A stretch of 64,000 nt of DNA, taken from the NCBI RefSeq assembly GCF_000993805.1, contig NZ_CP009961.1:272001-336000 (forward strand). The letters run 5' to 3'. Below are positions 1 through 64,000 of this stretch, in pieces. The notes under the pieces were generated by a model that was given only the letters and a program-made list of their open reading frames with translations, did no database searches and had not been told where the DNA came from. Position 1 is the stretch's first letter. Every line of letters begins with the position of its first letter. The position numbers and the translations under genes were made by a program. The stretch comes from Thermofilum uzonense. GTDB taxonomy: Archaea; Thermoproteota; Thermoprotei; Thermofilales; Thermofilaceae.

Positions 1-257
1 ACACGCGAGACGAGCTCGCGAAAAATTCCAAGAGACTAGCTTTCGGTGTTATCTCTCCTGTTAAACCCAGTGTAGAGGATTATTCTTCTGTGCTTCAACT
101 TGCTCGTGAGGCTAGGGAGACTTACGGGGAAATGCTTCTCTTTTTGAAGCCTGACTGCGGCTTCGGCGGCTTGCGGGGAGTTTTGAATGGGCGTGAATAC
201 GAGGAGATTGTGCTTGAGAAGATGCGTGTTCTTGTAAAAGTCGCCTTAGAGGCGTGA
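1..257 (+). CDS. MetE-like methionine synthase, C-terminal end (partial)
   Basis: Only the last 84 codons are present; the gene begins before the window. The reading frame runs from base 3 to a TGA at 255-257. The fragment contains LKPDCGFGG, which matches the zinc-ligand segment (Asn/Lys-Pro-Asp-Cys-Gly) near the end of cobalamin-independent methionine synthases and related UROD/MetE-like methyltransferases. The preceding stretch (FGVISPVKPSVEDYSSV) fits the last strands and helices of that TIM barrel. Archaeal versions are short and lack the N-terminal half of bacterial MetE, but the length cannot be judged here. sfsA follows 4 nt downstream. The family call is fairly sure; the methyl donor and acceptor are not visible. 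Confidence 0.7.
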   Translation, partial: TRDELAKNSKRLAFGVISPVKPSVEDYSSVLQLAREARETYGEMLLFLKPDCGFGGLRGVLNGREYEEIVLEKMRVLVKVALEA

Positions 258-261
258 CAAA

Positions 262-951
262 TTGCTCTTACAGCTTGAGAGTCCAAGCATCTGCACTATT
301 GTACGTCGCGTTAACCGCTTCGTTGTCGAGGTTAAACACGCTTGGAAGCTTACCCGAGCCCATATAAACAATACAGGAAGGCTACTTGAATACATCAAGG
401 AGGGAAAAACCGCTTACTGTCTACCGCATAGGGGAAAGACTGAGTTTCGCTTGATAGCAGTAGATGAAGAAGGGAGCGGGGCTCTCATAGACACGCAGCT
501 ACAGATGAAGAGCTTTGAGGAAGCAGTTAGAAGGGGACTTCTTGATTGGGCTAAGTGCGAAATTGTTTCCAGAGCCCCAAGAGTCGGCTCGTCTAAACTA
601 GACTACCTCCTCTCGTGTGGAGGATACAAGGTTTTTACAGAGCTTAAGAGTGCGGTTCTAAGGCAAGACGGATATGCAATGTACCCCGACTGTCCAACCT
701 TAAGGGGTAGAAGACATATATGGGAACTAATAGAGCTCGCCAGAATTGGCCATAAAGCGCTTATAGTGTTTGTTGCCGGTATACGAGGAGTTACAGCTTT
801 CAAACCCTATGTGGAGGGGGACGCGGAGGTGGCGAGGCTCTTAAAAATGGCTTATGAGAGTGGGGTGGGGATAAGGGCTTTCTCGGTTTACTATGAGCCA
901 GAGACTTCTAAGATAATTCTGGATAAAAGTAGCCTGGAAATAGTCTTATAG
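262..951 (+). CDS. sfsA: SfsA family protein
   Basis: A 229-residue SfsA homologue, the usual length for the family. The N-terminal OB-like part carries the typical RFVVEVK...NNTGRLLEYI pattern. The C-terminal part has the LDYLL...FTELKSA...YPDCPTLRGRRH core, which resembles a PD-(D/E)xK nuclease-like fold. E. coli SfsA was named for stimulation of sugar fermentation and binds DNA; its biochemical role is unsettled. The start is TTG at 262, four bases after the MetE-like stop, with a purine-rich GAGGCGTGA just upstream, so the two genes are probably cotranscribed. It converges with the AOR gene, leaving only 3 nt between the stops. Confidence 0.85.
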   Translation: MLLQLESPSICTIVRRVNRFVVEVKHAWKLTRAHINNTGRLLEYIKEGKTAYCLPHRGKTEFRLIAVDEEGSGALIDTQLQMKSFEEAVRRGLLDWAKCEIVSRAPRVGSSKLDYLLSCGGYKVFTELKSAVLRQDGYAMYPDCPTLRGRRHIWELIELARIGHKALIVFVAGIRGVTAFKPYVEGDAEVARLLKMAYESGVGIRAFSVYYEPETSKIILDKSSLEIVL

Positions 952-954
952 TAT

Positions 955-2721
955 TCAAGTACTCAGCATTTGCTTTATAAGCGTGGCGTACTCTCTTTTT
1001 GCCTCTTCCATGAAATCTACGCTCAGAAACCCGTGTGGTGTAGGAGTTTCAAATATTCTCTTTGGAAACTCAACACTTTCCGGGTCGAAGCCCTCACGAA
1101 CCTTCAGCTTGTACTTTTCGCTTAAAATCTTCCTGCCAAGTTCGCTTAGATCTTTTTCTTGGAGCTCAAAGCCTAGTGGTTTGAGGGCATCGAGTATAAT
1201 GTTGGGCTTGTATATTTCTCTGGCGAAGAGACATATCACGAGACTTGTTAGAACTTGTCTCCAGGCTTCTTCTTCCAACAATGCTGTGACCACTTCACGT
1301 GGAGAGGGCTGTTTACCGAGAGTTTTCTGGTCGTAGGAGTAGCCAGCACTATCTAGGTGGCTATGCCTAGCACCGAAAGAGTAGTTTAGGTATGCCGCAG
1401 GCCCAGTATGATAGCCTGCCATCTCATTGCCGGAGAAAGCGAGCGCGAATTCTTTTCCGCCGAAACGCTCTGATGCGAACTTTACACCCCTAGCCATGGC
1501 TTTATATAGTTCCGTGGGCTGTTCAGCTATCTTTTTAACCGCCTCGATATAGACGTTGTAGTTCCCCCAATCGAGTTCCAAGCCATCGAGATCTTCCTTG
1601 CTAATTAAACCTCTTTTGTAAGCCTCAGTCGCCCAGGCAAGTACCACTCCGGTAGTCATAGCATCAAGCCCGTAGGCTTCTACCGTGTCGATGAGTCTTA
1701 ATAGGCCCTCAGGTTCACGGGCGCCGAGCATCGAGCCAAGGGCATAGATAGGTTCATAGTCATAGCCTATAAAGGTGGTTTTATAGAAGTAAGGTTCCTC
1801 CTCGTAAGGTTCCCGGAGTACAGCGAGATGTATGCAAGCAACAGGGCAGTGCGCGCATGAAACTCTTCTTCCGAGATATTTTTCGGCTAGGTATTCTCCC
1901 GATATCTTTTCGGCAGTGTCAAGGCTGGCTTGTTGAAGGTTAAATGACGGCAAGGCTCTGATAGCGTTTAACTGTAGGACGTTGACCGGTGTTCCGAGAT
2001 CATGGTACTTCTTCATGAGCGGGCTTTCTACAATTAGGCGGAATATCTTGTCATATGCTTCACGGTAGGCTCTTTTGTCAGCGACTTGTATCGACGACTT
2101 TCCTGAGATCACTAAAGCCTTCAGGCGTTTACTTCCAAAAACGGCTCCTAGCCCGAGCCTACCAAAATGCCGATAAGTCTCTGTTATAACGTTGGCATAG
2201 CTTACCATTTTTTCACCAGCCTTCCCGATACGCATTATAGCTCTGAGGCCCGAACCGGGCTCGACTTCTCGTATAATCCTGCCGACCGTGTAGCTACTCG
2301 ACATGCCCCACAACGCGCGTGCATCTCTGAAATAGACTTTATCTCCTTGAACTGAGACCCAAACAGGTAAATCGCTAGCTCCCTTTATCACTATGGCCCC
2401 GTAACCGGCAAGTCTTATGGCGACAGCGCTTCTCCCGCCCGCATGGCTTTCACCAAGGTTTCCAGTGTGTGGGCTCTTGAAAACGGCTACAGTTTTTGAA
2501 GCTGTGGGGTAAAGTGCGGTAAAGGGGCCCACTGCGAATACGATGACGTTTTCAGGGTCTAGGGGGTGCGTATTGCGTGGGAGCTCTTCCTCGAGAAGTT
2601 TTACGGCGACACCGGTTCCTCCTAGATATTCTTCGAAGAGATCGCTACGATCCTCTGTCCAGAACTTCTTGCTGGTTAGATCGATATACAATACCCTGCC
2701 AAGAGTACCGAGGACTGGCAT
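955..2721 (-). CDS. Aldehyde:ferredoxin oxidoreductase family protein (tungsten/molybdenum)
   Basis: A 588-residue member of the AOR family, which oxidises aldehydes to carboxylic acids using a bis-pterin tungsten (or molybdenum) cofactor and a [4Fe-4S] cluster. The N-terminal domain shows the family opening (GRVLYIDL, EYLGGTGVA) and the conserved ESHAGG segment. The cluster ligands appear as CAHCPVAC near residue 290 with a fourth cysteine (VICLFARE) near residue 510. Length is close to the usual 600-620. It lies 5 nt after a gene for a four-cluster ferredoxin subunit, the arrangement of heteromeric AOR/WOR5-type enzymes. The substrate cannot be told from the sequence. Confidence 0.9.
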   Translation of the reverse strand: MPVLGTLGRVLYIDLTSKKFWTEDRSDLFEEYLGGTGVAVKLLEEELPRNTHPLDPENVIVFAVGPFTALYPTASKTVAVFKSPHTGNLGESHAGGRSAVAIRLAGYGAIVIKGASDLPVWVSVQGDKVYFRDARALWGMSSSYTVGRIIREVEPGSGLRAIMRIGKAGEKMVSYANVITETYRHFGRLGLGAVFGSKRLKALVISGKSSIQVADKRAYREAYDKIFRLIVESPLMKKYHDLGTPVNVLQLNAIRALPSFNLQQASLDTAEKISGEYLAEKYLGRRVSCAHCPVACIHLAVLREPYEEEPYFYKTTFIGYDYEPIYALGSMLGAREPEGLLRLIDTVEAYGLDAMTTGVVLAWATEAYKRGLISKEDLDGLELDWGNYNVYIEAVKKIAEQPTELYKAMARGVKFASERFGGKEFALAFSGNEMAGYHTGPAAYLNYSFGARHSHLDSAGYSYDQKTLGKQPSPREVVTALLEEEAWRQVLTSLVICLFAREIYKPNIILDALKPLGFELQEKDLSELGRKILSEKYKLKVREGFDPESVEFPKRIFETPTPHGFLSVDFMEEAKREYATLIKQMLST

Positions 2722-2726
2722 TCAGA

Positions 2727-3122
2727 TCACCTTGCTAGAGTTAGGACACCATAAGGACAATAGTTCGTGCAGTAACCGCAGTGGACGCAAATAATAGGCT
2801 TATTCATCTCGTAATCCCACATTACGGCACCAATTGGACAGGCCCTCAGGCAGTTTCCACAGCCTATACACTTGGAAGAGTTCAAAATAACACCCCCATC
2901 CTTACGTTTCACAAGTGCGCCTGTAGGGCATGCAGCCTCACAGGACGGCTCCTCACACCCCCTACAAACAACAACCTTATAGCCCCTCTCAACGCCCCCT
3001 ATACTCGAAACATGAATGGCAGACTTGGCAAGGCCTCCCTCCCCAAATCTTCGGGAACAAGCAAACATACAGGACATGCAGCCTACACACTTGTCTACAT
3101 CCTGAACTGTTAACCTCGTCAC
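2727..3122 (-). CDS. Four-[4Fe-4S] ferredoxin-like electron-transfer subunit of the AOR
   Basis: A 131-residue polyferredoxin with four cysteine groups: CVGCMSCMFAC, CRGCEEPSCEAAC, CIGCGNCLRAC and CVHCGYCTNYC. This is the DmsB/HycB-type pattern of four cubane clusters. It lies directly upstream of the AOR gene on the same strand, so it probably carries electrons from the tungsten site. The start is a GTG at 3122; a TATA-like GTATAATTT lies about 25 nt upstream on the minus strand, so the transcript is probably leaderless and this gene leads the AOR operon. It shares a divergent promoter region with the CBS gene. Confidence 0.88.
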   Translation of the reverse strand: MTRLTVQDVDKCVGCMSCMFACSRRFGEGGLAKSAIHVSSIGGVERGYKVVVCRGCEEPSCEAACPTGALVKRKDGGVILNSSKCIGCGNCLRACPIGAVMWDYEMNKPIICVHCGYCTNYCPYGVLTLAR

Positions 3123-3184
3123 AATAACTTAATGAAACCGTCTAAATTATACCTATCTACGTAATATCTTATCTTAAAAAGAGG

Positions 3185-3195
3185 TTTTTATATAG
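3185..3195 (+). promoter_or_regulatory. TATA element of the CBS/HPF-like gene
   Basis: TTTTTATATAG is centred about 25 nt before the ATG at 3216. This is the spacing expected for a leaderless archaeal transcript. Confidence 0.55.
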
Positions 3196-3215
3196 CTTCA
3201 GCCTATTAATAACTG

Positions 3216-4346
3216 ATGGTAGAATCTACTCCTCCCCTCGATAATCTTCTAGTCCGATTAGAACCTCTCACTCATGCCCGAACAGTCTCACTAGCCGCGG
3301 AAAAGATGTGGCAAAACGAGATACCCGTTGTAGCCGTAGTAGACGACGAGAAAAAATATCTGGGAGTGGTGTCTATCTTCACGCTCCTGAGGTCTCGTGC
3401 ACACGGCGAGACAAAGCTCAAGAATTTAGTCGAGAAAGCCCCCCTCGTCCAGTGGCCCTCCGACCCCGTAAGTATTGCACAAATCTTTGCACGTACAGGT
3501 CTACCAGGATTAGCAGTCATCGAGAAGGGAAGCATTATTGGAGTAGTACATGCAAGACGAGTAATCTATGCTCTTAAATTGGCTCCAAAGGTGCCCGCAC
3601 GACACATAATGTACCCCATAGAGCCCCTCAAGCCCGATGACAGCGTTGAGAAAGCCAGGAAGCTTATAGCAGAGATCGGACTTAGGCTCGTTCCTGTAGC
3701 CCATGACGGTAGACTAGTGGGCGCGGTGAGGGTATACGACCTTGTGAACTTTATATACAACACGCCACTTCGCAGGGACAAGCTAGGCGAGGTAAAGGGA
3801 GAGGTAGAATACTTCCTTGATCAACCAGTACACAAGATAATGATGTCTCCTCAGAGAACAGTTAATGTGGACGGTGTACCTACCATTGAAGATATCGCCG
3901 AGGGAGCTATTGTCTTGGACCCTAAACAAAATGTTGTGGGTGTTATATCCCCCTATCTGTTTATAAGGCGTCTCCTACCGGAGGTTGAGGAAGCCAAACT
4001 ACCTATAAGAATCGAAGGGTTAGATGAACTAGACTTTATAGAGAGAAACCTTGTCACAAGAAAAACTGTCGACATAGCGAAAAGCGTTGCGGCGCGAGCT
4101 AATCTTCTAGAATTCTCGGTAGTCTTAAAGCCACGCGAGAAAGCTGGTGAGAGGCGGAGATATGACGTCCGGGTTTCGATAAAGCTAGATAAAGGCTCTT
4201 ATACCGCGTCTACCTCTGGCTGGGATGTTGTACAGGCGGTCTTCGAGTCACTAGAGCTTGCCTACAAGAATTTCGCGAAGACAAAGGAAAAGAAGAGAGA
4301 ACGTGTAATAGATCTTGCTCGTTTAAGGAAGAGGATAGGGTTTTAG
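3216..4346 (+). CDS. CBS-domain protein with C-terminal HPF/RaiA-like domain
   Basis: A 376-residue soluble protein. Residues 1-250 hold four CBS-like repeats, seen as recurring V-P-V-V/G-V-V units (IPVVAVVDD...GVVSIFTLL, GLAVIEKG...GVVHARRVI, RLVPVAHDG...GAVRVYDLV, and a weaker fourth). CBS pairs usually bind adenine nucleotides. The last ~100 residues have the beta-alpha-beta-beta-beta-alpha pattern of ribosome hibernation factors: LEFSVVLKP, YDVRVSIKL, YTASTSG, then a long amphipathic helix and a basic tail. The domain assignment is by pattern only. The ATG at 3216 is 25 nt below a TATA box. A role in energy-dependent ribosome silencing is inference. Confidence 0.65.
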   Translation: MVESTPPLDNLLVRLEPLTHARTVSLAAEKMWQNEIPVVAVVDDEKKYLGVVSIFTLLRSRAHGETKLKNLVEKAPLVQWPSDPVSIAQIFARTGLPGLAVIEKGSIIGVVHARRVIYALKLAPKVPARHIMYPIEPLKPDDSVEKARKLIAEIGLRLVPVAHDGRLVGAVRVYDLVNFIYNTPLRRDKLGEVKGEVEYFLDQPVHKIMMSPQRTVNVDGVPTIEDIAEGAIVLDPKQNVVGVISPYLFIRRLLPEVEEAKLPIRIEGLDELDFIERNLVTRKTVDIAKSVAARANLLEFSVVLKPREKAGERRRYDVRVSIKLDKGSYTASTSGWDVVQAVFESLELAYKNFAKTKEKKRERVIDLARLRKRIGF

Positions 4347-4356
4347 CTAAGATTAG

Positions 4357-4364
4357 CTATATAG
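4357..4364 (+). promoter_or_regulatory. TATA element of the phosphoribosyltransferase gene
   Basis: CTATATAG is centred about 27 nt before the ATG at 4388. This supports that ATG over the TTG at 4382. Confidence 0.45.
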
Positions 4365-4387
4365 TTCGATTTTTCTATTATTTGGGT

Positions 4388-5035
4388 ATGGTCGAGGTTT
4401 TCCGAGATAGGCTTCACGCCGGAAGGCTTCTAGGGGAAAAATTATTATCGCTTAGGAAAACCTGGGAGAAAGCTATAGTACTGGGCATACCTAGGGGTGG
4501 GGTTGTAACTGCGAAAGCAGTAGCTGAGAAGCTAGGAGTACCCCTAAACGCAATAGTTTCGAGGAAGCTTCGAGCCCCCGGCAACCCGGAGCTTGGAATC
4601 GGAGCTGTAAGCGAGTATGACGCCCTCTGGATTAATCAGGGTTTGGTAGAGGAACTAGGAATTAGTGAGGAATACTTGAACCAGGAGATATCGTTTCAAC
4701 GAAAACGTGTATCGGAATACGTAGCTAAATTCAGAGGTGGTCTCGCGCTACAGATACCAGGGCTTGATGCGATTATTGTTGACGATGGGATTGCTACAGG
4801 TGCAACAGTAATAGTGGCTGCGATCGCGGCACGTAGAGCGGGTGCCTCAAGAGTAATAATTGCTACTCCTGTAATTTCAGATGACGTAGTGAGCCTTGTT
4901 AGGGAATACTGTGACGAGCTTGTGTGGGTTCATAAGCCGCTTCTACTCTACGCAGTAGGAATGTACTACCAAGATTTTAGCGAAGTTACAGATGAACAAG
5001 TTGTAGACATCTTAAAACATCTCCAGCCAAGTTAA
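4388..5035 (+). CDS. Phosphoribosyltransferase-domain protein
   Basis: A 215-residue type I phosphoribosyltransferase fold protein of the COG1926 kind. The PRPP-binding motif is clear (AIIVDDGIATGATVIVA, near residue 125). The N-terminal region FRDRLHAGRLLGEKL and the SRKLRAPGNPELGIGAV segment are typical of this uncharacterised group, not of a purine or pyrimidine salvage enzyme. The substrate is unknown. The ATG at 4388 is preferred to a TTG two codons upstream because it sits at leaderless distance from a TATA box. It converges with sua5, whose stop is about 20 nt away. Confidence 0.8.
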   Translation: MVEVFRDRLHAGRLLGEKLLSLRKTWEKAIVLGIPRGGVVTAKAVAEKLGVPLNAIVSRKLRAPGNPELGIGAVSEYDALWINQGLVEELGISEEYLNQEISFQRKRVSEYVAKFRGGLALQIPGLDAIIVDDGIATGATVIVAAIAARRAGASRVIIATPVISDDVVSLVREYCDELVWVHKPLLLYAVGMYYQDFSEVTDEQVVDILKHLQPS

Positions 5036-5057
5036 AAACGAGAAATTATTCCTGTTG

Positions 5058-6134
5058 TTACACAGCATTTACAACGTTATGACCCGAGGCTTTTCTAAGC
5101 CTATTCATTACCGTCAACCCCAAACCTTTTTCCTCGAAGCCTTCAGCCACAATAAACTCGACGCCTAACTCGTCCATAGATCTTAAAGCCTTAAAGAGAT
5201 TCCTAGCAATGATAAAGCTGTCGCTACGTGGACCTAGACTAACCACCAATCCGAGTCCTTCATATCTGTGTGCTGTCTCATCACTGCATAAAATCCCGAC
5301 CTTGACTCCTCTAGAAATTTTCTTGAGAGCTATCTCCTTTACTTTTTCAACTAGCTTATCAAGGTTCTTATAATCTTCAGCTTCAACCAGGATCATTTCA
5401 GCCATAGGAGCATAATGCCTGTATTTTGTTCCCGGAGCAATAGCTTCTTCTGACTCCCGTATCCCACGAGCGAACTCAGGTACCGTTACCTTTACGCCCA
5501 AGGTCATTTCTATTTCTTCGATAGGTATGGCTCCTGGTCTTAGCAGGACGGGGGGCCAAAGGGTGATGTCAAGTATTGTTGACTCAACTCCATGGAGGGT
5601 TTCACCAGCATCAATTATTGCATCTATTTGGCCATTGAAATCTTCTATGACATGTCGGGCATGAGTGGGAGAAGGTCTTCCAGATCTATTCGCGCTAGGG
5701 GCTGCAACGGGTTTCCCTAATTCCTTGATCAGTAATTGTGCTACGCGATGCGCTGGAACCCTGACAGCTACTTTAGGCAGGCCGGCTGTGACCTCACTAA
5801 GCACCTGCTCCGCCTTTGGCAGGATCAGTGTTAGTGGTCCAGGCCAAAACTTTTCAATAAGCTTGTAGGCATAGGAGGGGATATTCCTGGAGACTCTCGG
5901 CAACCACTCAGGGTCAGCGAGATGTAGTATGAGTGGGTTATCTGGTGGTCTGTTCTTAACCTTGAAGATTTTGAGTACCGCTTCACGTATATCAGCTGCG
6001 GCCCCCAATCCGTAGACGGTTTCTGTGGGGAAGGCGACAAGTCCGCCCTCTGCAAGAATGCGGGCTGCTTCTCTAATCACGTTAATTGAAGGGTTTTGAG
6101 GATCGACTTTAAGGATCAGAGTCTTCGGTCTCAT
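5058..6134 (-). CDS. sua5: L-threonylcarbamoyladenylate synthase (Sua5 type)
   Basis: This enzyme makes threonylcarbamoyl-AMP from threonine, bicarbonate and ATP, the first step of the universal t6A37 tRNA modification. At 358 residues it has both the YrdC domain (about 1-215) and the C-terminal Sua5 domain, unlike the short bacterial TsaC. Visible motifs are GGLVAFPTETVYGLG, the KNRPPDNPL substrate loop, PSANRSGRPSPT, and the linker GTKYRHYAP that leads into the Sua5 domain. It is transcribed divergently from the membrane kinase-like gene. Confidence 0.95.
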   Translation of the reverse strand: MRPKTLILKVDPQNPSINVIREAARILAEGGLVAFPTETVYGLGAAADIREAVLKIFKVKNRPPDNPLILHLADPEWLPRVSRNIPSYAYKLIEKFWPGPLTLILPKAEQVLSEVTAGLPKVAVRVPAHRVAQLLIKELGKPVAAPSANRSGRPSPTHARHVIEDFNGQIDAIIDAGETLHGVESTILDITLWPPVLLRPGAIPIEEIEMTLGVKVTVPEFARGIRESEEAIAPGTKYRHYAPMAEMILVEAEDYKNLDKLVEKVKEIALKKISRGVKVGILCSDETAHRYEGLGLVVSLGPRSDSFIIARNLFKALRSMDELGVEFIVAEGFEEKGLGLTVMNRLRKASGHNVVNAV

Positions 6135-6257
6135 CTTCCAGGACTTTTCACCCTAAGGGAATTAAAATAAATATCTGTCCAGGTGTTTGTGATGTGGAAG
6201 AAATTAAGAATGTAATTTGGTTTATTCGGCGATTGACGTATTTTTAGAAAGCAATCG

Positions 6258-6265
6258 TTATATAG
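6258..6265 (+). promoter_or_regulatory. TATA element that decides the start of the kinase-like membrane gene
   Basis: TTATATAG would place the transcript start near 6287-6290. That is downstream of the more distal in-frame TTG (6217) and just before the ATG at 6298. Confidence 0.5.
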
Positions 6266-6297
6266 AGGGTTCTTTTCATCTTACACTGATACATCTT

Positions 6298-6996
6298 ATG
6301 ATAAATATAAACGAGGTAGTGTATGCAGCCCTACTATTTGTCTGGGTAATGTTCGTAGTAACAGTAATTGCGAAGCTAACATATGAGTTCTTTACTAAGC
6401 GCGGAGAAAGCCATAAGGTGGCCATTTATTATTCAAGAAAAGTGATACACATACTAGCAGGCGGAGTAGTGGCTCTCGTTGTCGCATTATACCCCCTATT
6501 TTCAACCCCAGCATTACCATTCGCCTTAGGGCTTCTCCTCGCATTGTTGACGTATATCCCGCATAAAACTGGTAAACTCATGTATTGGTTCCAAGACCCG
6601 GACAATATCTACGAAGTGGATTTCTGCATCATGTGGGCTATCTTTATAACTCTAGGCTGGTTTGCGGGCAACCAGCTAGGATATAATCACCCGTTCTTGT
6701 TCGGTGCATTACCGCTACTTTTCATGGCCGTAGGGGACGGCGTCACGGGAATAGTCAGGAATGCTCTCTTTAAGAGAAGGATAAAGCATTGGAGCGGAAA
6801 TCTTGCAATGTTCATAGTGAGCGCTGCTATGGCTATCGCCTTAAATTTCGGACTCTCAGGAGTACTTTCGGCTCTGGCGGCGAGTTTTATTGAAAGAGTT
6901 GAGTACATAGGAGGCGTAAGGCTAGATGACAATATAACAGTACCTATCGTCTCTTTCACGACTCTATACCTTCTCCAGTCCCTTGGAATCTTTTAA
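6298..6996 (+). CDS. Dolichol/phytol kinase-like (SEC59/DGK1/VTE5 family) membrane protein
   Basis: A 232-residue polytopic membrane protein. It has the family signatures RKVIHILAGG near the N terminus and GDGVTGIVRN followed by a basic residue cluster and W-S-G-N-LAMF, as in CTP-dependent lipid (dolichol, phytol, diacylglycerol) kinases. About six or seven hydrophobic segments are visible. In archaea such proteins are candidates for polyprenol or geranylgeraniol phosphorylation, but the substrate here is inferred. The ATG at 6298 is preferred over an in-frame TTG at 6217 because the TATA element lies between them. A T7 run follows the gene. Confidence 0.75.
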   Translation: MININEVVYAALLFVWVMFVVTVIAKLTYEFFTKRGESHKVAIYYSRKVIHILAGGVVALVVALYPLFSTPALPFALGLLLALLTYIPHKTGKLMYWFQDPDNIYEVDFCIMWAIFITLGWFAGNQLGYNHPFLFGALPLLFMAVGDGVTGIVRNALFKRRIKHWSGNLAMFIVSAAMAIALNFGLSGVLSALAASFIERVEYIGGVRLDDNITVPIVSFTTLYLLQSLGIF

Positions 6997-7005
6997 GCTA
7001 TCTCC

Positions 7006-7012
7006 TTTTTTT
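7006..7012 (+). terminator. Poly-T terminator
   Basis: A run of seven T residues begins 10 nt after the kinase-like gene's stop, a typical archaeal intrinsic termination signal. Confidence 0.4.
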
Positions 7013-7087
7013 AAAACAAATCCTGCAACTGGGTAGTCCTTTATCTATTAGGATCACGATCTTTAAAGTATGATTTCCTAACCGAAA

Positions 7088-7097
7088 TTTATTTAAA
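7088..7097 (+). promoter_or_regulatory. TATA element of the peroxiredoxin gene
   Basis: TTTATTTAAA preceded by a purine-rich BRE-like ACCGAAA gives an expected start site near 7118. That leaves a short leader carrying the Shine-Dalgarno sequence at 7127. Confidence 0.5.
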
Positions 7098-7126
7098 CCT
7101 AAAAAAGTATTATGAACAGCAAAAAA

Positions 7127-7132
7127 GGGTGA
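7127..7132 (+). promoter_or_regulatory. Shine-Dalgarno GGGTGA deciding the peroxiredoxin start
   Basis: GGGTGA lies 5 nt before the ATG at 7138. The upstream in-frame GTG (7129) is itself part of this ribosome-binding site and so is unlikely to be the start. Confidence 0.7.
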
Positions 7133-7137
7133 AAACA

Positions 7138-7797
7138 ATGTCAGAAGGAAGAATCCCCTTGTTAGGAGAAAAGATACCCTCGATGGAAGTTAAGACTACT
7201 CACGGAACAATTACTTTCCCTGATCACTATAAAGGAAAATGGATAGTGTTATTCAGCCATCCAGCAGACTTTACGCCTGTCTGCACCACGGAATTTGTAG
7301 CCTTCCAGAAGAGATTTGAGGAATTCCAGAAGCTTAATGTACAGCTTATCGGTCTAAGCATCGACCAGGTATTCAGTCATATAAAGTGGGTTGAATGGAT
7401 AAAGGAGAAGCTAGGCGTCGAGATAAAGTTCCCCATAATCGCTGACGATACAGGTGAGGTTGCCAAGAAGTTTGGGATGATACACCCTGGCAAGGGCACG
7501 AACACTGTCCGAGCTGTATTCATCATCGACCCAAACGGTGTACTTAGAGCTATGCTGTACTACCCACAGGAGTTAGGCAGGAACATAGACGAAATCCTCA
7601 GAATGATTAAAGGACTGCAAACTGCTGACAAGCACGGCGTAACGATACCCGCGAACTGGCCCAACAATGAACTAATAGGTGACCACGTAATAGTTCCGCC
7701 TGCCGCCGACGAGAAAACAGCTAAGGAAAGATTGGAAAAGGCCGCGAAAAAAGAGATCGAGTGCTACGACTGGTGGTTCTGCCACAAGAAAGCCTAA
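7138..7797 (+). CDS. Peroxiredoxin, archaeal Prx6 type
   Basis: A thiol peroxidase that reduces hydrogen peroxide and organic peroxides in the cytoplasm; 219 residues. The peroxidatic cysteine is Cys49 in [13 protein letters not shown]. Two more cysteines, Cys209 and Cys215 in the C-terminal extension (ECYDWWFC), match the pair seen in other crenarchaeal enzymes, where they take part in thiol exchange. The C-terminal arm ([16 protein letters not shown]) is typical of this decamer-forming group. It stands alone with its own TATA box and a T-rich end. Confidence 0.95.
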
Positions 7798-7860
7798 AAT
7801 AAAACTAATTTTTCTTCTTTTATCTGATAGTTTTACTTTCACCAAACTTTTACATCACAA

Positions 7861-7868
7861 TTTTATAC
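7861..7868 (+). promoter_or_regulatory. TATA element of the nurA-herA-mre11-rad50 operon
   Basis: TTTTATAC is centred 26 nt before the GTG at 7891, so the operon transcript is probably leaderless. Confidence 0.5.
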
Positions 7869-7890
7869 ACATTGTATAGATTATGCATAC

Positions 7891-9228
7891 GTGCCGGAAT
7901 TCTTGGATCTGCTAGCAGAAGAGATTAGTCTCAAGAAGTCTTATCTTGAAGAAATAGCAGGAAAAATCTCAGAGCTATCTGAAAACTATAAGCGCATGGT
8001 CATAGAGAAATGGAGGCCTTTACCACTTCCACTTGAGGTAATCGATAAGATTTTTGCCGTGGATAGTAGTACTGGTATAGTCGAGGTTAGAGGGGGAGGA
8101 GTCGTACTTGTTGCTAGAAGCATGGCCCTCGCACCCTTCTCGAAAAGTTTCAGGAAATTGATTGTGGATGCTCTCTATCCTCGCAACACGAGGGATTTCG
8201 AGGAATATGTGAGGCTTATGAGGGAACACATAGAGCACGCTGTTGCTCTTGAATCGCTAGAGGATGAACCTGAATTTATCCTCATTGATGGCTCGCTCTA
8301 TGGACGTATGATCCATGTCCTAATGGAGTTAGATCTCGAGGGTCGCGAAGACTTCATGTTCGAATATGTAAGAACTTACAGCGACTTCTTAACTCAAGCT
8401 GTAAAGCGTGGTGTGACTGTTTTAGGAGTCAGTAAGGACTCACGTTCAACACTTTTCAAGGAGGAGCTGTTAAAGAAAAAAGTCCTTGAAGTGGCAAGTG
8501 AATCAGGCGTAGAGGTAGAGGAGGTTCTTCGATTATGGACTGCCTTGAGGAGGAGGCCTCGTGAGGTTCTTGAGAAGGTTAGAGAGAAGGTTAGATCGGG
8601 AGAGTTTCCAGCCGTTATCCTGGATTACTTTGAACAGGCCCGCTCACATGTTCCAGACTCTCGCATAATTCTTGAAGCAGGTGTAGGTCAAGGCTATTCG
8701 ACTCCTTTGATCCTGTCTCTCTCAAAGGTAATAGCGGGACAGTTTGACCTTGTGTTAGATGAACGTGCCAGCGACGGTAACATTGAGAAGCTTGCCAGTG
8801 TTTTCGAGAAATCAGCTGACAAGCATAGAGGGGAGTTTGTAAAAATGGCACACGAGCTTATCGCCCAGCTTAGAAGCTATCCTCCTGTTTTGATGTCATA
8901 CACCATTATGGGGCCTGGTGATGATCCTTTACGTGTTGATATTATAAGTAAGGAGATTTCCGACGTAGGCTTTCTAAAAAGTGGAGCACTCCAAAGCTCT
9001 ACTCGGTTCACTGACGATGATACATCTATTGCAACTGTAGAGCGGTCCTTGTCACTTTTAAGAGGGCTTTATGCAGGTGAGAAAGGCTACAATGTTTTAT
9101 TGCTAGAGGTAGACCGCAGGGTTAAAATTTCAGCTGCGACTCTGGAAACATACAGGAGGGTTATAATGAGGGAGCTTGATACGCTTATTCTCCACTCGAG
9201 GGGTGAGAGACGTGTCCACTACCCTTAG
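7891..9228 (+). CDS. nurA: NurA 5'-3' nuclease
   Basis: NurA is the nuclease partner of the HerA hexamer and resects 5' strands at double-strand breaks. The 445-residue protein has the NurA opening with a metal-ligand aspartate in IFAVDSSTG (near residue 55) and the second acidic motif FILIDGSLYGR near residue 132. The C-terminal PVLMSYTIMGPGDDPLRVDI region also fits the family. It is somewhat longer than most NurA proteins because of a helical insert around residues 180-250. It begins the repair operon with a GTG at leaderless distance from a TATA box, and its 3' end overlaps herA by 17 nt. Confidence 0.9.
   Translation: MPEFLDLLAEEISLKKSYLEEIAGKISELSENYKRMVIEKWRPLPLPLEVIDKIFAVDSSTGIVEVRGGGVVLVARSMALAPFSKSFRKLIVDALYPRNTRDFEEYVRLMREHIEHAVALESLEDEPEFILIDGSLYGRMIHVLMELDLEGREDFMFEYVRTYSDFLTQAVKRGVTVLGVSKDSRSTLFKEELLKKKVLEVASESGVEVEEVLRLWTALRRRPREVLEKVREKVRSGEFPAVILDYFEQARSHVPDSRIILEAGVGQGYSTPLILSLSKVIAGQFDLVLDERASDGNIEKLASVFEKSADKHRGEFVKMAHELIAQLRSYPPVLMSYTIMGPGDDPLRVDIISKEISDVGFLKSGALQSSTRFTDDDTSIATVERSLSLLRGLYAGEKGYNVLLLEVDRRVKISAATLETYRRVIMRELDTLILHSRGERRVHYP
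9202..9206 (+). promoter_or_regulatory. Shine-Dalgarno GGTGA deciding the herA start
   Basis: GGTGA within GGGGTGAGAG lies 5 nt before the GTG at 9212. This favours that start over the longer in-frame TTG at 9176 inside nurA. Confidence 0.65.
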
Positions 9229-10825
9229 ACTCGTAGGAAGAATAGTTGAAAAAGCGTCTCCTGAGAGCTTTGTTTTCGTCACAGATAAGGAGGAGCACCC
9301 GCAAAAGTTCGAGTATGTAATAGTCAAGTCTAGGGAATATGTCAACGGAGTTCTCCGAGAAGTAGACGTCCTTGCACAAGTGGTCGGCGTACTCTCTAGC
9401 AGTACTGCCTTCAATTCATCATTGAATTTGACGACACTCGAAAGGGTACATCGGGCCGGTATAGACGACTCCAATATCCTTTGTACGGCTAAAACACTTG
9501 GATTCCTAGCCGAAGAAAATGGTCGCCGGGTTGTACTCATGCCTAGGAGAGCACTATTCCCAGGTAATCCAGTCTTTTTGGCTCCGGACGTGTTAGTCAG
9601 TAACTTTTTTTCCTATGAACCCGAGGAGGGACTGTATATAGGTACTCTGGTTTCCCGAAGTTCGGTCCCCGTTTACCTGAGCGTGAACGGCTTCAGAAGG
9701 CATGTAGCTGTCATTGCACAAACAGGTGCTGGTAAATCTTACACTGTTGGCGTCATAATAGAGGAACTCTTAAGGTTGGGTGGCACAGTTGTCATCATTG
9801 ATCCACACGCCGACTATGTCTTCCTGAGCAGAGACAGGGATATGAAAAGACACGAGTACTCAGATAGAATCCTAGTCTTCAGAAACCCAAACAGTACGGG
9901 AAGATATTCGTCGAGTCAGCTGGATAACGTCAACGAGCTTGTTTTCAAGTTTTCAGAGCTTGAAGGCGACGAGGTTGCCGGTGTCGCCGGCATCCCAGAG
10001 GGGTGGTCGAATGTTCGGGAGGTAATACGTGCGGCTATCAAGAAGCTTCGCGAGAAAGGGAACGATTATCAGGTCAGGGATCTAATACAGGTGCTGGAAG
10101 AGATGGCTGCAAGGTCTGGAACTAAGAGAGTTAAAGAGGCTGCCCAGCGAGCTATAAACCACTTGAGACGTTTAACTAAGTTTAAAGTGTTTGGGGAAAG
10201 GACTACTTCTCTCAAAGACGAGATACTTAAACCCGGGCATGTATCAGTTATCGACTTGTCAGGGCTAAACGATGCAAGCCAGGACTATATTGTTAGCAGG
10301 ATCCTTGAAGGTATATTCGAGCTGAGATACACGGGGCAATTCAGGTACCCTATATTCGTCGTGGTTGAAGAAGCTCATCGATTCGTCCCGGGTAAGGAGT
10401 CCAAGAAAAATACCATGTCCTCTCAGGTTATTAAAACAATAGCTGCAGAGGGGAGAAAGTTCGGCGTTTTCCTCGTACTGGTAACCCAGCGGCCCAGCAA
10501 GATAGACTCGGATGCTTTAAGCCAGTGCAACAGCCAGATAATATTGAGAATAACAAACCCTCTGGATCAGAGAGCAGTTCAAGAATCAAGCGAGAGGCTC
10601 AGTGCAGACCTCCTTGCAGATCTGCCTGGGCTAAACGTGGGTGAGGCTGTAATCCTAGGTGAACTCACGCGTGTGCCCGTGGTAGTCAAGGTTCGTGCTA
10701 GAAGGACAAAGGAAGGTGGTGCGGACATTGATCTGGTCGAGGAACTAAGGCAGGCAAGGGAAGAGTTAAGGCTTACCACGCCTAAAATAGCTCCACCAGC
10801 CAAGGGTGTATTCTCAGAGGTGTAA
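9212..10825 (+). CDS. herA: HerA hexameric DNA translocase/helicase
   Basis: HerA pumps DNA and works with NurA, Mre11 and Rad50 to make 3' single-stranded ends for recombination. The chosen GTG start gives 537 residues. An N-terminal HAS-barrel (about 1-130) is followed by the FtsK/HerA ATPase with Walker A AQTGAGKS (Lys175), Walker B VVVEEAH (Glu386-Glu387), and the VTQRPSKID and ILRITNPLDQ segments around sensor and arginine-finger positions. All key residues look intact. A good ribosome-binding site decides the start, and the gene overlaps nurA by 17 nt. mre11 follows 3 nt after the stop. Confidence 0.95.
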   Translation: MSTTLRLVGRIVEKASPESFVFVTDKEEHPQKFEYVIVKSREYVNGVLREVDVLAQVVGVLSSSTAFNSSLNLTTLERVHRAGIDDSNILCTAKTLGFLAEENGRRVVLMPRRALFPGNPVFLAPDVLVSNFFSYEPEEGLYIGTLVSRSSVPVYLSVNGFRRHVAVIAQTGAGKSYTVGVIIEELLRLGGTVVIIDPHADYVFLSRDRDMKRHEYSDRILVFRNPNSTGRYSSSQLDNVNELVFKFSELEGDEVAGVAGIPEGWSNVREVIRAAIKKLREKGNDYQVRDLIQVLEEMAARSGTKRVKEAAQRAINHLRRLTKFKVFGERTTSLKDEILKPGHVSVIDLSGLNDASQDYIVSRILEGIFELRYTGQFRYPIFVVVEEAHRFVPGKESKKNTMSSQVIKTIAAEGRKFGVFLVLVTQRPSKIDSDALSQCNSQIILRITNPLDQRAVQESSERLSADLLADLPGLNVGEAVILGELTRVPVVVKVRARRTKEGGADIDLVEELRQAREELRLTTPKIAPPAKGVFSEV

Positions 10826-10828
10826 AAC

Positions 10829-11995
10829 ATGCCTCTTAGGCTAGTTCATACAGCTGACAACCACCTAGACCCAAAACTAAGTTATCTTGGTTCGAAAGCC
10901 CTCGATAGAAGACTTGACTTCTACAAATCCTTTCTCAGGGTTGTCGAGTTCGCGCTAGAGAGGAAGCCTCATCTATTCTTAGTCTCGGGGGATCTCTTCG
11001 ATTCGATAAATCCCCGAAACCCCGTAAGGACGAGAGTATTGCAAGCTTTCCGTCGAATAACGTCTGAGGGCATTAAGGCCTTCGTCATCGGTGGCAACCA
11101 CGACATGCCTCGATCACAAGAAGAGGGCATGTCACCCATAGGTGAGATTGAGGCCGCAGGATACGCGACATTCTTCCCAGAACTAGACGAGTTCAGGGTG
11201 GAGCACCTTAAAGTCGAGGGGCTGGACGTAGCAGTAACGGGTCTCTCCTTTGATCCTACTCTGGAAATAAGCTCTAATCCTCTTCGTGACCGCAACCTAA
11301 GGATCCCAATCGAAGGGGATATAAACATCGCCATGCTCCATTATAACTTTGCAGGCTTCAAAATACCCAAGAACTGGGCAGCACCCACGATAACTCCCGC
11401 AGATCTCCCCGAAGGCCTCAACTATCTCGCCATGGGACACCTCCACGGGCACTCCTATACAACCATTAAGGAGACACTCGTGGTCTACCCTGGGAGCACT
11501 GAGCGCAGAAGCTTCAACGAGGAAACTGACGATAAAAAGGGATTCGTGTACGTTGAGCTCACTGGTAACAATACACCCAGACTGGAGTTTATAGAGGTTC
11601 CGACCCGTCCCATGAAAACTTTTGAGGTAACTTTAGACGAGACGGTTGACGAACCCGTAACCAGGGTTCTTAAAGCCGTTAATGTCGTTGATCAAGAGCT
11701 ATTGGCAAGGATCGTAATAAAGGGAAGCCTTCCCGTTGAGAAGATGTCACGCTACAGCAAGGCTGAACTATTAAACAAACTAGCAAACAACTTTTTCCAC
11801 GTTGTCGTTGATGACTCTGGTCTTAAAAGCCTCTTCAAGGAGATCAAGTTAACATCTGATATAAGTTCGCCAATCGATTCCTATAAAGAGTACTTCAATG
11901 AGGCCTTATCCAATGTGACGGGCGAGGAAGCGGACATCTTGAGGCTTGCCCTGGAAATAGGTCTTAAAGTACTACAGGAGGTGGGAGCGTGGTAG
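10829..11995 (+). CDS. mre11: Mre11-family DNA repair nuclease
   Basis: A calpha-beta metallophosphoesterase that acts with Rad50 as exo/endonuclease at DNA ends; 388 residues. The di-metal ligands are present: Asp10 and His12 (TADNHLD), Asp55 (SGDLFD), Asn90-His91 (GGNHD), a histidine in AMLHYN, and the GHLHGH motif. The capping domain (about 215-280) and a C-terminal helical Rad50-binding region follow. AGAGGTG sits 7 nt before the ATG. It overlaps rad50 by 7 nt, so the two are translationally coupled. Confidence 0.93.
   Translation: MPLRLVHTADNHLDPKLSYLGSKALDRRLDFYKSFLRVVEFALERKPHLFLVSGDLFDSINPRNPVRTRVLQAFRRITSEGIKAFVIGGNHDMPRSQEEGMSPIGEIEAAGYATFFPELDEFRVEHLKVEGLDVAVTGLSFDPTLEISSNPLRDRNLRIPIEGDINIAMLHYNFAGFKIPKNWAAPTITPADLPEGLNYLAMGHLHGHSYTTIKETLVVYPGSTERRSFNEETDDKKGFVYVELTGNNTPRLEFIEVPTRPMKTFEVTLDETVDEPVTRVLKAVNVVDQELLARIVIKGSLPVEKMSRYSKAELLNKLANNFFHVVVDDSGLKSLFKEIKLTSDISSPIDSYKEYFNEALSNVTGEEADILRLALEIGLKVLQEVGAW
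11977..11983 (+). promoter_or_regulatory. Strong Shine-Dalgarno for rad50
   Basis: AGGAGGTG is a near-perfect anti-16S match 5 nt before the GTG start of rad50 at 11989, inside the end of mre11. Confidence 0.7.
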
Positions 11996-14514
11996 TCATA
12001 CATTCCATTAAAGCAGTAAACTTTAGAAGGCTTAACCTGACGACGCCTCTCAGCCTAGGAAAAGGATTTTATATAATAAAGGGCCGGAACGAGGCTGGCA
12101 AATCCACCTTAATCGAATCCATACTTTTCGGTCTTTACGGAGACCATCAAGTCATAGGCGATTTGCGGGGTAATCCACGCGGAGGCTATAATGAGGTCGT
12201 GAACCATAAGGCTCGGAGAGCACAAGTAGAGGTCGAGTTCGAGGTCGACGGTAAAAGGTACCGCGTGTACAGGGAACTTGTCAGAGAGGGTGAAACGATA
12301 AAGCAGGTTAACGCTCGCCTCATAGAAATTACACAAGGCACTGAAAGAGTCATAGCTTCTGGTACCAAGCAAGTAAACGATGAGATTCAACGTCTCTTAA
12401 GAGTCTCATGGAGAGAGATGCTCTCCACAAACATCGTTGCACAAAAAGATCTTGAGAGGATTATTCAAATGGGTAAAAGCGAGCGAGAACAAATAATTAA
12501 CCTCATGATGGGTCTTGAAAGCTATAATAAGGCTATACAGGCTCTCGAGGAAACAAGGAGCAACAAAAATCGTGAAAAAGAACAACTTGATCGCGTATAC
12601 CAAGAAAAAAAGAAGGAAGCCGACTCCCTAGAAGGAAAAGTAAACTCAATTCCAAACCTTATGAGAGAGCTCAAAGAAATAGAGGAAAAAATCCCTGCTC
12701 TAGGTGAGGAGGAAGCTGCACTCAAGCTAGCCCTTCAATACTTGGCGCACCTGAGGCAATCCCTTTATAAGAAAAAACAATTAGAGGACAAGAAGTCGCG
12801 TGTAGAGGAGCTCATAGCTGAAACCAAGAAGGCTATCAGAGATGAACAGGAAAAAAAGAACAGAAATGATAATGAAATAAAACAAATAGAAGGAAAACTA
12901 CCAAAGTTACAAGATGAACTCGAAAAGATCCAAAAGGAACTTGAGCAGCTGCAATCAACGTATGAAGATAAACTGAAAATACTTAGCGATTTAAAATCCT
13001 ACAAGGATAACTGGGACAGAGAGTATGACAGGATGAAAGGGATAAGCAACGAATTAGAGACTCTAGAAGACGACATAAGGAGAATAGAGATCGCTAAAAA
13101 GGAGCTCGCGAAACTCGAAGAAGAGAAAAGAAATATAGAGCTACTCCTAGCTTCCATAAAACCCTCCATACAACCTTATCTGAGTAGTATAGGTCTCGCC
13201 TTCATAGCTTTGCTCGCTTTGCTATACCAAGCTACTTGGGTTGCTATTCCACTTTCAGGCGTCTCACTTATTGTTTTTCTTGTAACCTATCATCGTAGAT
13301 CTTCCCTCAAGCAAGAATTGCTAACTAAACTGGGTAGACTTGAGTCGGAAATAGGTCCAAGGAAAGCTCTTGTTGCTCAGCTTGAGGGGAAAAATAAACG
13401 TTTAGAAGATCTAAAATTAGAGGAAGAGAAAATCCGGGCTCATCTCGAGAGACTGGAACAGGAGATCATCATACTTACTGGCGAAAGTAATGCAGCAAGC
13501 ATTGATAAAGCATTAAATGCTCTGCAAAATGAGGTTAAACTCCTCAGTGAGAAAATTAATGAACTGAGGGAAAAGGAGAGCAACCTGAAGGCTGGGATTG
13601 AAAGCAGTGGCAAGCAGTTAGAAAGGCTCAAACAGGAAGTCAAGGAATCCACAGAGAAGCTAGAAGAACTTAACGCTAAATTAAGCAAACTAGAAGAGAA
13701 TAGAAGGAAGATATTAGAGGAACTGGAGCACGTAATCATACCATCCGTTCCACCAGGACTCAAGGGTAGGGTAGAATACGTTGAGATGGCTGCTGAGGAA
13801 CAAGACCTCGACCTGGTAGATAGGGTATATCGCAAGTTAGACGATGATTTACTGGGAATCTCTAATAAAAAAACAGAATTAAATGTACGGAAGGAAACCC
13901 TGAAAAAAGAGTTAAGCGAGGCTGAGATGATTAAGCCGCGACTACAAGAGCTCCAAGAAGAGATTAAAAAATTAGAGGAAGAGCGTAAACGCCTCGATAA
14001 GGAGTTTGAAGCTGTCAAAAGAGCTCTTCAGGCACTGAAAGAGATATCACGTAGGAGGCGTGAGTTGTTCGCCCCTCTGGTCGAGAACTATATGAGCTGG
14101 ACAATAAACTACTTTACAGACGGAAGGTACAAAGCCGTTAGGTTGCAGCCTGATACCTACGACTTGGAGGTATATGATGCTGAGGCAGGAAGATGGCTTA
14201 GACGAGACATTTATTCAGGGGGAACGAACGACCAGTTCCTTTTAGCTTTAAGGATAGCTTTCACGCTTGCGCTTCTACCTAGCTCTAAGGGCTCTTATCC
14301 TAAATTCATAGTTCTCGACGAGCCTCTCGGCTCGTCGGATGGAGAAAGGAGGGAGAGGATAGTTAGTTTCTTCGCAGGGGAGCTCTCAAGGTTCTTTGAT
14401 CAGATCTTTCTAATAACCCATGTAGAGGTGGAGGAGCCACCCGGAGCCACTATAATTTATATCGAAGATGGAAGAATAACAAGGGTATACAAGGCTGGCG
14501 GCGAGGAGGCATAA
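11989..14514 (+). CDS. rad50: Rad50-family SMC-like ATPase with a hydrophobic hairpin in place of the zinc hook
   Basis: The ABC-type ATPase partner of Mre11; 841 residues. The head motifs are intact: Walker A GRNEAGKST (Lys38), signature SGGTNDQ (Ser743-Gly745) and Walker B VLDEP (Asp777-Glu778). Two long coiled-coil arms run from about 165 to 395 and 440 to 725. At the exact middle, where Rad50 normally carries the CxxC zinc hook, there are instead two hydrophobic segments (about 398-413 and 417-434) joined by a short turn containing Gln and Thr-Trp, followed by basic residues (HRR). The whole protein contains no cysteine. This resembles a membrane-inserted hairpin such as that of bacterial YhaN-type proteins. 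The gene context still says repair. Confidence 0.9.
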   Translation: MVVIHSIKAVNFRRLNLTTPLSLGKGFYIIKGRNEAGKSTLIESILFGLYGDHQVIGDLRGNPRGGYNEVVNHKARRAQVEVEFEVDGKRYRVYRELVREGETIKQVNARLIEITQGTERVIASGTKQVNDEIQRLLRVSWREMLSTNIVAQKDLERIIQMGKSEREQIINLMMGLESYNKAIQALEETRSNKNREKEQLDRVYQEKKKEADSLEGKVNSIPNLMRELKEIEEKIPALGEEEAALKLALQYLAHLRQSLYKKKQLEDKKSRVEELIAETKKAIRDEQEKKNRNDNEIKQIEGKLPKLQDELEKIQKELEQLQSTYEDKLKILSDLKSYKDNWDREYDRMKGISNELETLEDDIRRIEIAKKELAKLEEEKRNIELLLASIKPSIQPYLSSIGLAFIALLALLYQATWVAIPLSGVSLIVFLVTYHRRSSLKQELLTKLGRLESEIGPRKALVAQLEGKNKRLEDLKLEEEKIRAHLERLEQEIIILTGESNAASIDKALNALQNEVKLLSEKINELREKESNLKAGIESSGKQLERLKQEVKESTEKLEELNAKLSKLEENRRKILEELEHVIIPSVPPGLKGRVEYVEMAAEEQDLDLVDRVYRKLDDDLLGISNKKTELNVRKETLKKELSEAEMIKPRLQELQEEIKKLEEERKRLDKEFEAVKRALQALKEISRRRRELFAPLVENYMSWTINYFTDGRYKAVRLQPDTYDLEVYDAEAGRWLRRDIYSGGTNDQFLLALRIAFTLALLPSSKGSYPKFIVLDEPLGSSDGERRERIVSFFAGELSRFFDQIFLITHVEVEEPPGATIIYIEDGRITRVYKAGGEEA

Positions 14515-14593
14515 TTCTCAAGTGTTAGACGAGCATTAGTAGAGTAGGGTTTCGAGGTAATTATTTAAGGACTCCATGCTTTTACAGAGATGT

Positions 14594-15043
14594 ATGAGGG
14601 TCGCTGTCGGCTCAGACGACCTTTACCCAGTCGCCTTGTTCATTGTTAAGGAGTTGGAGAGGAGAGGCTTTGAGGTTATCAAGGTCGGCTCTCTTGAGAC
14701 GGGAAAGCCTTATCCCTGGCCAAGAGTTGGGCAGACTGTAGGAGAGCTTGTAGCCAGCGGTAAAGTGGACACCGGTATAGTGATATGTTATACGGGGACA
14801 GGTGTTTCCATTGCTGCAAACAAGGTTCGCGGTGTTCGAGCAGCTCTTTGTTTCGACGCTAAGACGGCTAGAGGCGCTAGACTGTGGAACGATGCAAATG
14901 TGCTAGCCCTGAGCGGCAGGCTCACTAGCGAGGAGGTCGCAAAGGAGATCCTAGACGAATGGTTCTTGACGAGAGAAATAGACCCCTCTGAGAGAGAAAA
15001 CATAGAGAGCCTGAAAAGGCTAGACGCTGAGAGGTGCACGTGA
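14594..15043 (+). CDS. rpiB: Ribose-5-phosphate isomerase B / LacAB-like sugar isomerase
   Basis: A 149-residue RpiB-type isomerase. Typical features are the start MRVAVGSDD, the catalytic-cysteine segment GIVICYTGTGVSIAANK, and the GVRAALCFDAKTA and NDANVLALSGR motifs. The classical GTGIG is GTGVS here. It would interconvert ribose 5-phosphate and ribulose 5-phosphate, or a related sugar phosphate. The ATG at 14594 lies about 29 nt below TTATTTAAG (14561-14569), so a leaderless start there fits better than the in-frame ATG at 14576. The next gene starts at the base after this stop. Confidence 0.85.
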   Translation: MRVAVGSDDLYPVALFIVKELERRGFEVIKVGSLETGKPYPWPRVGQTVGELVASGKVDTGIVICYTGTGVSIAANKVRGVRAALCFDAKTARGARLWNDANVLALSGRLTSEEVAKEILDEWFLTREIDPSERENIESLKRLDAERCT

Positions 15044-15784
15044 GTGCATAAGGGGTTTACTAAGAGCGAGGAAGGCCTCTACGACGAGTTCGAGGAAAGG
15101 ACACCCTACTGGGATTACAGGACAGACAATTACGCCTCAATTAGCGTCAGGGACAGCAAGCTTACACTTTGTAGCGGTCCAACAGAAGCTCTCTACTATT
15201 CCAACGCTGAGATATCCGATGGAAGGTTTGACGATCTCCCCTGGGAAACCAAGACGTTTGAGGCAAAGCTGAGAATGTCTCAGCTGCACTACGGCTCAGC
15301 AGGATGGGGCTTCTGGAACCACTCGATGCTCTTCAGCCTCAGCAGGCCGATATGGTTTATACATTTGCAGAGCAGGGGCCCATATATTTTCCAGGGCTTC
15401 TTTGCGCAGGCTGTTACAGGCTTTATACCGATTAAAATTTACCGAGGATCTCTGCTGGCTCCAAGCCTCATCTCAAGGCTAACAGGAGGTGCGATAGGCG
15501 TAACAATTTACACTCACAAACCCGTGCTTCAAAACCTCGATTTAACTGATTGGCACACCTACAAGATAGAATGGTTGAAGACTGAGGCAAAATACTATAT
15601 AGATGGCAGCCTTGTAGCCAGGCTTCCCATTAATGCAGGATCGTTCAAAGCAAGGGCGGATATATGGATAGACAACGCAGTCTTCGGCTATAACAGAAGA
15701 GATGCAGGTCAGGTCTACAGGCACTTGACCCAAGAGAATAGAAGCAAGTCCTGTATCGAAGTAGAATATATAAAAATCTATTAG
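15044..15784 (+). CDS. Concanavalin-A-like (GH16/LamG-fold) protein of unknown role
   Basis: A 246-residue protein without a signal peptide or membrane segment. The late segment WHTYKIEWLKTEAKYYIDG is characteristic of the jelly-roll fold of family 16 glycoside hydrolases and related lectin-like domains. FEAKLRM, GWGFWNH and WIDNAVF also fit the fold. I do not see the ExDxxE catalytic motif of GH16, so it may bind rather than cut carbohydrate. The GTG start is the base after the rpiB stop, with GAGAGGTG 7 nt upstream, so it is translationally coupled to rpiB. A cytoplasmic protein of this fold coupled to a sugar isomerase is unusual. Confidence 0.55.
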   Translation: MHKGFTKSEEGLYDEFEERTPYWDYRTDNYASISVRDSKLTLCSGPTEALYYSNAEISDGRFDDLPWETKTFEAKLRMSQLHYGSAGWGFWNHSMLFSLSRPIWFIHLQSRGPYIFQGFFAQAVTGFIPIKIYRGSLLAPSLISRLTGGAIGVTIYTHKPVLQNLDLTDWHTYKIEWLKTEAKYYIDGSLVARLPINAGSFKARADIWIDNAVFGYNRRDAGQVYRHLTQENRSKSCIEVEYIKIY

Positions 15785-15868
15785 ATGATACCCCGCTTAA
15801 ATCTATTTAAACGAATCACTTATTAGTTCATAAGAATACAAGTAATTCTATAGAGGACTGTATTCATC

Positions 15869-16210
15869 ATGCATAAATGGGGAAGACGAAGGAGAACAGG
15901 CAGACACTGGAGGGGGTCTCCCCCCAACGAGAATTCTCCTCAAGGAATAGTGTTCCTACCTCTGCCTGGGAACACGGCTCACATAAATCTTGAGGAGAGC
16001 GTCGATATATATCCGGAGGAACTGGAAGTGTTAAAGATAGTTTATATTGATGGTTTAACAATTGATGAAGCGGCGTCTATGCTGGGTTTTTCAAATGCCA
16101 CTCTATGGCGAATCTTAGACTCTGCTAGGAGGAAATTAGTTGATGCGTTAATAAATCTGAAGCCTATTCGTATAAGCCTCTCTACTTCAAAACCATCCAT
16201 GGAGGAATGA
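15869..16210 (+). CDS. DUF134 (UPF0251) predicted DNA-binding protein
   Basis: A 113-residue helix-turn-helix protein of the UPF0251 family. The N terminus is rich in Arg (GRRRRTGRHWRG) and is followed by the VDIYPEELEVLKIVYIDGLTIDE core, then the sigma-70-region-4-like helix-turn-helix AASMLGFSNATLWRILDSARRKL. Such proteins often sit with DUF5320 and NifX-like genes and are thought to be regulators. The ATG at 15869 lies below TTCTATAG (15846-15853). Confidence 0.82.
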   Translation: MHKWGRRRRTGRHWRGSPPNENSPQGIVFLPLPGNTAHINLEESVDIYPEELEVLKIVYIDGLTIDEAASMLGFSNATLWRILDSARRKLVDALINLKPIRISLSTSKPSMEE

Positions 16211-16318
16211 ACGATTAGGCCTCACCGTTATTCACACTGAAAAGTTCTTATTGTTGTAAAATATCTCATTTCATTGTCTGTTCCAGGCTTTATCCTCGTT
16301 CACGGCATCGAAAAACTT

Positions 16319-16339
16319 AAATATATGTGAAATATATTT
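16319..16339. promoter_or_regulatory. Inverted repeat over the DUF5320 promoter
   Basis: AAATATAT and ATATATTT form perfect 8-bp arms around the 5-nt spacer GTGAA. They overlap the TATA region of the gene that begins at 16356, so this could be an operator for the neighbouring DUF134 protein. The arms are A/T-only, which weakens the case. Confidence 0.3.
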
Positions 16340-16355
16340 CAAAATGGTGTAAGAC

Positions 16356-16661
16356 ATGTCACCAGGTTGGGGGTGGTATCGAGGCTGGGGACCATACCCA
16401 GGCAGAGGACCATTCTCTTACCTTCCGCCATGGCAGCGCCCTGGATGGATCTACGGACCAGGATGGTGCTGGTGGTACTACGCACGCTACGGCAGTCTTC
16501 CAACGTTTCCACTTCCCACCGCTCAGGTGCCTACTGTACAACAAGAGTATCTCGAAGCATACAGGCAGTGGCTAGAAGATGCACGACGAAACCTGGAACG
16601 GGAGATCCAAGAACTGGATAAAAGAATAAAGGAGCTTAAAGGACAAGGAAAAACCGATTAA
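16356..16661 (+). CDS. DUF5320-family protein
   Basis: A 101-residue protein. The N-terminal half is full of Gly, Trp, Tyr and Pro (GWGWYRGWGPYPGRGPFSYLPPW) and the C-terminal third is a charged coiled coil (about 68-97). This two-part layout is that of DUF5320 proteins, often found beside DUF134, Mrp-type ATPases and dinitrogenase-cofactor-like (NifX) proteins. Function is unknown. The ATG at 16356 is preceded by GGTG 6 nt upstream. A T9 run follows the gene. Confidence 0.65.
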   Translation: MSPGWGWYRGWGPYPGRGPFSYLPPWQRPGWIYGPGWCWWYYARYGSLPTFPLPTAQVPTVQQEYLEAYRQWLEDARRNLEREIQELDKRIKELKGQGKTD

Positions 16662-16684
16662 TTTTTCCCCTTAAGACTTCAATA

Positions 16685-16693
16685 TTTTTTTTT
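16685..16693 (+). terminator. Poly-T terminator after the DUF5320 gene
   Basis: Nine consecutive T residues, with more T-rich sequence just after, lie 24 nt downstream of the stop. Confidence 0.5.
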
Positions 16694-16800
16694 CTTTCTC
16701 CTACACCCTAGATTTTTAGATAGGGAGGCTCATTACTTCCTTATTTAGCTCTTCTCCTCATATATACATAATGATTCCTTGAGAGTGCTATGTTCTGATT

Positions 16801-16824
16801 CACTACCACTTTAAAGTGGTAGTG
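16801..16824. promoter_or_regulatory. Perfect 24-bp palindrome, probable TrmB-family operator
   Basis: The palindrome contains CTACCAC (16803-16809), TTTAAA, then GTGGTAG (16816-16822), extended by CA/TG on the outside. It lies directly upstream of the BRE/TATA region (16826-16840) of the sugar-binding-protein gene. A close copy with the same spacing occurs between the regulator and treT (21069-21088). A site upstream of TATA fits activation. Confidence 0.65.
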
Positions 16825-16830
16825 TAGTAA

Positions 16831-16839
16831 AACTTAAAT
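16831..16839 (+). promoter_or_regulatory. TATA element of the sugar importer operon
   Basis: AACTTAAAT is centred about 29 nt before the ATG at 16865. This makes that ATG, not the upstream TTG at 16847, the likely leaderless start. Confidence 0.45.
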
Positions 16840-16864
16840 CTTTGTATTGGAGTTAATATTCTTG

Positions 16865-18208
16865 ATGAGCCAAACGCAAAACAAGTTAGTCATTTTCGCA
16901 GTTGTCTTGGCTCTCCTTGCCCTGGTCCTAAGTCTTTACTCCGTCATCACTCTACAATCACTTGCCTCGCGCATAACCGACTTGTCAAACTCTGTTGCCG
17001 GTCTAAAATCTGACATACAGGCCTTAAGTCAGCAGATAGGTAAGGCCGTCCCAACTCAACCAGCTCCTCAGCAGAAAGTAAAGCTTGTAGTCATAGGACC
17101 CTGGAGTGGGGACGAAGCCAAATACTTCCAAGCAGTCATAGAAGCTTATCAGCGAACCCACCCCAACGTTGAAATAGAATACAGGACGATGAGGGCGGAG
17201 GATGTTGCGGCAACAATGCCTATACAGTTTGCCGCGGGAGTTGCTCCGGGAGACGTCATCTTCGGATGGGGTTGGTTCATCGCCAAGATGGGTAAAGAGG
17301 GACATTTGGTAGATCTTACGAGTATCATCAAGCAAGACGAGTATGTTTCCGGAATACTGGATGCCGTCAAAGCTGACGGTAAGGTCTGGGGAGCTCCATT
17401 CACGATGTGGTTGAAGCCTGGCTTCTGGTATCGTAAGTCCTTCTTCCAAAAATACGGGTTATCCGAGCCAAAATCTTATGACGAATTTGTGCAGCTTTTA
17501 GAAAAAATCAAGTCTATACAGGGTGTAAAGAATCCGATTGCCAGTGGAGACGGTATGGGCTGGCCTTTGTCTGATATCGTGGAGCACTTCATAATAGCCT
17601 ACGGAGGCCCCCAGATGCAGTTAAACCTCATTTCCGGTAAGACGAGGTTTACAGATCCTAGCGTTAGGAGGGTCTTTGAGAACTACCTTGTGCCGTTGCT
17701 TCAAAAGAAGTACTTTAGCGAGCCTATTGAGTGGACTACTGTTATCCCTAAATGGTGGGCCGGCGAGTATGGGTTATACTTTATGGGTACATGGATTACC
17801 GGAATGGTGGAGGATCCCAATGATCTTGACTTCTTCCCGCTCCCTGAAAGTAAAGGTGTCGTAGGAGGGGCTGATTATGCCTTCGTACCTAAGTACTCGA
17901 AAAACGTAGATGCCGCTGTTGACTTTCTCAAGTTTTTGGCCACCGAAGGACAAGGGGTTCACGCGAGCGTCCCGTCAGGCAAGATACCGACATGGACGAA
18001 GGTTCCAGTAAGCCAATTATGGAAACCTATGCAAAGCGTATATACCAAGATTACTCAGAGAGGAATGGCGATCCTGCCTGACCTGGATGACTCTATTGGA
18101 GGAGACTGGCAGAAGCTTTTCTGGGATCAGCTGAAGCTCCTATGGGTCAACCCCGGGGCATTGGACTCCGTACTTAAAACTCTGGAGAGCGCTCAGCCGA
18201 AACCTTAA
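16865..18208 (+). CDS. ABC sugar transporter substrate-binding protein (family 1, MalE/TreS-like)
   Basis: A 447-residue extracellular binding protein, held to the membrane by one N-terminal hydrophobic helix (about 7-30), with no lipobox. A short coiled stalk and a Gln/Pro-rich linker (about 35-68) precede the binding domain. That domain has the usual opening VKLVVIGPWSGDEAKYFQAV, the EGHLVDLT segment and many aromatic residues (GWGWF, WWAGEYG), as expected for a disaccharide site. Its neighbours (two MalFG-type permeases, TrmB-like regulator, TreT) point to trehalose or maltose as ligand; this is inference. Confidence 0.88.
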   Translation: MSQTQNKLVIFAVVLALLALVLSLYSVITLQSLASRITDLSNSVAGLKSDIQALSQQIGKAVPTQPAPQQKVKLVVIGPWSGDEAKYFQAVIEAYQRTHPNVEIEYRTMRAEDVAATMPIQFAAGVAPGDVIFGWGWFIAKMGKEGHLVDLTSIIKQDEYVSGILDAVKADGKVWGAPFTMWLKPGFWYRKSFFQKYGLSEPKSYDEFVQLLEKIKSIQGVKNPIASGDGMGWPLSDIVEHFIIAYGGPQMQLNLISGKTRFTDPSVRRVFENYLVPLLQKKYFSEPIEWTTVIPKWWAGEYGLYFMGTWITGMVEDPNDLDFFPLPESKGVVGGADYAFVPKYSKNVDAAVDFLKFLATEGQGVHASVPSGKIPTWTKVPVSQLWKPMQSVYTKITQRGMAILPDLDDSIGGDWQKLFWDQLKLLWVNPGALDSVLKTLESAQPKP

Positions 18209-18233
18209 ATCTTTAAAAATAAAAAATAAAATA

Positions 18234-18240
18234 TTTTTTT
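18234..18240 (+). terminator. T-tract between binding protein and permease genes
   Basis: Seven T residues lie 25 nt after the binding-protein stop and just before the permease ribosome-binding site. It may end part of the transcripts, giving more binding protein than permease. Confidence 0.35.
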
Positions 18241-18246
18241 GGGTGA
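18241..18246 (+). promoter_or_regulatory. Shine-Dalgarno GGGTGA deciding the first permease start
   Basis: GGGTGA lies 5 nt before a TTG at 18252, the same spacing as at the peroxiredoxin gene. The in-frame GTG at 18243 is inside the motif. Confidence 0.5.
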
Positions 18247-18251
18247 AAAAC

Positions 18252-19145
18252 TTGAATAAAGAATCGAAAATTGATTTATTATTATTTCTTTTACCTCCTC
18301 TGGTAGTACTCTCCATATTCGTCATTTATCCGATCATTGGGACAGTCGTCCTCAGTTTTATCTCTAAAGGGACTTTTTCGCTCTCAAACTATTACGAGGT
18401 GCTAACTGAAAGCATACCTCTCAAAGCCTTGATCTTGACAAAGCTGGAACCAACACCTCCTTGGGGAGCCCTCATCCACAACGCAGTTTGGATCTTAATC
18501 TCTGTTCCTGCGGTTGTACTACTAGGGATGATACTAGCCTATGTTCTCAGGTATGTTTTTGGATCAAGCTTTGTCTTAGGAACAGTTTTCCTAGGGATGG
18601 TACTACCGGGTGTCGTTAGTGGTCTCGTAATCAGATTCATGTTCGATGACAGCATAGGTATCTTTCCGAGAATATTCGCGGTTTTAGGGGTTCCTATGCT
18701 CTCAAAGACATGGACCATATACCCTCAGACAGCTCTATTAGCCCTTATTTTAGGATCTATCTGGCTCTGGCTTGGATTCAGCGTTACTCTTTACTCTGCG
18801 GGTCTTGACTCCATACCTTCAAGCATGATAGAATCAGCTCTTGTAGATGGTGCGTCGCAGTGGCAGATATTCGCCAAGATTATCGTACCTCAACTTAGAC
18901 CCGTGACTACGGTTGTAATACTTATGACCGTAATGTGGGTCCTGAAAATTTTCGACATAGTATACGTTGTCACGGGTGGAGGACCCGGCGGATCGTCAAC
19001 AGTACTCGCCATGATAATGTATATGTACTTTGCCAGCTCCCTAGAGTACCATAAGGCGGCAGCTGTCGCCGTTATATTAGCTCTTCTAACCCTTATACCT
19101 GCGTATTGGTATATTCGCATAGTTTTAAAAGGTGAGAGAGAGTGA
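18252..19145 (+). CDS. ABC sugar transporter permease (MalF-type)
   Basis: A 297-residue membrane protein with about six transmembrane helices. The cytoplasmic EAA loop that docks the ATPase is clear (SMIESALVDGASQWQIFAKI, near residue 195). It forms a heterodimer with the next gene's product. The TTG at 18252 is preferred as start because of the GGGTGA five bases upstream. The 3' end overlaps the next permease by 4 nt. No ATPase subunit is encoded in the locus. Confidence 0.88.
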   Translation: MNKESKIDLLLFLLPPLVVLSIFVIYPIIGTVVLSFISKGTFSLSNYYEVLTESIPLKALILTKLEPTPPWGALIHNAVWILISVPAVVLLGMILAYVLRYVFGSSFVLGTVFLGMVLPGVVSGLVIRFMFDDSIGIFPRIFAVLGVPMLSKTWTIYPQTALLALILGSIWLWLGFSVTLYSAGLDSIPSSMIESALVDGASQWQIFAKIIVPQLRPVTTVVILMTVMWVLKIFDIVYVVTGGGPGGSSTVLAMIMYMYFASSLEYHKAAAVAVILALLTLIPAYWYIRIVLKGERE

Positions 19146-19984
19146 GTAAAGCTAGGATTTCACTTAAAGGAGTGCTTCTCAATCTCATCGTATGGGTTTT
19201 TACCATCCTATGGCTCCTGCCCTTCATAGCTCTACTTATTATGTCTGTAAAGCCCTACACGGAGGTAATACTTCATGGGTGGTGGAGCCTTGGAGGGAAT
19301 TACTCGCTCAAAAACTACCTAGAGGTCTTGATGAATCCCTCCTACAACTTCCTCCAAGGTATAGAGAACTCATTGATAATTTCAATTACGAGCACAGTAA
19401 TACCAATATTTTTCGCAGCAATGGTAGCCTACTCTCTAACCTATCTGTCGTTCCGATACAAAACCCTCCTATTCACTATGATACTTTTCTTCATGTCTAT
19501 ACCCCAGCAAATGGTAGTTATACCCCTCTTCAACCTCTATGTGAAGCTAGGATTGAATAACACGCTAACTGGTCTTATACTGCTTCATAGCGCTTGGGGT
19601 ATACCATGGATAGCCTTCTTCCTGCGTAACTATTTGAAGCTTATACCCTTAAGCTTCGTTGAAGCCGCGCGAGTCGACGGCGCCTCCGAGATGAGCATAT
19701 TTCTAAGAATTCTGCTACCTATAAGCATACCCGCACTAATAGCGGCATCCGCCATACAGTTCACTTGGGTGTGGGGCGACTTCTTCTATGCTATGATATT
19801 TCTACCATCTCCAGACCTCTACGTCGTCACGCAGCGCTTAGCACTACTTAAGGGAGAGTATCACATTGACTGGGGGCTACTGAGCGCCGGAGCCATCCTT
19901 GCAATGATTCCTCCGCTCGCAATCTACTTGGCCTTTAAGAAGTATTACGTGAGAGGTTTCGTGGGATGGGGCCTAAAAGGGTAG
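19142..19984 (+). CDS. ABC sugar transporter permease (MalG-type)
   Basis: A 280-residue membrane protein with about six transmembrane helices and the EAA motif FVEAARVDGASEMSIFLRI near residue 178. The GTG start overlaps the stop of the first permease (GTGA), and GGTGA lies 6 nt upstream, so translation is coupled. It completes the two-permease pore of a disaccharide importer. It is convergent with the regulator gene, 9 nt away. Confidence 0.88.
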   Translation: MSKARISLKGVLLNLIVWVFTILWLLPFIALLIMSVKPYTEVILHGWWSLGGNYSLKNYLEVLMNPSYNFLQGIENSLIISITSTVIPIFFAAMVAYSLTYLSFRYKTLLFTMILFFMSIPQQMVVIPLFNLYVKLGLNNTLTGLILLHSAWGIPWIAFFLRNYLKLIPLSFVEAARVDGASEMSIFLRILLPISIPALIAASAIQFTWVWGDFFYAMIFLPSPDLYVVTQRLALLKGEYHIDWGLLSAGAILAMIPPLAIYLAFKKYYVRGFVGWGLKG

Positions 19985-19993
19985 CATCGCGCC

Positions 19994-21022
19994 TCAGAGT
20001 ATTTTTACCTTGAAAATATGCCCTTCTATGTCCTCAAACCTGGCTCCTCTCCCTCCAACTGTTAATTTTTTACCTCCAACATCAAGTACAAGGGCTAGTG
20101 TTACCCCAAAGCTATTTTCTTGCAGGGCTAGTGGCTTGCCACTAACCTCGACCATTTTTCCGCTTTTTCTCTCGACTCCATTAACAGACACCATGGTTTG
20201 ATAACCTTTTTTCAACACGTCTGATATAACTTCCCTAATAAGCCAAAGTGACGTGGAGGTGTATTCTAAGCCTCTCAAAGCCTGGATCTCCTTTACAGTC
20301 TGACTTACGCGCCACACAGAATGATTGAAAAAATCATTTAGTAACCTGAGCAATCCCTCATCAGTTATCTCGAGTGTGTTCTCATCTTGAAAAACGAGAC
20401 ACTTAGCAGAGTCTACAATAATTATTGGTAGAACTCTTACCGCTCTTCTTCGAATACCTATCCAAGGTGCTTCGGCATGGAATGGCGGATTTGCCTCAAA
20501 AGAGACGAGGGCAGTTAGTCTTCCGGGCTTATTCAAATACAATTCAGGATCTTCAATAATTTCAAGTAGTAGCTCGGGTGTAGCCGCTATCAGTATCTCG
20601 TATTTGGCACTCAAGAGCATTTCCCTTGCTCTCCTCAATAATTCGCTGTAATTTCTAATTATTTTTACACCAAATTTAGAAGAGGCTGTTGTATATGTGA
20701 TATTTTGCCTTAGTACCTGTAAGGCAGTCTCTTTCTTCTCTAGTATTTTCCTACTAGCATGATCGGCTAGCCTTTCAACAGCCTCAGCAGGGGGTACTCC
20801 TCTATATCTTCTAGGCTTTGCTAAGATCTCTTCGACTATTCCCAGCTTTGTCAGTGAATCAAGGATCTCGTAAATCCTTGGCTGTGGTACCCTTGCTAGA
20901 GAAGCTATCTCACTGGCTGTTCTCTCCTTCCCATCAGCAATCGCCAGATAGACTTTAGCCTGGTAAGGGGTTAACCCAAGTTCGATTAGAGCTGTTTCTG
21001 CTAGTTCACGCGCGTTATTCAC
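19994..21022 (-). CDS. TrmB-family sugar-responsive transcription regulator
   Basis: A 342-residue regulator. The N-terminal winged helix (about 8-75) has the TrmB pattern ELGLTPYQAKVYLAIADG, SEIASLARVPQPRIYEILDSL and KPRRYRGVPPAEAVE, followed by a coiled dimerisation helix. The C-terminal part is a sugar-binding-like domain. TrmB proteins control maltose/trehalose uptake and sugar metabolism in archaea. A GTG at 21022 (MNNARELAETA) is preferred over longer in-frame starts: AAATATTTT at 21045-21053 on the minus strand lies at leaderless distance. It is divergent from treT with an operator-like repeat between them. Confidence 0.85.
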   Translation of the reverse strand: MNNARELAETALIELGLTPYQAKVYLAIADGKERTASEIASLARVPQPRIYEILDSLTKLGIVEEILAKPRRYRGVPPAEAVERLADHASRKILEKKETALQVLRQNITYTTASSKFGVKIIRNYSELLRRAREMLLSAKYEILIAATPELLLEIIEDPELYLNKPGRLTALVSFEANPPFHAEAPWIGIRRRAVRVLPIIIVDSAKCLVFQDENTLEITDEGLLRLLNDFFNHSVWRVSQTVKEIQALRGLEYTSTSLWLIREVISDVLKKGYQTMVSVNGVERKSGKMVEVSGKPLALQENSFGVTLALVLDVGGKKLTVGGRGARFEDIEGHIFKVKIL

Positions 21023-21068
21023 ATTTTTCAGAATATTCTGTCTTCGGAAAAATATTTCTTTAAGATAA

Positions 21069-21088
21069 CTACTACTTAATTGTGGTAG
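21069..21088. promoter_or_regulatory. Second copy of the TrmB-type operator, between regulator and treT
   Basis: CTACTAC-N6-GTGGTAG repeats the arms and the 6-nt spacing of the palindrome at 16803-16822, with one arm mismatch. It covers the expected treT start site, just downstream of a TATA-like TTTAAG (21059-21064), a position that fits repression. Confidence 0.6.
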
Positions 21089-21090
21089 CC

Positions 21091-22317
21091 ATGAAAGTAA
21101 CACCAAAATATACACGTAGCATTGATGATTATGTAAAAGTAACAGGAGAGGACGATGTTAATGAGTTGAAGGCTCTGGGAGAAAGTTTCCGAGGGAAAAG
21201 CATCCTTCACATAAACTCTACACCTTACGGGGGAGGTGTGGCCGAGATTCTCCACAGTATGGTACCTCTAATGAAGTCCCTAGACATCGATGCAAGGTGG
21301 GAGGTCATAGAGGCTGAAGATGATTTTTTCAACATAACGAAGAAAATTCACAATGGTCTGCAAGGAAACCTTGACATTTCCCTAACTGAAGAGGAGTGGG
21401 AGGTCTACCTCAAGTGGAATCGGTACAACGCTGAAATTCTCGATCTGGATGCCGATTTCATAATTGTACACGACCCACAGCCTATGGCACTTCCATCATT
21501 CGCTAAAAAAGGCAAGCAACATTGGATATGGAGATGTCATATCGACTTGACTCATCCAAATCCGCTTTTTTGGAGACGTCTTGGCCCACTCGTTAACCAG
21601 TATGACGCGGTGATTGTTCATAGTGAGGAATATATTCGTGACGAATTTAAAGATAAAGCTTTCGTGTCACCTCCCAGCATAGATCCCTTAAGCGATAAAA
21701 ATAGAGAGCTAACGGGAGAGGAAGTTGTAAAGGTATCCGAGAGATTTAACGTTGATCCAGAGAAACCTTCCATAACGAAAGTTGCAAGATTTGATCCATG
21801 GAAAGATATCCCCGCTGCGATAGACGTTTACAAAATATTGAAGAAAAAACGTGATCTCCAGCTTTTAATTATCTCGATGATGGCTAGAGATGATCCAGAA
21901 GGGTTAGTTTTTTACGAAAAAGTAAAAGAGCACGTTGGTCAAGACGAGGACATACATATACTGACTGATGAAATGGGAGTCAGAGATTTAGAGGTGAATG
22001 CCTTCCAGCGAGGGTCCAGGGTAGGAATACACACGGCTATACGTGAAGGCTTTGGTCTAGTGGTCTCCGAAATGCTTTGGAAAAGAGTACCTGTAGTGGC
22101 TCGACCAGTTGGAGGGGTAAAGATACAGGTCATACATGGCGTGACGGGTTACACAGCTTCCACAGTTCAGGATTTGGCCCAACATGTTGAATCACTCCTG
22201 GAAAATGCTGGGTTACGTAAAAGTATGGGAGAGGCAGGACGTGAACATGTTAGGAGGAACTTCGTTATTACACGACATGTTTACAGGTATCTCTCCCTTC
22301 TCGCCAAGTTCTTATGA
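21091..22317 (+). CDS. treT: Trehalose glycosyltransferring synthase TreT
   Basis: TreT makes trehalose from nucleotide-diphosphate-glucose and glucose, and can run in reverse. The 408-residue protein has the TreT opening (SIDDYVKVTGEDDVNELKALGE), the INSTPYGGGVAEIL loop, and the retaining GT4 features: the ITKVARFDPWKD nucleotide-sugar site and REGFGLVVSEMLW with the E-x7-E pair. Clustering with a binding-protein importer and a TrmB regulator is as in Thermococcus. The ATG at 21091 is favoured over the GTG at 21082, which lies inside the operator repeat. Confidence 0.93.
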   Translation: MKVTPKYTRSIDDYVKVTGEDDVNELKALGESFRGKSILHINSTPYGGGVAEILHSMVPLMKSLDIDARWEVIEAEDDFFNITKKIHNGLQGNLDISLTEEEWEVYLKWNRYNAEILDLDADFIIVHDPQPMALPSFAKKGKQHWIWRCHIDLTHPNPLFWRRLGPLVNQYDAVIVHSEEYIRDEFKDKAFVSPPSIDPLSDKNRELTGEEVVKVSERFNVDPEKPSITKVARFDPWKDIPAAIDVYKILKKKRDLQLLIISMMARDDPEGLVFYEKVKEHVGQDEDIHILTDEMGVRDLEVNAFQRGSRVGIHTAIREGFGLVVSEMLWKRVPVVARPVGGVKIQVIHGVTGYTASTVQDLAQHVESLLENAGLRKSMGEAGREHVRRNFVITRHVYRYLSLLAKFL

Positions 22318-22422
22318 TTGAATGTGAAATAAAAAGATGTGGTATTTCTTTGGTTATTCATTATTTAAGACTTAGCCGAATTCTTTGGTTTTTACATTAG
22401 CGTCTTGAGGATTATGCTTAGA

Positions 22423-22465
22423 AAGTTTAGGAAAACTTCTGATGATTAGTTTCTGCGAAAACTAA
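22423..22465. repeat. Two adjacent small inverted repeats in a convergent intergenic gap
   Basis: AAGTTT-AGGA-AAACTT (22423-22438) and TTAGTTT-CTGCGA-AAACTAA (22446-22465) could form two tandem hairpins between the ends of treT and the NifX-like gene. They may act in termination or transcript stability, but A/T-rich repeats of this size can arise by chance. Confidence 0.3.
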
Positions 22466-22526
22466 AGTAGACTCAGACACTTGCCATTAAATAACAACTT
22501 TACTTTCAAATATATAATAGGAAGCA

Positions 22527-22925
22527 TTAATTATGATGATCGTCAGCTTCTTTTGGTTCTCCTGCCTCCTCAACTTTCCCGCTAATAAAGTTCTCTACTG
22601 CTTCTTCAAGAGAAATCGTCGCTTTGCCCGGAGAGGGCCTCACATAGAATATTTTCAATCCGAGATCCTTAAGTCTGTAGAAAGCCCCATATCCTATGCC
22701 CATGGTTAGAATTGCCTGAACTTCTCTGCTTAGAAGCTCGTGGAGAAGCCCACTCACCTTTCCGTGTTCATGCGCTTCATGAACATTTTGAAACACCTCT
22801 AAAACCTTAAATTGGGAGTCGCCGACGTCCACGATGGCGAAGGCTGGAGCTCTACCGAAATGCGGTACAAGGAAATATTTCTCCCCAGATTTCACAACCG
22901 GGATAGCTATCTTCATAATCATCAC
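22527..22925 (-). CDS. NifX/dinitrogenase-cofactor-like protein
   Basis: A 132-residue protein of the NifX/NafY/MTH1175-like family, which binds iron-molybdenum cofactors or their precursors in nitrogen fixers but is common in organisms without nitrogenase. Family features are MKIAIPVV, VPHFGRAPAFAIVD, a His-rich VHEAHEHGK, and LTMGIGYGAFYRL. The C-terminal tail ends in DDHHN. It is the last gene of the formate dehydrogenase operon, 29 nt after fdhE. Three close starts are possible (GTG 22925, ATG 22922, ATG 22916). A link to Mo/W handling is inferred from context. Confidence 0.82.
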   Translation of the reverse strand: MMIMKIAIPVVKSGEKYFLVPHFGRAPAFAIVDVGDSQFKVLEVFQNVHEAHEHGKVSGLLHELLSREVQAILTMGIGYGAFYRLKDLGLKIFYVRPSPGKATISLEEAVENFISGKVEEAGEPKEADDHHN

Positions 22926-22954
22926 TAGACATCAATATCGACACAGTTAAAACT

Positions 22955-23596
22955 CTAATCTGGGTTCTCGACCCCTCCTTCAGACTTCTCTAAGTCTCTA
23001 AATGCTAGCCTTAAAGCGAAGTGTAAACCCTGAATTTCCTTATCGCTAAGGCCATCTCTATCAACCTCTCCAAATATATGGCCGCACTTTTTACACCTGA
23101 ACACCTTTACCTCTCCTCTCCGTGTCACATAGCTCTCAAAAACCTCTCTACCCTTCGAGCCGCATCGCGGACACATGAATCTCTCGTGGACTCTCTCGTA
23201 CCCACAAATGCATCTGCTCCTGGCCTCCACAACCTCAAAGCTTAGCGTAGGCTTTTTATCAAGTAAAAGGAGGGTAGGATAGTTTCCACATATTGGGCAG
23301 CTCAAGTTCGCGGCTTCTATTTTTTGACTAAATTCATTAACGAGGAGTCTGCTCAACGTATAGTCCAAGAGGGCTTTATCACTAGCCACATCCTCAGGCA
23401 ATGCCTTCTTTATCTCTTCAATATTCTCAACGTTTTTTATTAGAGGGGGCTCGAATCTGTTTAATACGGGTTTTGGGGAGCTTATGATGAGTTCCTCTAA
23501 CCGGATGATGTATTTGTAAATGCTTTGCATTGTCTCCCTGCAATTCTCGGATTCTCCACACACAGCTCTAATAAGAGACTCGATAACCTTGGACAA
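22955..23596 (-). CDS. fdhE: FdhE-like formate dehydrogenase accessory protein
   Basis: A 213-residue soluble protein with a helical N-terminal part and rubredoxin-like zinc ribbons: CPICG (near 100), CICGYE, CPRCGSKG and CKKCGHIFGE. This is the layout of FdhE, needed for maturation of membrane-bound formate dehydrogenase, although sequence identity in archaea is low. It lies directly downstream of the formate dehydrogenase subunit genes on the same strand, which supports the call. Confidence 0.8.
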   Translation of the reverse strand: MSKVIESLIRAVCGESENCRETMQSIYKYIIRLEELIISSPKPVLNRFEPPLIKNVENIEEIKKALPEDVASDKALLDYTLSRLLVNEFSQKIEAANLSCPICGNYPTLLLLDKKPTLSFEVVEARSRCICGYERVHERFMCPRCGSKGREVFESYVTRRGEVKVFRCKKCGHIFGEVDRDGLSDKEIQGLHFALRLAFRDLEKSEGGVENPD

Positions 23597-23642
23597 GTGT
23601 ACTCACCAGGAAAGAAGGTAAAGGTAAAGAAAAAGATTTTGT

Positions 23643-24356
23643 TTATTCTTCAGGGGCTATATTATACCGCTTGATAAAGGCTTGCATGTGGTCCTTAAGC
23701 CACTCGAATGGTGCGTAGCCGTCACCGAACATCGCTTCTAATAGTGGCGTGTTAGCTGGATGTAGCGAGGCGAACACGTGGAGTAGGACGAATAGAACTG
23801 TTATGCCGAAGCCTAGATCGTGTAGGAAGAGTAGAAGTGCAGCGGTCTGGTCTGAAAGGCCAAGGGCGAAGCGCAGCATAAGGCCCACGCCGCTGAGGGC
23901 TAGTAAGGCGAATCCTATAGCAAGGAGTAAAGCTAGGTAGGCAACGAACACGTTATGTCTTTCCAGTCTTTCCTTGACATCACTTGGTAGTGGTTTGCCG
24001 AACAGGTATAGCCCGGCTAGTGCTTTAGCCTCCTGTATCTGCTGCCCGATAGGCTTTTTCAACGCGTCAATGACTCTCAGATTTCCGCTGCAGAAGAGGT
24101 AACAACCATATATTATGATGAGGCCTCCCCACGCTATTCCGAAGATCCTGTGGAGTACCCTGAAGACTTGCACGCCCGCGGTGACTGGATCGGTGTTCAT
24201 GTAAGGTGCAAAAGGTAGTCCTACTATGTATGCCAGCCAGGAGAAGTACTCGATGGCCATTAATGTTATCCCCGTTATAGATAGAAAAGCTATGAAGTGA
24301 AGGTTGTGTGTATGCGCGATCCTGTAACTGTTACTAATAATTTTTACCCTCTTCAT
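23643..24356 (-). CDS. Formate dehydrogenase cytochrome b subunit (FdnI-like)
   Basis: A 237-residue membrane subunit with four transmembrane helices that should carry two haem b groups and reduce quinone. Candidate haem-ligand histidines lie in HTHNLHFIAF (first helix), FRVLHRIFGI (second) and LLHVFASLHP (fourth). The family resemblance is to the gamma subunit of formate dehydrogenase-N and related cytochrome b561-like proteins. It is 6 nt downstream of the iron-sulfur subunit gene. Confidence 0.85.
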   Translation of the reverse strand: MKRVKIISNSYRIAHTHNLHFIAFLSITGITLMAIEYFSWLAYIVGLPFAPYMNTDPVTAGVQVFRVLHRIFGIAWGGLIIIYGCYLFCSGNLRVIDALKKPIGQQIQEAKALAGLYLFGKPLPSDVKERLERHNVFVAYLALLLAIGFALLALSGVGLMLRFALGLSDQTAALLLFLHDLGFGITVLFVLLHVFASLHPANTPLLEAMFGDGYAPFEWLKDHMQAFIKRYNIAPEE

Positions 24357-24362
24357 TCCCTA

Positions 24363-25220
24363 TCACCTGCTCTCCTCTTTAACCTGAGTCTTCTCCTCTA
24401 CCCTGCTCTTTCTCCAAGCAACCAACTCAAGCCCTGCGAGAAGCAGCGCGCCCAGCGCACCACCATAAACGATAAGCTGCTTGAGGATCTCTCTACTCTG
24501 CTGAGTTGCAACCGGCTTGCCACGGTCAGCAAAATGCTTTTTGATTGCAAAGCTCCTCCTATCTGAGCTAGCGTAAATCCATCGTGTCCCTCCGCCTACA
24601 TAGCTGTCAAGGTTTAGCCCGTATACGAGTTTTCCTTTGGCTTGCATGTCTTGGGCGGCGGAGATTATCTCTGAGGCTTTGCCGAACTTGAAGACTCCTG
24701 TCGGGCAAGCCTCTACACAGGCTGGGAGCATACCGTTTTGTATTCTGTCGATACAGAACGTGCACTTGTAGAATTTTCCGTCGGAGCCTCTTTTAGGCAC
24801 CCTGAACGGGCACGCGGTGGCACAGTAGCCGCAGCCAATACACTCGTCTTTGTTTATGACTACGGCGCCTTCAGCTGTAACCTTAATAGCTCCTACAGGG
24901 CATGACCTTGCGCACGGCGGGTCTGCGCAGTGCATACACTGGAATGGCAGGGGGCCTATGTCCACCTGTTCAAAGATTTTATCACCTGAGGGGAGTAGCA
25001 GTGCCTTCTTGGTCATGTCCTCATAGTAGAAGACGACTTTCCAATCGTCTGCGGTAAGGTCTGGAGGATTAGTGAAAGTCGGGCTGAACTTAGTCATTTC
25101 TGCTGGTCTACCGTTCCAGTCCTTGCATGCAACTTGACAGGCGCGGCAGCCAATGCACTTATCTAGGTCTACTAGTACCGCATATCCCTCCTTCATACCC
25201 GGGAGATTTTGTACCACCAT
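24363..25220 (-). CDS. Formate dehydrogenase iron-sulfur subunit (FdnH-like)
   Basis: A 285-residue subunit with four cysteine groups for four [4Fe-4S] clusters: CIGCRACQVAC, CMHCADPPCARSC, CIGCGYCATAC and CTFCIDRI...CVEAC. A C-terminal transmembrane helix (about 245-268, YGGALGALLLAGLELVAW) anchors it, as in formate dehydrogenase-N. It relays electrons from the catalytic subunit to the cytochrome b. Spacing to the neighbours is 2 and 6 nt. Confidence 0.92.
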   Translation of the reverse strand: MVVQNLPGMKEGYAVLVDLDKCIGCRACQVACKDWNGRPAEMTKFSPTFTNPPDLTADDWKVVFYYEDMTKKALLLPSGDKIFEQVDIGPLPFQCMHCADPPCARSCPVGAIKVTAEGAVVINKDECIGCGYCATACPFRVPKRGSDGKFYKCTFCIDRIQNGMLPACVEACPTGVFKFGKASEIISAAQDMQAKGKLVYGLNLDSYVGGGTRWIYASSDRRSFAIKKHFADRGKPVATQQSREILKQLIVYGGALGALLLAGLELVAWRKSRVEEKTQVKEESR

Positions 25221-25222
25221 TC

Positions 25223-28200
25223 TTACATCACCTCGGCCTTCCTGATCTTACCAATCCAAGCCTTACTCTCCTGTATAGTCGTAACCACATCACCCACATC
25301 GGGTGATATGAAGTTCCCCTGGGGTCCGGTCACGTATCCCAGGAAGCTGAAAGCCCAAATCACGTTAATCTGAGGCAATTCCCTACCGTTAACCGTCAGA
25401 TACGCTTCTCCCTTGGTAACGAATGCCTTCATCTTAATAGAGCCTCTCGCTGTCAGTATCTCTACCAAATCTCCCGATTTCACTCCTAGTTTTAACGCAA
25501 GTTTCTCTGGAACATATACGAAGGGCTCTGGGTCGAGCTCTGCCAGTAGAGGTGTACGTCTTGTCATCGAACCACTATGCCAGTGTTCTGTCAGCCTGTT
25601 CGTAGTTATCACGACGAGTTCTCCTGGAAGGTTGGAGAGATCATCGGGAGTCAATGCTAAGCCTACTGGTTTTCCTTTGACTATGTCCGGCTGTTCGTTC
25701 AGGACTTGGAGGTTATATGGGTTGAGGAAAGCTAGAGTAGGATACATCAAGGCCATCTCTACGTCTGGGCTTTCTGCGGGCTCTGTGTGTATCGGCCATG
25801 TGAAGGAGTAGCCGGCGTACCATCCCTTGAGGTCTTGAATCGTCTTGTTGACCGCTTCACGCATATTCTTGGTTTGATCATAATAGGCTTTCAGGGTAGC
25901 TCTCATCTTTTCATATGTTGGCTTAAAGTCCCTCCAGCCGCCTCCTGTGAAGAAGAGTCTCTTGAGAGTGGCTTTCGGTGCCGCAGTGACCTCGCTGTCC
26001 CAGTAAAGGGTATCGTTAGCCCACAGGTACTTCATTCCGGTTTTCGCTACGAATTCATCAAATGTAAGTGTCTTGACCTCGCCTCCCTCCTCGATGACGA
26101 ACTTGCCTAACGGCACGAGTTCATTTGTCCGTATGAACGTCATCATGTCTACGCCGCCGAAGACGTCTGCTATACCGCTCAGGCGCCTCTTGAATGCTCT
26201 GGGTATCCAGTAGTTATGACCCGGTATAAACGCGGGGACATACTCGCCTGTAAACTCGTCTATCCACTCCCCGGTCTCGCCCGATGCGGTCCACTCTTTC
26301 CCAGCCGCCCTAATTGTGTCGGTTTTTCCTAACTGGTCCACGAGGTCCGTGTAAGCGTAGAGTATGCGTACGTTCATAGGCCAGGCCCAGCCCCAGTCCT
26401 TGTATATATTGAAGGAGGATGAGAACAAGCCGTCTATTTCTCCCGGCTTCCTGAGTTTCCTGTCTCTGCGCATGGACGTGAAGACGTCCCGTACTGGGTC
26501 GTACATGCCGTGATAGATGAGCATTCCAAAGTTGATTTCCTTGTTGATGATTCTCGGATTAACTTCGGATTCAATGTCTCTAATTGGCTCAGCCGCTCCT
26601 TTGCCACCCGAGTAGTCCCAGCTCTTGTCGGGTCTCAGGGGCCGCTCATAAAGTAGTACGATTTTATCGCCCCTCTTTATCTTAACCTTCTCGGACTTTA
26701 ACCCGAAAACTTCGCTTGGAAGCTTGATTGCACCGTACTCCCTTAGATATTTGTAGAGCTTTGTAGCTATCCAGTAATCGGGCCTAGCCATGCCTCGCGG
26801 TCTAACGGCAGCGTAGGTCCACTGTATAACTCTATTACCGTTGGTTCTAGTACCCTCGACTTCAGCGAACGACGCTGCTGGGAGTAGGACATCTGCAAAC
26901 CAGGCTGTCTCGGTCTCGAATATGTCGCTTACAACAAGCAAGTCGAGGCTTGCTAGAGCGGCCCAGATCACCTTGGCATTCGGGTTAGTGACCGCCGGGT
27001 TCTCCCCGAATATAAAAGCTACCTTTATCTCGCCGTTAAGCACCCTCCTTGGAAAAGTTATTTCAGTGGAGCCTGTGCCGAATGGGAAGTCGCATACCAC
27101 GGTGCCATTTACTGGGTCGTCTTCTGGAACGGTGCCACAGAAGAAGCCCCACATCAATTCGAATCTTCTCCACCCGTAGAAGGTAAATACCTGGAGGATT
27201 TTTAAAAGGTCAGCTTTTCCTTTGTCAGGGGTTGTGGTTGTGAATATCTTTTTGCCCCATTCGGGAACCTGCCAGTTCCAAGCATCGGGCATCCCCTGAA
27301 GCTTCCAGTCTTGATACAGGCGTACTACGCCGGCGGAGGCGGGTGAGGCATGGTATCCTGGCAGTGCGCCAAGTCCTGCCCCTTGCACATCCGTTATTCC
27401 CTGAACATTGCTATGTCCCCTGAACGGGTGTGTTCCACCACCCACGAATCCTACGTTACCCAGGAGTAGCTGCATAATCGCCGCTGACCTTATAATGTTC
27501 ACGGTCGCGTTTGTGTGCTGGGTCATTCCCATAGCCCACTGCACAATACCATGCTTCTTGTGGTTTGTAACGACGCCAGAGTTTTCCACGTATATCTGGG
27601 CAACAGTGCGTAGTAGGTCAACGGGTACTCCGGTTATTCTTGAAACATTCTCAGCAGTGTACTCTTTAAGCAGCTCCTTGAAATCTGCGAGGTCATCATC
27701 TGTTATGTTCCAGCGAGCCCTTAACGCCTTGAATGTATCCAATGTATCGATTGGTGGATTGCGTTCGTAAAAGGCATAGTAGAGAATGTAGAGGAATACG
27801 GCCGTATCGGTGCCGCTCCTGAAGGGAACCCAAATGTCTGAAGCCATCGCTGTCCTGCTGTACCTGGGGTCAAAGGTTATGAAAATAGTTCCACGCTTCT
27901 TCTTGCCCTCCAGGAAGTGCAGGAAGGATAGAGGATGAGCCTCCGCTGGACTTGAGAAGAAGAGGACAACATCTGCCCATGTTACATCCTCGATAGTGGC
28001 TGTCTCTGCTCCCCACCCATAGGTCAATGCTAGGGAGCTCACTGTCGAGCTATGGCATTTCCTGTACTGGGAGTCTATGTTAGTGGTTCCGATAAACTGG
28101 GCAAGCTTAGCTGTTAGATATCCACCCTCGTTCACCATGATTGATGAACCGATGAGTTGTATGGGTAGCTTGGATCCCACGTAGTAGTAGCCATCTTGCT

Positions 28201-28735
28201 GCTTAGGAGCACCTGTAGACTTTCTCCAGCCCTCTAAAATTTGGGCCGTCTTGGTAGCTATGTATCTGAATGCTTCATCCCAGCTGACCACTCTCCACTG
28301 GGGCGGGTACTTCTTAACAAGAGCCACAAGCTCGTCCCAAGACTTTGCGTTGAGTATCTCCTCGGGTGGAGGCTTGGGTCCAGTCCTAATCATGGGGTAC
28401 TTTACACGGAGGTCGTTATCCACAAGCTCGAAGGCAGCTTTACCCTTGGGGCACAAGGCCCCCGAGTTGATATATGAGTCGGCTGACCCCTCTGTCCAGA
28501 CGATGTCATCCCCGATAGTGTAGAAATCTATTGAACATCCCATCGAGCAGTAGGGGCATATAACAGGTGTTATCCGTGCCTTGGTTAAAGCAGTTTTACC
28601 TCCAATTTCTCCTAGACTCCACTCTTTCTTCCAAGGTTTCAAAGGTACGGGTTGGGCTTCCACGGGTATGGCTAGGGCTGACGCGGCAATAGCGGCGAGC
28701 TTTAAAAAGCTTCTTCTATCCAAACCCTCACTCAT
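25223..28735 (-). CDS. fdhA: Formate dehydrogenase catalytic subunit, molybdopterin/tungstopterin type, Cys form
   Basis: The catalytic subunit oxidises formate to CO2 at a bis-pterin Mo or W site; 1170 residues, longer than E. coli FdnG. A twin-arginine signal (DRRSFLKLAAIAASALA, residues 6-22) predicts export folded to the outer face. The [4Fe-4S] ligands are Cys60, Cys63, Cys67 and Cys95. The active-site segment is QYRKCHSSTV with Cys227-His228; Cys stands where E. coli has selenocysteine. AEAHP and the C-terminal pterin domain (NRLTEHWHSGSMTRR) also fit. Its start overlaps the stop of the small upstream ORF by one base (TAATG). Confidence 0.92.
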   Translation of the reverse strand: MSEGLDRRSFLKLAAIAASALAIPVEAQPVPLKPWKKEWSLGEIGGKTALTKARITPVICPYCSMGCSIDFYTIGDDIVWTEGSADSYINSGALCPKGKAAFELVDNDLRVKYPMIRTGPKPPPEEILNAKSWDELVALVKKYPPQWRVVSWDEAFRYIATKTAQILEGWRKSTGAPKQQDGYYYVGSKLPIQLIGSSIMVNEGGYLTAKLAQFIGTTNIDSQYRKCHSSTVSSLALTYGWGAETATIEDVTWADVVLFFSSPAEAHPLSFLHFLEGKKKRGTIFITFDPRYSRTAMASDIWVPFRSGTDTAVFLYILYYAFYERNPPIDTLDTFKALRARWNITDDDLADFKELLKEYTAENVSRITGVPVDLLRTVAQIYVENSGVVTNHKKHGIVQWAMGMTQHTNATVNIIRSAAIMQLLLGNVGFVGGGTHPFRGHSNVQGITDVQGAGLGALPGYHASPASAGVVRLYQDWKLQGMPDAWNWQVPEWGKKIFTTTTPDKGKADLLKILQVFTFYGWRRFELMWGFFCGTVPEDDPVNGTVVCDFPFGTGSTEITFPRRVLNGEIKVAFIFGENPAVTNPNAKVIWAALASLDLLVVSDIFETETAWFADVLLPAASFAEVEGTRTNGNRVIQWTYAAVRPRGMARPDYWIATKLYKYLREYGAIKLPSEVFGLKSEKVKIKRGDKIVLLYERPLRPDKSWDYSGGKGAAEPIRDIESEVNPRIINKEINFGMLIYHGMYDPVRDVFTSMRRDRKLRKPGEIDGLFSSSFNIYKDWGWAWPMNVRILYAYTDLVDQLGKTDTIRAAGKEWTASGETGEWIDEFTGEYVPAFIPGHNYWIPRAFKRRLSGIADVFGGVDMMTFIRTNELVPLGKFVIEEGGEVKTLTFDEFVAKTGMKYLWANDTLYWDSEVTAAPKATLKRLFFTGGGWRDFKPTYEKMRATLKAYYDQTKNMREAVNKTIQDLKGWYAGYSFTWPIHTEPAESPDVEMALMYPTLAFLNPYNLQVLNEQPDIVKGKPVGLALTPDDLSNLPGELVVITTNRLTEHWHSGSMTRRTPLLAELDPEPFVYVPEKLALKLGVKSGDLVEILTARGSIKMKAFVTKGEAYLTVNGRELPQINVIWAFSFLGYVTGPQGNFISPDVGDVVTTIQESKAWIGKIRKAEVM

Positions 28736-28926
28736 TAGAACACCCTCTTCAATTCACCTTTTTCACGTTTTCCGTAGAGTCTCTTTGCTTGGAAGCAGGT
28801 GAAATCTTCCTCCTCCCAGTATAGCGCTGCAAATCCATGCATGTACTCTGGGATAAGGCTGCTCTCCTCCACTATTTTCTTTTTAATGGCGGCAAGTTGA
28901 GAGTCTAAGTTGTTTTGAGGCTTCAT
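28735..28926 (-). CDS. Small unknown protein leading the formate dehydrogenase operon
   Basis: A 63-residue acidic/basic protein (HGFAALYWEEEDFTCFQAKR is its most distinctive part) that I do not recognise. It starts at an ATG (28926) at short-leader distance from an A/T-rich promoter and its TAA overlaps the fdhA ATG, so translation is coupled. Bacterial formate dehydrogenase operons often have a small Tat-signal protein in this place, but this one has no twin arginine. It may assist maturation or simply set fdhA translation. Confidence 0.6.
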   Translation of the reverse strand: MKPQNNLDSQLAAIKKKIVEESSLIPEYMHGFAALYWEEEDFTCFQAKRLYGKREKGELKRVF

Positions 28927-29111
28927 AACAATATAATTACTTAATAACTATTTTTTAAGATTTTATGTTTAAATGATAATTTGTAATTATTCATATAGAG
29001 AGTTTTTCCGATATTCAGGCTGAAAAATATCGCTAAATAGAGATTTTTAACTCTGTACCAGTAAGCGATGAGTTTCTCCTGAAGTTTAAAAACTTAAAAA
29101 TAAAAAGAAAT

Positions 29112-30044
29112 TTGTTGTTGAACGTGCTTTGTAGCGTGCTAGGTATCTTTTTATTTGTTCTGCCTTTCATAAAACATGTGTCTAAAAGTGATATAGTTAG
29201 CGTAAAGATACTAGTTCTTGTAGACGACTATGCAGGCTTTACCAACTTACTCGCAGAGCATGGGCTAAGCATCATGGCTAGTATCGAATATCGAGACGGG
29301 ACTATGTATAAGATACTATTTGACACTGGGCAGTCCGGGGAGGTCCTTTTAAAGAACATGCAGAAACTTTCTCTAAATCCCAGTGAATTCGATGCTATCG
29401 TTCTATCACATAGACACTATGATCATACGGGAGGCTTGGTAAGGCTGCTGGAGTCAACTGGATCAAAACCGGTTATAGCTCACCCAGATATTGAAAAACC
29501 CAACTACGCTGATAGAGGAGGCTTCAAGAAGTTCAACCTGGGCTTCACGAGACAAGACATTGAGGCACTCAGGATGAGAGGTGAGCTCGTACTTTCACGA
29601 AAACCTCTCGAACTCGCACCCAACGTATGGTTTCTAGGGGAGATACCGCGAGTGTACGATAATAGTTATGCGGTCAAGGGCTTTCTTACTCTGGAAGGGG
29701 GAGAAATTGTTCCCGATCAGATGCTAGACGATACGGGAGTAGCGATAAAGCTAGGTAATAAAGCGGTTGTTTTGGCCGGCTGCAGTCACTCCGGCATTTC
29801 CAACATCGCGGCGCAGGCTAAAAGGTTGACGGGTGTCGAAGAATTGAGTATTATAGGTGGATTGCATACCGCCAGCGCGACTGACAGCGAGGTCGAAAGA
29901 ATAGCCTCGGAGCTAAAAGCCCTTGGCGTGAGCGAGTTACATGCTGGGCATTGCACCGGGTTTAACGGTATCCGTGTATTTCATCGCATCTACGGTGAAA
30001 AATTAAGGATTATTCATAGCGGTTATAGAGCGATATTTGTCTAG
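29112..30044 (+). CDS. Metallo-beta-lactamase-fold hydrolase (COG1237 type)
   Basis: A 310-residue MBL-fold protein with the zinc motif LSHRHYDHTGG (near residue 100), LAGCSHSGI and IGGLHTA. This matches the COG1237 group, which includes the archaeal enzyme of pterin/methanopterin-type biosynthesis (dihydropterin ribofuranosyl aminobenzene phosphate synthase); that specific role is not shown here. The N terminus is uncertain: the longest form (TTG 29112) adds a hydrophobic leader (about 5-20), while a GTG at 29178 gives a soluble protein. It converges with the DUF554 gene. Confidence 0.78.
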   Translation: MLLNVLCSVLGIFLFVLPFIKHVSKSDIVSVKILVLVDDYAGFTNLLAEHGLSIMASIEYRDGTMYKILFDTGQSGEVLLKNMQKLSLNPSEFDAIVLSHRHYDHTGGLVRLLESTGSKPVIAHPDIEKPNYADRGGFKKFNLGFTRQDIEALRMRGELVLSRKPLELAPNVWFLGEIPRVYDNSYAVKGFLTLEGGEIVPDQMLDDTGVAIKLGNKAVVLAGCSHSGISNIAAQAKRLTGVEELSIIGGLHTASATDSEVERIASELKALGVSELHAGHCTGFNGIRVFHRIYGEKLRIIHSGYRAIFV

Positions 30045-30049
30045 ATTCT

Positions 30050-30715
30050 TTAAAAGGGTATTATGAGTGGCAAGACAGACGCGTAAAGCAGTGCTGGGAG
30101 GCCGTCACCCACCCTTATTCTCTTGAGACCTATAAGATTCACACCTATTCCTATCATTAGCACCCCACCAGTAGCCGTAATCTCGTTTACCACTATCTCA
30201 GGTAATGCCTGGCCGGCGATGCTTCCGAGTAGTGCGAGGGAACCCTGCATAAGTAATAGCGGCACTGCGCTGAATAATACCCCAACGCCCAGTGATGCAG
30301 CTAGAGCTACGCTAACGACTCCATCCATTATTGACTTAGCAAGTATAATAGAGGGGTCCCCCATCCCATCGCGTATAGAACCTATTATAGTCATTGGGCC
30401 CACGCAGAAAGTTAGGAATGCTGTCATCAAACCATCAATAAACTTACTGTCGCCACTAGTGAACCTCCCACCTAACATCTCGAGCCTATTCTGCAACCTC
30501 AGGAAAGTTCCAGTTGCTTCCCCGAGGATTAAGGAGAAGAGAAGGGCAAGAGTTCTCTGGCTCTTTAATGCCATGCTTATACCAAGATATAAGGTGAAAA
30601 GACCTATGACTTCGGGTAGAGAGTTCACGATTCTCTCCGGGACTTTTTTCTTGAAAGTTATTCCCGTCAACGCGCCCAAAACTACTGCTAGGGCATTGAC
30701 GAAAGTTCCAAACAC
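30050..30715 (-). CDS. DUF554 family membrane protein
   Basis: A 221-residue polytopic protein with six or seven hydrophobic helices. The start MFGTFVNALAVVLGALTG, the GPMTIIGSIRDG segment and the late ATGGVLMIGIGVNLIG segment are typical of DUF554 (YdfK-like) proteins, thought to be transporters of unknown substrate. It stands alone between convergent and divergent neighbours. Confidence 0.85.
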   Translation of the reverse strand: MFGTFVNALAVVLGALTGITFKKKVPERIVNSLPEVIGLFTLYLGISMALKSQRTLALLFSLILGEATGTFLRLQNRLEMLGGRFTSGDSKFIDGLMTAFLTFCVGPMTIIGSIRDGMGDPSIILAKSIMDGVVSVALAASLGVGVLFSAVPLLLMQGSLALLGSIAGQALPEIVVNEITATGGVLMIGIGVNLIGLKRIRVGDGLPALLYASVLPLIIPF

Positions 30716-30951
30716 TAGGAGGCATTAACTTGCATTTTTATATTTTTCTTTCCTTGATATTTGTAAAAGTTTCAAAGAATTTTACAGGAAAACTGATCCA
30801 TGAAAGTGAAAACAAAATCCCAGAATTTCTAAGTTAAACTCTGGAGCGTTTAAATCAGAAATCTTCCTATTTGGAATTTATCATGCTTAAACATCAAGAG
30901 GTAGACTAATATTGATACCTGTAGGGTAATCTTAGCAGTTGACGGTGAAAG

Positions 30952-31944
30952 GTGAAGGTGGAGGACGACTCATCGAGTAAATATCTTGTTTCCAAGCTTC
31001 TAGGCTTACATACACCCTTCTACCGCCTCCGCACCCTAAACAAGCTATTTAGCTTGGATAGTTCCCTTATCTACGTAAAATATGAGGGAATCAATCCAAC
31101 TGGAACCCATAAAGATAGAGCGGCTCGAGCACACGTTGCACGTGCAATACAGCTAGGAAGGGACACTATAACCGTCGGTACCTGCGGGAATTATGGCGCT
31201 GCGATATCCTACTTTGCTCGTCTCGCAGGGGTCCGTGCGGTTATATTTGTACCCAGATCCTATGAGAATAGCAGGGTTGACGAAATAAAGAGGAATGGGG
31301 CTCGTGTCGTTTTTGTTGATGGAACTTACGAGGAAGCTGTAATGCTTAGCTCTCGCGCTGCGAAGGCCAATGAATGGTATGATGCTAATCCTGGTAATTC
31401 CACCGATCAGGTGAGTTTTGAGGCCTATAGTTCCATAGCTTGGGAGATTATAAGAGACTTGGGTGATGCTCCTTTTGCCGTGGGAGTTCCTGTAGGCAAC
31501 GGTACTACACTTGTAGGCATATATGAAGGTTTTAGGAGAGCTTACCGAGAAGGTTTAGCTACACGTGTACCTAGGCTCATCGCCGGAACAACGTCGCTAG
31601 GGAACCAGATCGCTGTTTCGTGGAGCAAGGGGTCTACAACGCCCATTCCGCTCTCCCCCTCCTACGTGAGAGAGACCCCTATAAACGAGCCCTTGGTCTC
31701 CTATGTCTCATTCAACGCAGAGGAGGCTCTCCGAGCAATATATGATACAAATGGAAGAGTTTACGCTTTCAGTGATGAGGAAATGCTTGAGATGTCTCTC
31801 ATGCTTAAGGCTGTGGAGAGGATTCCTGTGTTACCGGCCTCTGTTGCCTCTCTCCTAGCCCTAAAAAGCTTTATCAAAGAGGAAGAGGTGGACGGTTCCC
31901 TAGTTGCGGTGATCACGGGGAGATGGCGGAAGATAAAGCAATAA
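30952..31944 (+). CDS. Threonine-synthase-like PLP enzyme
   Basis: A 330-residue fold-type II PLP enzyme. The Schiff-base lysine lies in NPTGTHKDRAA (near residue 50), the substrate/phosphate loop in GTCGNYGAA, and the cofactor phosphate loop in PVGNGTT. It lacks the N-terminal extension of many threonine synthases. It might make threonine from phosphohomoserine, but the next gene starts inside its 3' end (22-nt overlap), and the two partners are not threonine-pathway genes. A related beta-elimination/replacement reaction is equally possible. GGTGA repeats surround the GTG start, and a second GTG at 30958 is possible. Confidence 0.75.
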   Translation: MKVEDDSSSKYLVSKLLGLHTPFYRLRTLNKLFSLDSSLIYVKYEGINPTGTHKDRAARAHVARAIQLGRDTITVGTCGNYGAAISYFARLAGVRAVIFVPRSYENSRVDEIKRNGARVVFVDGTYEEAVMLSSRAAKANEWYDANPGNSTDQVSFEAYSSIAWEIIRDLGDAPFAVGVPVGNGTTLVGIYEGFRRAYREGLATRVPRLIAGTTSLGNQIAVSWSKGSTTPIPLSPSYVRETPINEPLVSYVSFNAEEALRAIYDTNGRVYAFSDEEMLEMSLMLKAVERIPVLPASVASLLALKSFIKEEEVDGSLVAVITGRWRKIKQ

Positions 31945-32987
31945 TTCTGTCGGAAGGACTCTACGCGTCTACAGACGGCAAAACTGCTCACGGTCTTGTA
32001 AGGAAAAGCCTTAGATTTAAGATTGTGGGAGTTATTGATAGTACTTTAGCTGGAAGGGATGCCGGAGAGGTTCTTGACGGAAAACCCCGTGGAATCAAGA
32101 TATATGCAAGTCTAGAGGATGCGTTAGGCGAACACCCCGATGCAAAATACCTCATTATAGGTGTTGCAACTCCCGGAGGTAAACTTCCAACGTTGTATCG
32201 TGAGATCATTAAAAAAGCTATTCAGAGGCGTCTAAGCATAGTCAACGGTCTTCACGAGTTTCTCAGCGACGACCAAGAAATAAGTTTGCTGGCGAAGATA
32301 TATGGTGTGGAACTCATTGATGTAAGGAAGATCTTCTACAACACAAGAATTTTCTACACAGGTAAAATAAGGGAGGTCAAAGCACTGAAAATAGTCGTCA
32401 TCGGCACCGACTCAGCGATAGGCAAGCGAACCGTTGCACACCTAATTGCAGACGAGTTAAACAGAAGGGGGGTCAAGGCTGTCTTCATTGGAACAGGACA
32501 GACAGCCTGGATGCAGGGTGCTCGCTACGTGTTTGTTCTAGACTCATTGATCAACGACTTCATTCCGGGGGTACTCGAGGACGTTGTATGGCGTGCATAC
32601 ATCGAGGAGAATCCCAAAGCAATCGTTGTGCCTGGACAAGGAGCCCTCCTTCATCCCGTCTTTCCCGGTAGCTATGAGATACTAAACCTTCTAAAACCGG
32701 AGGTCATAATCCTGCAGCACGCACCTGGTCGAAAGACCCTGGACGGCTATCCCGAGTATCCTATGCCTCCACTTGAAAAATACTTTAAGCTTGTGGAGCT
32801 CATCACTGATAGGAAGATATTCGCTTTAACCATTAACACGGAAAACCTCTCGATCGATGAGGCACGCAGAATAGCCTCCGAGCTAGAGGAGAAGTATAAG
32901 ATCCCTGTTTTGATACCCTTGGTTGACGGGGTGGGAAGAATCGTTGACCTTATAATGAAACATTATCCTCAGTTGGGTGAAACGTGA
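31923..32987 (+). CDS. DUF1611 / DgcN-like P-loop protein
   Basis: A 354-residue protein with a Rossmann-like N-terminal domain (about 1-150) and a C-terminal P-loop domain (GTDSAIGKRT, residues 161-170) that continues with FIGTGQTAWMQGA, VVPGQGALLHP and LQHAPGRKTLDGYP. This is the DUF1611 family, whose characterised members include DgcN, an N-acetyltransferase in D-glutamate catabolism. The ATG lies 22 nt inside the PLP-enzyme gene, and the end overlaps the next start by 4 nt (GTGA), so the three products probably work in one pathway. Confidence 0.75.
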   Translation: MAEDKAIILSEGLYASTDGKTAHGLVRKSLRFKIVGVIDSTLAGRDAGEVLDGKPRGIKIYASLEDALGEHPDAKYLIIGVATPGGKLPTLYREIIKKAIQRRLSIVNGLHEFLSDDQEISLLAKIYGVELIDVRKIFYNTRIFYTGKIREVKALKIVVIGTDSAIGKRTVAHLIADELNRRGVKAVFIGTGQTAWMQGARYVFVLDSLINDFIPGVLEDVVWRAYIEENPKAIVVPGQGALLHPVFPGSYEILNLLKPEVIILQHAPGRKTLDGYPEYPMPPLEKYFKLVELITDRKIFALTINTENLSIDEARRIASELEEKYKIPVLIPLVDGVGRIVDLIMKHYPQLGET

Positions 32988-34426
32988 CGGTAGACTTGAA
33001 GTGTTTTGACAAAATAGTTGTAGGTCCCGTGAAGGTGAAGAAAAGATCCTCAAGTATAAGATACGAGCTGCATTTCAACGGCGTCAGAAAGGAGTATACA
33101 CTGATTCAATCTTATCCTGAGGAAGTAAATATAAGGGGATTCGAGGAACTCGCCGTCCTTGCCGGGATTGTTCCAGCTATCAATTATGGACTCTTCACAC
33201 CCCTCATAGAGATAAAAGCTCCACTTCATGAGTTAGACTACAAATACTTCCTTGACATGATGGACATTACCGCCCGGGATATATTTGTCAATAGGATAAT
33301 AAACAAGACAGGGCTAATAAAAGAGGAATACTTACCCAAAGGAGACGTGTCACCAGAAGATGCCAAGCCTATTGCGGATGTTGACGTAAGGGAAACATTT
33401 ACGGGTACACGACTTGACTCCAGGCCAGAGGAGCACAAGTGCACTGTAATGTCCTCAGGCGGAAAGGAAAGTCTCCTGGTTTATGGCCTCCTACGGGAGG
33501 TTGGATGTGAACCATACCCTTATTTTGTAAACGAATCTGGCCGGCACTGGTTTACGGCACTCACAGCCTACAAGGGGCTCTCCTCTATGGATCCCAGGAC
33601 AAGAAAAGTATGGACTAACGTGGACAGGCTCTTTGCGTTTATCGAGAAGAATATGAGGATTGTTGTACCCTATTATTGGAAGAAAAATAAAGAGATATAT
33701 CCTGTTCGTTTGTTCTGGTATGCACACTTCATTTTCTCTGTACTACCACTTGCTGTAAAGAACAATGTGGGGAACGTCACTATGGGGAACGAGTTCGACG
33801 ACCCTACTGGGCTAACCTATGAGTTTAACGGGATACGACACTACTACGCTACATACGATCAATCACTCGATTTCGACGATTATATGACCAGCTTCATGGC
33901 TAAGAGAGGCATCGGGATTAAGCAATGGTCCCCCCTGCGCCCCATAACGCCTATTATCGTCCTCAGGATCCTCTTCAACAGATACCCAGAGCTAGGAGTC
34001 CTCCAGACAAGCTGTCACTCAACGAGAATAGAAGGGGGAGTAGTCAAACCTTGTGGAACCTGTTTCAAATGCAACGGGGTGCTACTCATGATGCTTGCTG
34101 AAGGACTCGACCCTACGATTATTAGATATGAGAGAAAACATATAGAGACTCTACCGGAAAGATTGGAGAAAGGACTTATAAGGCTTGAAGAGTCCCTTGT
34201 AAAGCATTCCAAATACTTGATAACGCAGAGGGGCTTGTGGAGCTTCTCTGAGGCGGAACCCGTATGGCACGTAGAAATGATACATTTTGACAACATTAAC
34301 GCCCGAACAGATTTTATACCTATAAGAGAGCTCCGTGAAAAGGTTCTCGACATATACGAGAAGTACACGAAGGGCTACGTGTACCTGGTAAATGGTAAAT
34401 GGCTACCGGGGTCTCGCCCAGAATAA
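32984..34426 (+). CDS. PP-loop ATP pyrophosphatase-type protein, possibly MurL-like epimerase
   Basis: A 480-residue protein with an adenylating PP-loop SSGGKES (residues 157-163) and a metal-binding-like cysteine group SCHS...CGTCFKCN (about 340-362), as also seen in QueC-like enzymes. The whole layout, an N-terminal domain of about 150 residues before the PP-loop, recalls MurL, the ATP-dependent epimerase of a terminal glutamate in some bacteria; this is a recollection and not tested. It would activate a carboxylate as an adenylate. It is the last gene of the overlapping cassette. Confidence 0.55.
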   Translation: MTVDLKCFDKIVVGPVKVKKRSSSIRYELHFNGVRKEYTLIQSYPEEVNIRGFEELAVLAGIVPAINYGLFTPLIEIKAPLHELDYKYFLDMMDITARDIFVNRIINKTGLIKEEYLPKGDVSPEDAKPIADVDVRETFTGTRLDSRPEEHKCTVMSSGGKESLLVYGLLREVGCEPYPYFVNESGRHWFTALTAYKGLSSMDPRTRKVWTNVDRLFAFIEKNMRIVVPYYWKKNKEIYPVRLFWYAHFIFSVLPLAVKNNVGNVTMGNEFDDPTGLTYEFNGIRHYYATYDQSLDFDDYMTSFMAKRGIGIKQWSPLRPITPIIVLRILFNRYPELGVLQTSCHSTRIEGGVVKPCGTCFKCNGVLLMMLAEGLDPTIIRYERKHIETLPERLEKGLIRLEESLVKHSKYLITQRGLWSFSEAEPVWHVEMIHFDNINARTDFIPIRELREKVLDIYEKYTKGYVYLVNGKWLPGSRPE

Positions 34427-34463
34427 ATTCTCGCAGAGTGTGGAGAACCTTATTATCCAGAAT

Positions 34464-35201
34464 CTACAGGTTTACATAAAATCCTTCTCGGGTCCAGGTG
34501 AGAAGGACTTTTATATTCTTTAAGTTTAGACGTGAAACGGTTTCAATCCATTTATCTGATAAAGCAATTATTGCAACTGCGCCAACAAGCTGAGCCCTAG
34601 CCTGTTCTACAAGAGATGAGAGGGCATTCAGAGATTGAAAGTCGTTAACGATGCTCTTGACGACAAGAACCTTACTATCCTTTGGGATACTATCCTTTGG
34701 GATGTGAAGGTAAACGATTTCTCCTCTCTCCCCTGACACATACGACGCCGTCAAAAGTTTCCCCCAATTACCATAAGCTCTTTCAGAAGCCACAGCGACA
34801 TCCGCAAGTAGCCAATCAGCAGCCATTACAGCCAGGCCGGCATTCCTCTCAGGATAAGTCAAAACCGTGTCAACCTCAAGGTTCGAGTAGAATTTCCAAA
34901 TAACGTAACCAACCAGGTTGAGAATACGTGGATTGAAGAGTATTCTCCACTCCTCTACAACCTCATTCTGCCTTAGAAGAGCTTCTCTTAGGGCTTTCTC
35001 AACCAGTCTTTTTTCGCGAATCGCATCAAGTATCTTTTTCGCGGTATGTCTCTCTGGAAATTGAGAATAGCTGGTGTATCTCCACAGGACCTGAGACGGT
35101 ATACCTAGAAACTCTTCCAGTTCTTTGAAAGTGTATACCTCTTTTAGACCGTTAAGAAGTCTTGCAACCACGTACGAGCTTTCTTCACTCTCACTAGACA
35201 T
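34464..35201 (-). CDS. HTH-phosphoribosyltransferase fusion regulator (GfcR/PurR-like), PRPP loop degenerate
   Basis: A 245-residue protein. The N-terminal helix-turn-helix (about 20-60; TFKELEEFLGIPSQVLWRYTS) is followed by a PRTase-like domain (about 85-245). Archaeal regulators of this build sense sugar or nucleotide phosphates. The PRPP loop is degenerate: VLVVKSIVNDFQS lacks the paired acidic residues and the T-G of a true PRTase, so it is probably a sensor and not an enzyme. Just before it, IPKDS is repeated twice owing to an exact 15-bp duplication. Confidence 0.7.
   Translation of the reverse strand: MSSESEESSYVVARLLNGLKEVYTFKELEEFLGIPSQVLWRYTSYSQFPERHTAKKILDAIREKRLVEKALREALLRQNEVVEEWRILFNPRILNLVGYVIWKFYSNLEVDTVLTYPERNAGLAVMAADWLLADVAVASERAYGNWGKLLTASYVSGERGEIVYLHIPKDSIPKDSKVLVVKSIVNDFQSLNALSSLVEQARAQLVGAVAIIALSDKWIETVSRLNLKNIKVLLTWTREGFYVNL
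34674..34703. repeat. Exact 15-bp tandem duplication inside the PRTase-like regulator
   Basis: ACTATCCTTTGGGAT occurs twice without a gap and encodes IPKDS-IPKDS on the minus strand. The two units are identical, which suggests a recent event or a slippage-prone site. Confidence 0.9.
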
Positions 35202-35245
35202 ACAAGGCCTCTATCTTAGTGATGTTATATAAGTCATTTAAGTAA

Positions 35246-36049
35246 TTATTGCGTTTTTGCATCAGGCTTCTCTTCCACATCAAGGAGACGTTCGAGCTCT
35301 TTCCGAGTTTCCTCCTGGAGTCTCTTTATCTCCTCCACTTTACTCCTTACCTTGTCGAGCCACTCCTTACTAGACTCGATACCCTTGTGAACGAAGAAAG
35401 CTATTCCTTCGTTCCTGCTCTTAAATATCCCTGCCTCGACTAGAAGGTCTATCACGTTAAGGTCACTCTGCGGGAGTCTTACAGAAGAAATTATCGTGGT
35501 GGGTGTCCGAGACCATAAGCCTGAGAAAGCCTCGCGGATAATGCGGTCCACCTCCCTAAGTGCCTCATCAATCACCTTGAAATCACCCCGCAAAACATTC
35601 AACTTGGCTGGTTCGGTAAAGGATAATGAAGCCATCGCTAAGCCTCCTTGTTTCCTCCTCTCGCGTAAGACATCTCTGAGTCTTTCAACCAGATCATCGG
35701 CCCTGTCTTCCAAGTCTTCAATCCTAGTTTCAACTTCATCTAAGACGTCGTCAATATAATCCTTAAGCTCCTCAAGGAGCACATCATCCTGTATGTTGTT
35801 CTTTAGGGACTCTACGTTAGTGAGAAATCCTTTGAATCCTCTTTTAGCCTCTAGCTTAATTCTTTTCAACTCAAGTCGGAGTTTTCTAGTCTCCGATAAA
35901 AGGCCTGCAATTTCTGATGTTTTTCCAATCTTTAAACCTTCCTCCTCGAAGGATCTTATTTTAGCTTCAAGGTTTGATAGCTTCTCCATAATCTCGGCTC
36001 GATGTCTTTCAATCTCATCGAACATACTCTTAATTGTATCATTATGCAT
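35246..36049 (-). CDS. Coiled-coil protein with a C-terminal ribbon-helix-helix-like domain
   Basis: A 267-residue soluble protein. Residues 1-150 are mostly long coiled coil. A segment near 185-235 (SSVRLPQSDLNVIDLLVEAGIFKSRNEGIAFFVHKGIE) has the strand-helix-helix pattern of small DNA-binding ribbon-helix-helix proteins, then more helix to the end. I do not know the function. Its ATG is only 2 nt from a perfect inverted repeat (36051-36067), so it may control its own promoter. Confidence 0.6.
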   Translation of the reverse strand: MHNDTIKSMFDEIERHRAEIMEKLSNLEAKIRSFEEEGLKIGKTSEIAGLLSETRKLRLELKRIKLEAKRGFKGFLTNVESLKNNIQDDVLLEELKDYIDDVLDEVETRIEDLEDRADDLVERLRDVLRERRKQGGLAMASLSFTEPAKLNVLRGDFKVIDEALREVDRIIREAFSGLWSRTPTTIISSVRLPQSDLNVIDLLVEAGIFKSRNEGIAFFVHKGIESSKEWLDKVRSKVEEIKRLQEETRKELERLLDVEEKPDAKTQ

Positions 36050-36050
36050 A

Positions 36051-36067
36051 TGTAATGTAACATTACA
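36051..36067. promoter_or_regulatory. Inverted repeat in a divergent promoter, candidate operator
   Basis: TGTAATG-TAA-CATTACA has perfect 7-bp arms. It lies between the TATA region and start of the coiled-coil gene (minus), and directly upstream of the TATA-like TTATTTAAG (36071-36079) of the flavin reductase gene (plus). One protein bound here could affect both. Confidence 0.5.
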
Positions 36068-36108
36068 AAATTATTTAAGTTTTTCCATGACGAAATACTG
36101 AGTGGAAA

Positions 36109-36645
36109 ATGAGGGAAGTTAGAAAGTTCTATTTACTCCTACACCCTCGCCCAGCTTACATTATAGGGAGTGGTTTAGTAGGAGAAAGGGTAAACTTCAT
36201 GGCTGCTAGCTGGGTTACGCCCGTAGCAGAGGAGCCGCCACTTGTAGGGGTAGCTATAGATGTTACAAGCTATACTCACGAGCTCATAATTAAATATGGG
36301 GAGTTCACCGTGAACGTTCTGCCTCTGTCCAGAATAAACGATATATATTACTTTGGAAGCCGCAGCGGCCGTAACGAAGACAAGTCGTCAAGACTAGGAT
36401 ACAAGAAGGGATCTAAGGTGAGTGCTCCTGTGCTCTTAGACGCTGTTGGCATTCTTGAGTGCAAAGTTAGCCATAGTATCAAAGCAAACGATGTCACTTT
36501 CTTTATTGGAGAGGTCGTTGAGGCCGAAGCCGACGAAGAGGTCTTTGATGAACGGATCGGTTGGAAGACCTTAAAAGCAAAAATACCTCTCCACAACTGG
36601 GGAAAACTATTCTATGATATTGGCAGAGCCCACCGTGTAGAATAG
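36109..36645 (+). CDS. Flavin reductase-like FMN-binding split-barrel protein
   Basis: A 178-residue protein of the flavin reductase/FMN-binding family. Typical features are FYLLLHPRPAYIIGSG, NFMAASWVTPVAEEPPLVGVAID, FTVNVLP and FFIGEVVEAEADE. Such proteins use FMN to reduce free flavins, ferric compounds or, in archaea, other small molecules. The TATA-like TTATTTAAG is about 34 nt before the ATG, giving a short leader. It converges with alba, 4 nt away. Confidence 0.85.
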   Translation: MREVRKFYLLLHPRPAYIIGSGLVGERVNFMAASWVTPVAEEPPLVGVAIDVTSYTHELIIKYGEFTVNVLPLSRINDIYYFGSRSGRNEDKSSRLGYKKGSKVSAPVLLDAVGILECKVSHSIKANDVTFFIGEVVEAEADEEVFDERIGWKTLKAKIPLHNWGKLFYDIGRAHRVE

Positions 36646-36649
36646 GGCT

Positions 36650-36925
36650 CTAAAGAAGCGATATGACCTCGATCTCTATGGCTGGTACAGACTTTTCCTC
36701 GCTCTCCTCCCCAACCTCTTCGCTGTAAAGCCTTATATCTCCATATTTAGTCTTACCGCCGCTCATCCTGTGGACTGCTTCCGTGACATGGGCTGCCTTC
36801 GAGATATTGTGTCCTCGCGCTTTAACAAGGATTTTCCGGCTACCCTTTTTAAGCCGCTCAAGTATATACAAAACGTAGGTGCTAACAGGCTTTTCACCAA
36901 TATAAACCACATCTGGCTCCGACAC
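36650..36925 (-). CDS. alba: Alba chromatin protein
   Basis: A 91-residue DNA/RNA-binding chromatin protein. The family signatures are VYIGEKPVSTYVLYIL at the start and ILVKARGHNISKAAHVTEAVHRM in the middle, with the basic loop residues at the nucleic-acid-binding face. The beta-hairpin loop is unusually acidic (SEEVGEESEEKS). It starts with GTG (MSEPDVV). Acetylation of the classical Lys16 in Sulfolobus cannot be transferred directly, because the residues nearby differ. Confidence 0.9.
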   Translation of the reverse strand: MSEPDVVYIGEKPVSTYVLYILERLKKGSRKILVKARGHNISKAAHVTEAVHRMSGGKTKYGDIRLYSEEVGEESEEKSVPAIEIEVISLL

Positions 36926-36997
36926 GCTTTCTCATTTATAACTTAATAGTTATTACTATTAAAATTTTTATTTTTATGCGCTTTTTAGAGGTGAACA

Positions 36998-37828
36998 CTA
37001 CGTTAGTTGAACAATTAATCCTCCCGGGGCTCTAAGCGTCTTCACAAGCCCTTTTTCCTCAAGTCTTCTTACACGCCTCAAGAGGGTAGTTGAGGGTATT
37101 CCTAACGATTCTCGTAGATCCTTGAGGTAAGCTTTTCCTCCGTTTTTCCTTAGGAAGTCGATGATAGCTTCTTCCTCCTCACTTAAAAAGGTACTCTTTT
37201 TATTCCTCCCCCTTCTGAGAATAAGGAGTAGTACTACAACTAGGACAAGGATAATGGCGATTGCCGCGAAAACAAGTTGGACAGGTATCCACGTCTTTCC
37301 CTGTAAATATGTGCCTGTTTTTTCCTCCGCGACCGGTACCTCCATAGCACTTAGTGAGAGATCTTCTTCCAGTCTATTATACCTGAAAACCGTGAAGTTT
37401 CCCTCCCTTAGTACTAAGTCTGGTATGGGCTCCACTCCCAGTATCACGTAGTTAGCGTGTATATACAACTCCAGGCTCTGATTCCAACCCTTGACGTAGA
37501 GAGTAAGGGGATCCCCTGAGAGTTGAGAAAAATACGTGATGTTAACGGTATCCCCAGCAGCCACCATGACTGTAAGGGTGTTGCCGGTCAGGTTGTAGAG
37601 TGGCACGCCCTCTAGCTTGCTGTAAATAGTAAACGCCTTAACACTACCGTAAAGGCTAACGGTAGAGATAGTGTCTATTTGTGAAGTAAGAAGAATAGTA
37701 CCCTGTAGGGTGTTACCGGGAGCTATTATAAGCTTCTCGTAGCCGGTAACCGGTTGAGACAAACCTAGGTAACTGTACAAAATAAGAAGTAAGCAAGCAG
37801 GAAGAAGCAGCTTCCTATTCATATGCAT
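36998..37828 (-). CDS. Membrane-anchored winged-helix protein with an extracellular domain
   Basis: A 276-residue protein built as a one-component sensor: signal peptide or first helix (about 5-25), an extracellular beta-rich domain with several N-x-S/T sequons (about 30-175), a transmembrane helix (about 182-206), a basic stop (RRGRNKK), and a cytoplasmic winged helix (about 212-276; EEEAIIDFLRKNGG, LRESLGIPSTTLLRRVRRLEEKGLV). Such archaeal proteins are thought to regulate genes from the membrane. Ligand and targets are unknown; nearest genes encode exported proteins. Confidence 0.75.
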   Translation of the reverse strand: MHMNRKLLLPACLLLILYSYLGLSQPVTGYEKLIIAPGNTLQGTILLTSQIDTISTVSLYGSVKAFTIYSKLEGVPLYNLTGNTLTVMVAAGDTVNITYFSQLSGDPLTLYVKGWNQSLELYIHANYVILGVEPIPDLVLREGNFTVFRYNRLEEDLSLSAMEVPVAEEKTGTYLQGKTWIPVQLVFAAIAIILVLVVVLLLILRRGRNKKSTFLSEEEEAIIDFLRKNGGKAYLKDLRESLGIPSTTLLRRVRRLEEKGLVKTLRAPGGLIVQLT

Positions 37829-38094
37829 CCAATATATGGTTAATGATATATATATTAGTCGCCAATACCCAACAGAAAACTCCTCGAATAGCTATGATTC
37901 TAATTTTATCTCAAGACAGGAAAAAGTGTAACACAAATTAACGATTAACAATTCCTTCACGCTGCTTTAAACCATAACTTAAAAGGCCTTAATAGGTAAG
38001 CCAGGCTTTTTAAGCTAGCTAAAGCTAAATCAGTGTATGGGAAAATAACTCGAGGAAAAATACTTATTATTTTGAATCTATAACAAGAAGTCTC

Positions 38095-39993
38095 CTATCT
38101 TCCTATCAGTTTCTTCAGGAAACGGTAGATGTTATCTATATAGAGGACTGTTTTCAGGTATAAGTCGTGGAGCCAGGAGCTTATCTTGTCCCAAAGACTT
38201 CCCTGTCCTTGAGGAGGGGTCTGGGGTGTTGGTTGTATCGAGGTTTGAGGTCTTTCCTCTACTGGCTTTGGTGGGCTAGCCGTAATTTTTGCTCCTTTGG
38301 CTAGGTCGAGGGTTAGGCTTGCGAGCTCAGAAGCAAGCTTTAAGTACGCTAGCTTGTCCGCGTCGGTGGTGGCATACCTGCTCTGGTTGTAGAAATATAT
38401 TCCGGAAATTAGGTCAGCTGTTGAGGAGAGTATAGTTTGTGCCCTTGTTGATGACACTTCGAGGTAGACAGGTGAACCAACAGCTCTGCCTTGGAAGTCT
38501 AACATCGAGGACTCCGCGAGGGCTATGCTCCTTGCAGCCGCTATGGAGGCGAGCACATAGTATCCTGATCCGTATAATGATACAGAGGCGGAGTAGTAGG
38601 TACTGGAAAGGTCGAGACTTGTGGAGGAGTATCCTGTCTGGGAAAGGACTGCGTAAACGTATGGCCAGGTAGATCTCGCTATTGAGAGGTATGTGCTAGC
38701 CGACTGCCTCGCGTCAAGGGTGGCGCCCACCGGCAACCCGTTTATCCAGTGTTTTGCCTCATCGACAAGTGCGGTGGCGTAGGCCAGGTTCTGGAGAGCT
38801 GTTTGGGGATCTTGGCTCCAAAGTTTAGCAGAATCGTTGAAGAGTCTCGATGCTCTAATGGCAAGATCCCCTGCTATTACGAGGTAGTTTAGCTCTTGGA
38901 AGTTTCTTGGGTAGGTGTTCTGTATTGTCAAGATTAGCTTAGAGATATTTTCACGGGTTGAGCTTACCTGTGTATCAATATTCTTGTTTAACGAGTAGTC
39001 TACGAGGAGCTTTATCCACCTAGATATAGCTATGCTGGATGTCAGAAGGGGTATTGTTCCGATGTCATGAGGATTTTGTCGGGCTGTCTGAATGTAGGGT
39101 TGAGCATATGTATTTAGATAGTTCACGAGGGCGCTTTTGGTGAAGGATGTTAGAGTCGACTGATTAACATATGCCTTAGCGTTGTATAGTTCGAGAGAAG
39201 CTGTCTGTTCGAGGGCTTGCCATATCATGTCTATTTTGGATCTTGCAGAGCTGCTTACATAGGGTATCGTAATGCTATTGGGAGTTATATTATAGTTGAA
39301 GAAGTAGTGCAGCGCATCCTCTATCGTTGATACCTCAACGACTCGAAGGTTCCAGTTTTTCAGTGCATAATCAGTCAAGTTAATCCTAACAGGCTGGGTA
39401 GAGTACACCTGGAAGGGCCCAACTTTGTGCACTACAACCTTGTATGTGGTAACAACGCTCTCTCCAGGCGGAACCAGAAATACCTTCACACCACTGGAGG
39501 CCATGGCTTGAGCTTTCTCATAAACACCTCCCACAGGCCCCACAGTACCATCAGGAGATATCATACCGGTAACAGCGATACTCCTATTGATGGGTTTGCC
39601 CGTAAGAGCCGAGTATACTACGACGGCCATTGCTACTCCTGCGCTCGGGCCTCCAACAATAACTGCATCGCTTTGAACCTTGAAGTAGAAGTTATATTTG
39701 TTGAAGTCGACGCCTAGCACATTACTAATGACGCGTGTAGCTGCCGTGGCTGCTCCCTGGAAATCCTCTTGTGTAAGAGAGTAGGTAGAGACGTATACGT
39801 CGCCCCAACCCTCAGTTATAAACACACTGATGTTGGTAGCGGATCCAGCATAGCCCGTCTCGGTCTGAGTCACGGCGGGAGCAAGTATCCAGGCAGAGCC
39901 TATGATTTTTAACTGGTTGTATGGACTGGCGGATGAGATAAGTCCCAATCCGATAATTAGTATTAAGAGAAGGGGTACCAGAATTCTTCTCAT
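38095..39993 (-). CDS. Exported Lon-like (S16) protease-domain protein
   Basis: A 632-residue protein with an N-terminal signal (about 4-23) and an S16 Lon-type proteolytic domain with the Ser-Lys dyad: Ser117 in GGPSAGVAM and Lys160 in GGVYEKAQAM. No ATPase domain is present. A long helical domain (about 250-590) and a Pro/Gln-rich linker precede an amphipathic C terminus. Archaeal secreted Lon-like proteins are known only from genomes; an envelope protein processing role is inferred. A minus-strand promoter near 40018-40028 implies a leaderless start. Confidence 0.8.
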   Translation of the reverse strand: MRRILVPLLLILIIGLGLISSASPYNQLKIIGSAWILAPAVTQTETGYAGSATNISVFITEGWGDVYVSTYSLTQEDFQGAATAATRVISNVLGVDFNKYNFYFKVQSDAVIVGGPSAGVAMAVVVYSALTGKPINRSIAVTGMISPDGTVGPVGGVYEKAQAMASSGVKVFLVPPGESVVTTYKVVVHKVGPFQVYSTQPVRINLTDYALKNWNLRVVEVSTIEDALHYFFNYNITPNSITIPYVSSSARSKIDMIWQALEQTASLELYNAKAYVNQSTLTSFTKSALVNYLNTYAQPYIQTARQNPHDIGTIPLLTSSIAISRWIKLLVDYSLNKNIDTQVSSTRENISKLILTIQNTYPRNFQELNYLVIAGDLAIRASRLFNDSAKLWSQDPQTALQNLAYATALVDEAKHWINGLPVGATLDARQSASTYLSIARSTWPYVYAVLSQTGYSSTSLDLSSTYYSASVSLYGSGYYVLASIAAARSIALAESSMLDFQGRAVGSPVYLEVSSTRAQTILSSTADLISGIYFYNQSRYATTDADKLAYLKLASELASLTLDLAKGAKITASPPKPVEERPQTSIQPTPQTPPQGQGSLWDKISSWLHDLYLKTVLYIDNIYRFLKKLIGR

Positions 39994-40116
39994 ATGGCAA
40001 GAATCCTAAAAGCCATCTAAAAAGGTTATCTATCCTTTCACTCTTTAACGCTATTATCTATTCTTGTAAGCGATAAATACCCTTGACGGAGTCAAAGATA
40101 CCAATGGTCTTTATTA

Positions 40117-40287
40117 ATGCTGTCACGAGCTAGCTTCAGGAGTCTCTCGCGGCAAAAAATAAGACTCTGTAATGGAATAAGGGTATCGAGGGATGAAGAA
40201 GGGACAAAGCGCTGCCGAAAGCTGACGAGACCGCTACAAGCTGACCTCACATTGATCAACCGTTTCCCACCAAGGTTTAAATATTAA
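40117..40287 (+). CDS. Possible small basic protein (56 aa), doubtful
   Basis: An open frame from ATG 40117 to TAA 40287 encodes 56 residues, very rich in Arg and Lys (KRCRKLTRPLQ in the middle). A TATA-like GATAAATA lies near 40070. An open frame this short could arise by chance, and its end overlaps the promoter of the next gene, so it may not be real. Confidence 0.2.
   Translation: MLSRASFRSLSRQKIRLCNGIRVSRDEEGTKRCRKLTRPLQADLTLINRFPPRFKY
40272..40286 (+). promoter_or_regulatory. TATA element of the DUF4870 gene
   Basis: AAGGTTTAAATATTA is centred about 27 nt before the ATG at 40306. This supports that start over the TTG at 40294. Confidence 0.5.
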
Positions 40288-40305
40288 GACAACTTGAAGA
40301 CAATA

Positions 40306-40638
40306 ATGTCCCAGACAAGTCTGGGTCTCGAGGAGAGAACGGAGGCTGCCCTGTCATACCTTCTCTTTTTCTTTTCAGGTCTGATAATTTTCCTCTTAGA
40401 GGAGAAAAGCTTATACGTAAGGTTTCACGCAGCACAGTCTACAGTAACCTTCACCTCGTTGATAGTACTCTCCAGGATAGTCTTGTTTATCCGTGGCGGC
40501 TTTGTTTTATCATGCTTCATAGAACTTCTCTTATTAATTCTCTGGATTATAGGGATCATTAAGGCCTATCAGGGTGAATGGTACAAATTCCCGCTATTTG
40601 GAGATATAGCAGCATCCATTCTCAATCTGCGGATATAG
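40306..40638 (+). CDS. DUF4870-like small membrane protein
   Basis: A 110-residue protein with three or four transmembrane helices. The pattern ALSYLLFFFSGLIIF followed by RFHAAQS is typical of DUF4870 (Tic20-like) proteins, and KAYQGEWYKFPLFGDIA near the end also fits. The function of the family is not known. The ATG at 40306 is at leaderless distance from the TATA element. A GC-rich CCTGG-N4-CCAGG hairpin (40639-40652) follows directly after the stop. Confidence 0.75.
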   Translation: MSQTSLGLEERTEAALSYLLFFFSGLIIFLLEEKSLYVRFHAAQSTVTFTSLIVLSRIVLFIRGGFVLSCFIELLLLILWIIGIIKAYQGEWYKFPLFGDIAASILNLRI

Positions 40639-40747
40639 CCTGGCACCCCAGGACAATAAACTTAGCACACAATTAGCTTTTCTAGCCGAGTCTATAGAAT
40701 CCAGTCACAAGAAAGAGAAGAAAAATTTAAGGAAAAAATATTTTAGT

Positions 40748-41839
40748 TTAAGGTTTATGTCTAGGCTTAGCACGACAAGCGAACCTTGCCTGTATAATTA
40801 ATTCCCTCAGCTCACTTGAAGCCGCTGAAGCCTTAGATGCGTCCTTGCTGCTTAAAGCGTTGCTTAATTGATTTGCGGTAGCGGTAAGCTTCTCAGCTAG
40901 AGTGGCGTTGCACGGCCTGATGACAATTGCAAGTTGCTTCGCCATTTGTACTAAACCCTCCTCCCTTGCATAATGCCACATGAAAATTTCGCGCTCGTGA
41001 TACTGGTACGTTAAGGATCTCATTAATCCTAATGCCTCTCCATATCTGCCGTTAGCAATCAGTGACTTTAATCTTTGAATACTATCACTAGCCCATTTTT
41101 GAAATTCAGACGCTGCTTGAGGGCTTATCCCTTTAAGCCTATTATATGTGTTGTTAAAAATTCTCTCTAACCGTGTGGCGTCTTCGGAAATGTTCTTCAA
41201 CCTAAGCTGGTGTGCTAGGGTAAAGACAGATCTCTCAGCCTCCTTTACCTCACTCCAAGCTTGCTTGACGAGCTGAAGAGCTGCAGAAGTATCGTTCAAC
41301 TTAAGCTTCTCTTCTGCTTGGTTTAGGAGGTTTTTTGCATCCGATAAAAGCTGGGTTAGATTGTGAGTATCAACTCCTTTTTGCTGGAAACGTGAGGCTA
41401 CATTCTCCATAGCATTTATCTGGTTTCTCAGCGCCCTGATTTCCGCCTCTATACTCTTATTTACAAGGTGTTTACGTTCTGCGAAAACTTCAGGCACTAT
41501 TTTCCTGGCAATGTCGATGAGTTCAACCCTTACCTCTCGCAATACCTTCGTACTCTCGTTATAGTTTCCAGAGCTTGCGAGGCTTGAAGCATTGTTGATC
41601 AGGGCTTTAACTTCATCCAACTGCTTGAGCAGCTCCTCCTGCTTTGTTGTATTGGTCACCTTATTTTTAACGAATGATTGAAGCCTGTCGACTTCCTTGC
41701 TAAGTATCTCTATGAGCTTATTGATTTTGTCAGACTGTACGGGTTGCGCGGTGGTGGCAGCTAAGGGGTATAGCAGTATCAGCGTTATTATGGCTATTAC
41801 ACTCGTAGTCTTTAGCGTATCCAGGTCTTTTACTCTCAA
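40748..41839 (-). CDS. Exported helical/coiled-coil protein, unknown
   Basis: A 363-residue protein with an N-terminal signal (hydrophobic core about 12-28, ending AATTAQP) and an otherwise helical, charged body with repeated Leu/Ala heptads and several N-x-T/S sequons (NNAS, NYNES, NLT, NDTS, NATL). Two cysteines near the C terminus could form a disulfide. It has no membrane anchor after the signal. I do not recognise the family. It sits in a group of exported proteins. Confidence 0.65.
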   Translation of the reverse strand: MRVKDLDTLKTTSVIAIITLILLYPLAATTAQPVQSDKINKLIEILSKEVDRLQSFVKNKVTNTTKQEELLKQLDEVKALINNASSLASSGNYNESTKVLREVRVELIDIARKIVPEVFAERKHLVNKSIEAEIRALRNQINAMENVASRFQQKGVDTHNLTQLLSDAKNLLNQAEEKLKLNDTSAALQLVKQAWSEVKEAERSVFTLAHQLRLKNISEDATRLERIFNNTYNRLKGISPQAASEFQKWASDSIQRLKSLIANGRYGEALGLMRSLTYQYHEREIFMWHYAREEGLVQMAKQLAIVIRPCNATLAEKLTATANQLSNALSSKDASKASAASSELRELIIQARFACRAKPRHKP

Positions 41840-41969
41840 GCCTGGTCACCAGTCGATATGTCGCATCGAAGGTTTTATGGATTAAAACGGTTTTCAATGA
41901 AATCAACGTTATTTATAAAAACAAACAAATATAGCACTTAAGGCCGGAATAAGGGGCAAGGATATATAC

Positions 41970-42455
41970 ATGTTATTCGAGCTCTTGCTGACCCGAAGGA
42001 GCATCCGGAACTTTCAGGAGAAGGATGTTCCGGAAGAACTAATTGTGAAGGCTATAGATATTGCTAGGCATGCGCCAAGTGCTAGAAACACACAGCCCTG
42101 GAGGGTTTTAATAATACGAAGCCGAGACCTTCTGGACAAGCTCTCAAGGGTTGCTCCAGGAGCCAGACCTTTATCAAGAGCACCGCTAGGAATAGGCGTC
42201 GTCGTAATGCCTGAGGAATCTCCTTTAACGTTCATGATAGACGGGTCGATCTTCACCACATACCTATGGCTTGCTCTTACTTCTCTAGGGCTAGGAGCGG
42301 TGTGGATAAACACCTTAAGATGGCCCCAGTATGCTGAAATCCTGGGTATACCCGAGGATGAAGTGCTTCTCGCCATCCTGGCAGCAGGTTTTCCAGCTGA
42401 GTCCCCCGCCCCCAGACCACGTAAGAAACTCGAGGATCTCTTAACGTGGTTGTAA
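41970..42455 (+). CDS. Nitroreductase-family flavoprotein
   Basis: A 161-residue nitroreductase-fold protein. It has the RRSIRNF start motif for FMN phosphate binding, APSARNTQPW, and GLGAVWINTLRWPQYAEILGIPEDE near the C terminus. The family reduces nitro compounds, flavins or quinones with NAD(P)H; the native substrate is unknown. The short length is normal for the minimal archaeal form. It stands alone on this strand. Confidence 0.88.
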   Translation: MLFELLLTRRSIRNFQEKDVPEELIVKAIDIARHAPSARNTQPWRVLIIRSRDLLDKLSRVAPGARPLSRAPLGIGVVVMPEESPLTFMIDGSIFTTYLWLALTSLGLGAVWINTLRWPQYAEILGIPEDEVLLAILAAGFPAESPAPRPRKKLEDLLTWL

Positions 42456-42470
42456 CCCTCTTTTAGATTC

Positions 42471-42950
42471 TCAGATTTTTTCAACAAGCTCCTTTATAAA
42501 GAGTGACCTGGCTAATACGCTGAGCTTGTCTAAACCCCTGTGAATTACTACTCTCCCACAGTCGACTATTCTTAGGACTTTTTCCTCGAAGAGCCTGGTA
42601 TCAACACTGGCATCGAAGACTAACTCCTCTATTCCTACGAGAAATAGGGGACCGGGCGCTCTTTCAAGGTCTTCTCTTGATAACACGAGCCTCCCAACAT
42701 GTCTAACAAAGACGGGTTTATGTTTAAGGACTTTTGCAGGTATGATCTCTTTTATTATATCAGTAGTGCTTAACTGTATTCCAGCCAGTTGTGGACCAGC
42801 ATCAGCCAGGGCGAGTAACACCTTGAAGGCTTGGGAAGCTAGTGCTCCTACGCTGACGCCCATTTTTTTCGCAAGCGTTGACATTTCATCGTATGCCGCA
42901 GCATCCACACCTCTAATCATAACGTTTTTTAGTCTCATTGTTTCACCCAT
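42471..42950 (-). CDS. N-terminal ribbon-helix-helix-like protein with an unknown C-terminal domain
   Basis: A 159-residue protein. The first 45 residues (MRLKNVMIRGVDAAAYDEMSTLAKKMGVSVGALASQAFKVLL) match a CopG/Arc-like strand-helix-helix DNA-binding fold. The rest is a compact alpha/beta domain that I do not recognise. Its start overlaps the end of the exported coiled-coil gene by 8 nt, so the two are coupled. It may regulate the envelope genes beside it. Confidence 0.6.
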   Translation of the reverse strand: MGETMRLKNVMIRGVDAAAYDEMSTLAKKMGVSVGALASQAFKVLLALADAGPQLAGIQLSTTDIIKEIIPAKVLKHKPVFVRHVGRLVLSREDLERAPGPLFLVGIEELVFDASVDTRLFEEKVLRIVDCGRVVIHRGLDKLSVLARSLFIKELVEKI

Positions 42951-44715
42951 GGCTTCTTACCTCTATTGATTGAAGCTTCGCCTTGAGAATCCCAATCCTG
43001 TTAGCTAGATCAGCAGTTGATGTTTTCTCACTTGTCCATGATCTCCGGCGAAACATAACAATATAGACACCAGCAGCTATAACGCTAAGTGCGAGGGGCC
43101 AGTAAGCGTGGATCTTTCTAGCAGGAGTTTCAAGAGAGACACCCGAGATTTGCGGTTCGCTTCTTTTTATCTTTACTATGGGGAGTGATACATAAACTAC
43201 ATCTCCCATAAGTTCAGTATTCACCTCAAGGCCAGGTGTCCTAGACAGAGTCTTCTGGGCAAATATAGTTGAATTATACTGTTTGAAACTCTCAGGGTAG
43301 GCTGGACTGTCTAAAAGTTGTGTCACCTTTAAAAGACTAGAATCTATAAGCTCTGCCGCCTGCCTTAAACCCTTTGCCAGCTCCCGAAGTCTACCTGAGG
43401 CTTCTCTTAGCGTGCTAGCCATAAGTGTCAACTTCAATGAGGCTAGCCTCATGTTTTCCACAGCCTGTGTGAGCTGGGCTTCAATCGAAGAATATTGTTC
43501 TATCATCGACTTCACTTTTACCAGCTCTGATTGGAATAAGGTAAGATTCTTTTCAGCCTGGTCTAATAATAAATGTATATCTTTTGTTGTAAGATTGGTG
43601 CCGGTTAGGTTCAAGTACGTTATAATCTCCACTAACTTCAAGTCTATGTTCGATACGTTTGAACGGATCTTCTCAAGATTCACCCTAGCTTTATCCACGG
43701 CTGCAGATGCATTTTCGAGTCCAAGTTTAAGAGAGAGTTTTGCTTTGCTTAACTGTTCCATGCCATTTGAAATTTGAGCTGCTGCATTGCTCATGGCTTT
43801 ACTGGCTTCATCTACTTGGACAGCAGCCTTATCAAGCATGTTTGCCTCTTCCTCGAAACCTGTGCTTAAATTGTACAACAAGTCTCTAAGTCTCGTCACA
43901 TTTTCCTTGAAACTTGTCACATTTCCCAGGTTTTCCTGGAGTAGCTTCAGAGTGAAGGCTCTGTATCTTTCGATAAGTGAGGATTGCAGCCTTGGATCTA
44001 AGCTAATTGTCACCGTAGGGGCAGGTAGTAAGACTTCTCCCCAGGGATTTTCACCTCTAATTTCAAAAACTACACTAAGCCTATAACTTTCATTCATAAA
44101 CGAAGTCCATTGGAAGGCTACCTCAGTTCCGCTCTCGCGCAGGCTCTGAGGACTATCACTGTACTTAACAGGGTAAAGGTATAACGGATCCACGCTCCAC
44201 GATATTGAGATGGGTAGTTGTTGTTTTTTTACAAGATCGTCGATCGCCTCCACGACTATAGTGTAGTTTATTAAATGAGACCTTAGAGCTGTAGCGTAAC
44301 AGTATCCCTTGCTACAATCAGGTTGAAGCGTTTTCCCATCGGCTTCGAGTATAACCTTTACGTGGAAGAGATTCTTGCCACTGATACTGTATTTTAAAGA
44401 GTCGCCAGGTTGAACCTCTATTTTATTCCACACAAGCCCTATTAGAGAGCCAGCCTGCACGATCTGTGATGGCTGAACCGTGGCAGATACAGCTTGATCA
44501 CCAGAAAAAGCGATATAGTCTGCTAGGCTCCCGTTAAAGCCCGAGTCGAATACCAAGCTAACAGTGACTGTTGTATTCTCACTACATCCTGGGAGTACAT
44601 CCAACTCGCGTATTATAGTCTTCCTTACGTTGACTGGACTAGCGTAGCCTGAATACACCACGGATGTTATTGAAAGTAAAATTAACAGTAAAGTCAACAC
44701 ACCACGAAGCATCAT
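42943..44715 (-). CDS. Exported, membrane-anchored coiled-coil protein, unknown
   Basis: A 590-residue protein with a signal peptide (about 4-25), an extracellular beta-rich domain (about 30-250) with cysteines and N-x-S/T sequons, a long coiled coil (about 260-470), a second small domain, one transmembrane helix (about 540-558, YWPLALSVIAAGVYIVMF) and a short basic cytoplasmic tail. I do not recognise the family. It has its own promoter (minus-strand TTTATATATG near 44745-44754, leader under 10 nt) and lies just downstream of a MacB-type ABC system. Confidence 0.65.
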   Translation of the reverse strand: MMLRGVLTLLLILLSITSVVYSGYASPVNVRKTIIRELDVLPGCSENTTVTVSLVFDSGFNGSLADYIAFSGDQAVSATVQPSQIVQAGSLIGLVWNKIEVQPGDSLKYSISGKNLFHVKVILEADGKTLQPDCSKGYCYATALRSHLINYTIVVEAIDDLVKKQQLPISISWSVDPLYLYPVKYSDSPQSLRESGTEVAFQWTSFMNESYRLSVVFEIRGENPWGEVLLPAPTVTISLDPRLQSSLIERYRAFTLKLLQENLGNVTSFKENVTRLRDLLYNLSTGFEEEANMLDKAAVQVDEASKAMSNAAAQISNGMEQLSKAKLSLKLGLENASAAVDKARVNLEKIRSNVSNIDLKLVEIITYLNLTGTNLTTKDIHLLLDQAEKNLTLFQSELVKVKSMIEQYSSIEAQLTQAVENMRLASLKLTLMASTLREASGRLRELAKGLRQAAELIDSSLLKVTQLLDSPAYPESFKQYNSTIFAQKTLSRTPGLEVNTELMGDVVYVSLPIVKIKRSEPQISGVSLETPARKIHAYWPLALSVIAAGVYIVMFRRRSWTSEKTSTADLANRIGILKAKLQSIEVRSHG

Positions 44716-44804
44716 GAATGATCTGAAACCTTCTTGTATAACACATATATAAATTTATCCTTTTAAATTAGCAAAATTTACGACTTTTAACGAAACATTT
44801 ATTC

Positions 44805-45695
44805 CTATAGAGCCTTCTCCAGCCTATTTATACGATGTTCGAGCGAGTTAACCTCAGCCTCTATAAGTGTAGGGTCGATGCGGTCCTCTTTTAAAGCTCT
44901 CTCAAGGGCTTCTAGTTTTAATTTCAGCATCTCTAACTGGATCTTCTTAATGTCACCCGAACTCCCTGAGGATTTAATCTCTTTTACTATCTCAGTTAAG
45001 GTACGCTTGGGGGGCTCCTCGTATATAGCGCCTGCCCTTATATAGTAGGTTCGTGTGGACAGCTCAGCTATTTCAGGGTTGTGTGTTACGATGATTATTG
45101 TCTGACCAAAAGCATCATTAAGCCACTTCACAAGGGATAACACTCTGGCGGCTGTGTCAACGTCAAGGCTACCGGTTGGTTCGTCCATGAGTATTATGTC
45201 TGGGTTCGGTGCTAATGCCCGGGCTATTGCTACGCGTTGCTGTTGTCCGCCGCTAAGCTGGTTTGGAAATTTGTTTGCGTGGTTTTTCAAACCTACAACC
45301 TCCAATGCACGTATGGCTATCTCCTTAGCCTCCTTAACGTTGAATATCCCTGTGAAGAGTAGGGGGAGCATGACGTTCTCTAGAGCGGTGTAGTTTCGAA
45401 TAAGGTTGAAGGACTGGAAGACAAAGCCTATCTTGCGAGCTCTAACTCTAGTTAGTTCCTCCTCGTTCATGTCGGTTATATCCACGCCCCCCACTATGAC
45501 GCGTCCGCTGGTTGGCTTGTCCAAACCTCCAGCGATCGAGAGAAGGGTGCTTTTACCGCTCCCGGAGGGCCCCATGATTGTGGCTAATTCTCCTTCTCTT
45601 ATTTTTAGGGTAATCCCTTTAAGAACCTCTATCTCCTCTGTAGCTGTCTTGTAGACTTTCCTTATATCTCTCAGCTCTAATGCGTACTCACTCAC
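44805..45695 (-). CDS. MacB/LolD-type ABC transporter ATPase with C-terminal coiled-coil extension
   Basis: A 296-residue ATPase of the lipoprotein/MacB exporter group. Walker A is [12 protein letters not shown] (near 42), the signature [15 protein letters not shown], Walker [13 protein letters not shown], all intact. The [15 protein letters not shown] segment is typical of the group. A C-terminal extension of about 60 residues ([18 protein letters not shown]...) forms a coiled coil not found in ordinary LolD. It overlaps the permease gene by 8 nt. Confidence 0.9.
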
Positions 45696-46848
45696 TCTTC
45701 AACACCTCTACAGGTCTAATAGACGTGGCGCGCCATATTGGGTACAAAGATGAAACGACGCTAAGAAGAGTTGCGAGAGTTACTCCTAGAAGGAGAGTTA
45801 GAGGCTCAAGGATCAGGGGAGGGTTAAGGAAACCGTATGAAGCTACAATGCCTATACCGACTTGTGCACCAAGAACTCCGAATACAAGCCCTAGAAGGCC
45901 CCCCGTCACACCATATATGAGTGCCTCCATTATGAATATCGTTGCCACGCTGCGCCTACTAGCACCTTGTGTTCTCATAATTGCTATCTCTCGTTGATGT
46001 TCCCGCACAGTGGAGGTGATGGTGCTCGTGGTTCCGAAAACGGCTACGGCTAGACCGACTAGGGTTGTTGATAATAATAGTCCCTCTATAAGTGACATAA
46101 CTTTAAAAACTACGCCGATAACTTCTTCCCGCATCATAACGCGGGAGCCAGGGTATATCACGGATATGAGGTTCTTCACGGCTACTGGGTCAACCCCCTC
46201 CTCTACTTTTACAACGGCCATGCTCACATAACCCGGTCTCCCAAGGAGGGTTTGGGCTTCGCGCAGAGGGAGGATTATATAGCCGCCGGCTGCACCTATC
46301 TCCTCTATCTTCATCGTGACTTCTGCTATTCCTATAATCTCGTACTGTCTAAAGAAGCTTCCATAGGGTGGTTTAACTGTAACCTTATCACCGACTTTTA
46401 AGTCTAGTTTTTTTGCAAGTCCGACGTCGGCAATCGCGTAAGGACCAGCGAGTGTATTGAAGACGGAGCCGTTAACAACCTTTGAAACAACATTTTTAAT
46501 ATCCTCGGGCCTCACCCCTAACACGAAGACAGCGTTTCTACCAATATAGCCTGTGACTAGGATTGCAGGCGTTACATCCTTTACGCCTGGAATCCTCTTT
46601 ATCTCGTTTAAGACATCTTCTGAGACATCGTATAAACCCTGGCCATAGACCACAACTTCTCCAGGTAGAACTTGCTCCACTATGCTTTGAGCTGCTGTGC
46701 GGCTCCCTACGCTTAGAATCCTAAGAGAAATGAATGTTGCTACACCGCTTGCTATCGCTAGGATTGTGAGTGTAGCTATTAGTTTCTTGAAGAGTATGTC
46801 CCTTTCGACGAATTTTAACGCCACGAACAGTAAGCTCTGTCTAGACAC
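45688..46848 (-). CDS. FtsX/MacB-like ABC permease
   Basis: A 386-residue permease with one N-terminal transmembrane helix (about 15-38), a large extracellular domain (about 45-255) and three C-terminal helices. HQREIAIMRTQGASRRSVATIFIMEALIYG near residue 290 is the FtsX-family signature next to the coupling helix. These systems work as mechanotransmitters or export lipids/peptides. With the following ATPase it forms a complete unit. Confidence 0.9.
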   Translation of the reverse strand: MSRQSLLFVALKFVERDILFKKLIATLTILAIASGVATFISLRILSVGSRTAAQSIVEQVLPGEVVVYGQGLYDVSEDVLNEIKRIPGVKDVTPAILVTGYIGRNAVFVLGVRPEDIKNVVSKVVNGSVFNTLAGPYAIADVGLAKKLDLKVGDKVTVKPPYGSFFRQYEIIGIAEVTMKIEEIGAAGGYIILPLREAQTLLGRPGYVSMAVVKVEEGVDPVAVKNLISVIYPGSRVMMREEVIGVVFKVMSLIEGLLLSTTLVGLAVAVFGTTSTITSTVREHQREIAIMRTQGASRRSVATIFIMEALIYGVTGGLLGLVFGVLGAQVGIGIVASYGFLNPPLILEPLTLLLGVTLATLLSVVSSLYPIWRATSIRPVEVLKSE

Positions 46849-46914
46849 GAAATTGAAAGCTTAAAAGGTATTTATTTAACGTGACTGTCTACTATTCCTA
46901 TTCATAATTAATTA

Positions 46915-47745
46915 TCATGGGTTCTTTATGAGCTTCCGCATTTCATCGAGCATTTCTTGAAGCGTTAGGGATGAGAAGGAGAACCCGTGCTCGCGGAGAG
47001 CAAGGGAGAGTTGCACTATCTGGGGCGGCTTAATAGCTGCTTTTTTAAGGACATCTACGGTATAGAGGACTTCCCGCGTGGGACCATCGAGAATTTTCTG
47101 CCCGTCAGCTATAAGGACAGTTCGTGGTGCCACTTCAGCTACAAATCGCATGTCATGGGTGATTATGGCGATTGTAAAGCCTTCCCTGTTAAGCTTTTTG
47201 ACGAGGCTCGCTAGAAGATGCCTTCCCGCGTGGTCTTGCCCCGTTGTGGGCTCATCTAGGACTAACACTTTAGGCTTCATCGAAAGAACAGATGCCACTG
47301 TGAGGAGCTTCATCTTTCCATAATCCAGGTCGTATGGGTTATGATCCTCATAACCCTCAAGTCCCACAAGGCTAAGTGCCCAGCGTACTCGATCCTTGAC
47401 CTCCTCCTCTGAAAGGCCTAGATTTCTAGGGCCGTAAGCCACTTCTTGAAAGACATTGCTCTCAAATATCTGGTGAGATGGGTTCTGGAAAACGTATCCT
47501 ACCCGCTTGACGATCTCGTGCGAAGGCGTGGTTTTAGTATCAAGCCCCTCAACGAGTACAACTCCTTTGGTGGGCTTCAAAAGACCGTTAAGATTCTTTG
47601 CTAATGTCGACTTTCCTCCACCGTTTTGCCCTATAATCGCGATCAATTCACCGGTGTTAATAGTGAGGTTTATGCCCTTAAGAGCCCAGGTGTCTATTCC
47701 AGGATACCTGAACCATAGATCTTTTGTCTCAATTATGATGCTCAT
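46915..47745 (-). CDS. ecfA2: ECF transporter ATPase, second copy, with degenerate signature motif
   Basis: A 276-residue ATPase of an energy-coupling factor vitamin/metal importer. Walker A is GQNGGGKST (near 42) and Walker B VLVLDEPTTGQD. The ABC signature, normally LSGGQ, reads LDYGKMKLL, so one of the two composite ATP sites of the EcfA heterodimer is probably weak or inactive. The gene's first base is the last base of the preceding ATPase gene. Confidence 0.9.
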   Translation of the reverse strand: MSIIIETKDLWFRYPGIDTWALKGINLTINTGELIAIIGQNGGGKSTLAKNLNGLLKPTKGVVLVEGLDTKTTPSHEIVKRVGYVFQNPSHQIFESNVFQEVAYGPRNLGLSEEEVKDRVRWALSLVGLEGYEDHNPYDLDYGKMKLLTVASVLSMKPKVLVLDEPTTGQDHAGRHLLASLVKKLNREGFTIAIITHDMRFVAEVAPRTVLIADGQKILDGPTREVLYTVDVLKKAAIKPPQIVQLSLALREHGFSFSSLTLQEMLDEMRKLIKNP

Positions 47746-48626
47746 CAGCTAACACCCAGGAGTTCACTGTATATTTTAACAGCTTCTTCCAATGTAATTG
47801 GGTATTCAGCTTCCAAGCCAAGCTCCTTCTTTATCGCATGGGCAAGCTCGGTAACGCTAGGAGGATCAATTCCAATTGACTTCAACTCATCGACTTTCCT
47901 TAGTACTTCTCTGACCGGTCCATAAGCAATTACTTCTCCGTTAAAGAGAACGAGTGCTTTATCAGCGAAATACGCGACCTCCTCGATTTCGTGCTCCGCT
48001 ATGACAATAGTGGAGCCCTCATTAGCTAACTTCTCAATGACGGAAAGAACCTCGAACTTCCCGATGGGATCGAGCTGAGCTGTGGGCTCGTCCATGACTA
48101 TCACTTCTGGTCGTAGTGCGAGCACTGTAGCTATAGCTAGCCTCTGCATTTGTCCGCCCGAGAGCTCAAACGGCGATCTTTTCTCTAGGCCTTCTAAGCC
48201 GACATACCTGATTGCTTCTTCAACTCTCTGTCTGATCTCCTCCTTAGGCTTTCCTAGCATCATGAGGCCAAAGGCGACCTCCTCCCAGACGGTCAGAGCC
48301 AGCCCTGAAATCTGATCTTCAGGGTCTTGAAATACAAGCCCTACCTTTGTCGCCAGCTGCGAGACACTTGTGTTTAAAACCTCCTGGCCATCTATGATCA
48401 CTTTGCCTCCATATCTCCCTCCATAAAAGTGAGGCACGAGGCCATTCAACGACTTGCATAAAGTGGACTTCCCTGACCCGTTTGGGCCGAGAATAGCTAG
48501 CACCTCCCCTCTATGAACCTCGAAGTTCACCTTTTTGAGCACAAAGTCCTTGCTCGTCGGGTATGCATAAGTGAGATTTTCAACTATTATTACCTTCTCG
48601 TTCCCACGTTGTCCCAATTCAACCAC
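47745..48626 (-). CDS. ecfA1: ECF transporter ATPase, first copy
   Basis: A 293-residue ECF ATPase with intact Walker A (GPNGSGKSTLCKSLNG), Q-loop (GLVFQDPEDQISG), signature (LSGGQMQRLAIA) and Walker B (EVIVMDEPTAQLD). It pairs with the second ATPase to drive the shared EcfT. It overlaps the EcfT gene by 8 nt. The Q-loop QDPEDQ pattern is specific to ECF/Cbi-type ATPases. Confidence 0.92.
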   Translation of the reverse strand: MVELGQRGNEKVIIVENLTYAYPTSKDFVLKKVNFEVHRGEVLAILGPNGSGKSTLCKSLNGLVPHFYGGRYGGKVIIDGQEVLNTSVSQLATKVGLVFQDPEDQISGLALTVWEEVAFGLMMLGKPKEEIRQRVEEAIRYVGLEGLEKRSPFELSGGQMQRLAIATVLALRPEVIVMDEPTAQLDPIGKFEVLSVIEKLANEGSTIVIAEHEIEEVAYFADKALVLFNGEVIAYGPVREVLRKVDELKSIGIDPPSVTELAHAIKKELGLEAEYPITLEEAVKIYSELLGVS

Positions 48627-49464
48627 CCCATATCCAGCTTAAGCCAGCTATAGGAGAATATCCTATATTTACGTAAACCCAGGCTAATACTGCTGTGGAG
48701 ACAAACATAAGTGAAAGGAAGATATAGTCGATTTTCATCAGCCTTGCCTCATAAAGGAGAGTCTTCTTCACCGGTGCACTGAAGCCCCTAGACTCCAGCG
48801 TTATAGCTCTTATCTGAACCTTATTTAGAGAGCTTAAAGTTAAGGGTATAACTACAGAAAGATAATTCTTGATCTTTGCAACGAACCCCACATCTGTTCT
48901 CAGTCCTCGTGCTACCTGAGCTTGAAGGATGGTTTCCGCTTCCTTTGCGAGGAGGGGGATAAACTGGAAGGTTGCGACAACCATGTAGATTAGCTTGAAG
49001 GGTACTTTCATTTTAAACAGTGTGGCAACTAGCTTCGCCTGATTCGTGGTGAGGAAAAAGAGAAGGGCTGAAGATATCGCTACAGCTATCCTTAAGGGCC
49101 AAGTTATACCCCATCCTAGTCCCTCTAGGTAAACAGGGTACTTATTGCCGAATACATCTATGTATCCTATAATTGTCTTATTCCATGGAAAACCAAAAGG
49201 CAATGCAAGGATAGGTACTGCGAAGGCTATCCATGGCACTACTATTATTAGAAGTGTCTGCAGGATTGGCTTGGCTACACGCGCATAGAAGGCCATGGCC
49301 AGGGTTACAGCTACAAAGATGAGGTTGAGGTATGGGTCATAAAAAATGTAGACTATTACCGTAGCCCATAGAAAGTATAGGAATTTTACGCGTCCATCCA
49401 GTCTTTGTACAAATGTGTCGGCTTCTACAGCGGTTTTCTTTAGCAGTGACACTCCAACTGACAT
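48619..49464 (-). CDS. ecfT: ECF transporter transmembrane coupling protein EcfT
   Basis: A 281-residue membrane protein with five or six transmembrane helices and the two cytoplasmic Ala-Arg-Gly-type coupling motifs, seen as QVARGLRTD and ESRGFSAP, that dock on the two ATPases. The N-terminal part has the DGRVKFLYF motif typical of EcfT/CbiQ. It lies 40 nt downstream of the S component. Confidence 0.92.
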   Translation of the reverse strand: MSVGVSLLKKTAVEADTFVQRLDGRVKFLYFLWATVIVYIFYDPYLNLIFVAVTLAMAFYARVAKPILQTLLIIVVPWIAFAVPILALPFGFPWNKTIIGYIDVFGNKYPVYLEGLGWGITWPLRIAVAISSALLFFLTTNQAKLVATLFKMKVPFKLIYMVVATFQFIPLLAKEAETILQAQVARGLRTDVGFVAKIKNYLSVVIPLTLSSLNKVQIRAITLESRGFSAPVKKTLLYEARLMKIDYIFLSLMFVSTAVLAWVYVNIGYSPIAGLSWIWGG

Positions 49465-49504
49465 TTAGTTCAACCCAAAAGAAAGAAAAAAGAATCTTTT
49501 TAAC

Positions 49505-50098
49505 TTATCTCGCCAGAATGAATCGCTTGGGTATACGCTGAGCTATGATCACTGAGATTATGAAGCTTATAGGCTTGTCTATGATCTCTGTAAACATGTT
49601 CTGGACATAGTTAGCTAACACAAAGTTGCCTGTTGAGCTTAACACGGCAGTGTACACGGCCGCAGCTAGGGGCTTGTATAGTGGGCCGCCGCCGAAGACA
49701 AGAATAGAGATAGCTGTGGTGAACGCGGGGTATAGGATGCCGTAGAGCACTATCATTGCAATCCAGGTCATTGGTTTCTTAAGATCTGTCCAGCCCATCT
49801 TCATCATAAAATACGCTATTAGAGCGATGGCGACATTTGCGAAGCCCCATATCCATGAAGGGAGACCCCATACTGTGAGAGCCATGATGATGTTGTAGAG
49901 GAAGCCCCCTATGGCCCCCACCCAAAAGCCTCCTATAAGTGTGCCAAGTATTGTAGCCCAGGTGTCACCCCATATGGGCGCCTTTAGAGCCTCGACGATA
50001 ACTCCTCCAACATAGTTCAAGGCAGCTATAGTGGGTATGAGGACAACGGCTATAATCGCTTTCCCGGTAGGAGAAATCTCTTTGATTTCTGATGACAT
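49505..50098 (-). CDS. ECF transporter substrate-binding S component
   Basis: A 197-residue membrane protein with six hydrophobic helices, the size and layout of S components. The segment GGFWVGAIGGFLYN after the first helix pair resembles the consensus of several S families. The substrate cannot be told; no riboswitch or metabolic neighbour gives a hint. It is the first gene of the four-gene operon (S, T, A1, A2), so this importer is dedicated, not shared. Confidence 0.82.
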   Translation of the reverse strand: MSSEIKEISPTGKAIIAVVLIPTIAALNYVGGVIVEALKAPIWGDTWATILGTLIGGFWVGAIGGFLYNIIMALTVWGLPSWIWGFANVAIALIAYFMMKMGWTDLKKPMTWIAMIVLYGILYPAFTTAISILVFGGGPLYKPLAAAVYTAVLSSTGNFVLANYVQNMFTEIIDKPISFIISVIIAQRIPKRFILAR

Positions 50099-50232
50099 GT
50101 TGATCAGAAAAGAATATTAAAGTTTTTACTTATAAGTTTTATGTTTTAACCTTAATAATCTGCCTCTTCGTGTTCCTTACCACAGTAAAAAAGGGTTATA
50201 TCTACACAACATTAGGGTCTAAAGGAACATGT

Positions 50233-51345
50233 ATGGAAGTACGCATTAGATTACTAGTCTCTTCGTTCACCTTCATGGTGGGGATAGGGGCTATTATAGC
50301 CACTCTCCCAATAGTTCTTAGAAGCATATCTACTAACAGGGTAGAGATTAGCCTAGCGGTGACGGTATGGGGGCTTACTTACTTGTTGTCAAATATACCT
50401 GCGGGATTCCTGGCCGACAGGATTGGTGCTAATAGGATCGTTCCAATAGCTTTCCTAGCGAACGTTCCACTAGGTTTTCTCATGTATTTCGGTCAAACAG
50501 CGCTAGAATACACACTGGCCAGGGCTTTAGAAGGTGTAATGGAAGCCCTAGTTTGGACAAGCATTATCGGGCTTATGGTGAAAAACACGCAAGACACAAA
50601 GATACTAGGCGTAAGCTCTATTTATGCGACGATAACTTTAGGTTTCACACTTGGTCCCCTTGCAGCAAATATACTCTCAAGCTTTTCTTCTAGAGCTCCA
50701 TTCTTGTTGTATTCCTCATGCTCTGTTATCTCCTTCCTGATGACTGCTTCTCTCTTTAAGCTTGACACGGTGAAGCTTGAGAAAGTTAAAATTAAGGTAG
50801 AACTAGGTAAGAAGACGATTCTCCCTTTACTGAACGCCCTAACGGTTGGGTTGATCGAGAGTCTTCTTATAGTATATGCTCCGGAGATATCCCAGGAGAC
50901 AAAACTATTGAGTCCTGAGAGCTTGGTCTCAGAATACTATTTCTTTGGCCTGCTAGGACAAGTGAGTGTGGGTGCTCTTTACACATTTATACTCAGTGAG
51001 CACTACATATCTCTTGCTTTTATCATGCTAGGCCTTACCTTTATCATTGTACCGGGGAGCATGATGTTTGTGTCAATAGCTCTCCTTGGTTTCATAAACG
51101 CGCACATTACGAGCAGAGCGCAGGCGAAAATAGCTGAGAACATGCCAGGAGTCGAGTCTACTGGAGCAGGCCTAGCAAACTTTGCGTGGGCTCTAGGCTA
51201 TTTTCTTGGAGCTCCCTTTTATAGTGCTTTAAATCCCGGCTCGCTTGCTCCACAAGTCGCCATTGCGACTATAGTCATAACAATGTTGATAGTGTATCTA
51301 GTTATCTATTACCTTGGTAACCCACATCAAAGGGCAAAGGCCTAG
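50233..51345 (+). CDS. Major facilitator superfamily transporter
   Basis: A 370-residue MFS protein with 10-12 transmembrane helices. The loop between helices 2 and 3 reads GFLADRIGANRI, the MFS motif A. The ATG at 50233 is preferred over a GTG about 60 nt upstream because TTATATCT (50194-50201) gives a leader of about 10 nt. Substrate unknown. It is divergent from the ECF operon. Confidence 0.82.
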   Translation: MEVRIRLLVSSFTFMVGIGAIIATLPIVLRSISTNRVEISLAVTVWGLTYLLSNIPAGFLADRIGANRIVPIAFLANVPLGFLMYFGQTALEYTLARALEGVMEALVWTSIIGLMVKNTQDTKILGVSSIYATITLGFTLGPLAANILSSFSSRAPFLLYSSCSVISFLMTASLFKLDTVKLEKVKIKVELGKKTILPLLNALTVGLIESLLIVYAPEISQETKLLSPESLVSEYYFFGLLGQVSVGALYTFILSEHYISLAFIMLGLTFIIVPGSMMFVSIALLGFINAHITSRAQAKIAENMPGVESTGAGLANFAWALGYFLGAPFYSALNPGSLAPQVAIATIVITMLIVYLVIYYLGNPHQRAKA

Positions 51346-51386
51346 AAAACATTATACGTGCTTGCATTATATTTGGAAAACAGTTA

Positions 51387-53174
51387 CTAGAAGTCCATCG
51401 CATGAAGCACTTCAGGGGGTAGTTTGAGGCCAAGCTGACTCAGTATAAGTTTACTGTACTCTACCTGTGCCTTGAGCAGCTCCCGAAATTCATCCAATGA
51501 TAGATAACTTGTAGGGTCAAGTTCCTTCAGCCTTTCAGAGGGTATACCCGGCACCTCAGCGGGTACCAAAACTTTTTCTCCCCAAACTGGATGAGGCTTC
51601 CACTTAACAGCACCTCTGGTTGCCTGCAACAGGAAGAACTCAGTTTCCTCTATCGTAGGCCTGGTTCCGCCTACAGGTTTAGGGACACCATCCTTTATCT
51701 GAAGTACTGGTTCAGGGATTCGAAGAGTCCTCTCACCAACTTTCACTTCTCCCCATTTATACTCAGCTACTATTCTCCCGGTTGTATTCCACATAAAGAC
51801 CTCGACTCTATGTCCCTTGCTCTCCCATTTTTTCAAAAACTCGTAGAATCTCAAGACGTGTGCATCGTCCCCAACGCCAATGGTGAATTCGGAGTAACGT
51901 GGTACAAACCTAACTCTCCCGACAAGTTCCCGTGCCTGAGCAGGGTGCCCGACAGTTCTACCGTCCGCAAGTGCCTTTGCGATAAATTCGGGTTTGTTAA
52001 GCTTTACCCAGGCGTAGTCTGTGAAGTATCCCGGTGAGAGGAATACAGCCGTATTCATGGGCCCGTCTGAGTCAACCTGTCCGTCAAAATAACTGGTGTC
52101 CTCCAAATATACTACTGATCTCGCATTCCTGTTGAGCATGCCGAAGTATTGAAACAATACTCCTTCGAAGCTGGGATTACCTTCACTGTTGAACTCCGTG
52201 TTCTCGTGCAATGCTCTGGGGCTGCTACAAGCATTCCACATTGCTTCCTGTTCAGGTGTAAGATCCTCAGTCTTAACCCATGCCCCTCTCTCTGAGCCGT
52301 AGACTCTATCCTCACATATAGCCACTATGTCGTCGTTTCTAATTTTCTGGTCCCGTACATACTCTAGGGGATTTAGCCCGAACTTTTCAAGATAGATTTT
52401 AGAGTTACGCTCGGTCCACGTATAGAAACCATGCGTAGACTTTCCTGAACCCGTCAACCCCCAGATAACAAGAGTCACCCGCCTCCATTCGTTATCTATA
52501 GTTCTAACGGTGAACTCCCTTAGAGCCGCATGTTCCCCAGTACAGCCCTTTTTGTAGACGTGATATATCCAGTGCCTCAGTGCACCTTTCTTTATTTCGC
52601 CCTGATAGCTTGAGAGGGTTATTATAGATAGGTTGTGTTGCGGGAATACAAGAATAGCCATGAGTCTGTTTGTCCCTGGTATAAGAGGATTTCCAAGATA
52701 GTGGGGTATAACAAAGAGCTCGGCTTCGGGTACACCGTCGGGAGGGGCAGGGAACACTAGTTGGCTCCACCTATAAGCGAGATCAGGGAATTGCGGGTCA
52801 ACGTAAACCCTTGTATGCATCTGAACCTTCGTCCCTGGGCGTCCATAGTATCCATCTACCTTTATAAGTGGACCCTGGGCTAGAATGTGCTCAAGAACCC
52901 TGAGCATCAACTGCTTATGCTCTACTCTCAGATCTTCATCCTTCTCCACTATGACGGTATTAGCCGCCGATCTACTCCAGATATTGCTCGCCCATCCCAG
53001 AGCGCCGTTCCTGTATTCTGTGGCATACAGCTTAGCTCTCTCACGTAGATCCTGGGGGTTATCGAGGATAGGTTTAACTCCCGCTTTCCTCTTCAACTCA
53101 ATTATACGTTGAAAAGTTTCCCTAAAAAGCTGGGGAGTGAGTTCATCCACAGGAGGAATTATCTTCGAGCTCAT
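51387..53174 (-). CDS. Divergent ATP-type phosphoenolpyruvate carboxykinase-like protein
   Basis: A 595-residue protein. SSYQGEIKKGALRHWIYHV matches the metal/substrate lysine segment of ATP-PEPCK, and GLTGSGKSTHGFYTW (near 245) matches its kinase-1a P-loop (GLSGTGKTT). Downstream acidic motifs (CEDRVYGSERGAW) and PSFEGVLF fit, but MHCSAN and the NTR region are altered. It probably interconverts oxaloacetate and PEP, but it is divergent enough that another kinase activity is possible. It stands alone. Confidence 0.6.
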   Translation of the reverse strand: MSSKIIPPVDELTPQLFRETFQRIIELKRKAGVKPILDNPQDLRERAKLYATEYRNGALGWASNIWSRSAANTVIVEKDEDLRVEHKQLMLRVLEHILAQGPLIKVDGYYGRPGTKVQMHTRVYVDPQFPDLAYRWSQLVFPAPPDGVPEAELFVIPHYLGNPLIPGTNRLMAILVFPQHNLSIITLSSYQGEIKKGALRHWIYHVYKKGCTGEHAALREFTVRTIDNEWRRVTLVIWGLTGSGKSTHGFYTWTERNSKIYLEKFGLNPLEYVRDQKIRNDDIVAICEDRVYGSERGAWVKTEDLTPEQEAMWNACSSPRALHENTEFNSEGNPSFEGVLFQYFGMLNRNARSVVYLEDTSYFDGQVDSDGPMNTAVFLSPGYFTDYAWVKLNKPEFIAKALADGRTVGHPAQARELVGRVRFVPRYSEFTIGVGDDAHVLRFYEFLKKWESKGHRVEVFMWNTTGRIVAEYKWGEVKVGERTLRIPEPVLQIKDGVPKPVGGTRPTIEETEFFLLQATRGAVKWKPHPVWGEKVLVPAEVPGIPSERLKELDPTSYLSLDEFRELLKAQVEYSKLILSQLGLKLPPEVLHAMDF

Positions 53175-53233
53175 TGACTCTCTTTCTTAAATGTAAAAAA
53201 GGCTTTAAAAAATTTTTACCATAAAATTGATGG

Positions 53234-54007
53234 TCAAAAGAGGAGTTCGAAAAGTGTTGTTCCACCATAATATTTAGCCCTTGGACAAAGGTATAATGTG
53301 TCATCTTTACACCCAGTTTTAATACAAGACTCAACATCTACCCCGGTTATGGTAACTCCAAGTTTTTGAAGCGAATGAATTATTTCCTTGCTCTTCTGAG
53401 TGAGAAGACATGGTATATGGATCTTCCCCGTATAGGTTATACGCGGAAGGACCTCAGGTTTTTCTAATAGGAATCTAATTCCAAGACCATGGGCACTCTC
53501 GGGGGAGAGACCTATAGGGTCAAAGGGCTTTAACTGTCGAAGAATATTCTTCAATGAACTCTTGTCGACGGGTTTTCCCACACTATACCTCTCATCTATA
53601 CCTCGTACTACCGCGAGCCCCCACAAGTATTTCTCGGCAAGCTTAGTGCCAAGCTCCTCGTCTAATCCTTCTAAAGAGACAAGCATGGGTCTTCCCATCT
53701 TCTTAAACTCTAGGGTTAGCTTGACAGGTTTTTCCTCGAACGTTTCCGGTAAAGGAAAGTTCAGGGGACAGTCAAAACTGCAGCGCCAGCACTTTAAGCA
53801 CTTCTCAACTGCTAGTTGCTTGTCACGCGAGTAGCCTAGAGGGCTCAAAGCAAGGTTTCCCGTAGATGTATAGGTCGGACAACTAGCGATACATATTCCT
53901 GGACAATAAAGACATGGATTCTCAACCTGGCGTGCAGGAAGCATTACAAACCTTGCTACGAGGCCCGGCGTAATCTTGATGATTCTTAATACTTTTATAC
54001 TCGGCAA
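53234..54007 (-). CDS. Half-size GlpC-like iron-sulfur protein
   Basis: A 257-residue protein with two [4Fe-4S] motifs near the N terminus, CLYCPGICIASC (Cx2Cx3Cx3C) and CLKCWRCSFDCP, and one cysteine-rich region near the C terminus (HIPCLLT, DVESCIKTGC). GlpC and LutA-type proteins normally have two CCG domains; here there is room for only one, partly degenerate. It is 2 nt downstream of the FAD-linked oxidase gene and so probably its electron acceptor. Confidence 0.7.
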   Translation of the reverse strand: MPSIKVLRIIKITPGLVARFVMLPARQVENPCLYCPGICIASCPTYTSTGNLALSPLGYSRDKQLAVEKCLKCWRCSFDCPLNFPLPETFEEKPVKLTLEFKKMGRPMLVSLEGLDEELGTKLAEKYLWGLAVVRGIDERYSVGKPVDKSSLKNILRQLKPFDPIGLSPESAHGLGIRFLLEKPEVLPRITYTGKIHIPCLLTQKSKEIIHSLQKLGVTITGVDVESCIKTGCKDDTLYLCPRAKYYGGTTLFELLF

Positions 54008-54009
54008 CC

Positions 54010-55410
54010 TTATTCACCGAGCCACTTTCCTGGGTTCGAGACGTTATTTGGATCAAGGCAACGCTTTATCCTTTTAAGGTATTCAAGCGTGTCTCCAAGT
54101 TCATCTCTAACCCATTTCTTCCTCAGTAACCCGATTCCATGATGGTGGCTAATCGTGGCTCCTGTCTCCAAAAGAGTCTTCATGGCTTCCTCCCACATTC
54201 TCCAATACGTTTCTTCATTAGCCTCATATGTCAAGGTAAAATAGATGCAGGCTCCAGTTGTATAGAAGTGGGAGGCATGTGCAAGAACCGCGTACACTCC
54301 CTTGACTTTCTTGACTCTTTCCTTGAAAACCCGGTAAACGCGGGGCAGGGCGCTCCAGGTTGCTGCAGTCTCTATGGTGTCGAACCATAGATTAAGTGGT
54401 ACGACAAGTTTCTTCAACTCTGAGATAACGTCAAAGCGCATTTTAAGCCACTTTTCAACCGGCTCGGAACCAATAGCTACGCCTCCGTAATTCTTAATGA
54501 TTCTTTCGGACTCCTCAGTCTTTACGCTTAGGAGTCTCTCGTTATCTTCCTCGAATATGAGGAGGAGGATGTCCCTATCGTGGTGGAATCTTAGCGAAGC
54601 ATCTTCCCTATCATACAATCGGGCAACCGCAGGCGTCAAACCCGAGAGCATCAACTCACGCATCGCCTTTAGACCTGACTCGAAGTCGGGAAATGCATAA
54701 GAATTCTTCCATTGATTTTTAGGTAGTCTGAAAACCCTTAAAACGGCTTTAGTGATTACACCGAGCTGTCCCTCACTTCCTATAAGTAGGTATTTAAGAT
54801 TGGGACCTGTTGCAGCTCTGGGAACAGTGTTTTTCCTCAAAGGAATGATTGAGCCATCAGGGGTTACGACCTCCAAGTCCAATACGAGTTCCTCTATGCC
54901 TCCGTACTTAGTGCTGAACTGGCCTGTGCTCATGGTTGCTATCAAACCGCCAAGGGCGGCTTCTGGAAATGATTGGGGAATATGTCTCAGTGTAAAGCCC
55001 CTAGAGTTTAAGAAATCTTCTAGCTTTTTGAGAAGAATACCCGACTCCACTACAACTATAGCATCCTCCTCTGAGAAAGAGATAACCTTGTTCATCCTCT
55101 TCACGTCTATAACTATGCAGTCCTTACAAATCGTTCCTCCTATGACTCCAGACCCTCCGGCATATGGGACAAATGGGATCCTATAATCGTTACACAGTTT
55201 AATTATCCTCGAGACTTCCTCAACGGACTCGGGCCACACAACCCCTAAAGGTAGAGGCAGTTCCTCGCCCCTCGTCTCCTTCAATAAAGCTAACGGCCAA
55301 TAGTCCCTGCTGTATAGCCTAAGTGTAGTCTTGTCCCGTGCAACTCGTCCAGGGAACTCTGATTCAAGTTTCTCTATAAGTCTCTCTTTAGGAAAATGTT
55401 CTTCTCCCAT
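54010..55410 (-). CDS. FAD-linked oxidase of the alkylglycerone-phosphate synthase-like group
   Basis: A 466-residue VAO-type flavoprotein. The FAD-binding domain shows VPYAGGSGVIGG and ALGGLIATMSTGQFS...YGG. The C-terminal substrate domain has RLYDREDASLRF and SHHHGIGLLRKKW, the latter very close to alkyl-DHAP synthase (AGPS). A crenarchaeon does not make alkyl-DHAP, so a dehydrogenase for a glycerol phosphate or hydroxy acid is more likely. Its start overlaps the FGGY kinase gene by 37 nt. Confidence 0.8.
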   Translation of the reverse strand: MGEEHFPKERLIEKLESEFPGRVARDKTTLRLYSRDYWPLALLKETRGEELPLPLGVVWPESVEEVSRIIKLCNDYRIPFVPYAGGSGVIGGTICKDCIVIDVKRMNKVISFSEEDAIVVVESGILLKKLEDFLNSRGFTLRHIPQSFPEAALGGLIATMSTGQFSTKYGGIEELVLDLEVVTPDGSIIPLRKNTVPRAATGPNLKYLLIGSEGQLGVITKAVLRVFRLPKNQWKNSYAFPDFESGLKAMRELMLSGLTPAVARLYDREDASLRFHHDRDILLLIFEEDNERLLSVKTEESERIIKNYGGVAIGSEPVEKWLKMRFDVISELKKLVVPLNLWFDTIETAATWSALPRVYRVFKERVKKVKGVYAVLAHASHFYTTGACIYFTLTYEANEETYWRMWEEAMKTLLETGATISHHHGIGLLRKKWVRDELGDTLEYLKRIKRCLDPNNVSNPGKWLGE

Positions 55411-56816
55411 TTCGATAACACCTTAAGGATTTCTATAAAATTTGACATATACATTTTACGAGTTTCTTGTGGGAGTGTGGGAGTAAAAACTCTCTGAATT
55501 TGTGGAAGGTCAGCCAATATCTCCCGACCAGCACGTCCTGATCCAAGCATTAACAATTTAAGAACACCCCGGGAGCTAGCCTCTGTGTCTGTCGGACGGG
55601 CCACTTGTATCCCAGTAGCGTCGGCCAGCATTTGCAAAAATGCGTCTGATTTTGAGAAGCCACCGGCAACCCACATAGGTTCTTCAATATGTTTTATGTT
55701 TTTCATCGCAGCTTCAGCAAGGTAGGCCATGTAGAGGGCAACCCCCCAAACTAGACTTGCCACAAGATCAGCCCTTGTTGTATGTAATTTGAGGCCAGCT
55801 ATTAAACCAGATATGTTGTTGGCTTTAGGCGTCCTGAGGCCTCCAAAGGATGGGAGAAAAAGCAAGCGCTTATCTCCTTGAGCCGCTAAAAACTCCATTT
55901 CCTCGTAATCTTTAAAGAAACCAATGCTTTTCAGCCAATCAACAACTGAACCCGTAGTCCTGAGGAACCCCTCAACCCCATATGTGATCGATCCCTGGTC
56001 TTTCAAAATAACTATAGGAATAAGCCCTGCCTCTGGCATCCTATAATCCCCGGTGCATAGCTCGAGAAAGCTTCCAGTCCCGTGAACGCTTTCAAGCCTC
56101 CCTCTTTTAACGACTCCCAAGCCAACCGCTGCTGCTTGTTGGTCAGCTATAACCGCGTTGACTTTGAGCCCCTCAAGCTCTCCTATTTCTTCGACATTAT
56201 CGACAACCTCGGGAAGTAATTTTGGAAGGCCTAAGATCTCATATACAAGTCCTATATCTCTAAAGTTACGAGGATGGACAAGACCCGTTAGAGTTATACT
56301 TGTCGCATCTGACAGGAATTTTCCCGAGATATTGTAAAGGAGGTAGGAGTCCAGCGTCCATAAAAAAGCTTCTCCCTTTTTAACCTTCTCCCTCAACCCA
56401 CTAATGTTCTCGTAGATCCATTTCATAAGGACAGCAGGAGAGTCTGGGCTCAATATGTACGAAAGAGGTTTACTTATGCTCCTCAGCGCTTTTACATGGA
56501 CAGGGAGTCCTCTGAGAACACTATTTCCTCTACCATCAATCCAAGTTATAATATTCGTCAAAGGCTCACCACTTTTGTCCCAGGCAACCACTGAAGCTCT
56601 GTAAATAGCGAGCCCTAGATTCTTCGCACCTTTTTCCCTCGCTCTACGGGCAAAACCTCTCACCACTTTCAGGATTTCACGGGAATTTTGTTCTATTAGC
56701 CCTGAAGCTAATTTCTCATAGCCCAGGATAAACTTCTCATTATGGATTAGTCGCCCATCAAGATCATAGATTGAGAGTTTGATGCCCGTTGTCCCAACAT
56801 CTATAACAGCGTACAT
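55374..56816 (-). CDS. FGGY-family carbohydrate kinase, probably glycerol kinase
   Basis: A 480-residue kinase with the FGGY opening YAVIDVGTTGIKLSIYD, NIITWIDGRG in the substrate region, and the GTGSFLEL and AGGFSKSD ATP-binding segments. Members phosphorylate glycerol or sugars. Neighbours (a GlpA-like dehydrogenase and two more oxidoreductases) point to glycerol, but some residues differ from classical GlpK, and other polyols are possible. It starts immediately after the preceding gene. Confidence 0.78.
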   Translation of the reverse strand: MYAVIDVGTTGIKLSIYDLDGRLIHNEKFILGYEKLASGLIEQNSREILKVVRGFARRAREKGAKNLGLAIYRASVVAWDKSGEPLTNIITWIDGRGNSVLRGLPVHVKALRSISKPLSYILSPDSPAVLMKWIYENISGLREKVKKGEAFLWTLDSYLLYNISGKFLSDATSITLTGLVHPRNFRDIGLVYEILGLPKLLPEVVDNVEEIGELEGLKVNAVIADQQAAAVGLGVVKRGRLESVHGTGSFLELCTGDYRMPEAGLIPIVILKDQGSITYGVEGFLRTTGSVVDWLKSIGFFKDYEEMEFLAAQGDKRLLFLPSFGGLRTPKANNISGLIAGLKLHTTRADLVASLVWGVALYMAYLAEAAMKNIKHIEEPMWVAGGFSKSDAFLQMLADATGIQVARPTDTEASSRGVLKLLMLGSGRAGREILADLPQIQRVFTPTLPQETRKMYMSNFIEILKVLSKWEKNIFLKRDL

Positions 56817-57785
56817 TTAACCCGCCCTTATTCTAACAACTTTCTCAGCTGGGATTTCCACAACCGGATAGGGCTCGTCGACGGTAATCTCGCGTCCGTT
56901 TATCTCGGCTTTTAACCCCTCTCGTAAACCCAACATGACATACGGATGTCTGAGTTTAAATGTCTGCGGTACCACAGGTATGTTGCTCACGATGCGTCCA
57001 GATTCTCCCGGCTCCAAAATAGCATGAGCTACCAAATTTGAAGATTCAACTATCTTAAGGGGATCCTCTATAATCATGGCGGCATTTCCAGTGGCAAACC
57101 TCGTGGTAAACATGTTTAAAGGAGTGAGGCAGGCTAGAATAAGCGTGTCAACTGCGAATTCCCCGGCGGTTGTTTTAACTTTTTCTACACGGCTCTTACC
57201 CTCAATATATAGAACTTTACCCTTAACAGCTTCGACTCCAAACTCGCGTAGAGTGTCGGGCTTGTAAATAAAGGATTCTTCATCGTAGATAACTATAATC
57301 TTTTCAGCTAACATCGAGAGCTTAGAGACTAAAGACAGAGAAAAATGATTAAACCCGTAAACCAGAATGCGCTCTCCTATGAGGAAGCCCGAGTTGGTAA
57401 AGTCCCAGGCTGAGGAAAGTGTGAAAACGCCTGCAGGTCTATATCCATAAATCCCGAGCTCTAAGGTTGTTTTTTCCCGGAATCCAGATGCAAGAACAGG
57501 CATACCCTTGTGGAACTCAGTTCCAGTTTCTCCTAGAGTCCACACTCCATTCTCCTCGACCCTATAAACCATTCTCTCTGTCACTACTTTTGCTTTAGAC
57601 AGGAAACCGCTGACCAAATCCTTACCCCGCGAACGGCTGACTGGGAGATCGTCGTAGAGGAAGAAACCACCAGGTCGGCTACGGGTCTCGAAAACGATTG
57701 ATTGCTCATGGTAAGAAGCTAAGGACAATCCTGCGAGCCCGCCGCCGATAATTAGGAGCTTTATTTCGCCCTTCTCACTAACCAA
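56817..57785 (-). CDS. FAD/NAD(P)-dependent oxidoreductase, partner of the GlpA-like enzyme
   Basis: A 322-residue flavoprotein with a dinucleotide-binding site IIGGGLAGLSLA (about 11-22) and a second Rossmann-like segment (ILVYGFNHFSLSLVSKL). It lacks the redox-active CxxC of disulfide reductases. Similar proteins sit next to glycerol-3-phosphate dehydrogenase in other thermophiles. It may pass electrons from glycerol phosphate oxidation onward. It overlaps the upstream gene by 25 nt. Confidence 0.75.
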   Translation of the reverse strand: MVSEKGEIKLLIIGGGLAGLSLASYHEQSIVFETRSRPGGFFLYDDLPVSRSRGKDLVSGFLSKAKVVTERMVYRVEENGVWTLGETGTEFHKGMPVLASGFREKTTLELGIYGYRPAGVFTLSSAWDFTNSGFLIGERILVYGFNHFSLSLVSKLSMLAEKIIVIYDEESFIYKPDTLREFGVEAVKGKVLYIEGKSRVEKVKTTAGEFAVDTLILACLTPLNMFTTRFATGNAAMIIEDPLKIVESSNLVAHAILEPGESGRIVSNIPVVPQTFKLRHPYVMLGLREGLKAEINGREITVDEPYPVVEIPAEKVVRIRAG

Positions 57786-59155
57786 GAGTTCTCCCCCTTA
57801 AAAGTAACATTTTCGACTCCTACACCCAGCTCTTCCGCAACTATCTTCGCAACCTCAGCGATGCATTTAGACCCCTGACAAAGACCCATACCGGCGCCAG
57901 TTCGCAGCATAACCCCTTGAAGAGTCTTTGCACCTCTCCTTACCGCCTCCCTAATCTCCTCCTCTGTGACAAGGTTACACATACATACGACTCTTCCCCT
58001 AGCTTTCTCGGGTGCATATCTGCTCTTAGTGAATGGCTTGCGTAAGAGTATGTTTTCCTTCTCTGATAATGTGAGACCGGAAGCCTTCAACATTTCGAGA
58101 ATCTTCTCAGCTATCACTGGAGAGGCTGTGAAGGCGGGCGACTCTGTTCCAACAGCGTGGACTACACGTTTGGACTTTGTAGAGTAAACTATACGGAAGT
58201 CGTTTTCAGGGGGTATGGGCCTTATCCCTGCATAAGCCTTGATAGGTATCCCGGGATCAACATCCAAGAGAGGGGAAAATTTCTCCATTAGAGCTTTTAT
58301 GTCCTCCTCATCAACACTCAGATCAGACTTGTCGCGTGCTGGTCTAAGGTTGGGACCCCAGAGGCCCTTACCGTCCACTGTGAACATAATTGCTCCGCCC
58401 TTAGTCTTAGGGTCGGGTTTGAGGTAAAGTGGAGAAATAAACCTGCGGGTAACGCTCCTGTCAAACACGAGTAGTACTCCTTTTCCCAGTTCAAAGCTGA
58501 CTTCATCGCCTAGCATGTTGTATATCTCATCGGCCCAGAGTCCAGCCGCGTTCACGAGGAACCTAGCCTTGTAATTTTCCCCTTTGTCCGTTACAATCTC
58601 AACAAAGTCATCTTGAATTGATACACGGCTCGCTCTTGTGCTAAACTTGAATTCAACACCATTATCCTTTGCAAACTCGTATAGACGATACATGAGGTCG
58701 AAGTTGTCTATGCATCCATACCCGTACACCTCGATCGCTCCTAGGGCCTTTTTTGTTAAGGCAGGCTCTTCTCGCCTCAAATACGCCCTACTTCTAAGCT
58801 TGACGGGGTAGTCTTTGCCGAGATTAATTTTCAAGTAAAGCGCTATCAGGGGCATGGCTAGCAGGTGGTGTAGCTTTGTAGCCACAACAAGAGTACTTGT
58901 TTTTACGTATCGGACTCCAAGCCTCTCGGCTATTTCAAACATTCTCTTGTTTCCCTCCCTGGCCATTTTACTCTTAACGGAGCTGAAGGGAAGCTGCACG
59001 ACGTGAATTATGGCGGCGTGACCCTTAGATACACCCCATCCAGGTTCAGGATTTTCCTCGAGAACCAGAACGCTAACATTGTAATGAGCGAGCTTGTAAG
59101 CCGTCATTAAACCTATTATTCCGCTTCCAACAATCACTACGTCATATGATCTCAT
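57761..59155 (-). CDS. Glycerol-3-phosphate dehydrogenase-like flavoprotein (GlpA type) with BFD-like [2Fe-2S] domain
   Basis: A 464-residue DAO-family enzyme. The FAD site is VVIVGSGIIGLMTAY (about 5-19); the C-terminal BFD-like domain has CMCNLVTEEEI and GLCQGSKC, the four cysteines of a [2Fe-2S] cluster. This is the GlpA layout, oxidising glycerol 3-phosphate to dihydroxyacetone phosphate; related 2-hydroxyacid oxidases cannot be excluded. The ATG at 59155 (MRSYDVV) is at leaderless distance from TTAATATATT on the minus strand, so the extra residues of a longer start are not needed. It leads the five-gene operon. Confidence 0.82.
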   Translation of the reverse strand: MRSYDVVIVGSGIIGLMTAYKLAHYNVSVLVLEENPEPGWGVSKGHAAIIHVVQLPFSSVKSKMAREGNKRMFEIAERLGVRYVKTSTLVVATKLHHLLAMPLIALYLKINLGKDYPVKLRSRAYLRREEPALTKKALGAIEVYGYGCIDNFDLMYRLYEFAKDNGVEFKFSTRASRVSIQDDFVEIVTDKGENYKARFLVNAAGLWADEIYNMLGDEVSFELGKGVLLVFDRSVTRRFISPLYLKPDPKTKGGAIMFTVDGKGLWGPNLRPARDKSDLSVDEEDIKALMEKFSPLLDVDPGIPIKAYAGIRPIPPENDFRIVYSTKSKRVVHAVGTESPAFTASPVIAEKILEMLKASGLTLSEKENILLRKPFTKSRYAPEKARGRVVCMCNLVTEEEIREAVRRGAKTLQGVMLRTGAGMGLCQGSKCIAEVAKIVAEELGVGVENVTFKGENSWLVRRAK

Positions 59156-59177
59156 TGTAAATTTACACAGGGAAAAT

Positions 59178-59188
59178 ATATTAAAAAT
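59178..59188 (-). promoter_or_regulatory. TATA element of the glycerol-phosphate operon
   Basis: On the minus strand TTAATATATTT is centred about 27 nt before the ATG at 59155. It decides the start of the GlpA-like gene and implies a leaderless message. Confidence 0.5.
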
Positions 59189-59259
59189 TTTCATGTAGTC
59201 TTTACCGAAAGAGAATGTCTAATACGTTTAGACCATAATAACTCAAATTGAAGCAAGTT

Positions 59260-59769
59260 TCAACGGCGAAGCTGACTCATTAATCCCAATATAAGGATTA
59301 ACACGGCCACGATTAGGGATATATTAGGAGGAATACTGGCCCCCCTTAAGCCGATGTATACAAGTCCCGCGCCCATAGTAGCGAATCCCAAAGCCAGAAT
59401 CTTCTCCATGACCGCATAAATTATTGCGGCGAAGGCAAGGGAAAGTACTACTAAAGCCGTCTCACCGTTAACTATGTAGCCGGTTGCCACTAAAAGGTAA
59501 GATATCATAAAGCCGGTAAGGAGTGAGACGACCAGTTTAAAGGCTGCAAAACCTATCATTGCACCAATAATAAATCCTAGGAAAAAAAGCACGAGAGGGG
59601 TAAGCGAGGCTTTAAGCGTAGGTGTAGTGAAGGCATAAAATACGTACCCTAGCCAGAATCCAAAAATGAGTGAAGCTGTAAGCCTAGCCAGGCGAACGCC
59701 CCAAAGAGCTGTAAAAACCCCCAGTAGTATAAAAAGAATAGAGTCCCAGAAGCCAACTTCACCAAACAT
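59260..59769 (-). CDS. Small polytopic membrane protein (DUF4203/TMEM198-like)
   Basis: A 169-residue protein made almost wholly of hydrophobic helices (about six or seven), with Gly-rich segments (GFWLGYVFYAF, GFIIGAMIGFAAFKLV). It resembles DUF4203-like proteins by pattern, without a firm match. It starts 6 nt after the exported protein gene on the same strand, so they are probably one transcript and may interact. Confidence 0.6.
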   Translation of the reverse strand: MFGEVGFWDSILFILLGVFTALWGVRLARLTASLIFGFWLGYVFYAFTTPTLKASLTPLVLFFLGFIIGAMIGFAAFKLVVSLLTGFMISYLLVATGYIVNGETALVVLSLAFAAIIYAVMEKILALGFATMGAGLVYIGLRGASIPPNISLIVAVLILILGLMSQLRR

Positions 59770-59775
59770 GTGTAT

Positions 59776-60465
59776 TCAAGTCTTTTTCAAGGCCTCCATA
59801 GATAAACGTTTTCTTGTCTTAAAGTAAAAAACAAGCGAGATCAGTAAAAGTCCTGTGAAAACGCCTAGGAATATCGGGTTCCAAGCGGCGCCCTCTCCAA
59901 CGCTGGACCATACAGGCAACTTAGAGTAGTCGGTAACTAACGGGAGCTGGCATCCCCTCTGCGGGACGTAAATCGATGAGTCAATGTAGGGCTTAAACTG
60001 TCCATCATCCCATACTAGCCTCATATCCCAGCCTGCGAGTCCCAGCCTTGCCTGTGACACTATTCTTGCCTTTAAGCTGTCGTTTAAGCCGACGAGAACA
60101 CCTGACTTTGTGAGTCGTTCAAGTTCAAGACCTAGCACTCGCCTAAGATCCTCGTAAGTCACTGTAGATGCTTCATCAATGAGTTGAACACGGAGCACCG
60201 GATACGGCGTACTAGAGCCGGGTATTGTCTGGAGGCTTAAGACGACTGCGAATCTATCGTCATAACCGCTCCTATATGCGAAAACATTCAAGCCGATTTT
60301 TGAGACCTCCTTGTAAGAGGATAGCTTAATCGTGTCAAGTCTTATAGAAGGAATATTGAGTACAACCTCAAAGGCGTTTTCGTCCAAGGGCTCAAGGCAC
60401 TGGCCTAACGCACGGATGATCCCCAAAGTAATAAAGAGGACTAGCACATAGCGGCAAGCCTTCAT
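59776..60465 (-). CDS. Exported protein with C-terminal membrane anchor, unknown
   Basis: A 229-residue protein with a signal peptide (about 5-22, ending GQC), an extracellular domain of about 165 residues, and one transmembrane helix near the end (about 198-216, NPIFLGVFTGLLLISLVFY) with a basic cytoplasmic tail. I do not recognise the domain. It leads a two-gene unit with the following polytopic protein. Confidence 0.6.
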   Translation of the reverse strand: MKACRYVLVLFITLGIIRALGQCLEPLDENAFEVVLNIPSIRLDTIKLSSYKEVSKIGLNVFAYRSGYDDRFAVVLSLQTIPGSSTPYPVLRVQLIDEASTVTYEDLRRVLGLELERLTKSGVLVGLNDSLKARIVSQARLGLAGWDMRLVWDDGQFKPYIDSSIYVPQRGCQLPLVTDYSKLPVWSSVGEGAAWNPIFLGVFTGLLLISLVFYFKTRKRLSMEALKKT

Positions 60466-60571
60466 GATCTCCCCCCAAGAACTAAATAAGACCCTCTTAA
60501 CTGTTTCTAGTCTTAGATAACAATATTTTTGAACTAAAATATTTAAAAAACAATAAAGTTTTTTATTACTT

Positions 60572-61177
60572 GTGTCTCAGGAAAACATCCCTCAAAAAAT
60601 CAGAGGAGCAACGATAAATCTCATACTTTGGATTTTACTCTATATAATCGTTAATGCCCTGATATTTGCTACCATACCCTCCCTTATCCCATCGTTCAAG
60701 GATCTTATAGACCCATATTCGACCTACATAGGGATAGGCCTCGCCTTATTCTTCGGCTACATGATCGTGAGAAGTTTCTCTAATCTCGTCTACTGGATGC
60801 TCCGCATACGCCACCCACACAGCACAGCCGCAGCCGTTAGAAGCATCTTCACGATAATGGGCATTGGAGCTCTAGCAGCAGGCATCGCCGGTGGAGCCGC
60901 GGGTGGAGCAGCCGGCGTGGCCCTCGGAGGCTTCATAGGTATGATCATAGGCTATGCTACTCAACAAGTCCTTGGCCAGGCTGTTGCAGGATTATTCGTG
61001 CTACTCGCCAGACCTGTAAGGATCGGAGACTATGTTAATGTTGCAGGAGAGCAGGGAGTAATAGAAGACATCTCAACACTTTTCACTCAGGTAAAGAAGG
61101 ATGACGGGACCATTGCATTAATACCTAACAACCAACTCGTGGGCTCCAAGATTTATATAATTAAGAGGTCTCAGTAA
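60572..61177 (+). CDS. Short MscS-like mechanosensitive channel protein
   Basis: A 201-residue MscS-family protein. Two N-terminal transmembrane helices (about 15-38 and 48-72) precede the pore helix, which is full of Gly and Ala (about 95-130) and leads into GQAVAGLFVLLARPVRIGDYV and the beta domain (GEQGVIEDIS...LIPNNQLVGSKI). The usual C-terminal alpha/beta vestibule is missing; the protein ends directly after the beta domain. It starts with GTG (MSQENIP). Its 3' end overlaps the convergent gene by 17 nt. Confidence 0.85.
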   Translation: MSQENIPQKIRGATINLILWILLYIIVNALIFATIPSLIPSFKDLIDPYSTYIGIGLALFFGYMIVRSFSNLVYWMLRIRHPHSTAAAVRSIFTIMGIGALAAGIAGGAAGGAAGVALGGFIGMIIGYATQQVLGQAVAGLFVLLARPVRIGDYVNVAGEQGVIEDISTLFTQVKKDDGTIALIPNNQLVGSKIYIIKRSQ

Positions 61178-61664
61178 ACAAAGGATTTTTTCTACGTGAG
61201 GGTCTGAGTGCTTCAGCATATTCCACTATTTTTGCTAGGAGACTCTCTTTCTTAATCTCCATTACCGCTATTAACTCTTCTCCCATGACGTCCTTTAACT
61301 TTACACGCACACGGTAACCCTTCGACTCCAAGTAGTTTTTAAGGGAGACGGCAAGGCTTAACACGTAGCCCCTTGGACTTGTAGGGGGTGTCTTCTTGAG
61401 TAAGTGTCCCTGTGATGTAAGCCTTAGCCCGGCACTCGCCCCCCATGCTAGGGCTAATTGAAAAATATGTTTTCTGGCTTGAGACTGTACGACCACGCCG
61501 CGGGAACCTGGTGCTATGATGAATATTCCGTCGTATGAGGGACGCAGGGTTTGGGCTAAGGCCTTAATGGGAACAACAAATAGTACGTAAAGTAGGAAAG
61601 AGAATATGAGCATAAACGATTTGAGAGTCTCGAACAAGAGGCCTCGAATAAGCATTTCCCCCAT
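61161..61664 (-). CDS. Unknown protein with N-terminal membrane helix
   Basis: A 167-residue protein (from the ATG at 61664) with one hydrophobic segment (about 16-38; SFMLIFSFLLYVLFVVPIKALA) and a cytoplasmic alpha/beta domain of about 120 residues ending in a basic tail. A longer form from 61736 is open, but the methionine chosen has a promoter-like TTAAATTAT (61700-61708) at fitting distance. No family is recognised. Its end overlaps the MscS-like gene. Confidence 0.5.
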   Translation of the reverse strand: MGEMLIRGLLFETLKSFMLIFSFLLYVLFVVPIKALAQTLRPSYDGIFIIAPGSRGVVVQSQARKHIFQLALAWGASAGLRLTSQGHLLKKTPPTSPRGYVLSLAVSLKNYLESKGYRVRVKLKDVMGEELIAVMEIKKESLLAKIVEYAEALRPSRRKNPLFTETS

Positions 61665-61768
61665 TCTCACTAATATATTTTTGTCTAGGGTATGACTCGC
61701 ATAATTTAACTTTTCTATTATATGATAATGAAACAAAACATATTTAGAAAGTTAAAGAACGATTAGAT

Positions 61769-62659
61769 GTGGAGACTAGAAGGATAGTAAGAATAGGGAG
61801 CAGTTTTTATGTCGCGCTCCCGAAAACATGGGTTCAGGAAAGGGTTGGAGGAAACGGTATAGTAGCTCTAACAGTGGAAGAGGACGGATCCCTTAAAATT
61901 ACGCCGTTCTCAATTCGAAAGCAGGACGAGAAAAAACAAGTTAGTTTGTTGTGCAGCAAAGATCTCTTCAGAAACATCGTTTCAGCATATCTTCGAGGAT
62001 TTGAGGTAATCGAGATAACAGTGAATCCAGAGTGCCGAGACGATGTTCTGAGAACTGTCGAAAGGGCTAGGCAGTTATTACTCGGGTTAGAGCTTGTGGG
62101 GGAGGAGCCTGGATTAGTTGTTCTGCAGTCCTTTACGAGGCCTGATTACGATCTGGACTCTTTAGTACAAAGGATGAGTTCTACAACCTTATCCATGTTG
62201 AATCTCTCGTTCCGTGTTGTCGAGACAGGGGATCTTTCCCTAGCTGAAAAGATCTTATACATGGATGATATAGTCGACAGACTATACTTCCTTGCTGTAC
62301 GAATAATAAGAAGCAGGATATCGGATCCCTCATATCCCAGCTCTGAAAAGGTGAAGCTTGTAGATACGAGAGTAGTTGTACGTAATCTGGAGAACCTCGG
62401 AGACTTGCTGGAAGAATTTATACGCGCTGGGGTCGTGAAGGGTAAGGTTGACTGGGAGTTATACGACAGGCTAGCAAGCTTTCAAAAGAGGGTTGTAGCG
62501 CTTGCTCTGGGAGAGAGTATTGTAAGGGAAAATATCTATGAAGAATACTTAACTCTCGAAGACAAGTTAGCCAGGGCAAGGGTCATATTGCCACCAAGGT
62601 TTTATGAGACCTTAGAAGATATGAAGTCACTGTTAAAAGATATTCTTGACCTATCTTGA
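61769..62659 (+). CDS. AbrB-PhoU domain protein, phosphate-type regulator
   Basis: A 296-residue protein. The first 45 residues (RIGSSFYVALPKTWVQE...) are a SpoVT/AbrB-like DNA-binding domain; the rest is helical with two PhoU-like repeats (about 110-290). Archaeal proteins of this build are thought to regulate phosphate uptake. No Pst transporter lies in the window. The start is a GTG at 61769. Confidence 0.82.
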   Translation: METRRIVRIGSSFYVALPKTWVQERVGGNGIVALTVEEDGSLKITPFSIRKQDEKKQVSLLCSKDLFRNIVSAYLRGFEVIEITVNPECRDDVLRTVERARQLLLGLELVGEEPGLVVLQSFTRPDYDLDSLVQRMSSTTLSMLNLSFRVVETGDLSLAEKILYMDDIVDRLYFLAVRIIRSRISDPSYPSSEKVKLVDTRVVVRNLENLGDLLEEFIRAGVVKGKVDWELYDRLASFQKRVVALALGESIVRENIYEEYLTLEDKLARARVILPPRFYETLEDMKSLLKDILDLS

Positions 62660-62724
62660 ACAACCCTAACAATTATTATCTAGGGTCAAAAGCTTTATCT
62701 CTTTAATGTCACTTCGAATACTTG

Positions 62725-63390
62725 ATGAGAACGAGCGTCCCGGTAATCGTCGGCCACAAGGCTAACCGAAAAAGCATACTACAAAAATATCTCAAGTTGA
62801 CCTTGAAGTTCATCGAGTTTGACGTTAGCCTAGCTAATGGTCGTTTGGTTGTAAAGCACGGTGTAGAATCAGGAGCTCCCGGTGTTAAAAAGTTCATTAT
62901 TAACTACGGGTACTTACTTATAGAAGGGAAAGATCCTATCTTAGCTCCTTCAAACCTAGAGGAGCATCTCAAAGAGATAGCGGGTAAGGCGGGAGTTTGG
63001 CTTGACGTCAAGAGTAGGGGTGTCGAGACAGAGGTTGTCCGGCTAGCCCTGAGCCATAGCATAAGCGACGTCATTGTCAGCACGGGCTTTCATAACATGC
63101 TAAGAAAGGTTAAGGAGAGCTATCCCAGTGTTTTAACTATGTTGGGAAATGTTGATTATCGCCCGGCAAACCCGATAAAAGAGGTTGAACTCGCACATGC
63201 TGACGGTGTTTCCATAAATGTCCACTACATCGATAAAGAACTGGTTGAGGAGTTACACTCTGTAGGCTACAAGGTCGCCGTTTGGACCGTGAACGACCCG
63301 CAGAAGGCGATGTGGTTAAAGGAACTTAATGTAGACTACATCATAACGGATATACCAGAAAAAATAACCAGGATACTTTTGGGGTCTTAG
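62725..63390 (+). CDS. Glycerophosphodiester phosphodiesterase
   Basis: A 221-residue GDPD-type TIM-barrel protein. VGHKAN carries the general-acid histidine (canonical HRG-N), FIEFDVSLANGRLVVKHG holds the metal-binding E-x-D and second catalytic histidine, and VAVWTVNDPQKAMWLKELNVDYIITDIP is the family's C-terminal signature. It hydrolyses glycerophosphodiesters to glycerol phosphate and an alcohol; in archaea the substrate may be a G1P-type phosphodiester. The ATG at 62725 follows an in-frame TTG. Its stop overlaps the convergent gene's stop. Confidence 0.9.
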   Translation: MRTSVPVIVGHKANRKSILQKYLKLTLKFIEFDVSLANGRLVVKHGVESGAPGVKKFIINYGYLLIEGKDPILAPSNLEEHLKEIAGKAGVWLDVKSRGVETEVVRLALSHSISDVIVSTGFHNMLRKVKESYPSVLTMLGNVDYRPANPIKEVELAHADGVSINVHYIDKELVEELHSVGYKVAVWTVNDPQKAMWLKELNVDYIITDIPEKITRILLGS

Positions 63391-64000
63391 AGAGAGGCTA
63401 CAAAACCCGGGATCCGCGGGAAAGCCTGAACCTCTGCGATATGTTTTCGCTGTGTGAGCCAGCGTACAAGTCTCTCAACACCTATACCTGCACCGGCACT
63501 CGGGACTAGTAGGCCTTTCCTAGCTAAATCGAGAAAATACCTGTAAGAGTCGAGTAAAACCCTATCTCTTCCCATTTTATAAAGTATTTTCTCGTACTGC
63601 CACTCCCTCTCTGCTCCCGACAACACTTCCCCATATCCTCCGGGCAAAATTAGATCGTAGTTGTGCCATTCTCCAGTCTTGAAATCCTCGAAGTCGTAGA
63701 ACTCTCGGGGAATGTCTATTACCCAAAAAGGTTCTTCAAGGGTGGTAGAAGCCTGAATTTCCCAGTCTGAACCATACGTCTCCTCGAGATCCCGCCTCCT
63801 ATAGATTTTGAAAGGTGTAGAAGGCTTTTGTATTTCAACTCCGATCTCTCTGAATATGCTTGAGCAACACTCTTCGAGATGGTCAAATAACTCTGAAATC
63901 ACTCCTTCAACGAGGCGGAATATGTCTTCCCTTTTTGCCTCTCTAACTTCAAAGTCCAGCTGTGTGAACTCATATGCATGCCTGCCTGTGGAAGCGCGTT
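63387..64000 (-). CDS. Class II aminoacyl-tRNA-synthetase-like protein, archaeal asparagine synthetase/AsnRS type (partial)
   Basis: The C-terminal 203 codons of a gene that begins beyond the window; the frame stays open to base 64000. STGRHAYEFTQLDFEV is class II motif 2 of the Asp/Asn subgroup, IDIPREFYDFED matches the next conserved segment, and GAGIGVERLVRWL is motif 3 with its arginine. No anticodon-binding domain can be judged. Archaeal AsnRS-like proteins without that domain act as asparagine synthetases, and this may be one; a true AsnRS cannot be excluded. Confidence 0.8.
   Translation of the reverse strand, partial: RASTGRHAYEFTQLDFEVREAKREDIFRLVEGVISELFDHLEECCSSIFREIGVEIQKPSTPFKIYRRRDLEETYGSDWEIQASTTLEEPFWVIDIPREFYDFEDFKTGEWHNYDLILPGGYGEVLSGAEREWQYEKILYKMGRDRVLLDSYRYFLDLARKGLLVPSAGAGIGVERLVRWLTQRKHIAEVQAFPRIPGFVASL

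Follow-up and report, generated by a model that had tools for sequence, protein, structure and literature searches.

We identified, within a window of 64,000 nucleotides from Thermofilum uzonense (the whole stretch of DNA that was analysed), a gene for a Rad50 protein of a distinct lineage, which belongs to what is most likely the only Mre11-Rad50 complex of its host and whose apex probably forms a membrane-spanning hairpin in place of the zinc hook. Insertion of the hairpin into a membrane, its topology, the closing of a ring through it, and a role in break repair are inferred. The genes and features concerned are listed below, with positions counted from the first letter of the window.

7891 to 9228, plus strand: nurA, matched by the Pfam NurA profile
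9176 to 10825, plus strand: herA, matched by Pfam DUF87/HerA_C and by NF040819; it overlaps nurA and its exact start is uncertain
10829 to 11995, plus strand: mre11, 388 amino acids, phosphodiesterase motifs I-V intact
11989 to 14514, plus strand: rad50 with apex hairpin, 841 amino acids, GTG start overlapping the mre11 stop; supported by the open reading frame, profiles and the AlphaFold2 head
12082 to 12108, plus strand: Rad50 Walker A, GRNEAGKST (residues 32-40)
13165 to 13299, plus strand: apex hydrophobic hairpin (residues 393-437), ending in HRR; position kept in 19 relatives
13168 to 13227, plus strand: first hairpin helix, putative TM1 (residues 394-413; 61-80 of the AlphaFold2 apex fragment); Eisenberg 0.63, low hydrophobic moment
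13228 to 13242, plus strand: turn (residues 414-418), from the AlphaFold2 apex fragment
13243 to 13290, plus strand: second hairpin helix, putative TM2 (residues 419-434), running on into the return coiled coil, then HRR
14212 to 14235, plus strand: Rad50 signature, YSGGTNDQ (residues 742-749)
14305 to 14340, plus strand: Rad50 Walker B and D-loop, FIVLDEP..GSSD (Walker B at residues 773-779)

A Rad50 without a zinc hook

Profile searches give the gene order nurA-herA-mre11-rad50, all on the plus strand (7891-14514). The 841-residue product of the last gene carries a bipartite ABC ATPase head in which every motif is complete: Walker A (32-40), Q-loop (151-155), signature (742-749), Walker B (773-779), D-loop and His switch (His 811). 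An AlphaFold2 model of the full-length protein, based on a 19-sequence alignment, shows a good head and two long arms, and Foldseek searches with the model rank Rad50 structures first, with matches in the head.

The translated reading frame contains no cysteine and thus no CxxC zinc hook. Cysteine is scarce in the proteome, making up only 0.31% of residues across five proteins of the window, and its absence from 841 residues, expected by chance about 7% of the time, is unremarkable alone. The real signal is the missing CxxC together with the hairpin. A sequence-only reading had claimed a Rad50 without cysteine or CxxC hook, with intact head motifs, in a nurA-herA-mre11-rad50 operon, and all of this held on translation of the frame at 11989-14514, motif inspection and profile searches.

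The protein scores 122.7 bits against the NCBIfam Rad50 equivalog NF003034, below the cut-off of 700. This is weak evidence, since hook Rad50s of the same order miss the cut-off too. The arcadin-4 profile NF053563 gives it only 49.8 bits, and the gene lies outside the crenactin/arcadin cluster. A match to the defence ATPase LmuB reaches 120 bits. The protein is a Rad50 of the Mre11-Rad50 complex in the broad sense, and does not meet the canonical definition based on the zinc hook.

The window comes from a genome of 1,611,988 bp in a single contig, 99.93% complete. Its sole other strong Rad50-like match (L009:8860-11262) encodes an 800-residue protein with a CPVC hook. The best profile for this protein is arcadin-4 (NF053563, 271 bits), and its gene lies near crenactin (701.9 bits) with no mre11 beside it; arcadin-4 is a Rad50-related member of the crenactin cluster (PMC5173319). 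A search of the genome found no second Mre11, and the same query matched hook-type Mre11 elsewhere down to E ~1e-6. A hidden hook Rad50 for repair, which would have undermined the sequence-only reading, is ruled out by the identity of the other match as arcadin-4 and by the finding of one Mre11, so the claim stands. Because the only Mre11 found is paired with the hairpin copy and the CPVC copy is arcadin-4, we take the hairpin protein to be the repair Rad50. That it belongs to the cell's only Mre11-Rad50 complex is very likely from the genome searches; the repair role is inferred from operon context.

Some further observations concern arcadin-4 and the rest of the window. The arcadin-4 of genome G022 (L069) has a hook that reads CYVC rather than CPxC. 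A reading frame at 15044-15784, directly after an rpiB-like gene, suggests a concanavalin-type glycoside hydrolase or lectin fold by eye only, without profile support, and a short frame at 16356-16661 has an N-terminal part rich in Trp, Gly and Pro and, after it, a tail that resembles a coiled coil.

The apex hairpin and its family

The apex of the window Rad50, residues 393-437 (SIQPYLSSIGLAFIALLALLYQATWVAIPLSGVSLIVFLVTYHRR), lies in the middle of the coiled coil and consists of two hydrophobic stretches with a short turn between them, as the sequence-only reading had claimed for residues 398-434, followed by HRR. An uncharged run without D, E, K or R extends over 44 residues (about 392-435). 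The Kyte-Doolittle 19-mer maximum is 1.98, among the weakest hairpins of the family. The summed Eisenberg hydrophobicity of two 21-residue apex windows is 1.31; by the same measure an evident multi-span protein of the window reaches 1.43, and six soluble proteins give 0.75-0.86.

In the full-length AlphaFold2 model the tip helices span residues 398-415 and 423-463 (hairpin pLDDT 42-55). When residues 334-494 are modelled alone, one helix ends at 389 and, after a break, another covers 394-413; beyond a turn, a further helix starts at 419 and runs on into the return coil. The mean pLDDT of this model is 85.6, with about 62-85 across the hairpin. A proline lies near the start of the second hairpin helix. 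The apex is thus predicted to be a helix-turn-helix at the tip of the coiled coil, with fair confidence in the fragment and low confidence in the full-length model. An ordinary buried helix at 398-434 is not what AlphaFold2 gives; the helical hairpin is at the tip and not buried. A helix of 20 residues measures about 30 Angstrom, which corresponds to one membrane span.

Relatives were gathered by searching at the levels of order, class and phylum. The comparison set consists of 19 hairpin Rad50s whose apex could be read, 35 hook archaeal Rad50s, four arcadin-4s, four SbcCs and four YhaNs. A relatives search with the window Rad50 as single query returned only two distant hook proteins. High-scoring relatives have the hairpin and no CxxC, and the remaining ones a CPxC hook. 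The hydrophobic apex hairpin without CxxC is present in 19 of 19 relatives with a readable apex; the reverse, CxxC without hairpin, is found in all ordinary archaeal Rad50s (35/35), arcadin-4s (4/4) and SbcCs (4/4). Apex Kyte-Doolittle maxima do not overlap: they range from 1.95 to 3.11 in hairpin Rad50s and from 2.08 to 2.65 in YhaNs, compared with 1.28 or less in hook Rad50s (-0.11 to 1.28, n=35), arcadin-4s and SbcCs. The summed Eisenberg value of two 21-residue windows is 1.12-1.70 in all 19 hairpin Rad50s, with a low hydrophobic moment (0.01-0.25), and peaks at 0.33 in hook Rad50s, 0.22 in arcadin-4s and 0.66 in SbcCs. The uncharged apex run has a median of 40 residues in hairpin Rad50s versus 9 in hook Rad50s. 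Mean net flank charge is +1.3 before and +2.6 after the hairpin, versus +0.3 and -0.3 in hook Rad50s.

The apex hairpin is therefore a conserved family trait that marks a distinct Rad50 lineage. Two trivial explanations can be set aside. A chance hydrophobic patch is ruled out by the family-wide conserved position and the hydropathy scores, and a sequencing error or frameshift hiding a CxxC hook is excluded by the agreement of the 19 relatives, which come from many independent genomes.

Counting matches above about 200 bits in the phylum search, or pieces of such matches, about 24 of the 398 genomes sampled from the phylum have a hairpin Rad50, and they represent at least eight families. A single genome from outside, G604 of the archaeal phylum that includes Methanobrevibacter, has one as well. 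The representative there (L231:286-4212) is about 1310 residues long, has an apex Kyte-Doolittle value of 3.11 and its own Mre11, and the same genome holds a hook-type pair (L235).

The hairpin sequence is barely alignable across relatives, with no invariant column. What is kept despite this divergence is hydrophobicity, a length of about 40 residues, positive flanks, and often an [NSHG]P turn. Diverged sequence with hydrophobicity, length and turn retained fits a lipid-facing hairpin, and positive flanks on both sides fit a positive-inside topology with both ends in. That the hydrophobic segments are long enough to span a membrane and have positive-inside flanks is shown from sequence and model only, without a dedicated topology predictor; membrane insertion itself is inferred, and to our knowledge no experiment has shown membrane localisation of any member of the hairpin lineage.

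A rival explanation is a hook-free contact in a soluble complex, with the tips joined without zinc by a hydrophobic four-helix bundle made of two hairpins. Two points speak for such a bundle: the hairpin sits exactly at the hook position, and the hook itself serves for dimerisation and can be replaced by an SMC hinge (PMC6969161). However, the apex has about 40 uncharged residues, a low hydrophobic moment without a polar face, no conserved contacts, and positive flanks. A bundle in solution would be expected to retain a polar exterior, and we consider this explanation unlikely. The sequence-only reading had left membrane tether and hydrophobic dimer contact side by side; the tether is favoured, on sequence and model and with no bench data.

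Partner genes and a probable link to YhaN/SbcE

The Mre11 proteins paired with hairpin Rad50s, including that of the window, form one clade (99/93), and in every locus long enough to show its neighbour the hairpin Rad50 adjoins an Mre11 of this clade. Most of these pairs lie in a nurA-herA operon. Of the families in the order, f1 and f4 have the hairpin operon, and other f1 genera, together with family f3, carry a hook mre11-rad50. Three genomes (G023, G109 and G604) contain both kinds. The hook mre11-rad50 of G023 (L106, G023:C14) lies with herA on an 11.5-kb contig, for which transfer or contamination is possible.

Pair type and HerA type are mixed in two loci. In L164 a hook pair lies beside a HerA of the hairpin-operon kind (684 bits). 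In L163:6420-12454 the order is mre11-rad50(hairpin)-nurA-herA, and the NurA and HerA are hardly related to the usual ones of the hairpin operon. These mixed loci indicate that the mre11-rad50 pair moves as a cassette. Since hook and hairpin pairs alternate beside HerA-NurA of the same kind, the two are likely to be functionally interchangeable, an inference from gene context. Three hook Mre11-Rad50 loci of the same class (L187, L188 and L190) have an Mre11 near the hairpin/YhaO side of the tree and possibly represent a further lineage.

An AAA_27 search in two distant genomes found other ATPases only, and a phylum-wide search yielded four yhaO-yhaN loci. These four Bacillota YhaNs all lack CxxC and carry a hydrophobic hairpin at the apex. 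Their signature, S[RK]GTxE[QE]LYL, is close to the SGGTxDQxLLA of archaeal hairpin Rad50s, and the window signature YSGGTNDQ is of the SxGTxxQ type that YhaN also has, whereas SGGE or S[ILM]GE is usual in hook Rad50s. The window Rad50 scores 18.6 bits against Pfam AAA_27 (PF13514), under the cut-off of 22, and the YhaNs score 76-77. On account of this score the window protein is better regarded as a related branch than as YhaN proper.

Trees of the head were built with the apex excluded. They separate archaeal hairpin Rad50s and YhaN from hook Rad50s, arcadin-4 and SbcC with support of 100/98. The split retains support of 90 with the N lobe only, 95 with the C lobe only, 94 without the signature columns, 95 without bridging rows, and 87 when bridging rows, signature and L187 are all removed; across all the variants tried, support was 87-98. 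An archaeal clade of hairpin and hook Rad50s without YhaN and SbcC is rejected by the AU test (p-AU 0.019). In the Mre11 tree YhaO falls near the hairpin Mre11s (95/82), and an archaeal clade free of YhaO is not rejected (p-AU 0.31). The main caveat on the head-tree grouping is the YhaN branch, with 2.67 changes per site.

We consider it likely that archaeal hairpin Rad50 and YhaN/SbcE share one branch of Rad50, subject to this long-branch caveat. The sequence-only reading had called such a link possible and credited YhaN with hydrophobic segments; the segments are confirmed in the four sequences, and the link is supported by the head trees and compatible with the Mre11 tree. It remains possible that the hairpins of the two groups arose independently and that their grouping reflects long-branch attraction, an alternative that concerns origin only and is compatible with the membrane reading. 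The length of the YhaN branch, and an Mre11 tree that does not reject a YhaO-free archaeal clade, speak for independent origin. Against it, the split survives removal of lobes, signature and bridging rows, the competing head topology is rejected, and YhaO groups near the hairpin Mre11s.

Proposed mechanism and closest known systems

We propose a cytoplasmic dimer of two Rad50s, held together at the ATPase heads and by Mre11. From there each arm, with about 210 helical residues and a length near 30 nm, would reach the membrane, where the hairpin would insert with both ends inside. The membrane would then do the job of the hook, with the tips confined in two dimensions and the ring closed through the bilayer. 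Alternatively, rather than closing a ring, the membrane may link many Mre11-Rad50 complexes into a patch. DNA ends would be held at the membrane while Mre11, and then HerA-NurA, resect them. The resection role is inferred from operon context and rests on no assay.

A second rival explanation accepts the membrane anchor and assigns it mainly to DNA entering at the membrane, by uptake, cell-to-cell import or as virus DNA, rather than to chromosomal breaks. In its favour, YhaN/SbcE has been named in both competence and repair (2010 work cited by PMC4205851 and PMC3896406). For Thermoproteales, a connection of HerA-NurA and Rad50 with DNA import has been drawn, and some members have rad50 and herA near Ted DNA-import genes (PMC9905601). 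The window Rad50 also resembles defence ATPases such as LmuB. However, the complex is the sole Mre11-Rad50 of the organism and is encoded in a standard resection operon, and a likeness to defence ATPases is expected across the whole Rad50/SMC superfamily. We therefore regard this explanation as improbable and prefer a complex that would act in resection at the membrane.

A bolder reading, which could as readily prove wrong as right, is that Rad50 split early into a zinc-hook and a membrane-hairpin branch, that the hairpin branch including YhaN forms membrane-closed rings, and that, as the sole Mre11-Rad50 in the archaea studied, it carries out resection at the membrane.

What is probably new here is an archaeal Rad50 complex, the only Mre11-Rad50 of its host, in which a probable membrane hairpin, its insertion inferred, takes the place of the hook. 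We found no paper on an archaeal Mre11-Rad50 with a transmembrane apex in the open-access literature searched, which is consistent with the earlier claim that this kind of Rad50 is undescribed and cannot prove it. The tip of Rad50 is commonly defined by its zinc hook, and these are cells, several with single-contig genomes, whose only Mre11-Rad50 bears a probable membrane anchor in its place. Two questions become testable: whether the job of the hook is merely to hold two tips together, which a membrane could also do, and whether archaeal and bacterial end resection can be organised at the membrane. In addition, the poorly understood bacterial YhaN/SbcE gains a counterpart in archaea, one that is encoded in a clear repair operon.

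Among known systems, the archaeal hook Mre11-Rad50 with HerA-NurA shares the ATPase head and its motifs, the antiparallel coiled coil, the adjacent Mre11 and the nurA-herA operon. In contrast to it, the window Rad50 lacks CxxC, has the apex hairpin, carries SGGTxDQ rather than SGGE, and pairs with an Mre11 of a separate clade. Arcadin-4 (Rkd4) is likewise a Rad50/SMC-like ATPase of the same archaeal genomes, but it has retained a CPVC hook, is part of the crenactin cluster and forms a separate clade. ASRP/coalescin (ClsN) and Sph are archaeal Rad50-like ATPases with a weak profile match to the window Rad50 (84 bits); most of them, however, have a zinc hook (PMC9389158). YhaN (SbcE)/YhaO shares the apex hydrophobic hairpin, the absence of CxxC, the SxGTxxQ-type signature, an adjacent Mre11-like YhaO and the same side of the tree, whereas YhaN is longer (about 980-1115 residues), matches AAA_27 strongly, and has no nurA-herA seen beside the fetched loci.

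Follow-up and report, generated by a model that had tools for sequence, protein, structure and literature searches.

The question raised by this locus is which pathway is served by three overlapping genes of Thermofilum uzonense, which encode a PLP enzyme, a DUF1611 protein and a PP-loop protein resembling MurL, an ATP-dependent glutamyl-peptide epimerase. We know of no murein-type cell wall in these archaea. The window analyzed is a 64,000-nt stretch of contig NZ_CP009961.1, and the cassette lies at positions 30952-34426 on its plus strand. Starts and stops were checked, and all three open reading frames and both overlaps were confirmed where an earlier sequence-only reading of this DNA had placed them (Table 1). 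An Rfam scan of positions 30000-36700 gave zero matches.

Table 1. Coordinates of the genes, overlaps and motifs of the cassette, numbered from the first letter of the window
Feature	Position	Strand	Description
Gene 1	30952..31944	+	330 aa, GTG start; fold-type II PLP enzyme, NCBIfam NF004996 / PRK06381 'threonine synthase' family
Gene 1 Lys54	31111..31113	+	Aligns with Lys61 of threonine synthase, which we take to be its Schiff-base lysine; present in 36/38 family rows, other 2 gapped
Gene 1 TCGNYG	31180..31197	+	Family-specific substrate-loop motif; S-T-G-N-T-A in threonine synthase
Overlap of genes 1 and 2	31923..31944	+	22 nt
Gene 2 (P0002)	31923..32987	+	354 aa, ATG start; DUF1611 protein, N-terminal Rossmann-like and C-terminal P-loop domain; DgcN-related
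Gene 2 P-loop GTDSAIGKR	32403..32429	+	Sequence motif
Overlap of genes 2 and 3	32984..32987	+	4 nt
Gene 3 (P0003)	32984..34426	+	480 aa, GTG start; MurL-like PP-loop protein
Gene 3 PP-loop SGGKES	33455..33472	+	Residues 158-163; ATP pyrophosphate site, by motif
Gene 3 NESGRHW	33530..33550	+	N183, E184, G186, H188 and W189 invariant in 18/18 orthologs
Gene 3 four-cysteine site C344-x12-CGTCFKC	34013..34072	+	C344 and C357xxC360xxC363; probable Zn site, judging from the sequence

The overlaps had been read as a sign of one pathway, and a search of gene neighborhoods in other archaea supported this. Of the 17 Thermoproteota genomes in which a full-length PP-loop ortholog is present, 14 have the PLP, DUF1611 and PP-loop genes side by side, even at identities as low as 35%. 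In Thermococcales, a GNAT acetyltransferase is present as a fourth gene, and DUF1611, PP-loop and GNAT genes occurred together in all 20 loci fetched from 29 matching genomes. Flanking genes differ once outside the genus Thermofilum. Since the gene order is conserved in both Thermoproteota and Thermococcales, the linkage is above chance. The cassette proteins also co-evolve (r 0.89-0.95), and in one MAG (L027) the DUF1611 and PP-loop proteins are joined in a single reading frame. Within the genus, the overlap size was -22 in L029, L030, L031 and L033 and -19 in L032 and L034; L024 and L025, which are copies of L030 and L032, were excluded from trees and counts. Against the pathway proposed below, the cassette is split in G200, G230, G236 and G275, four genomes from the same family as the window. 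The G200 loci (L019/L045) are a contig-end fragment; among other loci, the PLP gene of L163 is internally deleted and L168 begins inside DUF1611. The three genes thus hold as a linked unit, but the set usually has a GNAT as a fourth member that is not visible in the window. None of the 7 genomes of the genus yielded a GNAT ortholog; the best match (E 1.6e-8) was typical of unrelated GNATs. No account of this gene set was found in the literature searched, where DgcN/DgcA terms were swamped by other meanings, in line with the earlier statement that the combination was not known as a described pathway.

Several other relationships were considered and either dropped or given less weight. The idea that GNAT replaces DUF1611, which came from L035-L037, is countered by the presence of both in L027 and Thermococcales and by PLP-DUF1611 pairs elsewhere in the L035-L037 genomes. 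Asparaginase_2 is not an obligatory partner, being present in 17/22 genomes and missing from all five f14 genomes. F420 ligase neighbors (L041-L043) are, among cassette loci, confined to f14. Separately, Alba occurred with 13/21 Thermococcales loci and with L028.

For P0003 itself, Pfam and NCBIfam gave nothing at E<=1, and a PDB sequence search returned no result. A PDB search with the profile of its 21-member family (A1) gave nothing beyond two zinc-finger matches attributable to chance (E 8.3 and 9.2). The MurL family NF041275, however, matched 15/21 A1 members at E<=1 (best 1.4e-9), while every other family matched at most 2. When single orthologs were scanned, six of nine matched MurL in the same C-terminal stretch (E 3.4e-4 to 0.056, 11.9-19.2 bits); the remaining three, like P0003, did not. 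Alignment with hhalign against an annotated Xanthomonas MurL and three relatives gave 94.4% and E 8.5e-8 over 189 columns. An HMM of the orthologs scored the MurL set at 7.2 to 18.0 bits and the QueC proteins of two relatives at 1.2 and -1.7, with 0.3 bits for the best of 180 shuffled sequences as a control. The PP-loop SGGK(D/E)S and the SC...CxxCxKC site of MurL are both present. All scores are far below the NF041275 cut-off of 700 bits, so membership of MurL is not reached by score, and a MurD2-type ligase operon (comparison locus L128) was not found among the cassette neighbors. By sequence, then, the nearest named relative of the cassette PP-loop protein is MurL, and the MurL-like layout noticed earlier gains the support of orthologs, alignment, HMM scores and motifs. 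Excerpts of two papers state that MurL requires ATP and yields AMP (PMC8788868, PMC5808125).

The second gene had been proposed to be related to DgcN, and this kinship was borne out. P0002 contains both domains looked for in DgcN, PF17396 and PF07755 (DUF1611 N and C; E 2.9e-29 and 2.9e-62), and scored 153.7 bits against the DgcN family NF041892, though under its cut-off of 480; the annotated DgcN of L115 scored 493.1. The cassette DUF1611 proteins form one clade of 40 rows (SH-aLRT 99). Elsewhere, the DUF1611 partner is DgcA in Pseudoalteromonas and an alanine/ornithine-type racemase in Phaeobacter and Aliiroseovarius, and Ala-Glu-epimerase/DgcA-like enzymes adjoin 9/12 class-B archaeal DUF1611 genes. 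No isomerase partner was found for three further DUF1611 plasmid loci in their gene tables, which are incomplete. No enolase-type DgcA adjoins the window locus, and among cassette loci in the tree one is nearby only in L044. We considered that the MurL-like enzyme replaces the enolase-type epimerase of the genome, but only adjacency differs: MR_MLE matches, partly enolase itself, were found in 34/34 genomes searched, and most of these genomes have MR_MLE proteins away from the cassette. Because an MR_MLE epimerase-like gene adjoins the cassette in G166, the PP-loop enzyme is not simply an MR_MLE replacement.

Gene identities, linkage, remote MurL homology and DgcN kinship are direct results; the substrate, the direction of the pathway and each chemical step are our inferences from them. 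Our tentative proposal, to which we give somewhat less than an even chance, is that the substrate is an acidic amino acid, with glutamate and aspartate the likeliest candidates, which the cassette acylates and, at the expense of ATP, inverts at the alpha carbon. The DUF1611 protein, alone or with GNAT, would N-acylate the free amino acid, in the manner of DgcN acting on D-glutamate. A scheme with one acyltransferase is incomplete because both DUF1611 and a GNAT are present in Thermococcales and L027. The PP-loop protein would then bind ATP at SGGKES and adenylate the N-acyl amino acid at its alpha-carboxylate, releasing PPi. The alpha proton, made acidic by the mixed anhydride, could be abstracted and returned on the opposite face. 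Hydrolysis would then free AMP and the N-acyl amino acid in its inverted form. MurL has been proposed to follow this route. Before or after these steps, the PLP enzyme may act on the free amino acid by racemization, elimination or replacement. The likeliest use would be D-amino acid salvage by hyperthermophiles; the reverse, synthesis of a D-residue, is also conceivable.

The main alternative, which we consider rather doubtful, is amide or peptide-bond synthesis, in which the carboxylate adenylated by the PP-loop enzyme is captured by ammonia or an amine. With the acyltransferases, the product would be an amino acid or short peptide that is both N-acylated and amidated, such as a solute. A fold search with P0003 points this way and against inversion, since its top-ranked structures are of the QueC family (9y01, Z 14.6 over 304 residues; 2pg3, Z 13.8; 3bl5, Z 13.3; 9nto, Z 13.1), and the closest of these, QatC, QueC and Cap9, are amide- or conjugate-forming enzymes rather than epimerases. 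The VIA list for P0003 contains no MurL structure, to which no weight was given as evidence. The L048 locus is also in favor: the PLP family of the cassette and a distant relative of the PP-loop protein are found there with a D-Ala-D-Ala-ligase-like ATP-grasp that carries a fused GNAT; this set recalls what is reportedly a two-gene route to N-acetylglutaminylglutamine amide. QueC offers a parallel, since an excerpt of one paper describes conversion of its carboxylate via an amide, using ammonia (PMC13329287). However, the PP-loop protein is nearer to MurL than to QueC by sequence, isomerases are the DUF1611 partners elsewhere, and neither an ATP-grasp ligase nor an amidotransferase was recognized beside the main cassette in neighbor lists that are partly annotated.

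A biosynthetic route to threonine or to an unusual amino acid related to it, in which the acyltransferases make a leaving or protecting group and the PLP enzyme carries out a replacement, is less probable still. The first protein was confirmed as a fold-type II PLP enzyme (PF00291, E 6.5e-57). It scored 423.4 bits against NF004996 'threonine synthase' (cut-off 266), and the structures nearest to its predicted model (pLDDT 90.7) are threonine synthases (Z 38.6). A clear homoserine kinase (TIGR00191) was found in 10/22 genomes with cassette genes. In contrast, the complete genome of the window has no clear homoserine kinase (best TIGR00191 match E 1.4e-11, below cut-off) and contains another threonine-synthase-like gene, L054. 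The position of ThrC Arg160, presumably a phosphate contact, is D, S, Q or G in 37/38 family rows, and threonine synthesis has no place for a MurL-like enzyme. For these loci, the PRK06381 label 'threonine synthase' is likely a misnomer, and the enzyme probably serves a different function.

QueC-type deazaguanine chemistry on a peptide or nucleobase is very improbable despite the fold matches, since the QueC Pfam (PF06508) was not matched by P0003 and matched only 2/21 A1 members (E>=0.02), the HMM scores of the two QueC proteins were low, the motifs are C(x)12CxxCxxC and SGGKES instead of C(x)8CxxCxxC and SGGxDS, no clear QueC was found in the window genome, and the cassette neighbors are amino-acid enzymes. 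A confident match to QueC or another tRNA/queuosine enzyme, together with a lack of conserved linkage, had been named beforehand as evidence against the pathway idea. This outcome did not arise: by sequence there was no confident QueC match, and linkage was conserved, with the qualification that the fold search ranks QueC-family structures highest. Overall, the earlier interpretation is partly supported.

Taken at its broadest, the acylation-inversion proposal describes a new ATP-driven stereo-inversion pathway in murein-free hyperthermophilic archaea, in which DUF1611 acylation and unidirectional adenylation-epimerization by a relative of MurL, together with a PLP enzyme and, in most cases, GNAT, rescue D-glutamate or D-aspartate from aged proteins or make a D-amino-acid metabolite. 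In this full form it is possible but on the doubtful side. If true, murein-free archaea would have a pathway centered on a MurL-type enzyme, and MurL-type epimerization paid for with ATP would be a principle wider than murein synthesis. Genetic tools exist for Thermococcales and the cassette occurs there; therefore, the proposal is directly testable. It would also bear on the free D-amino acids held by hyperthermophilic archaea, the function of which is given as unknown in an excerpt of a 2018 paper (PMC6047364).

Compared with known systems, gene 1 shares the fold and PLP core of threonine synthase (PRK06381 group) but differs in its TCGNYG, YDANPG and NEPL motifs, the Arg160 position and the lack of a clear homoserine kinase in the window genome. 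With QueC, QatC and Cap9, which are ATP-using PP-loop enzymes, gene 3 shares the fold and a four-cysteine site, but not significant sequence similarity, motifs or neighbors. It is like MurL in placing its PP-loop around residue 150, in having NE, the conserved S..(R)P block, SC and CxxCxKC, and in motif order and approximate length; it differs in its own NESGxHW motif, its sub-cut-off score and its neighbors, which do not include MurD2. Finally, the cassette differs from the DgcN-DgcA D-glutamate pathway (EC 2.3.1.312 and 5.1.1.25) in having a MurL-like instead of an enolase-type partner, an added PLP enzyme and GNAT, and a separate DUF1611 clade, but in both systems DUF1611 is linked to an enzyme that acts, or is predicted to act, on stereochemistry.

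The cassette is real and conserved, and its parts are ordinary (table below). As the sequence-only reading had claimed, genes 1 and 2 overlap by 22 nt and genes 2 and 3 by 4 nt. The host genome is a single contig of 1.61 Mb, 99.9% complete, and its nearest named relatives are Thermofilum MAGs. A search of the phylum Thermoproteota with gene 3 (P0003) found matches in 21 of 398 genomes. Seventeen of these are full-length orthologs (36-100% identity, counting its own); of the other four, one is a fragment at a contig end and three are distant relatives. The proposed linkage of the three genes is kept in most genomes with a full-length ortholog: 14 of these 17 show the order PLP-DUF1611-PP-loop, and all 17 carry DUF1611. 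In the remaining three (G236, G275 and G230), the PP-loop gene is flanked by an overlapping GNAT gene and, on the opposite side, by asparaginase_2; two of them have the PLP-DUF1611 pair at a separate place, and the G230 contig stops at DUF1611. At locus L027, DUF1611 and PP-loop share a single open frame, possibly a MAG error, with GNAT downstream. Asparaginase_2 genes adjoin the PP-loop-GNAT module, or are not far from the cassette, at L035 (8728-9669), L036 (9163-10098) and L038 (13498-14475), with class II aldolase genes close to the latter two.

Window features in and around the cassette
Feature	Position	Strand	Basis
Gene 1, fold-type II PLP enzyme	30952-31944	+	window ORF
Gene 2, DUF1611 protein	31923-32987	+	window ORF
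Gene 3, PP-loop protein P0003	32984-34426	+	window ORF
PRTase protein, extra N-terminal region	34464-35201	-	NF006328 112 bits, below cut-off; convergent on cassette
Alba gene	36650-36925	-	window ORF

In the phylum to which a Thermococcus MAG belongs, the ortholog profile also matched 29 of 115 genomes. DUF1611, PP-loop and GNAT occur together in all 20 loci taken from these genomes, and the PLP gene adjoins them in 18. The PLP gene of L163 has an internal deletion, and L168 begins within DUF1611. Several Thermococcales copies look decayed, with in-match stop codons in G489, G448, G450, G432 and G431.

As a linkage control, 21 window ORFs (22-43 kb) were searched against the loci of each group. 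Only the three cassette ORFs match in every group tested; the others have matches confined to the genus, save the PRTase protein (also L039) and Alba (13 of 21 Thermococcales loci). Across 32 loci, distances between sequence pairs correlate at 0.89-0.95 among the three cassette proteins, which was reached by 0 of 1000 permutations, and common species descent explains part of this correlation. The PRTase protein is a possible regulator; its relatives adjoin the cassette or a separated PLP-DUF1611 pair at L029-L032, L034, L039, L093, L095, L096 and L097. In those 13 loci and in L028, an Alba homolog is no more than about 6 kb away from the cassette. No description of the PLP/DUF1611/PP-loop set was found in the literature searched.

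Neither Pfam nor NCBIfam gave a match for gene 3 at E<=1, and a sequence search of the PDB gave none at E<=10. By sequence comparison it is MurL-like, since MurL beats QueC in the family, hhalign and HMM comparisons and distant relatives bridge the groups. The MurL model NF041275 matches 15 of the 21 members of the A1 profile at E<=1 and QueC matches 2; PADLOC reported QueC once (E 0.013). With hhalign, the orthologs gave MurL at 94.4% (E 8.5e-8) and QueC at 26% (E 7e-4), an uneven contest, the QueC alignment having two rows only. By sequence, the confident QueC match named beforehand as the counter-case is absent. The ortholog HMM scored four MurL-family proteins at 7.2-18.0 bits and two QueC proteins at 1.2 and -1.7, with 0.3 for the best of 180 shuffles. 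Three distant archaeal relatives form the bridge (hhalign 99.6% on A3, an alignment that includes one MurL-family row), and NF041275 matches two of them (E 1.8e-8 and 1.8e-5). The MurL-type layout first noticed in the PP-loop protein stands as a likeness, and gene 3 as a true MurL was rejected. Gene 3 is probably MurL-like in chemistry too.

A radical SAM gene adjoins a distant MurL-like PP-loop gene at L046 (7445-9793) and L047 (833-3151). A Pseudonocardia plasmid protein annotated as hypothetical (L058, 5623-7032) is MurL-family (299.6 bits, cut-off 700). On other plasmids lie two relatives that overlap a large gene at its convergent end, the annotation of that gene being WD40 repeat protein.

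In a tree of 58 DUF1611 proteins, the cassette members form one 40-row clade (SH-aLRT 99). The other archaeal class has an adjoining MR_MLE gene in 9 of 12 loci, and the best models for three of these MR_MLE proteins scanned were Ala-Glu epimerase or DgcA. Among bacterial loci, DUF1611 adjoins DgcA at L115 and overlaps an alanine/ornithine racemase-like gene at L111 and L112; the incomplete gene tables of L110, L113 and L114 show no isomerase-type partner. L111 (6848-9219) and L112 (6941-9192) are on marine bacterial plasmids, where small genes of no known function precede DUF1611. Past the cassette of L044 (3889-6425, minus strand) lie an MR_MLE gene (Ala-Glu-epimerase-like, 243 bits) and an M14 carboxypeptidase gene; an M14 gene is also near the dgcN-dgcA locus L115.

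We take DgcN and DgcA to be EC 2.3.1.312 and 5.1.1.25. N-acyl amino-acid adenylates lose their alpha proton readily. Two papers describe MurL as requiring ATP and Mg, forming AMP and acting one way, with adenylation of the alpha-carboxylate as the supposed mechanism (PMC8788868, PMC5808125); a third has the EC 2.3.1.312 and 5.1.1.25 enzymes converting D-glutamate to N-acetyl-L-glutamate (PMC11747546). Combining MurL-type with DgcN/DgcA-type chemistry would give the proposed scheme, acylation and ATP-driven inversion of an acidic amino acid. It is rather unlikely that the cassette makes an amide or peptide; we keep this reading because the fold relatives of gene 3 make amides or conjugates and because, at L048, a PRK06381-type PLP gene, from the family to which gene 1 belongs, lies beside a ligase-GNAT fusion, together the strongest counter-indication to the inversion scheme. 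L048 (5686-9716, minus strand), which also has a distant MurL-like PP-loop gene and whose fusion joins a D-Ala-D-Ala-ligase-like ATP-grasp to GNAT, is a possible variant system.

Another possibility concerns gene 1, which exceeds the cut-off of the 'threonine synthase' model NF004996. A clear homoserine kinase is present in 10 of 22 genomes with cassette genes, so the gene 1 family may act in threonine synthesis in some genomes; the window genome has weak homoserine-kinase matches only, plus a second ThrC-like gene. Threonine synthase is the nearest fold to the gene 1 model (Z 38.6), but invariant motifs peculiar to its family set it apart, and the position of ThrC Arg160, the phosphate-binding arginine, is not conserved. 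The gene 3 model is confident (pLDDT 92.7, pTM 0.92) and, among solved structures, is closest in fold to QatC (Z 14.6, rmsd 4.2, 304 residues), followed by QueC (Z 13.8 and 13.3) and Cap9 (Z 13.1), whereas its sequence points to MurL.
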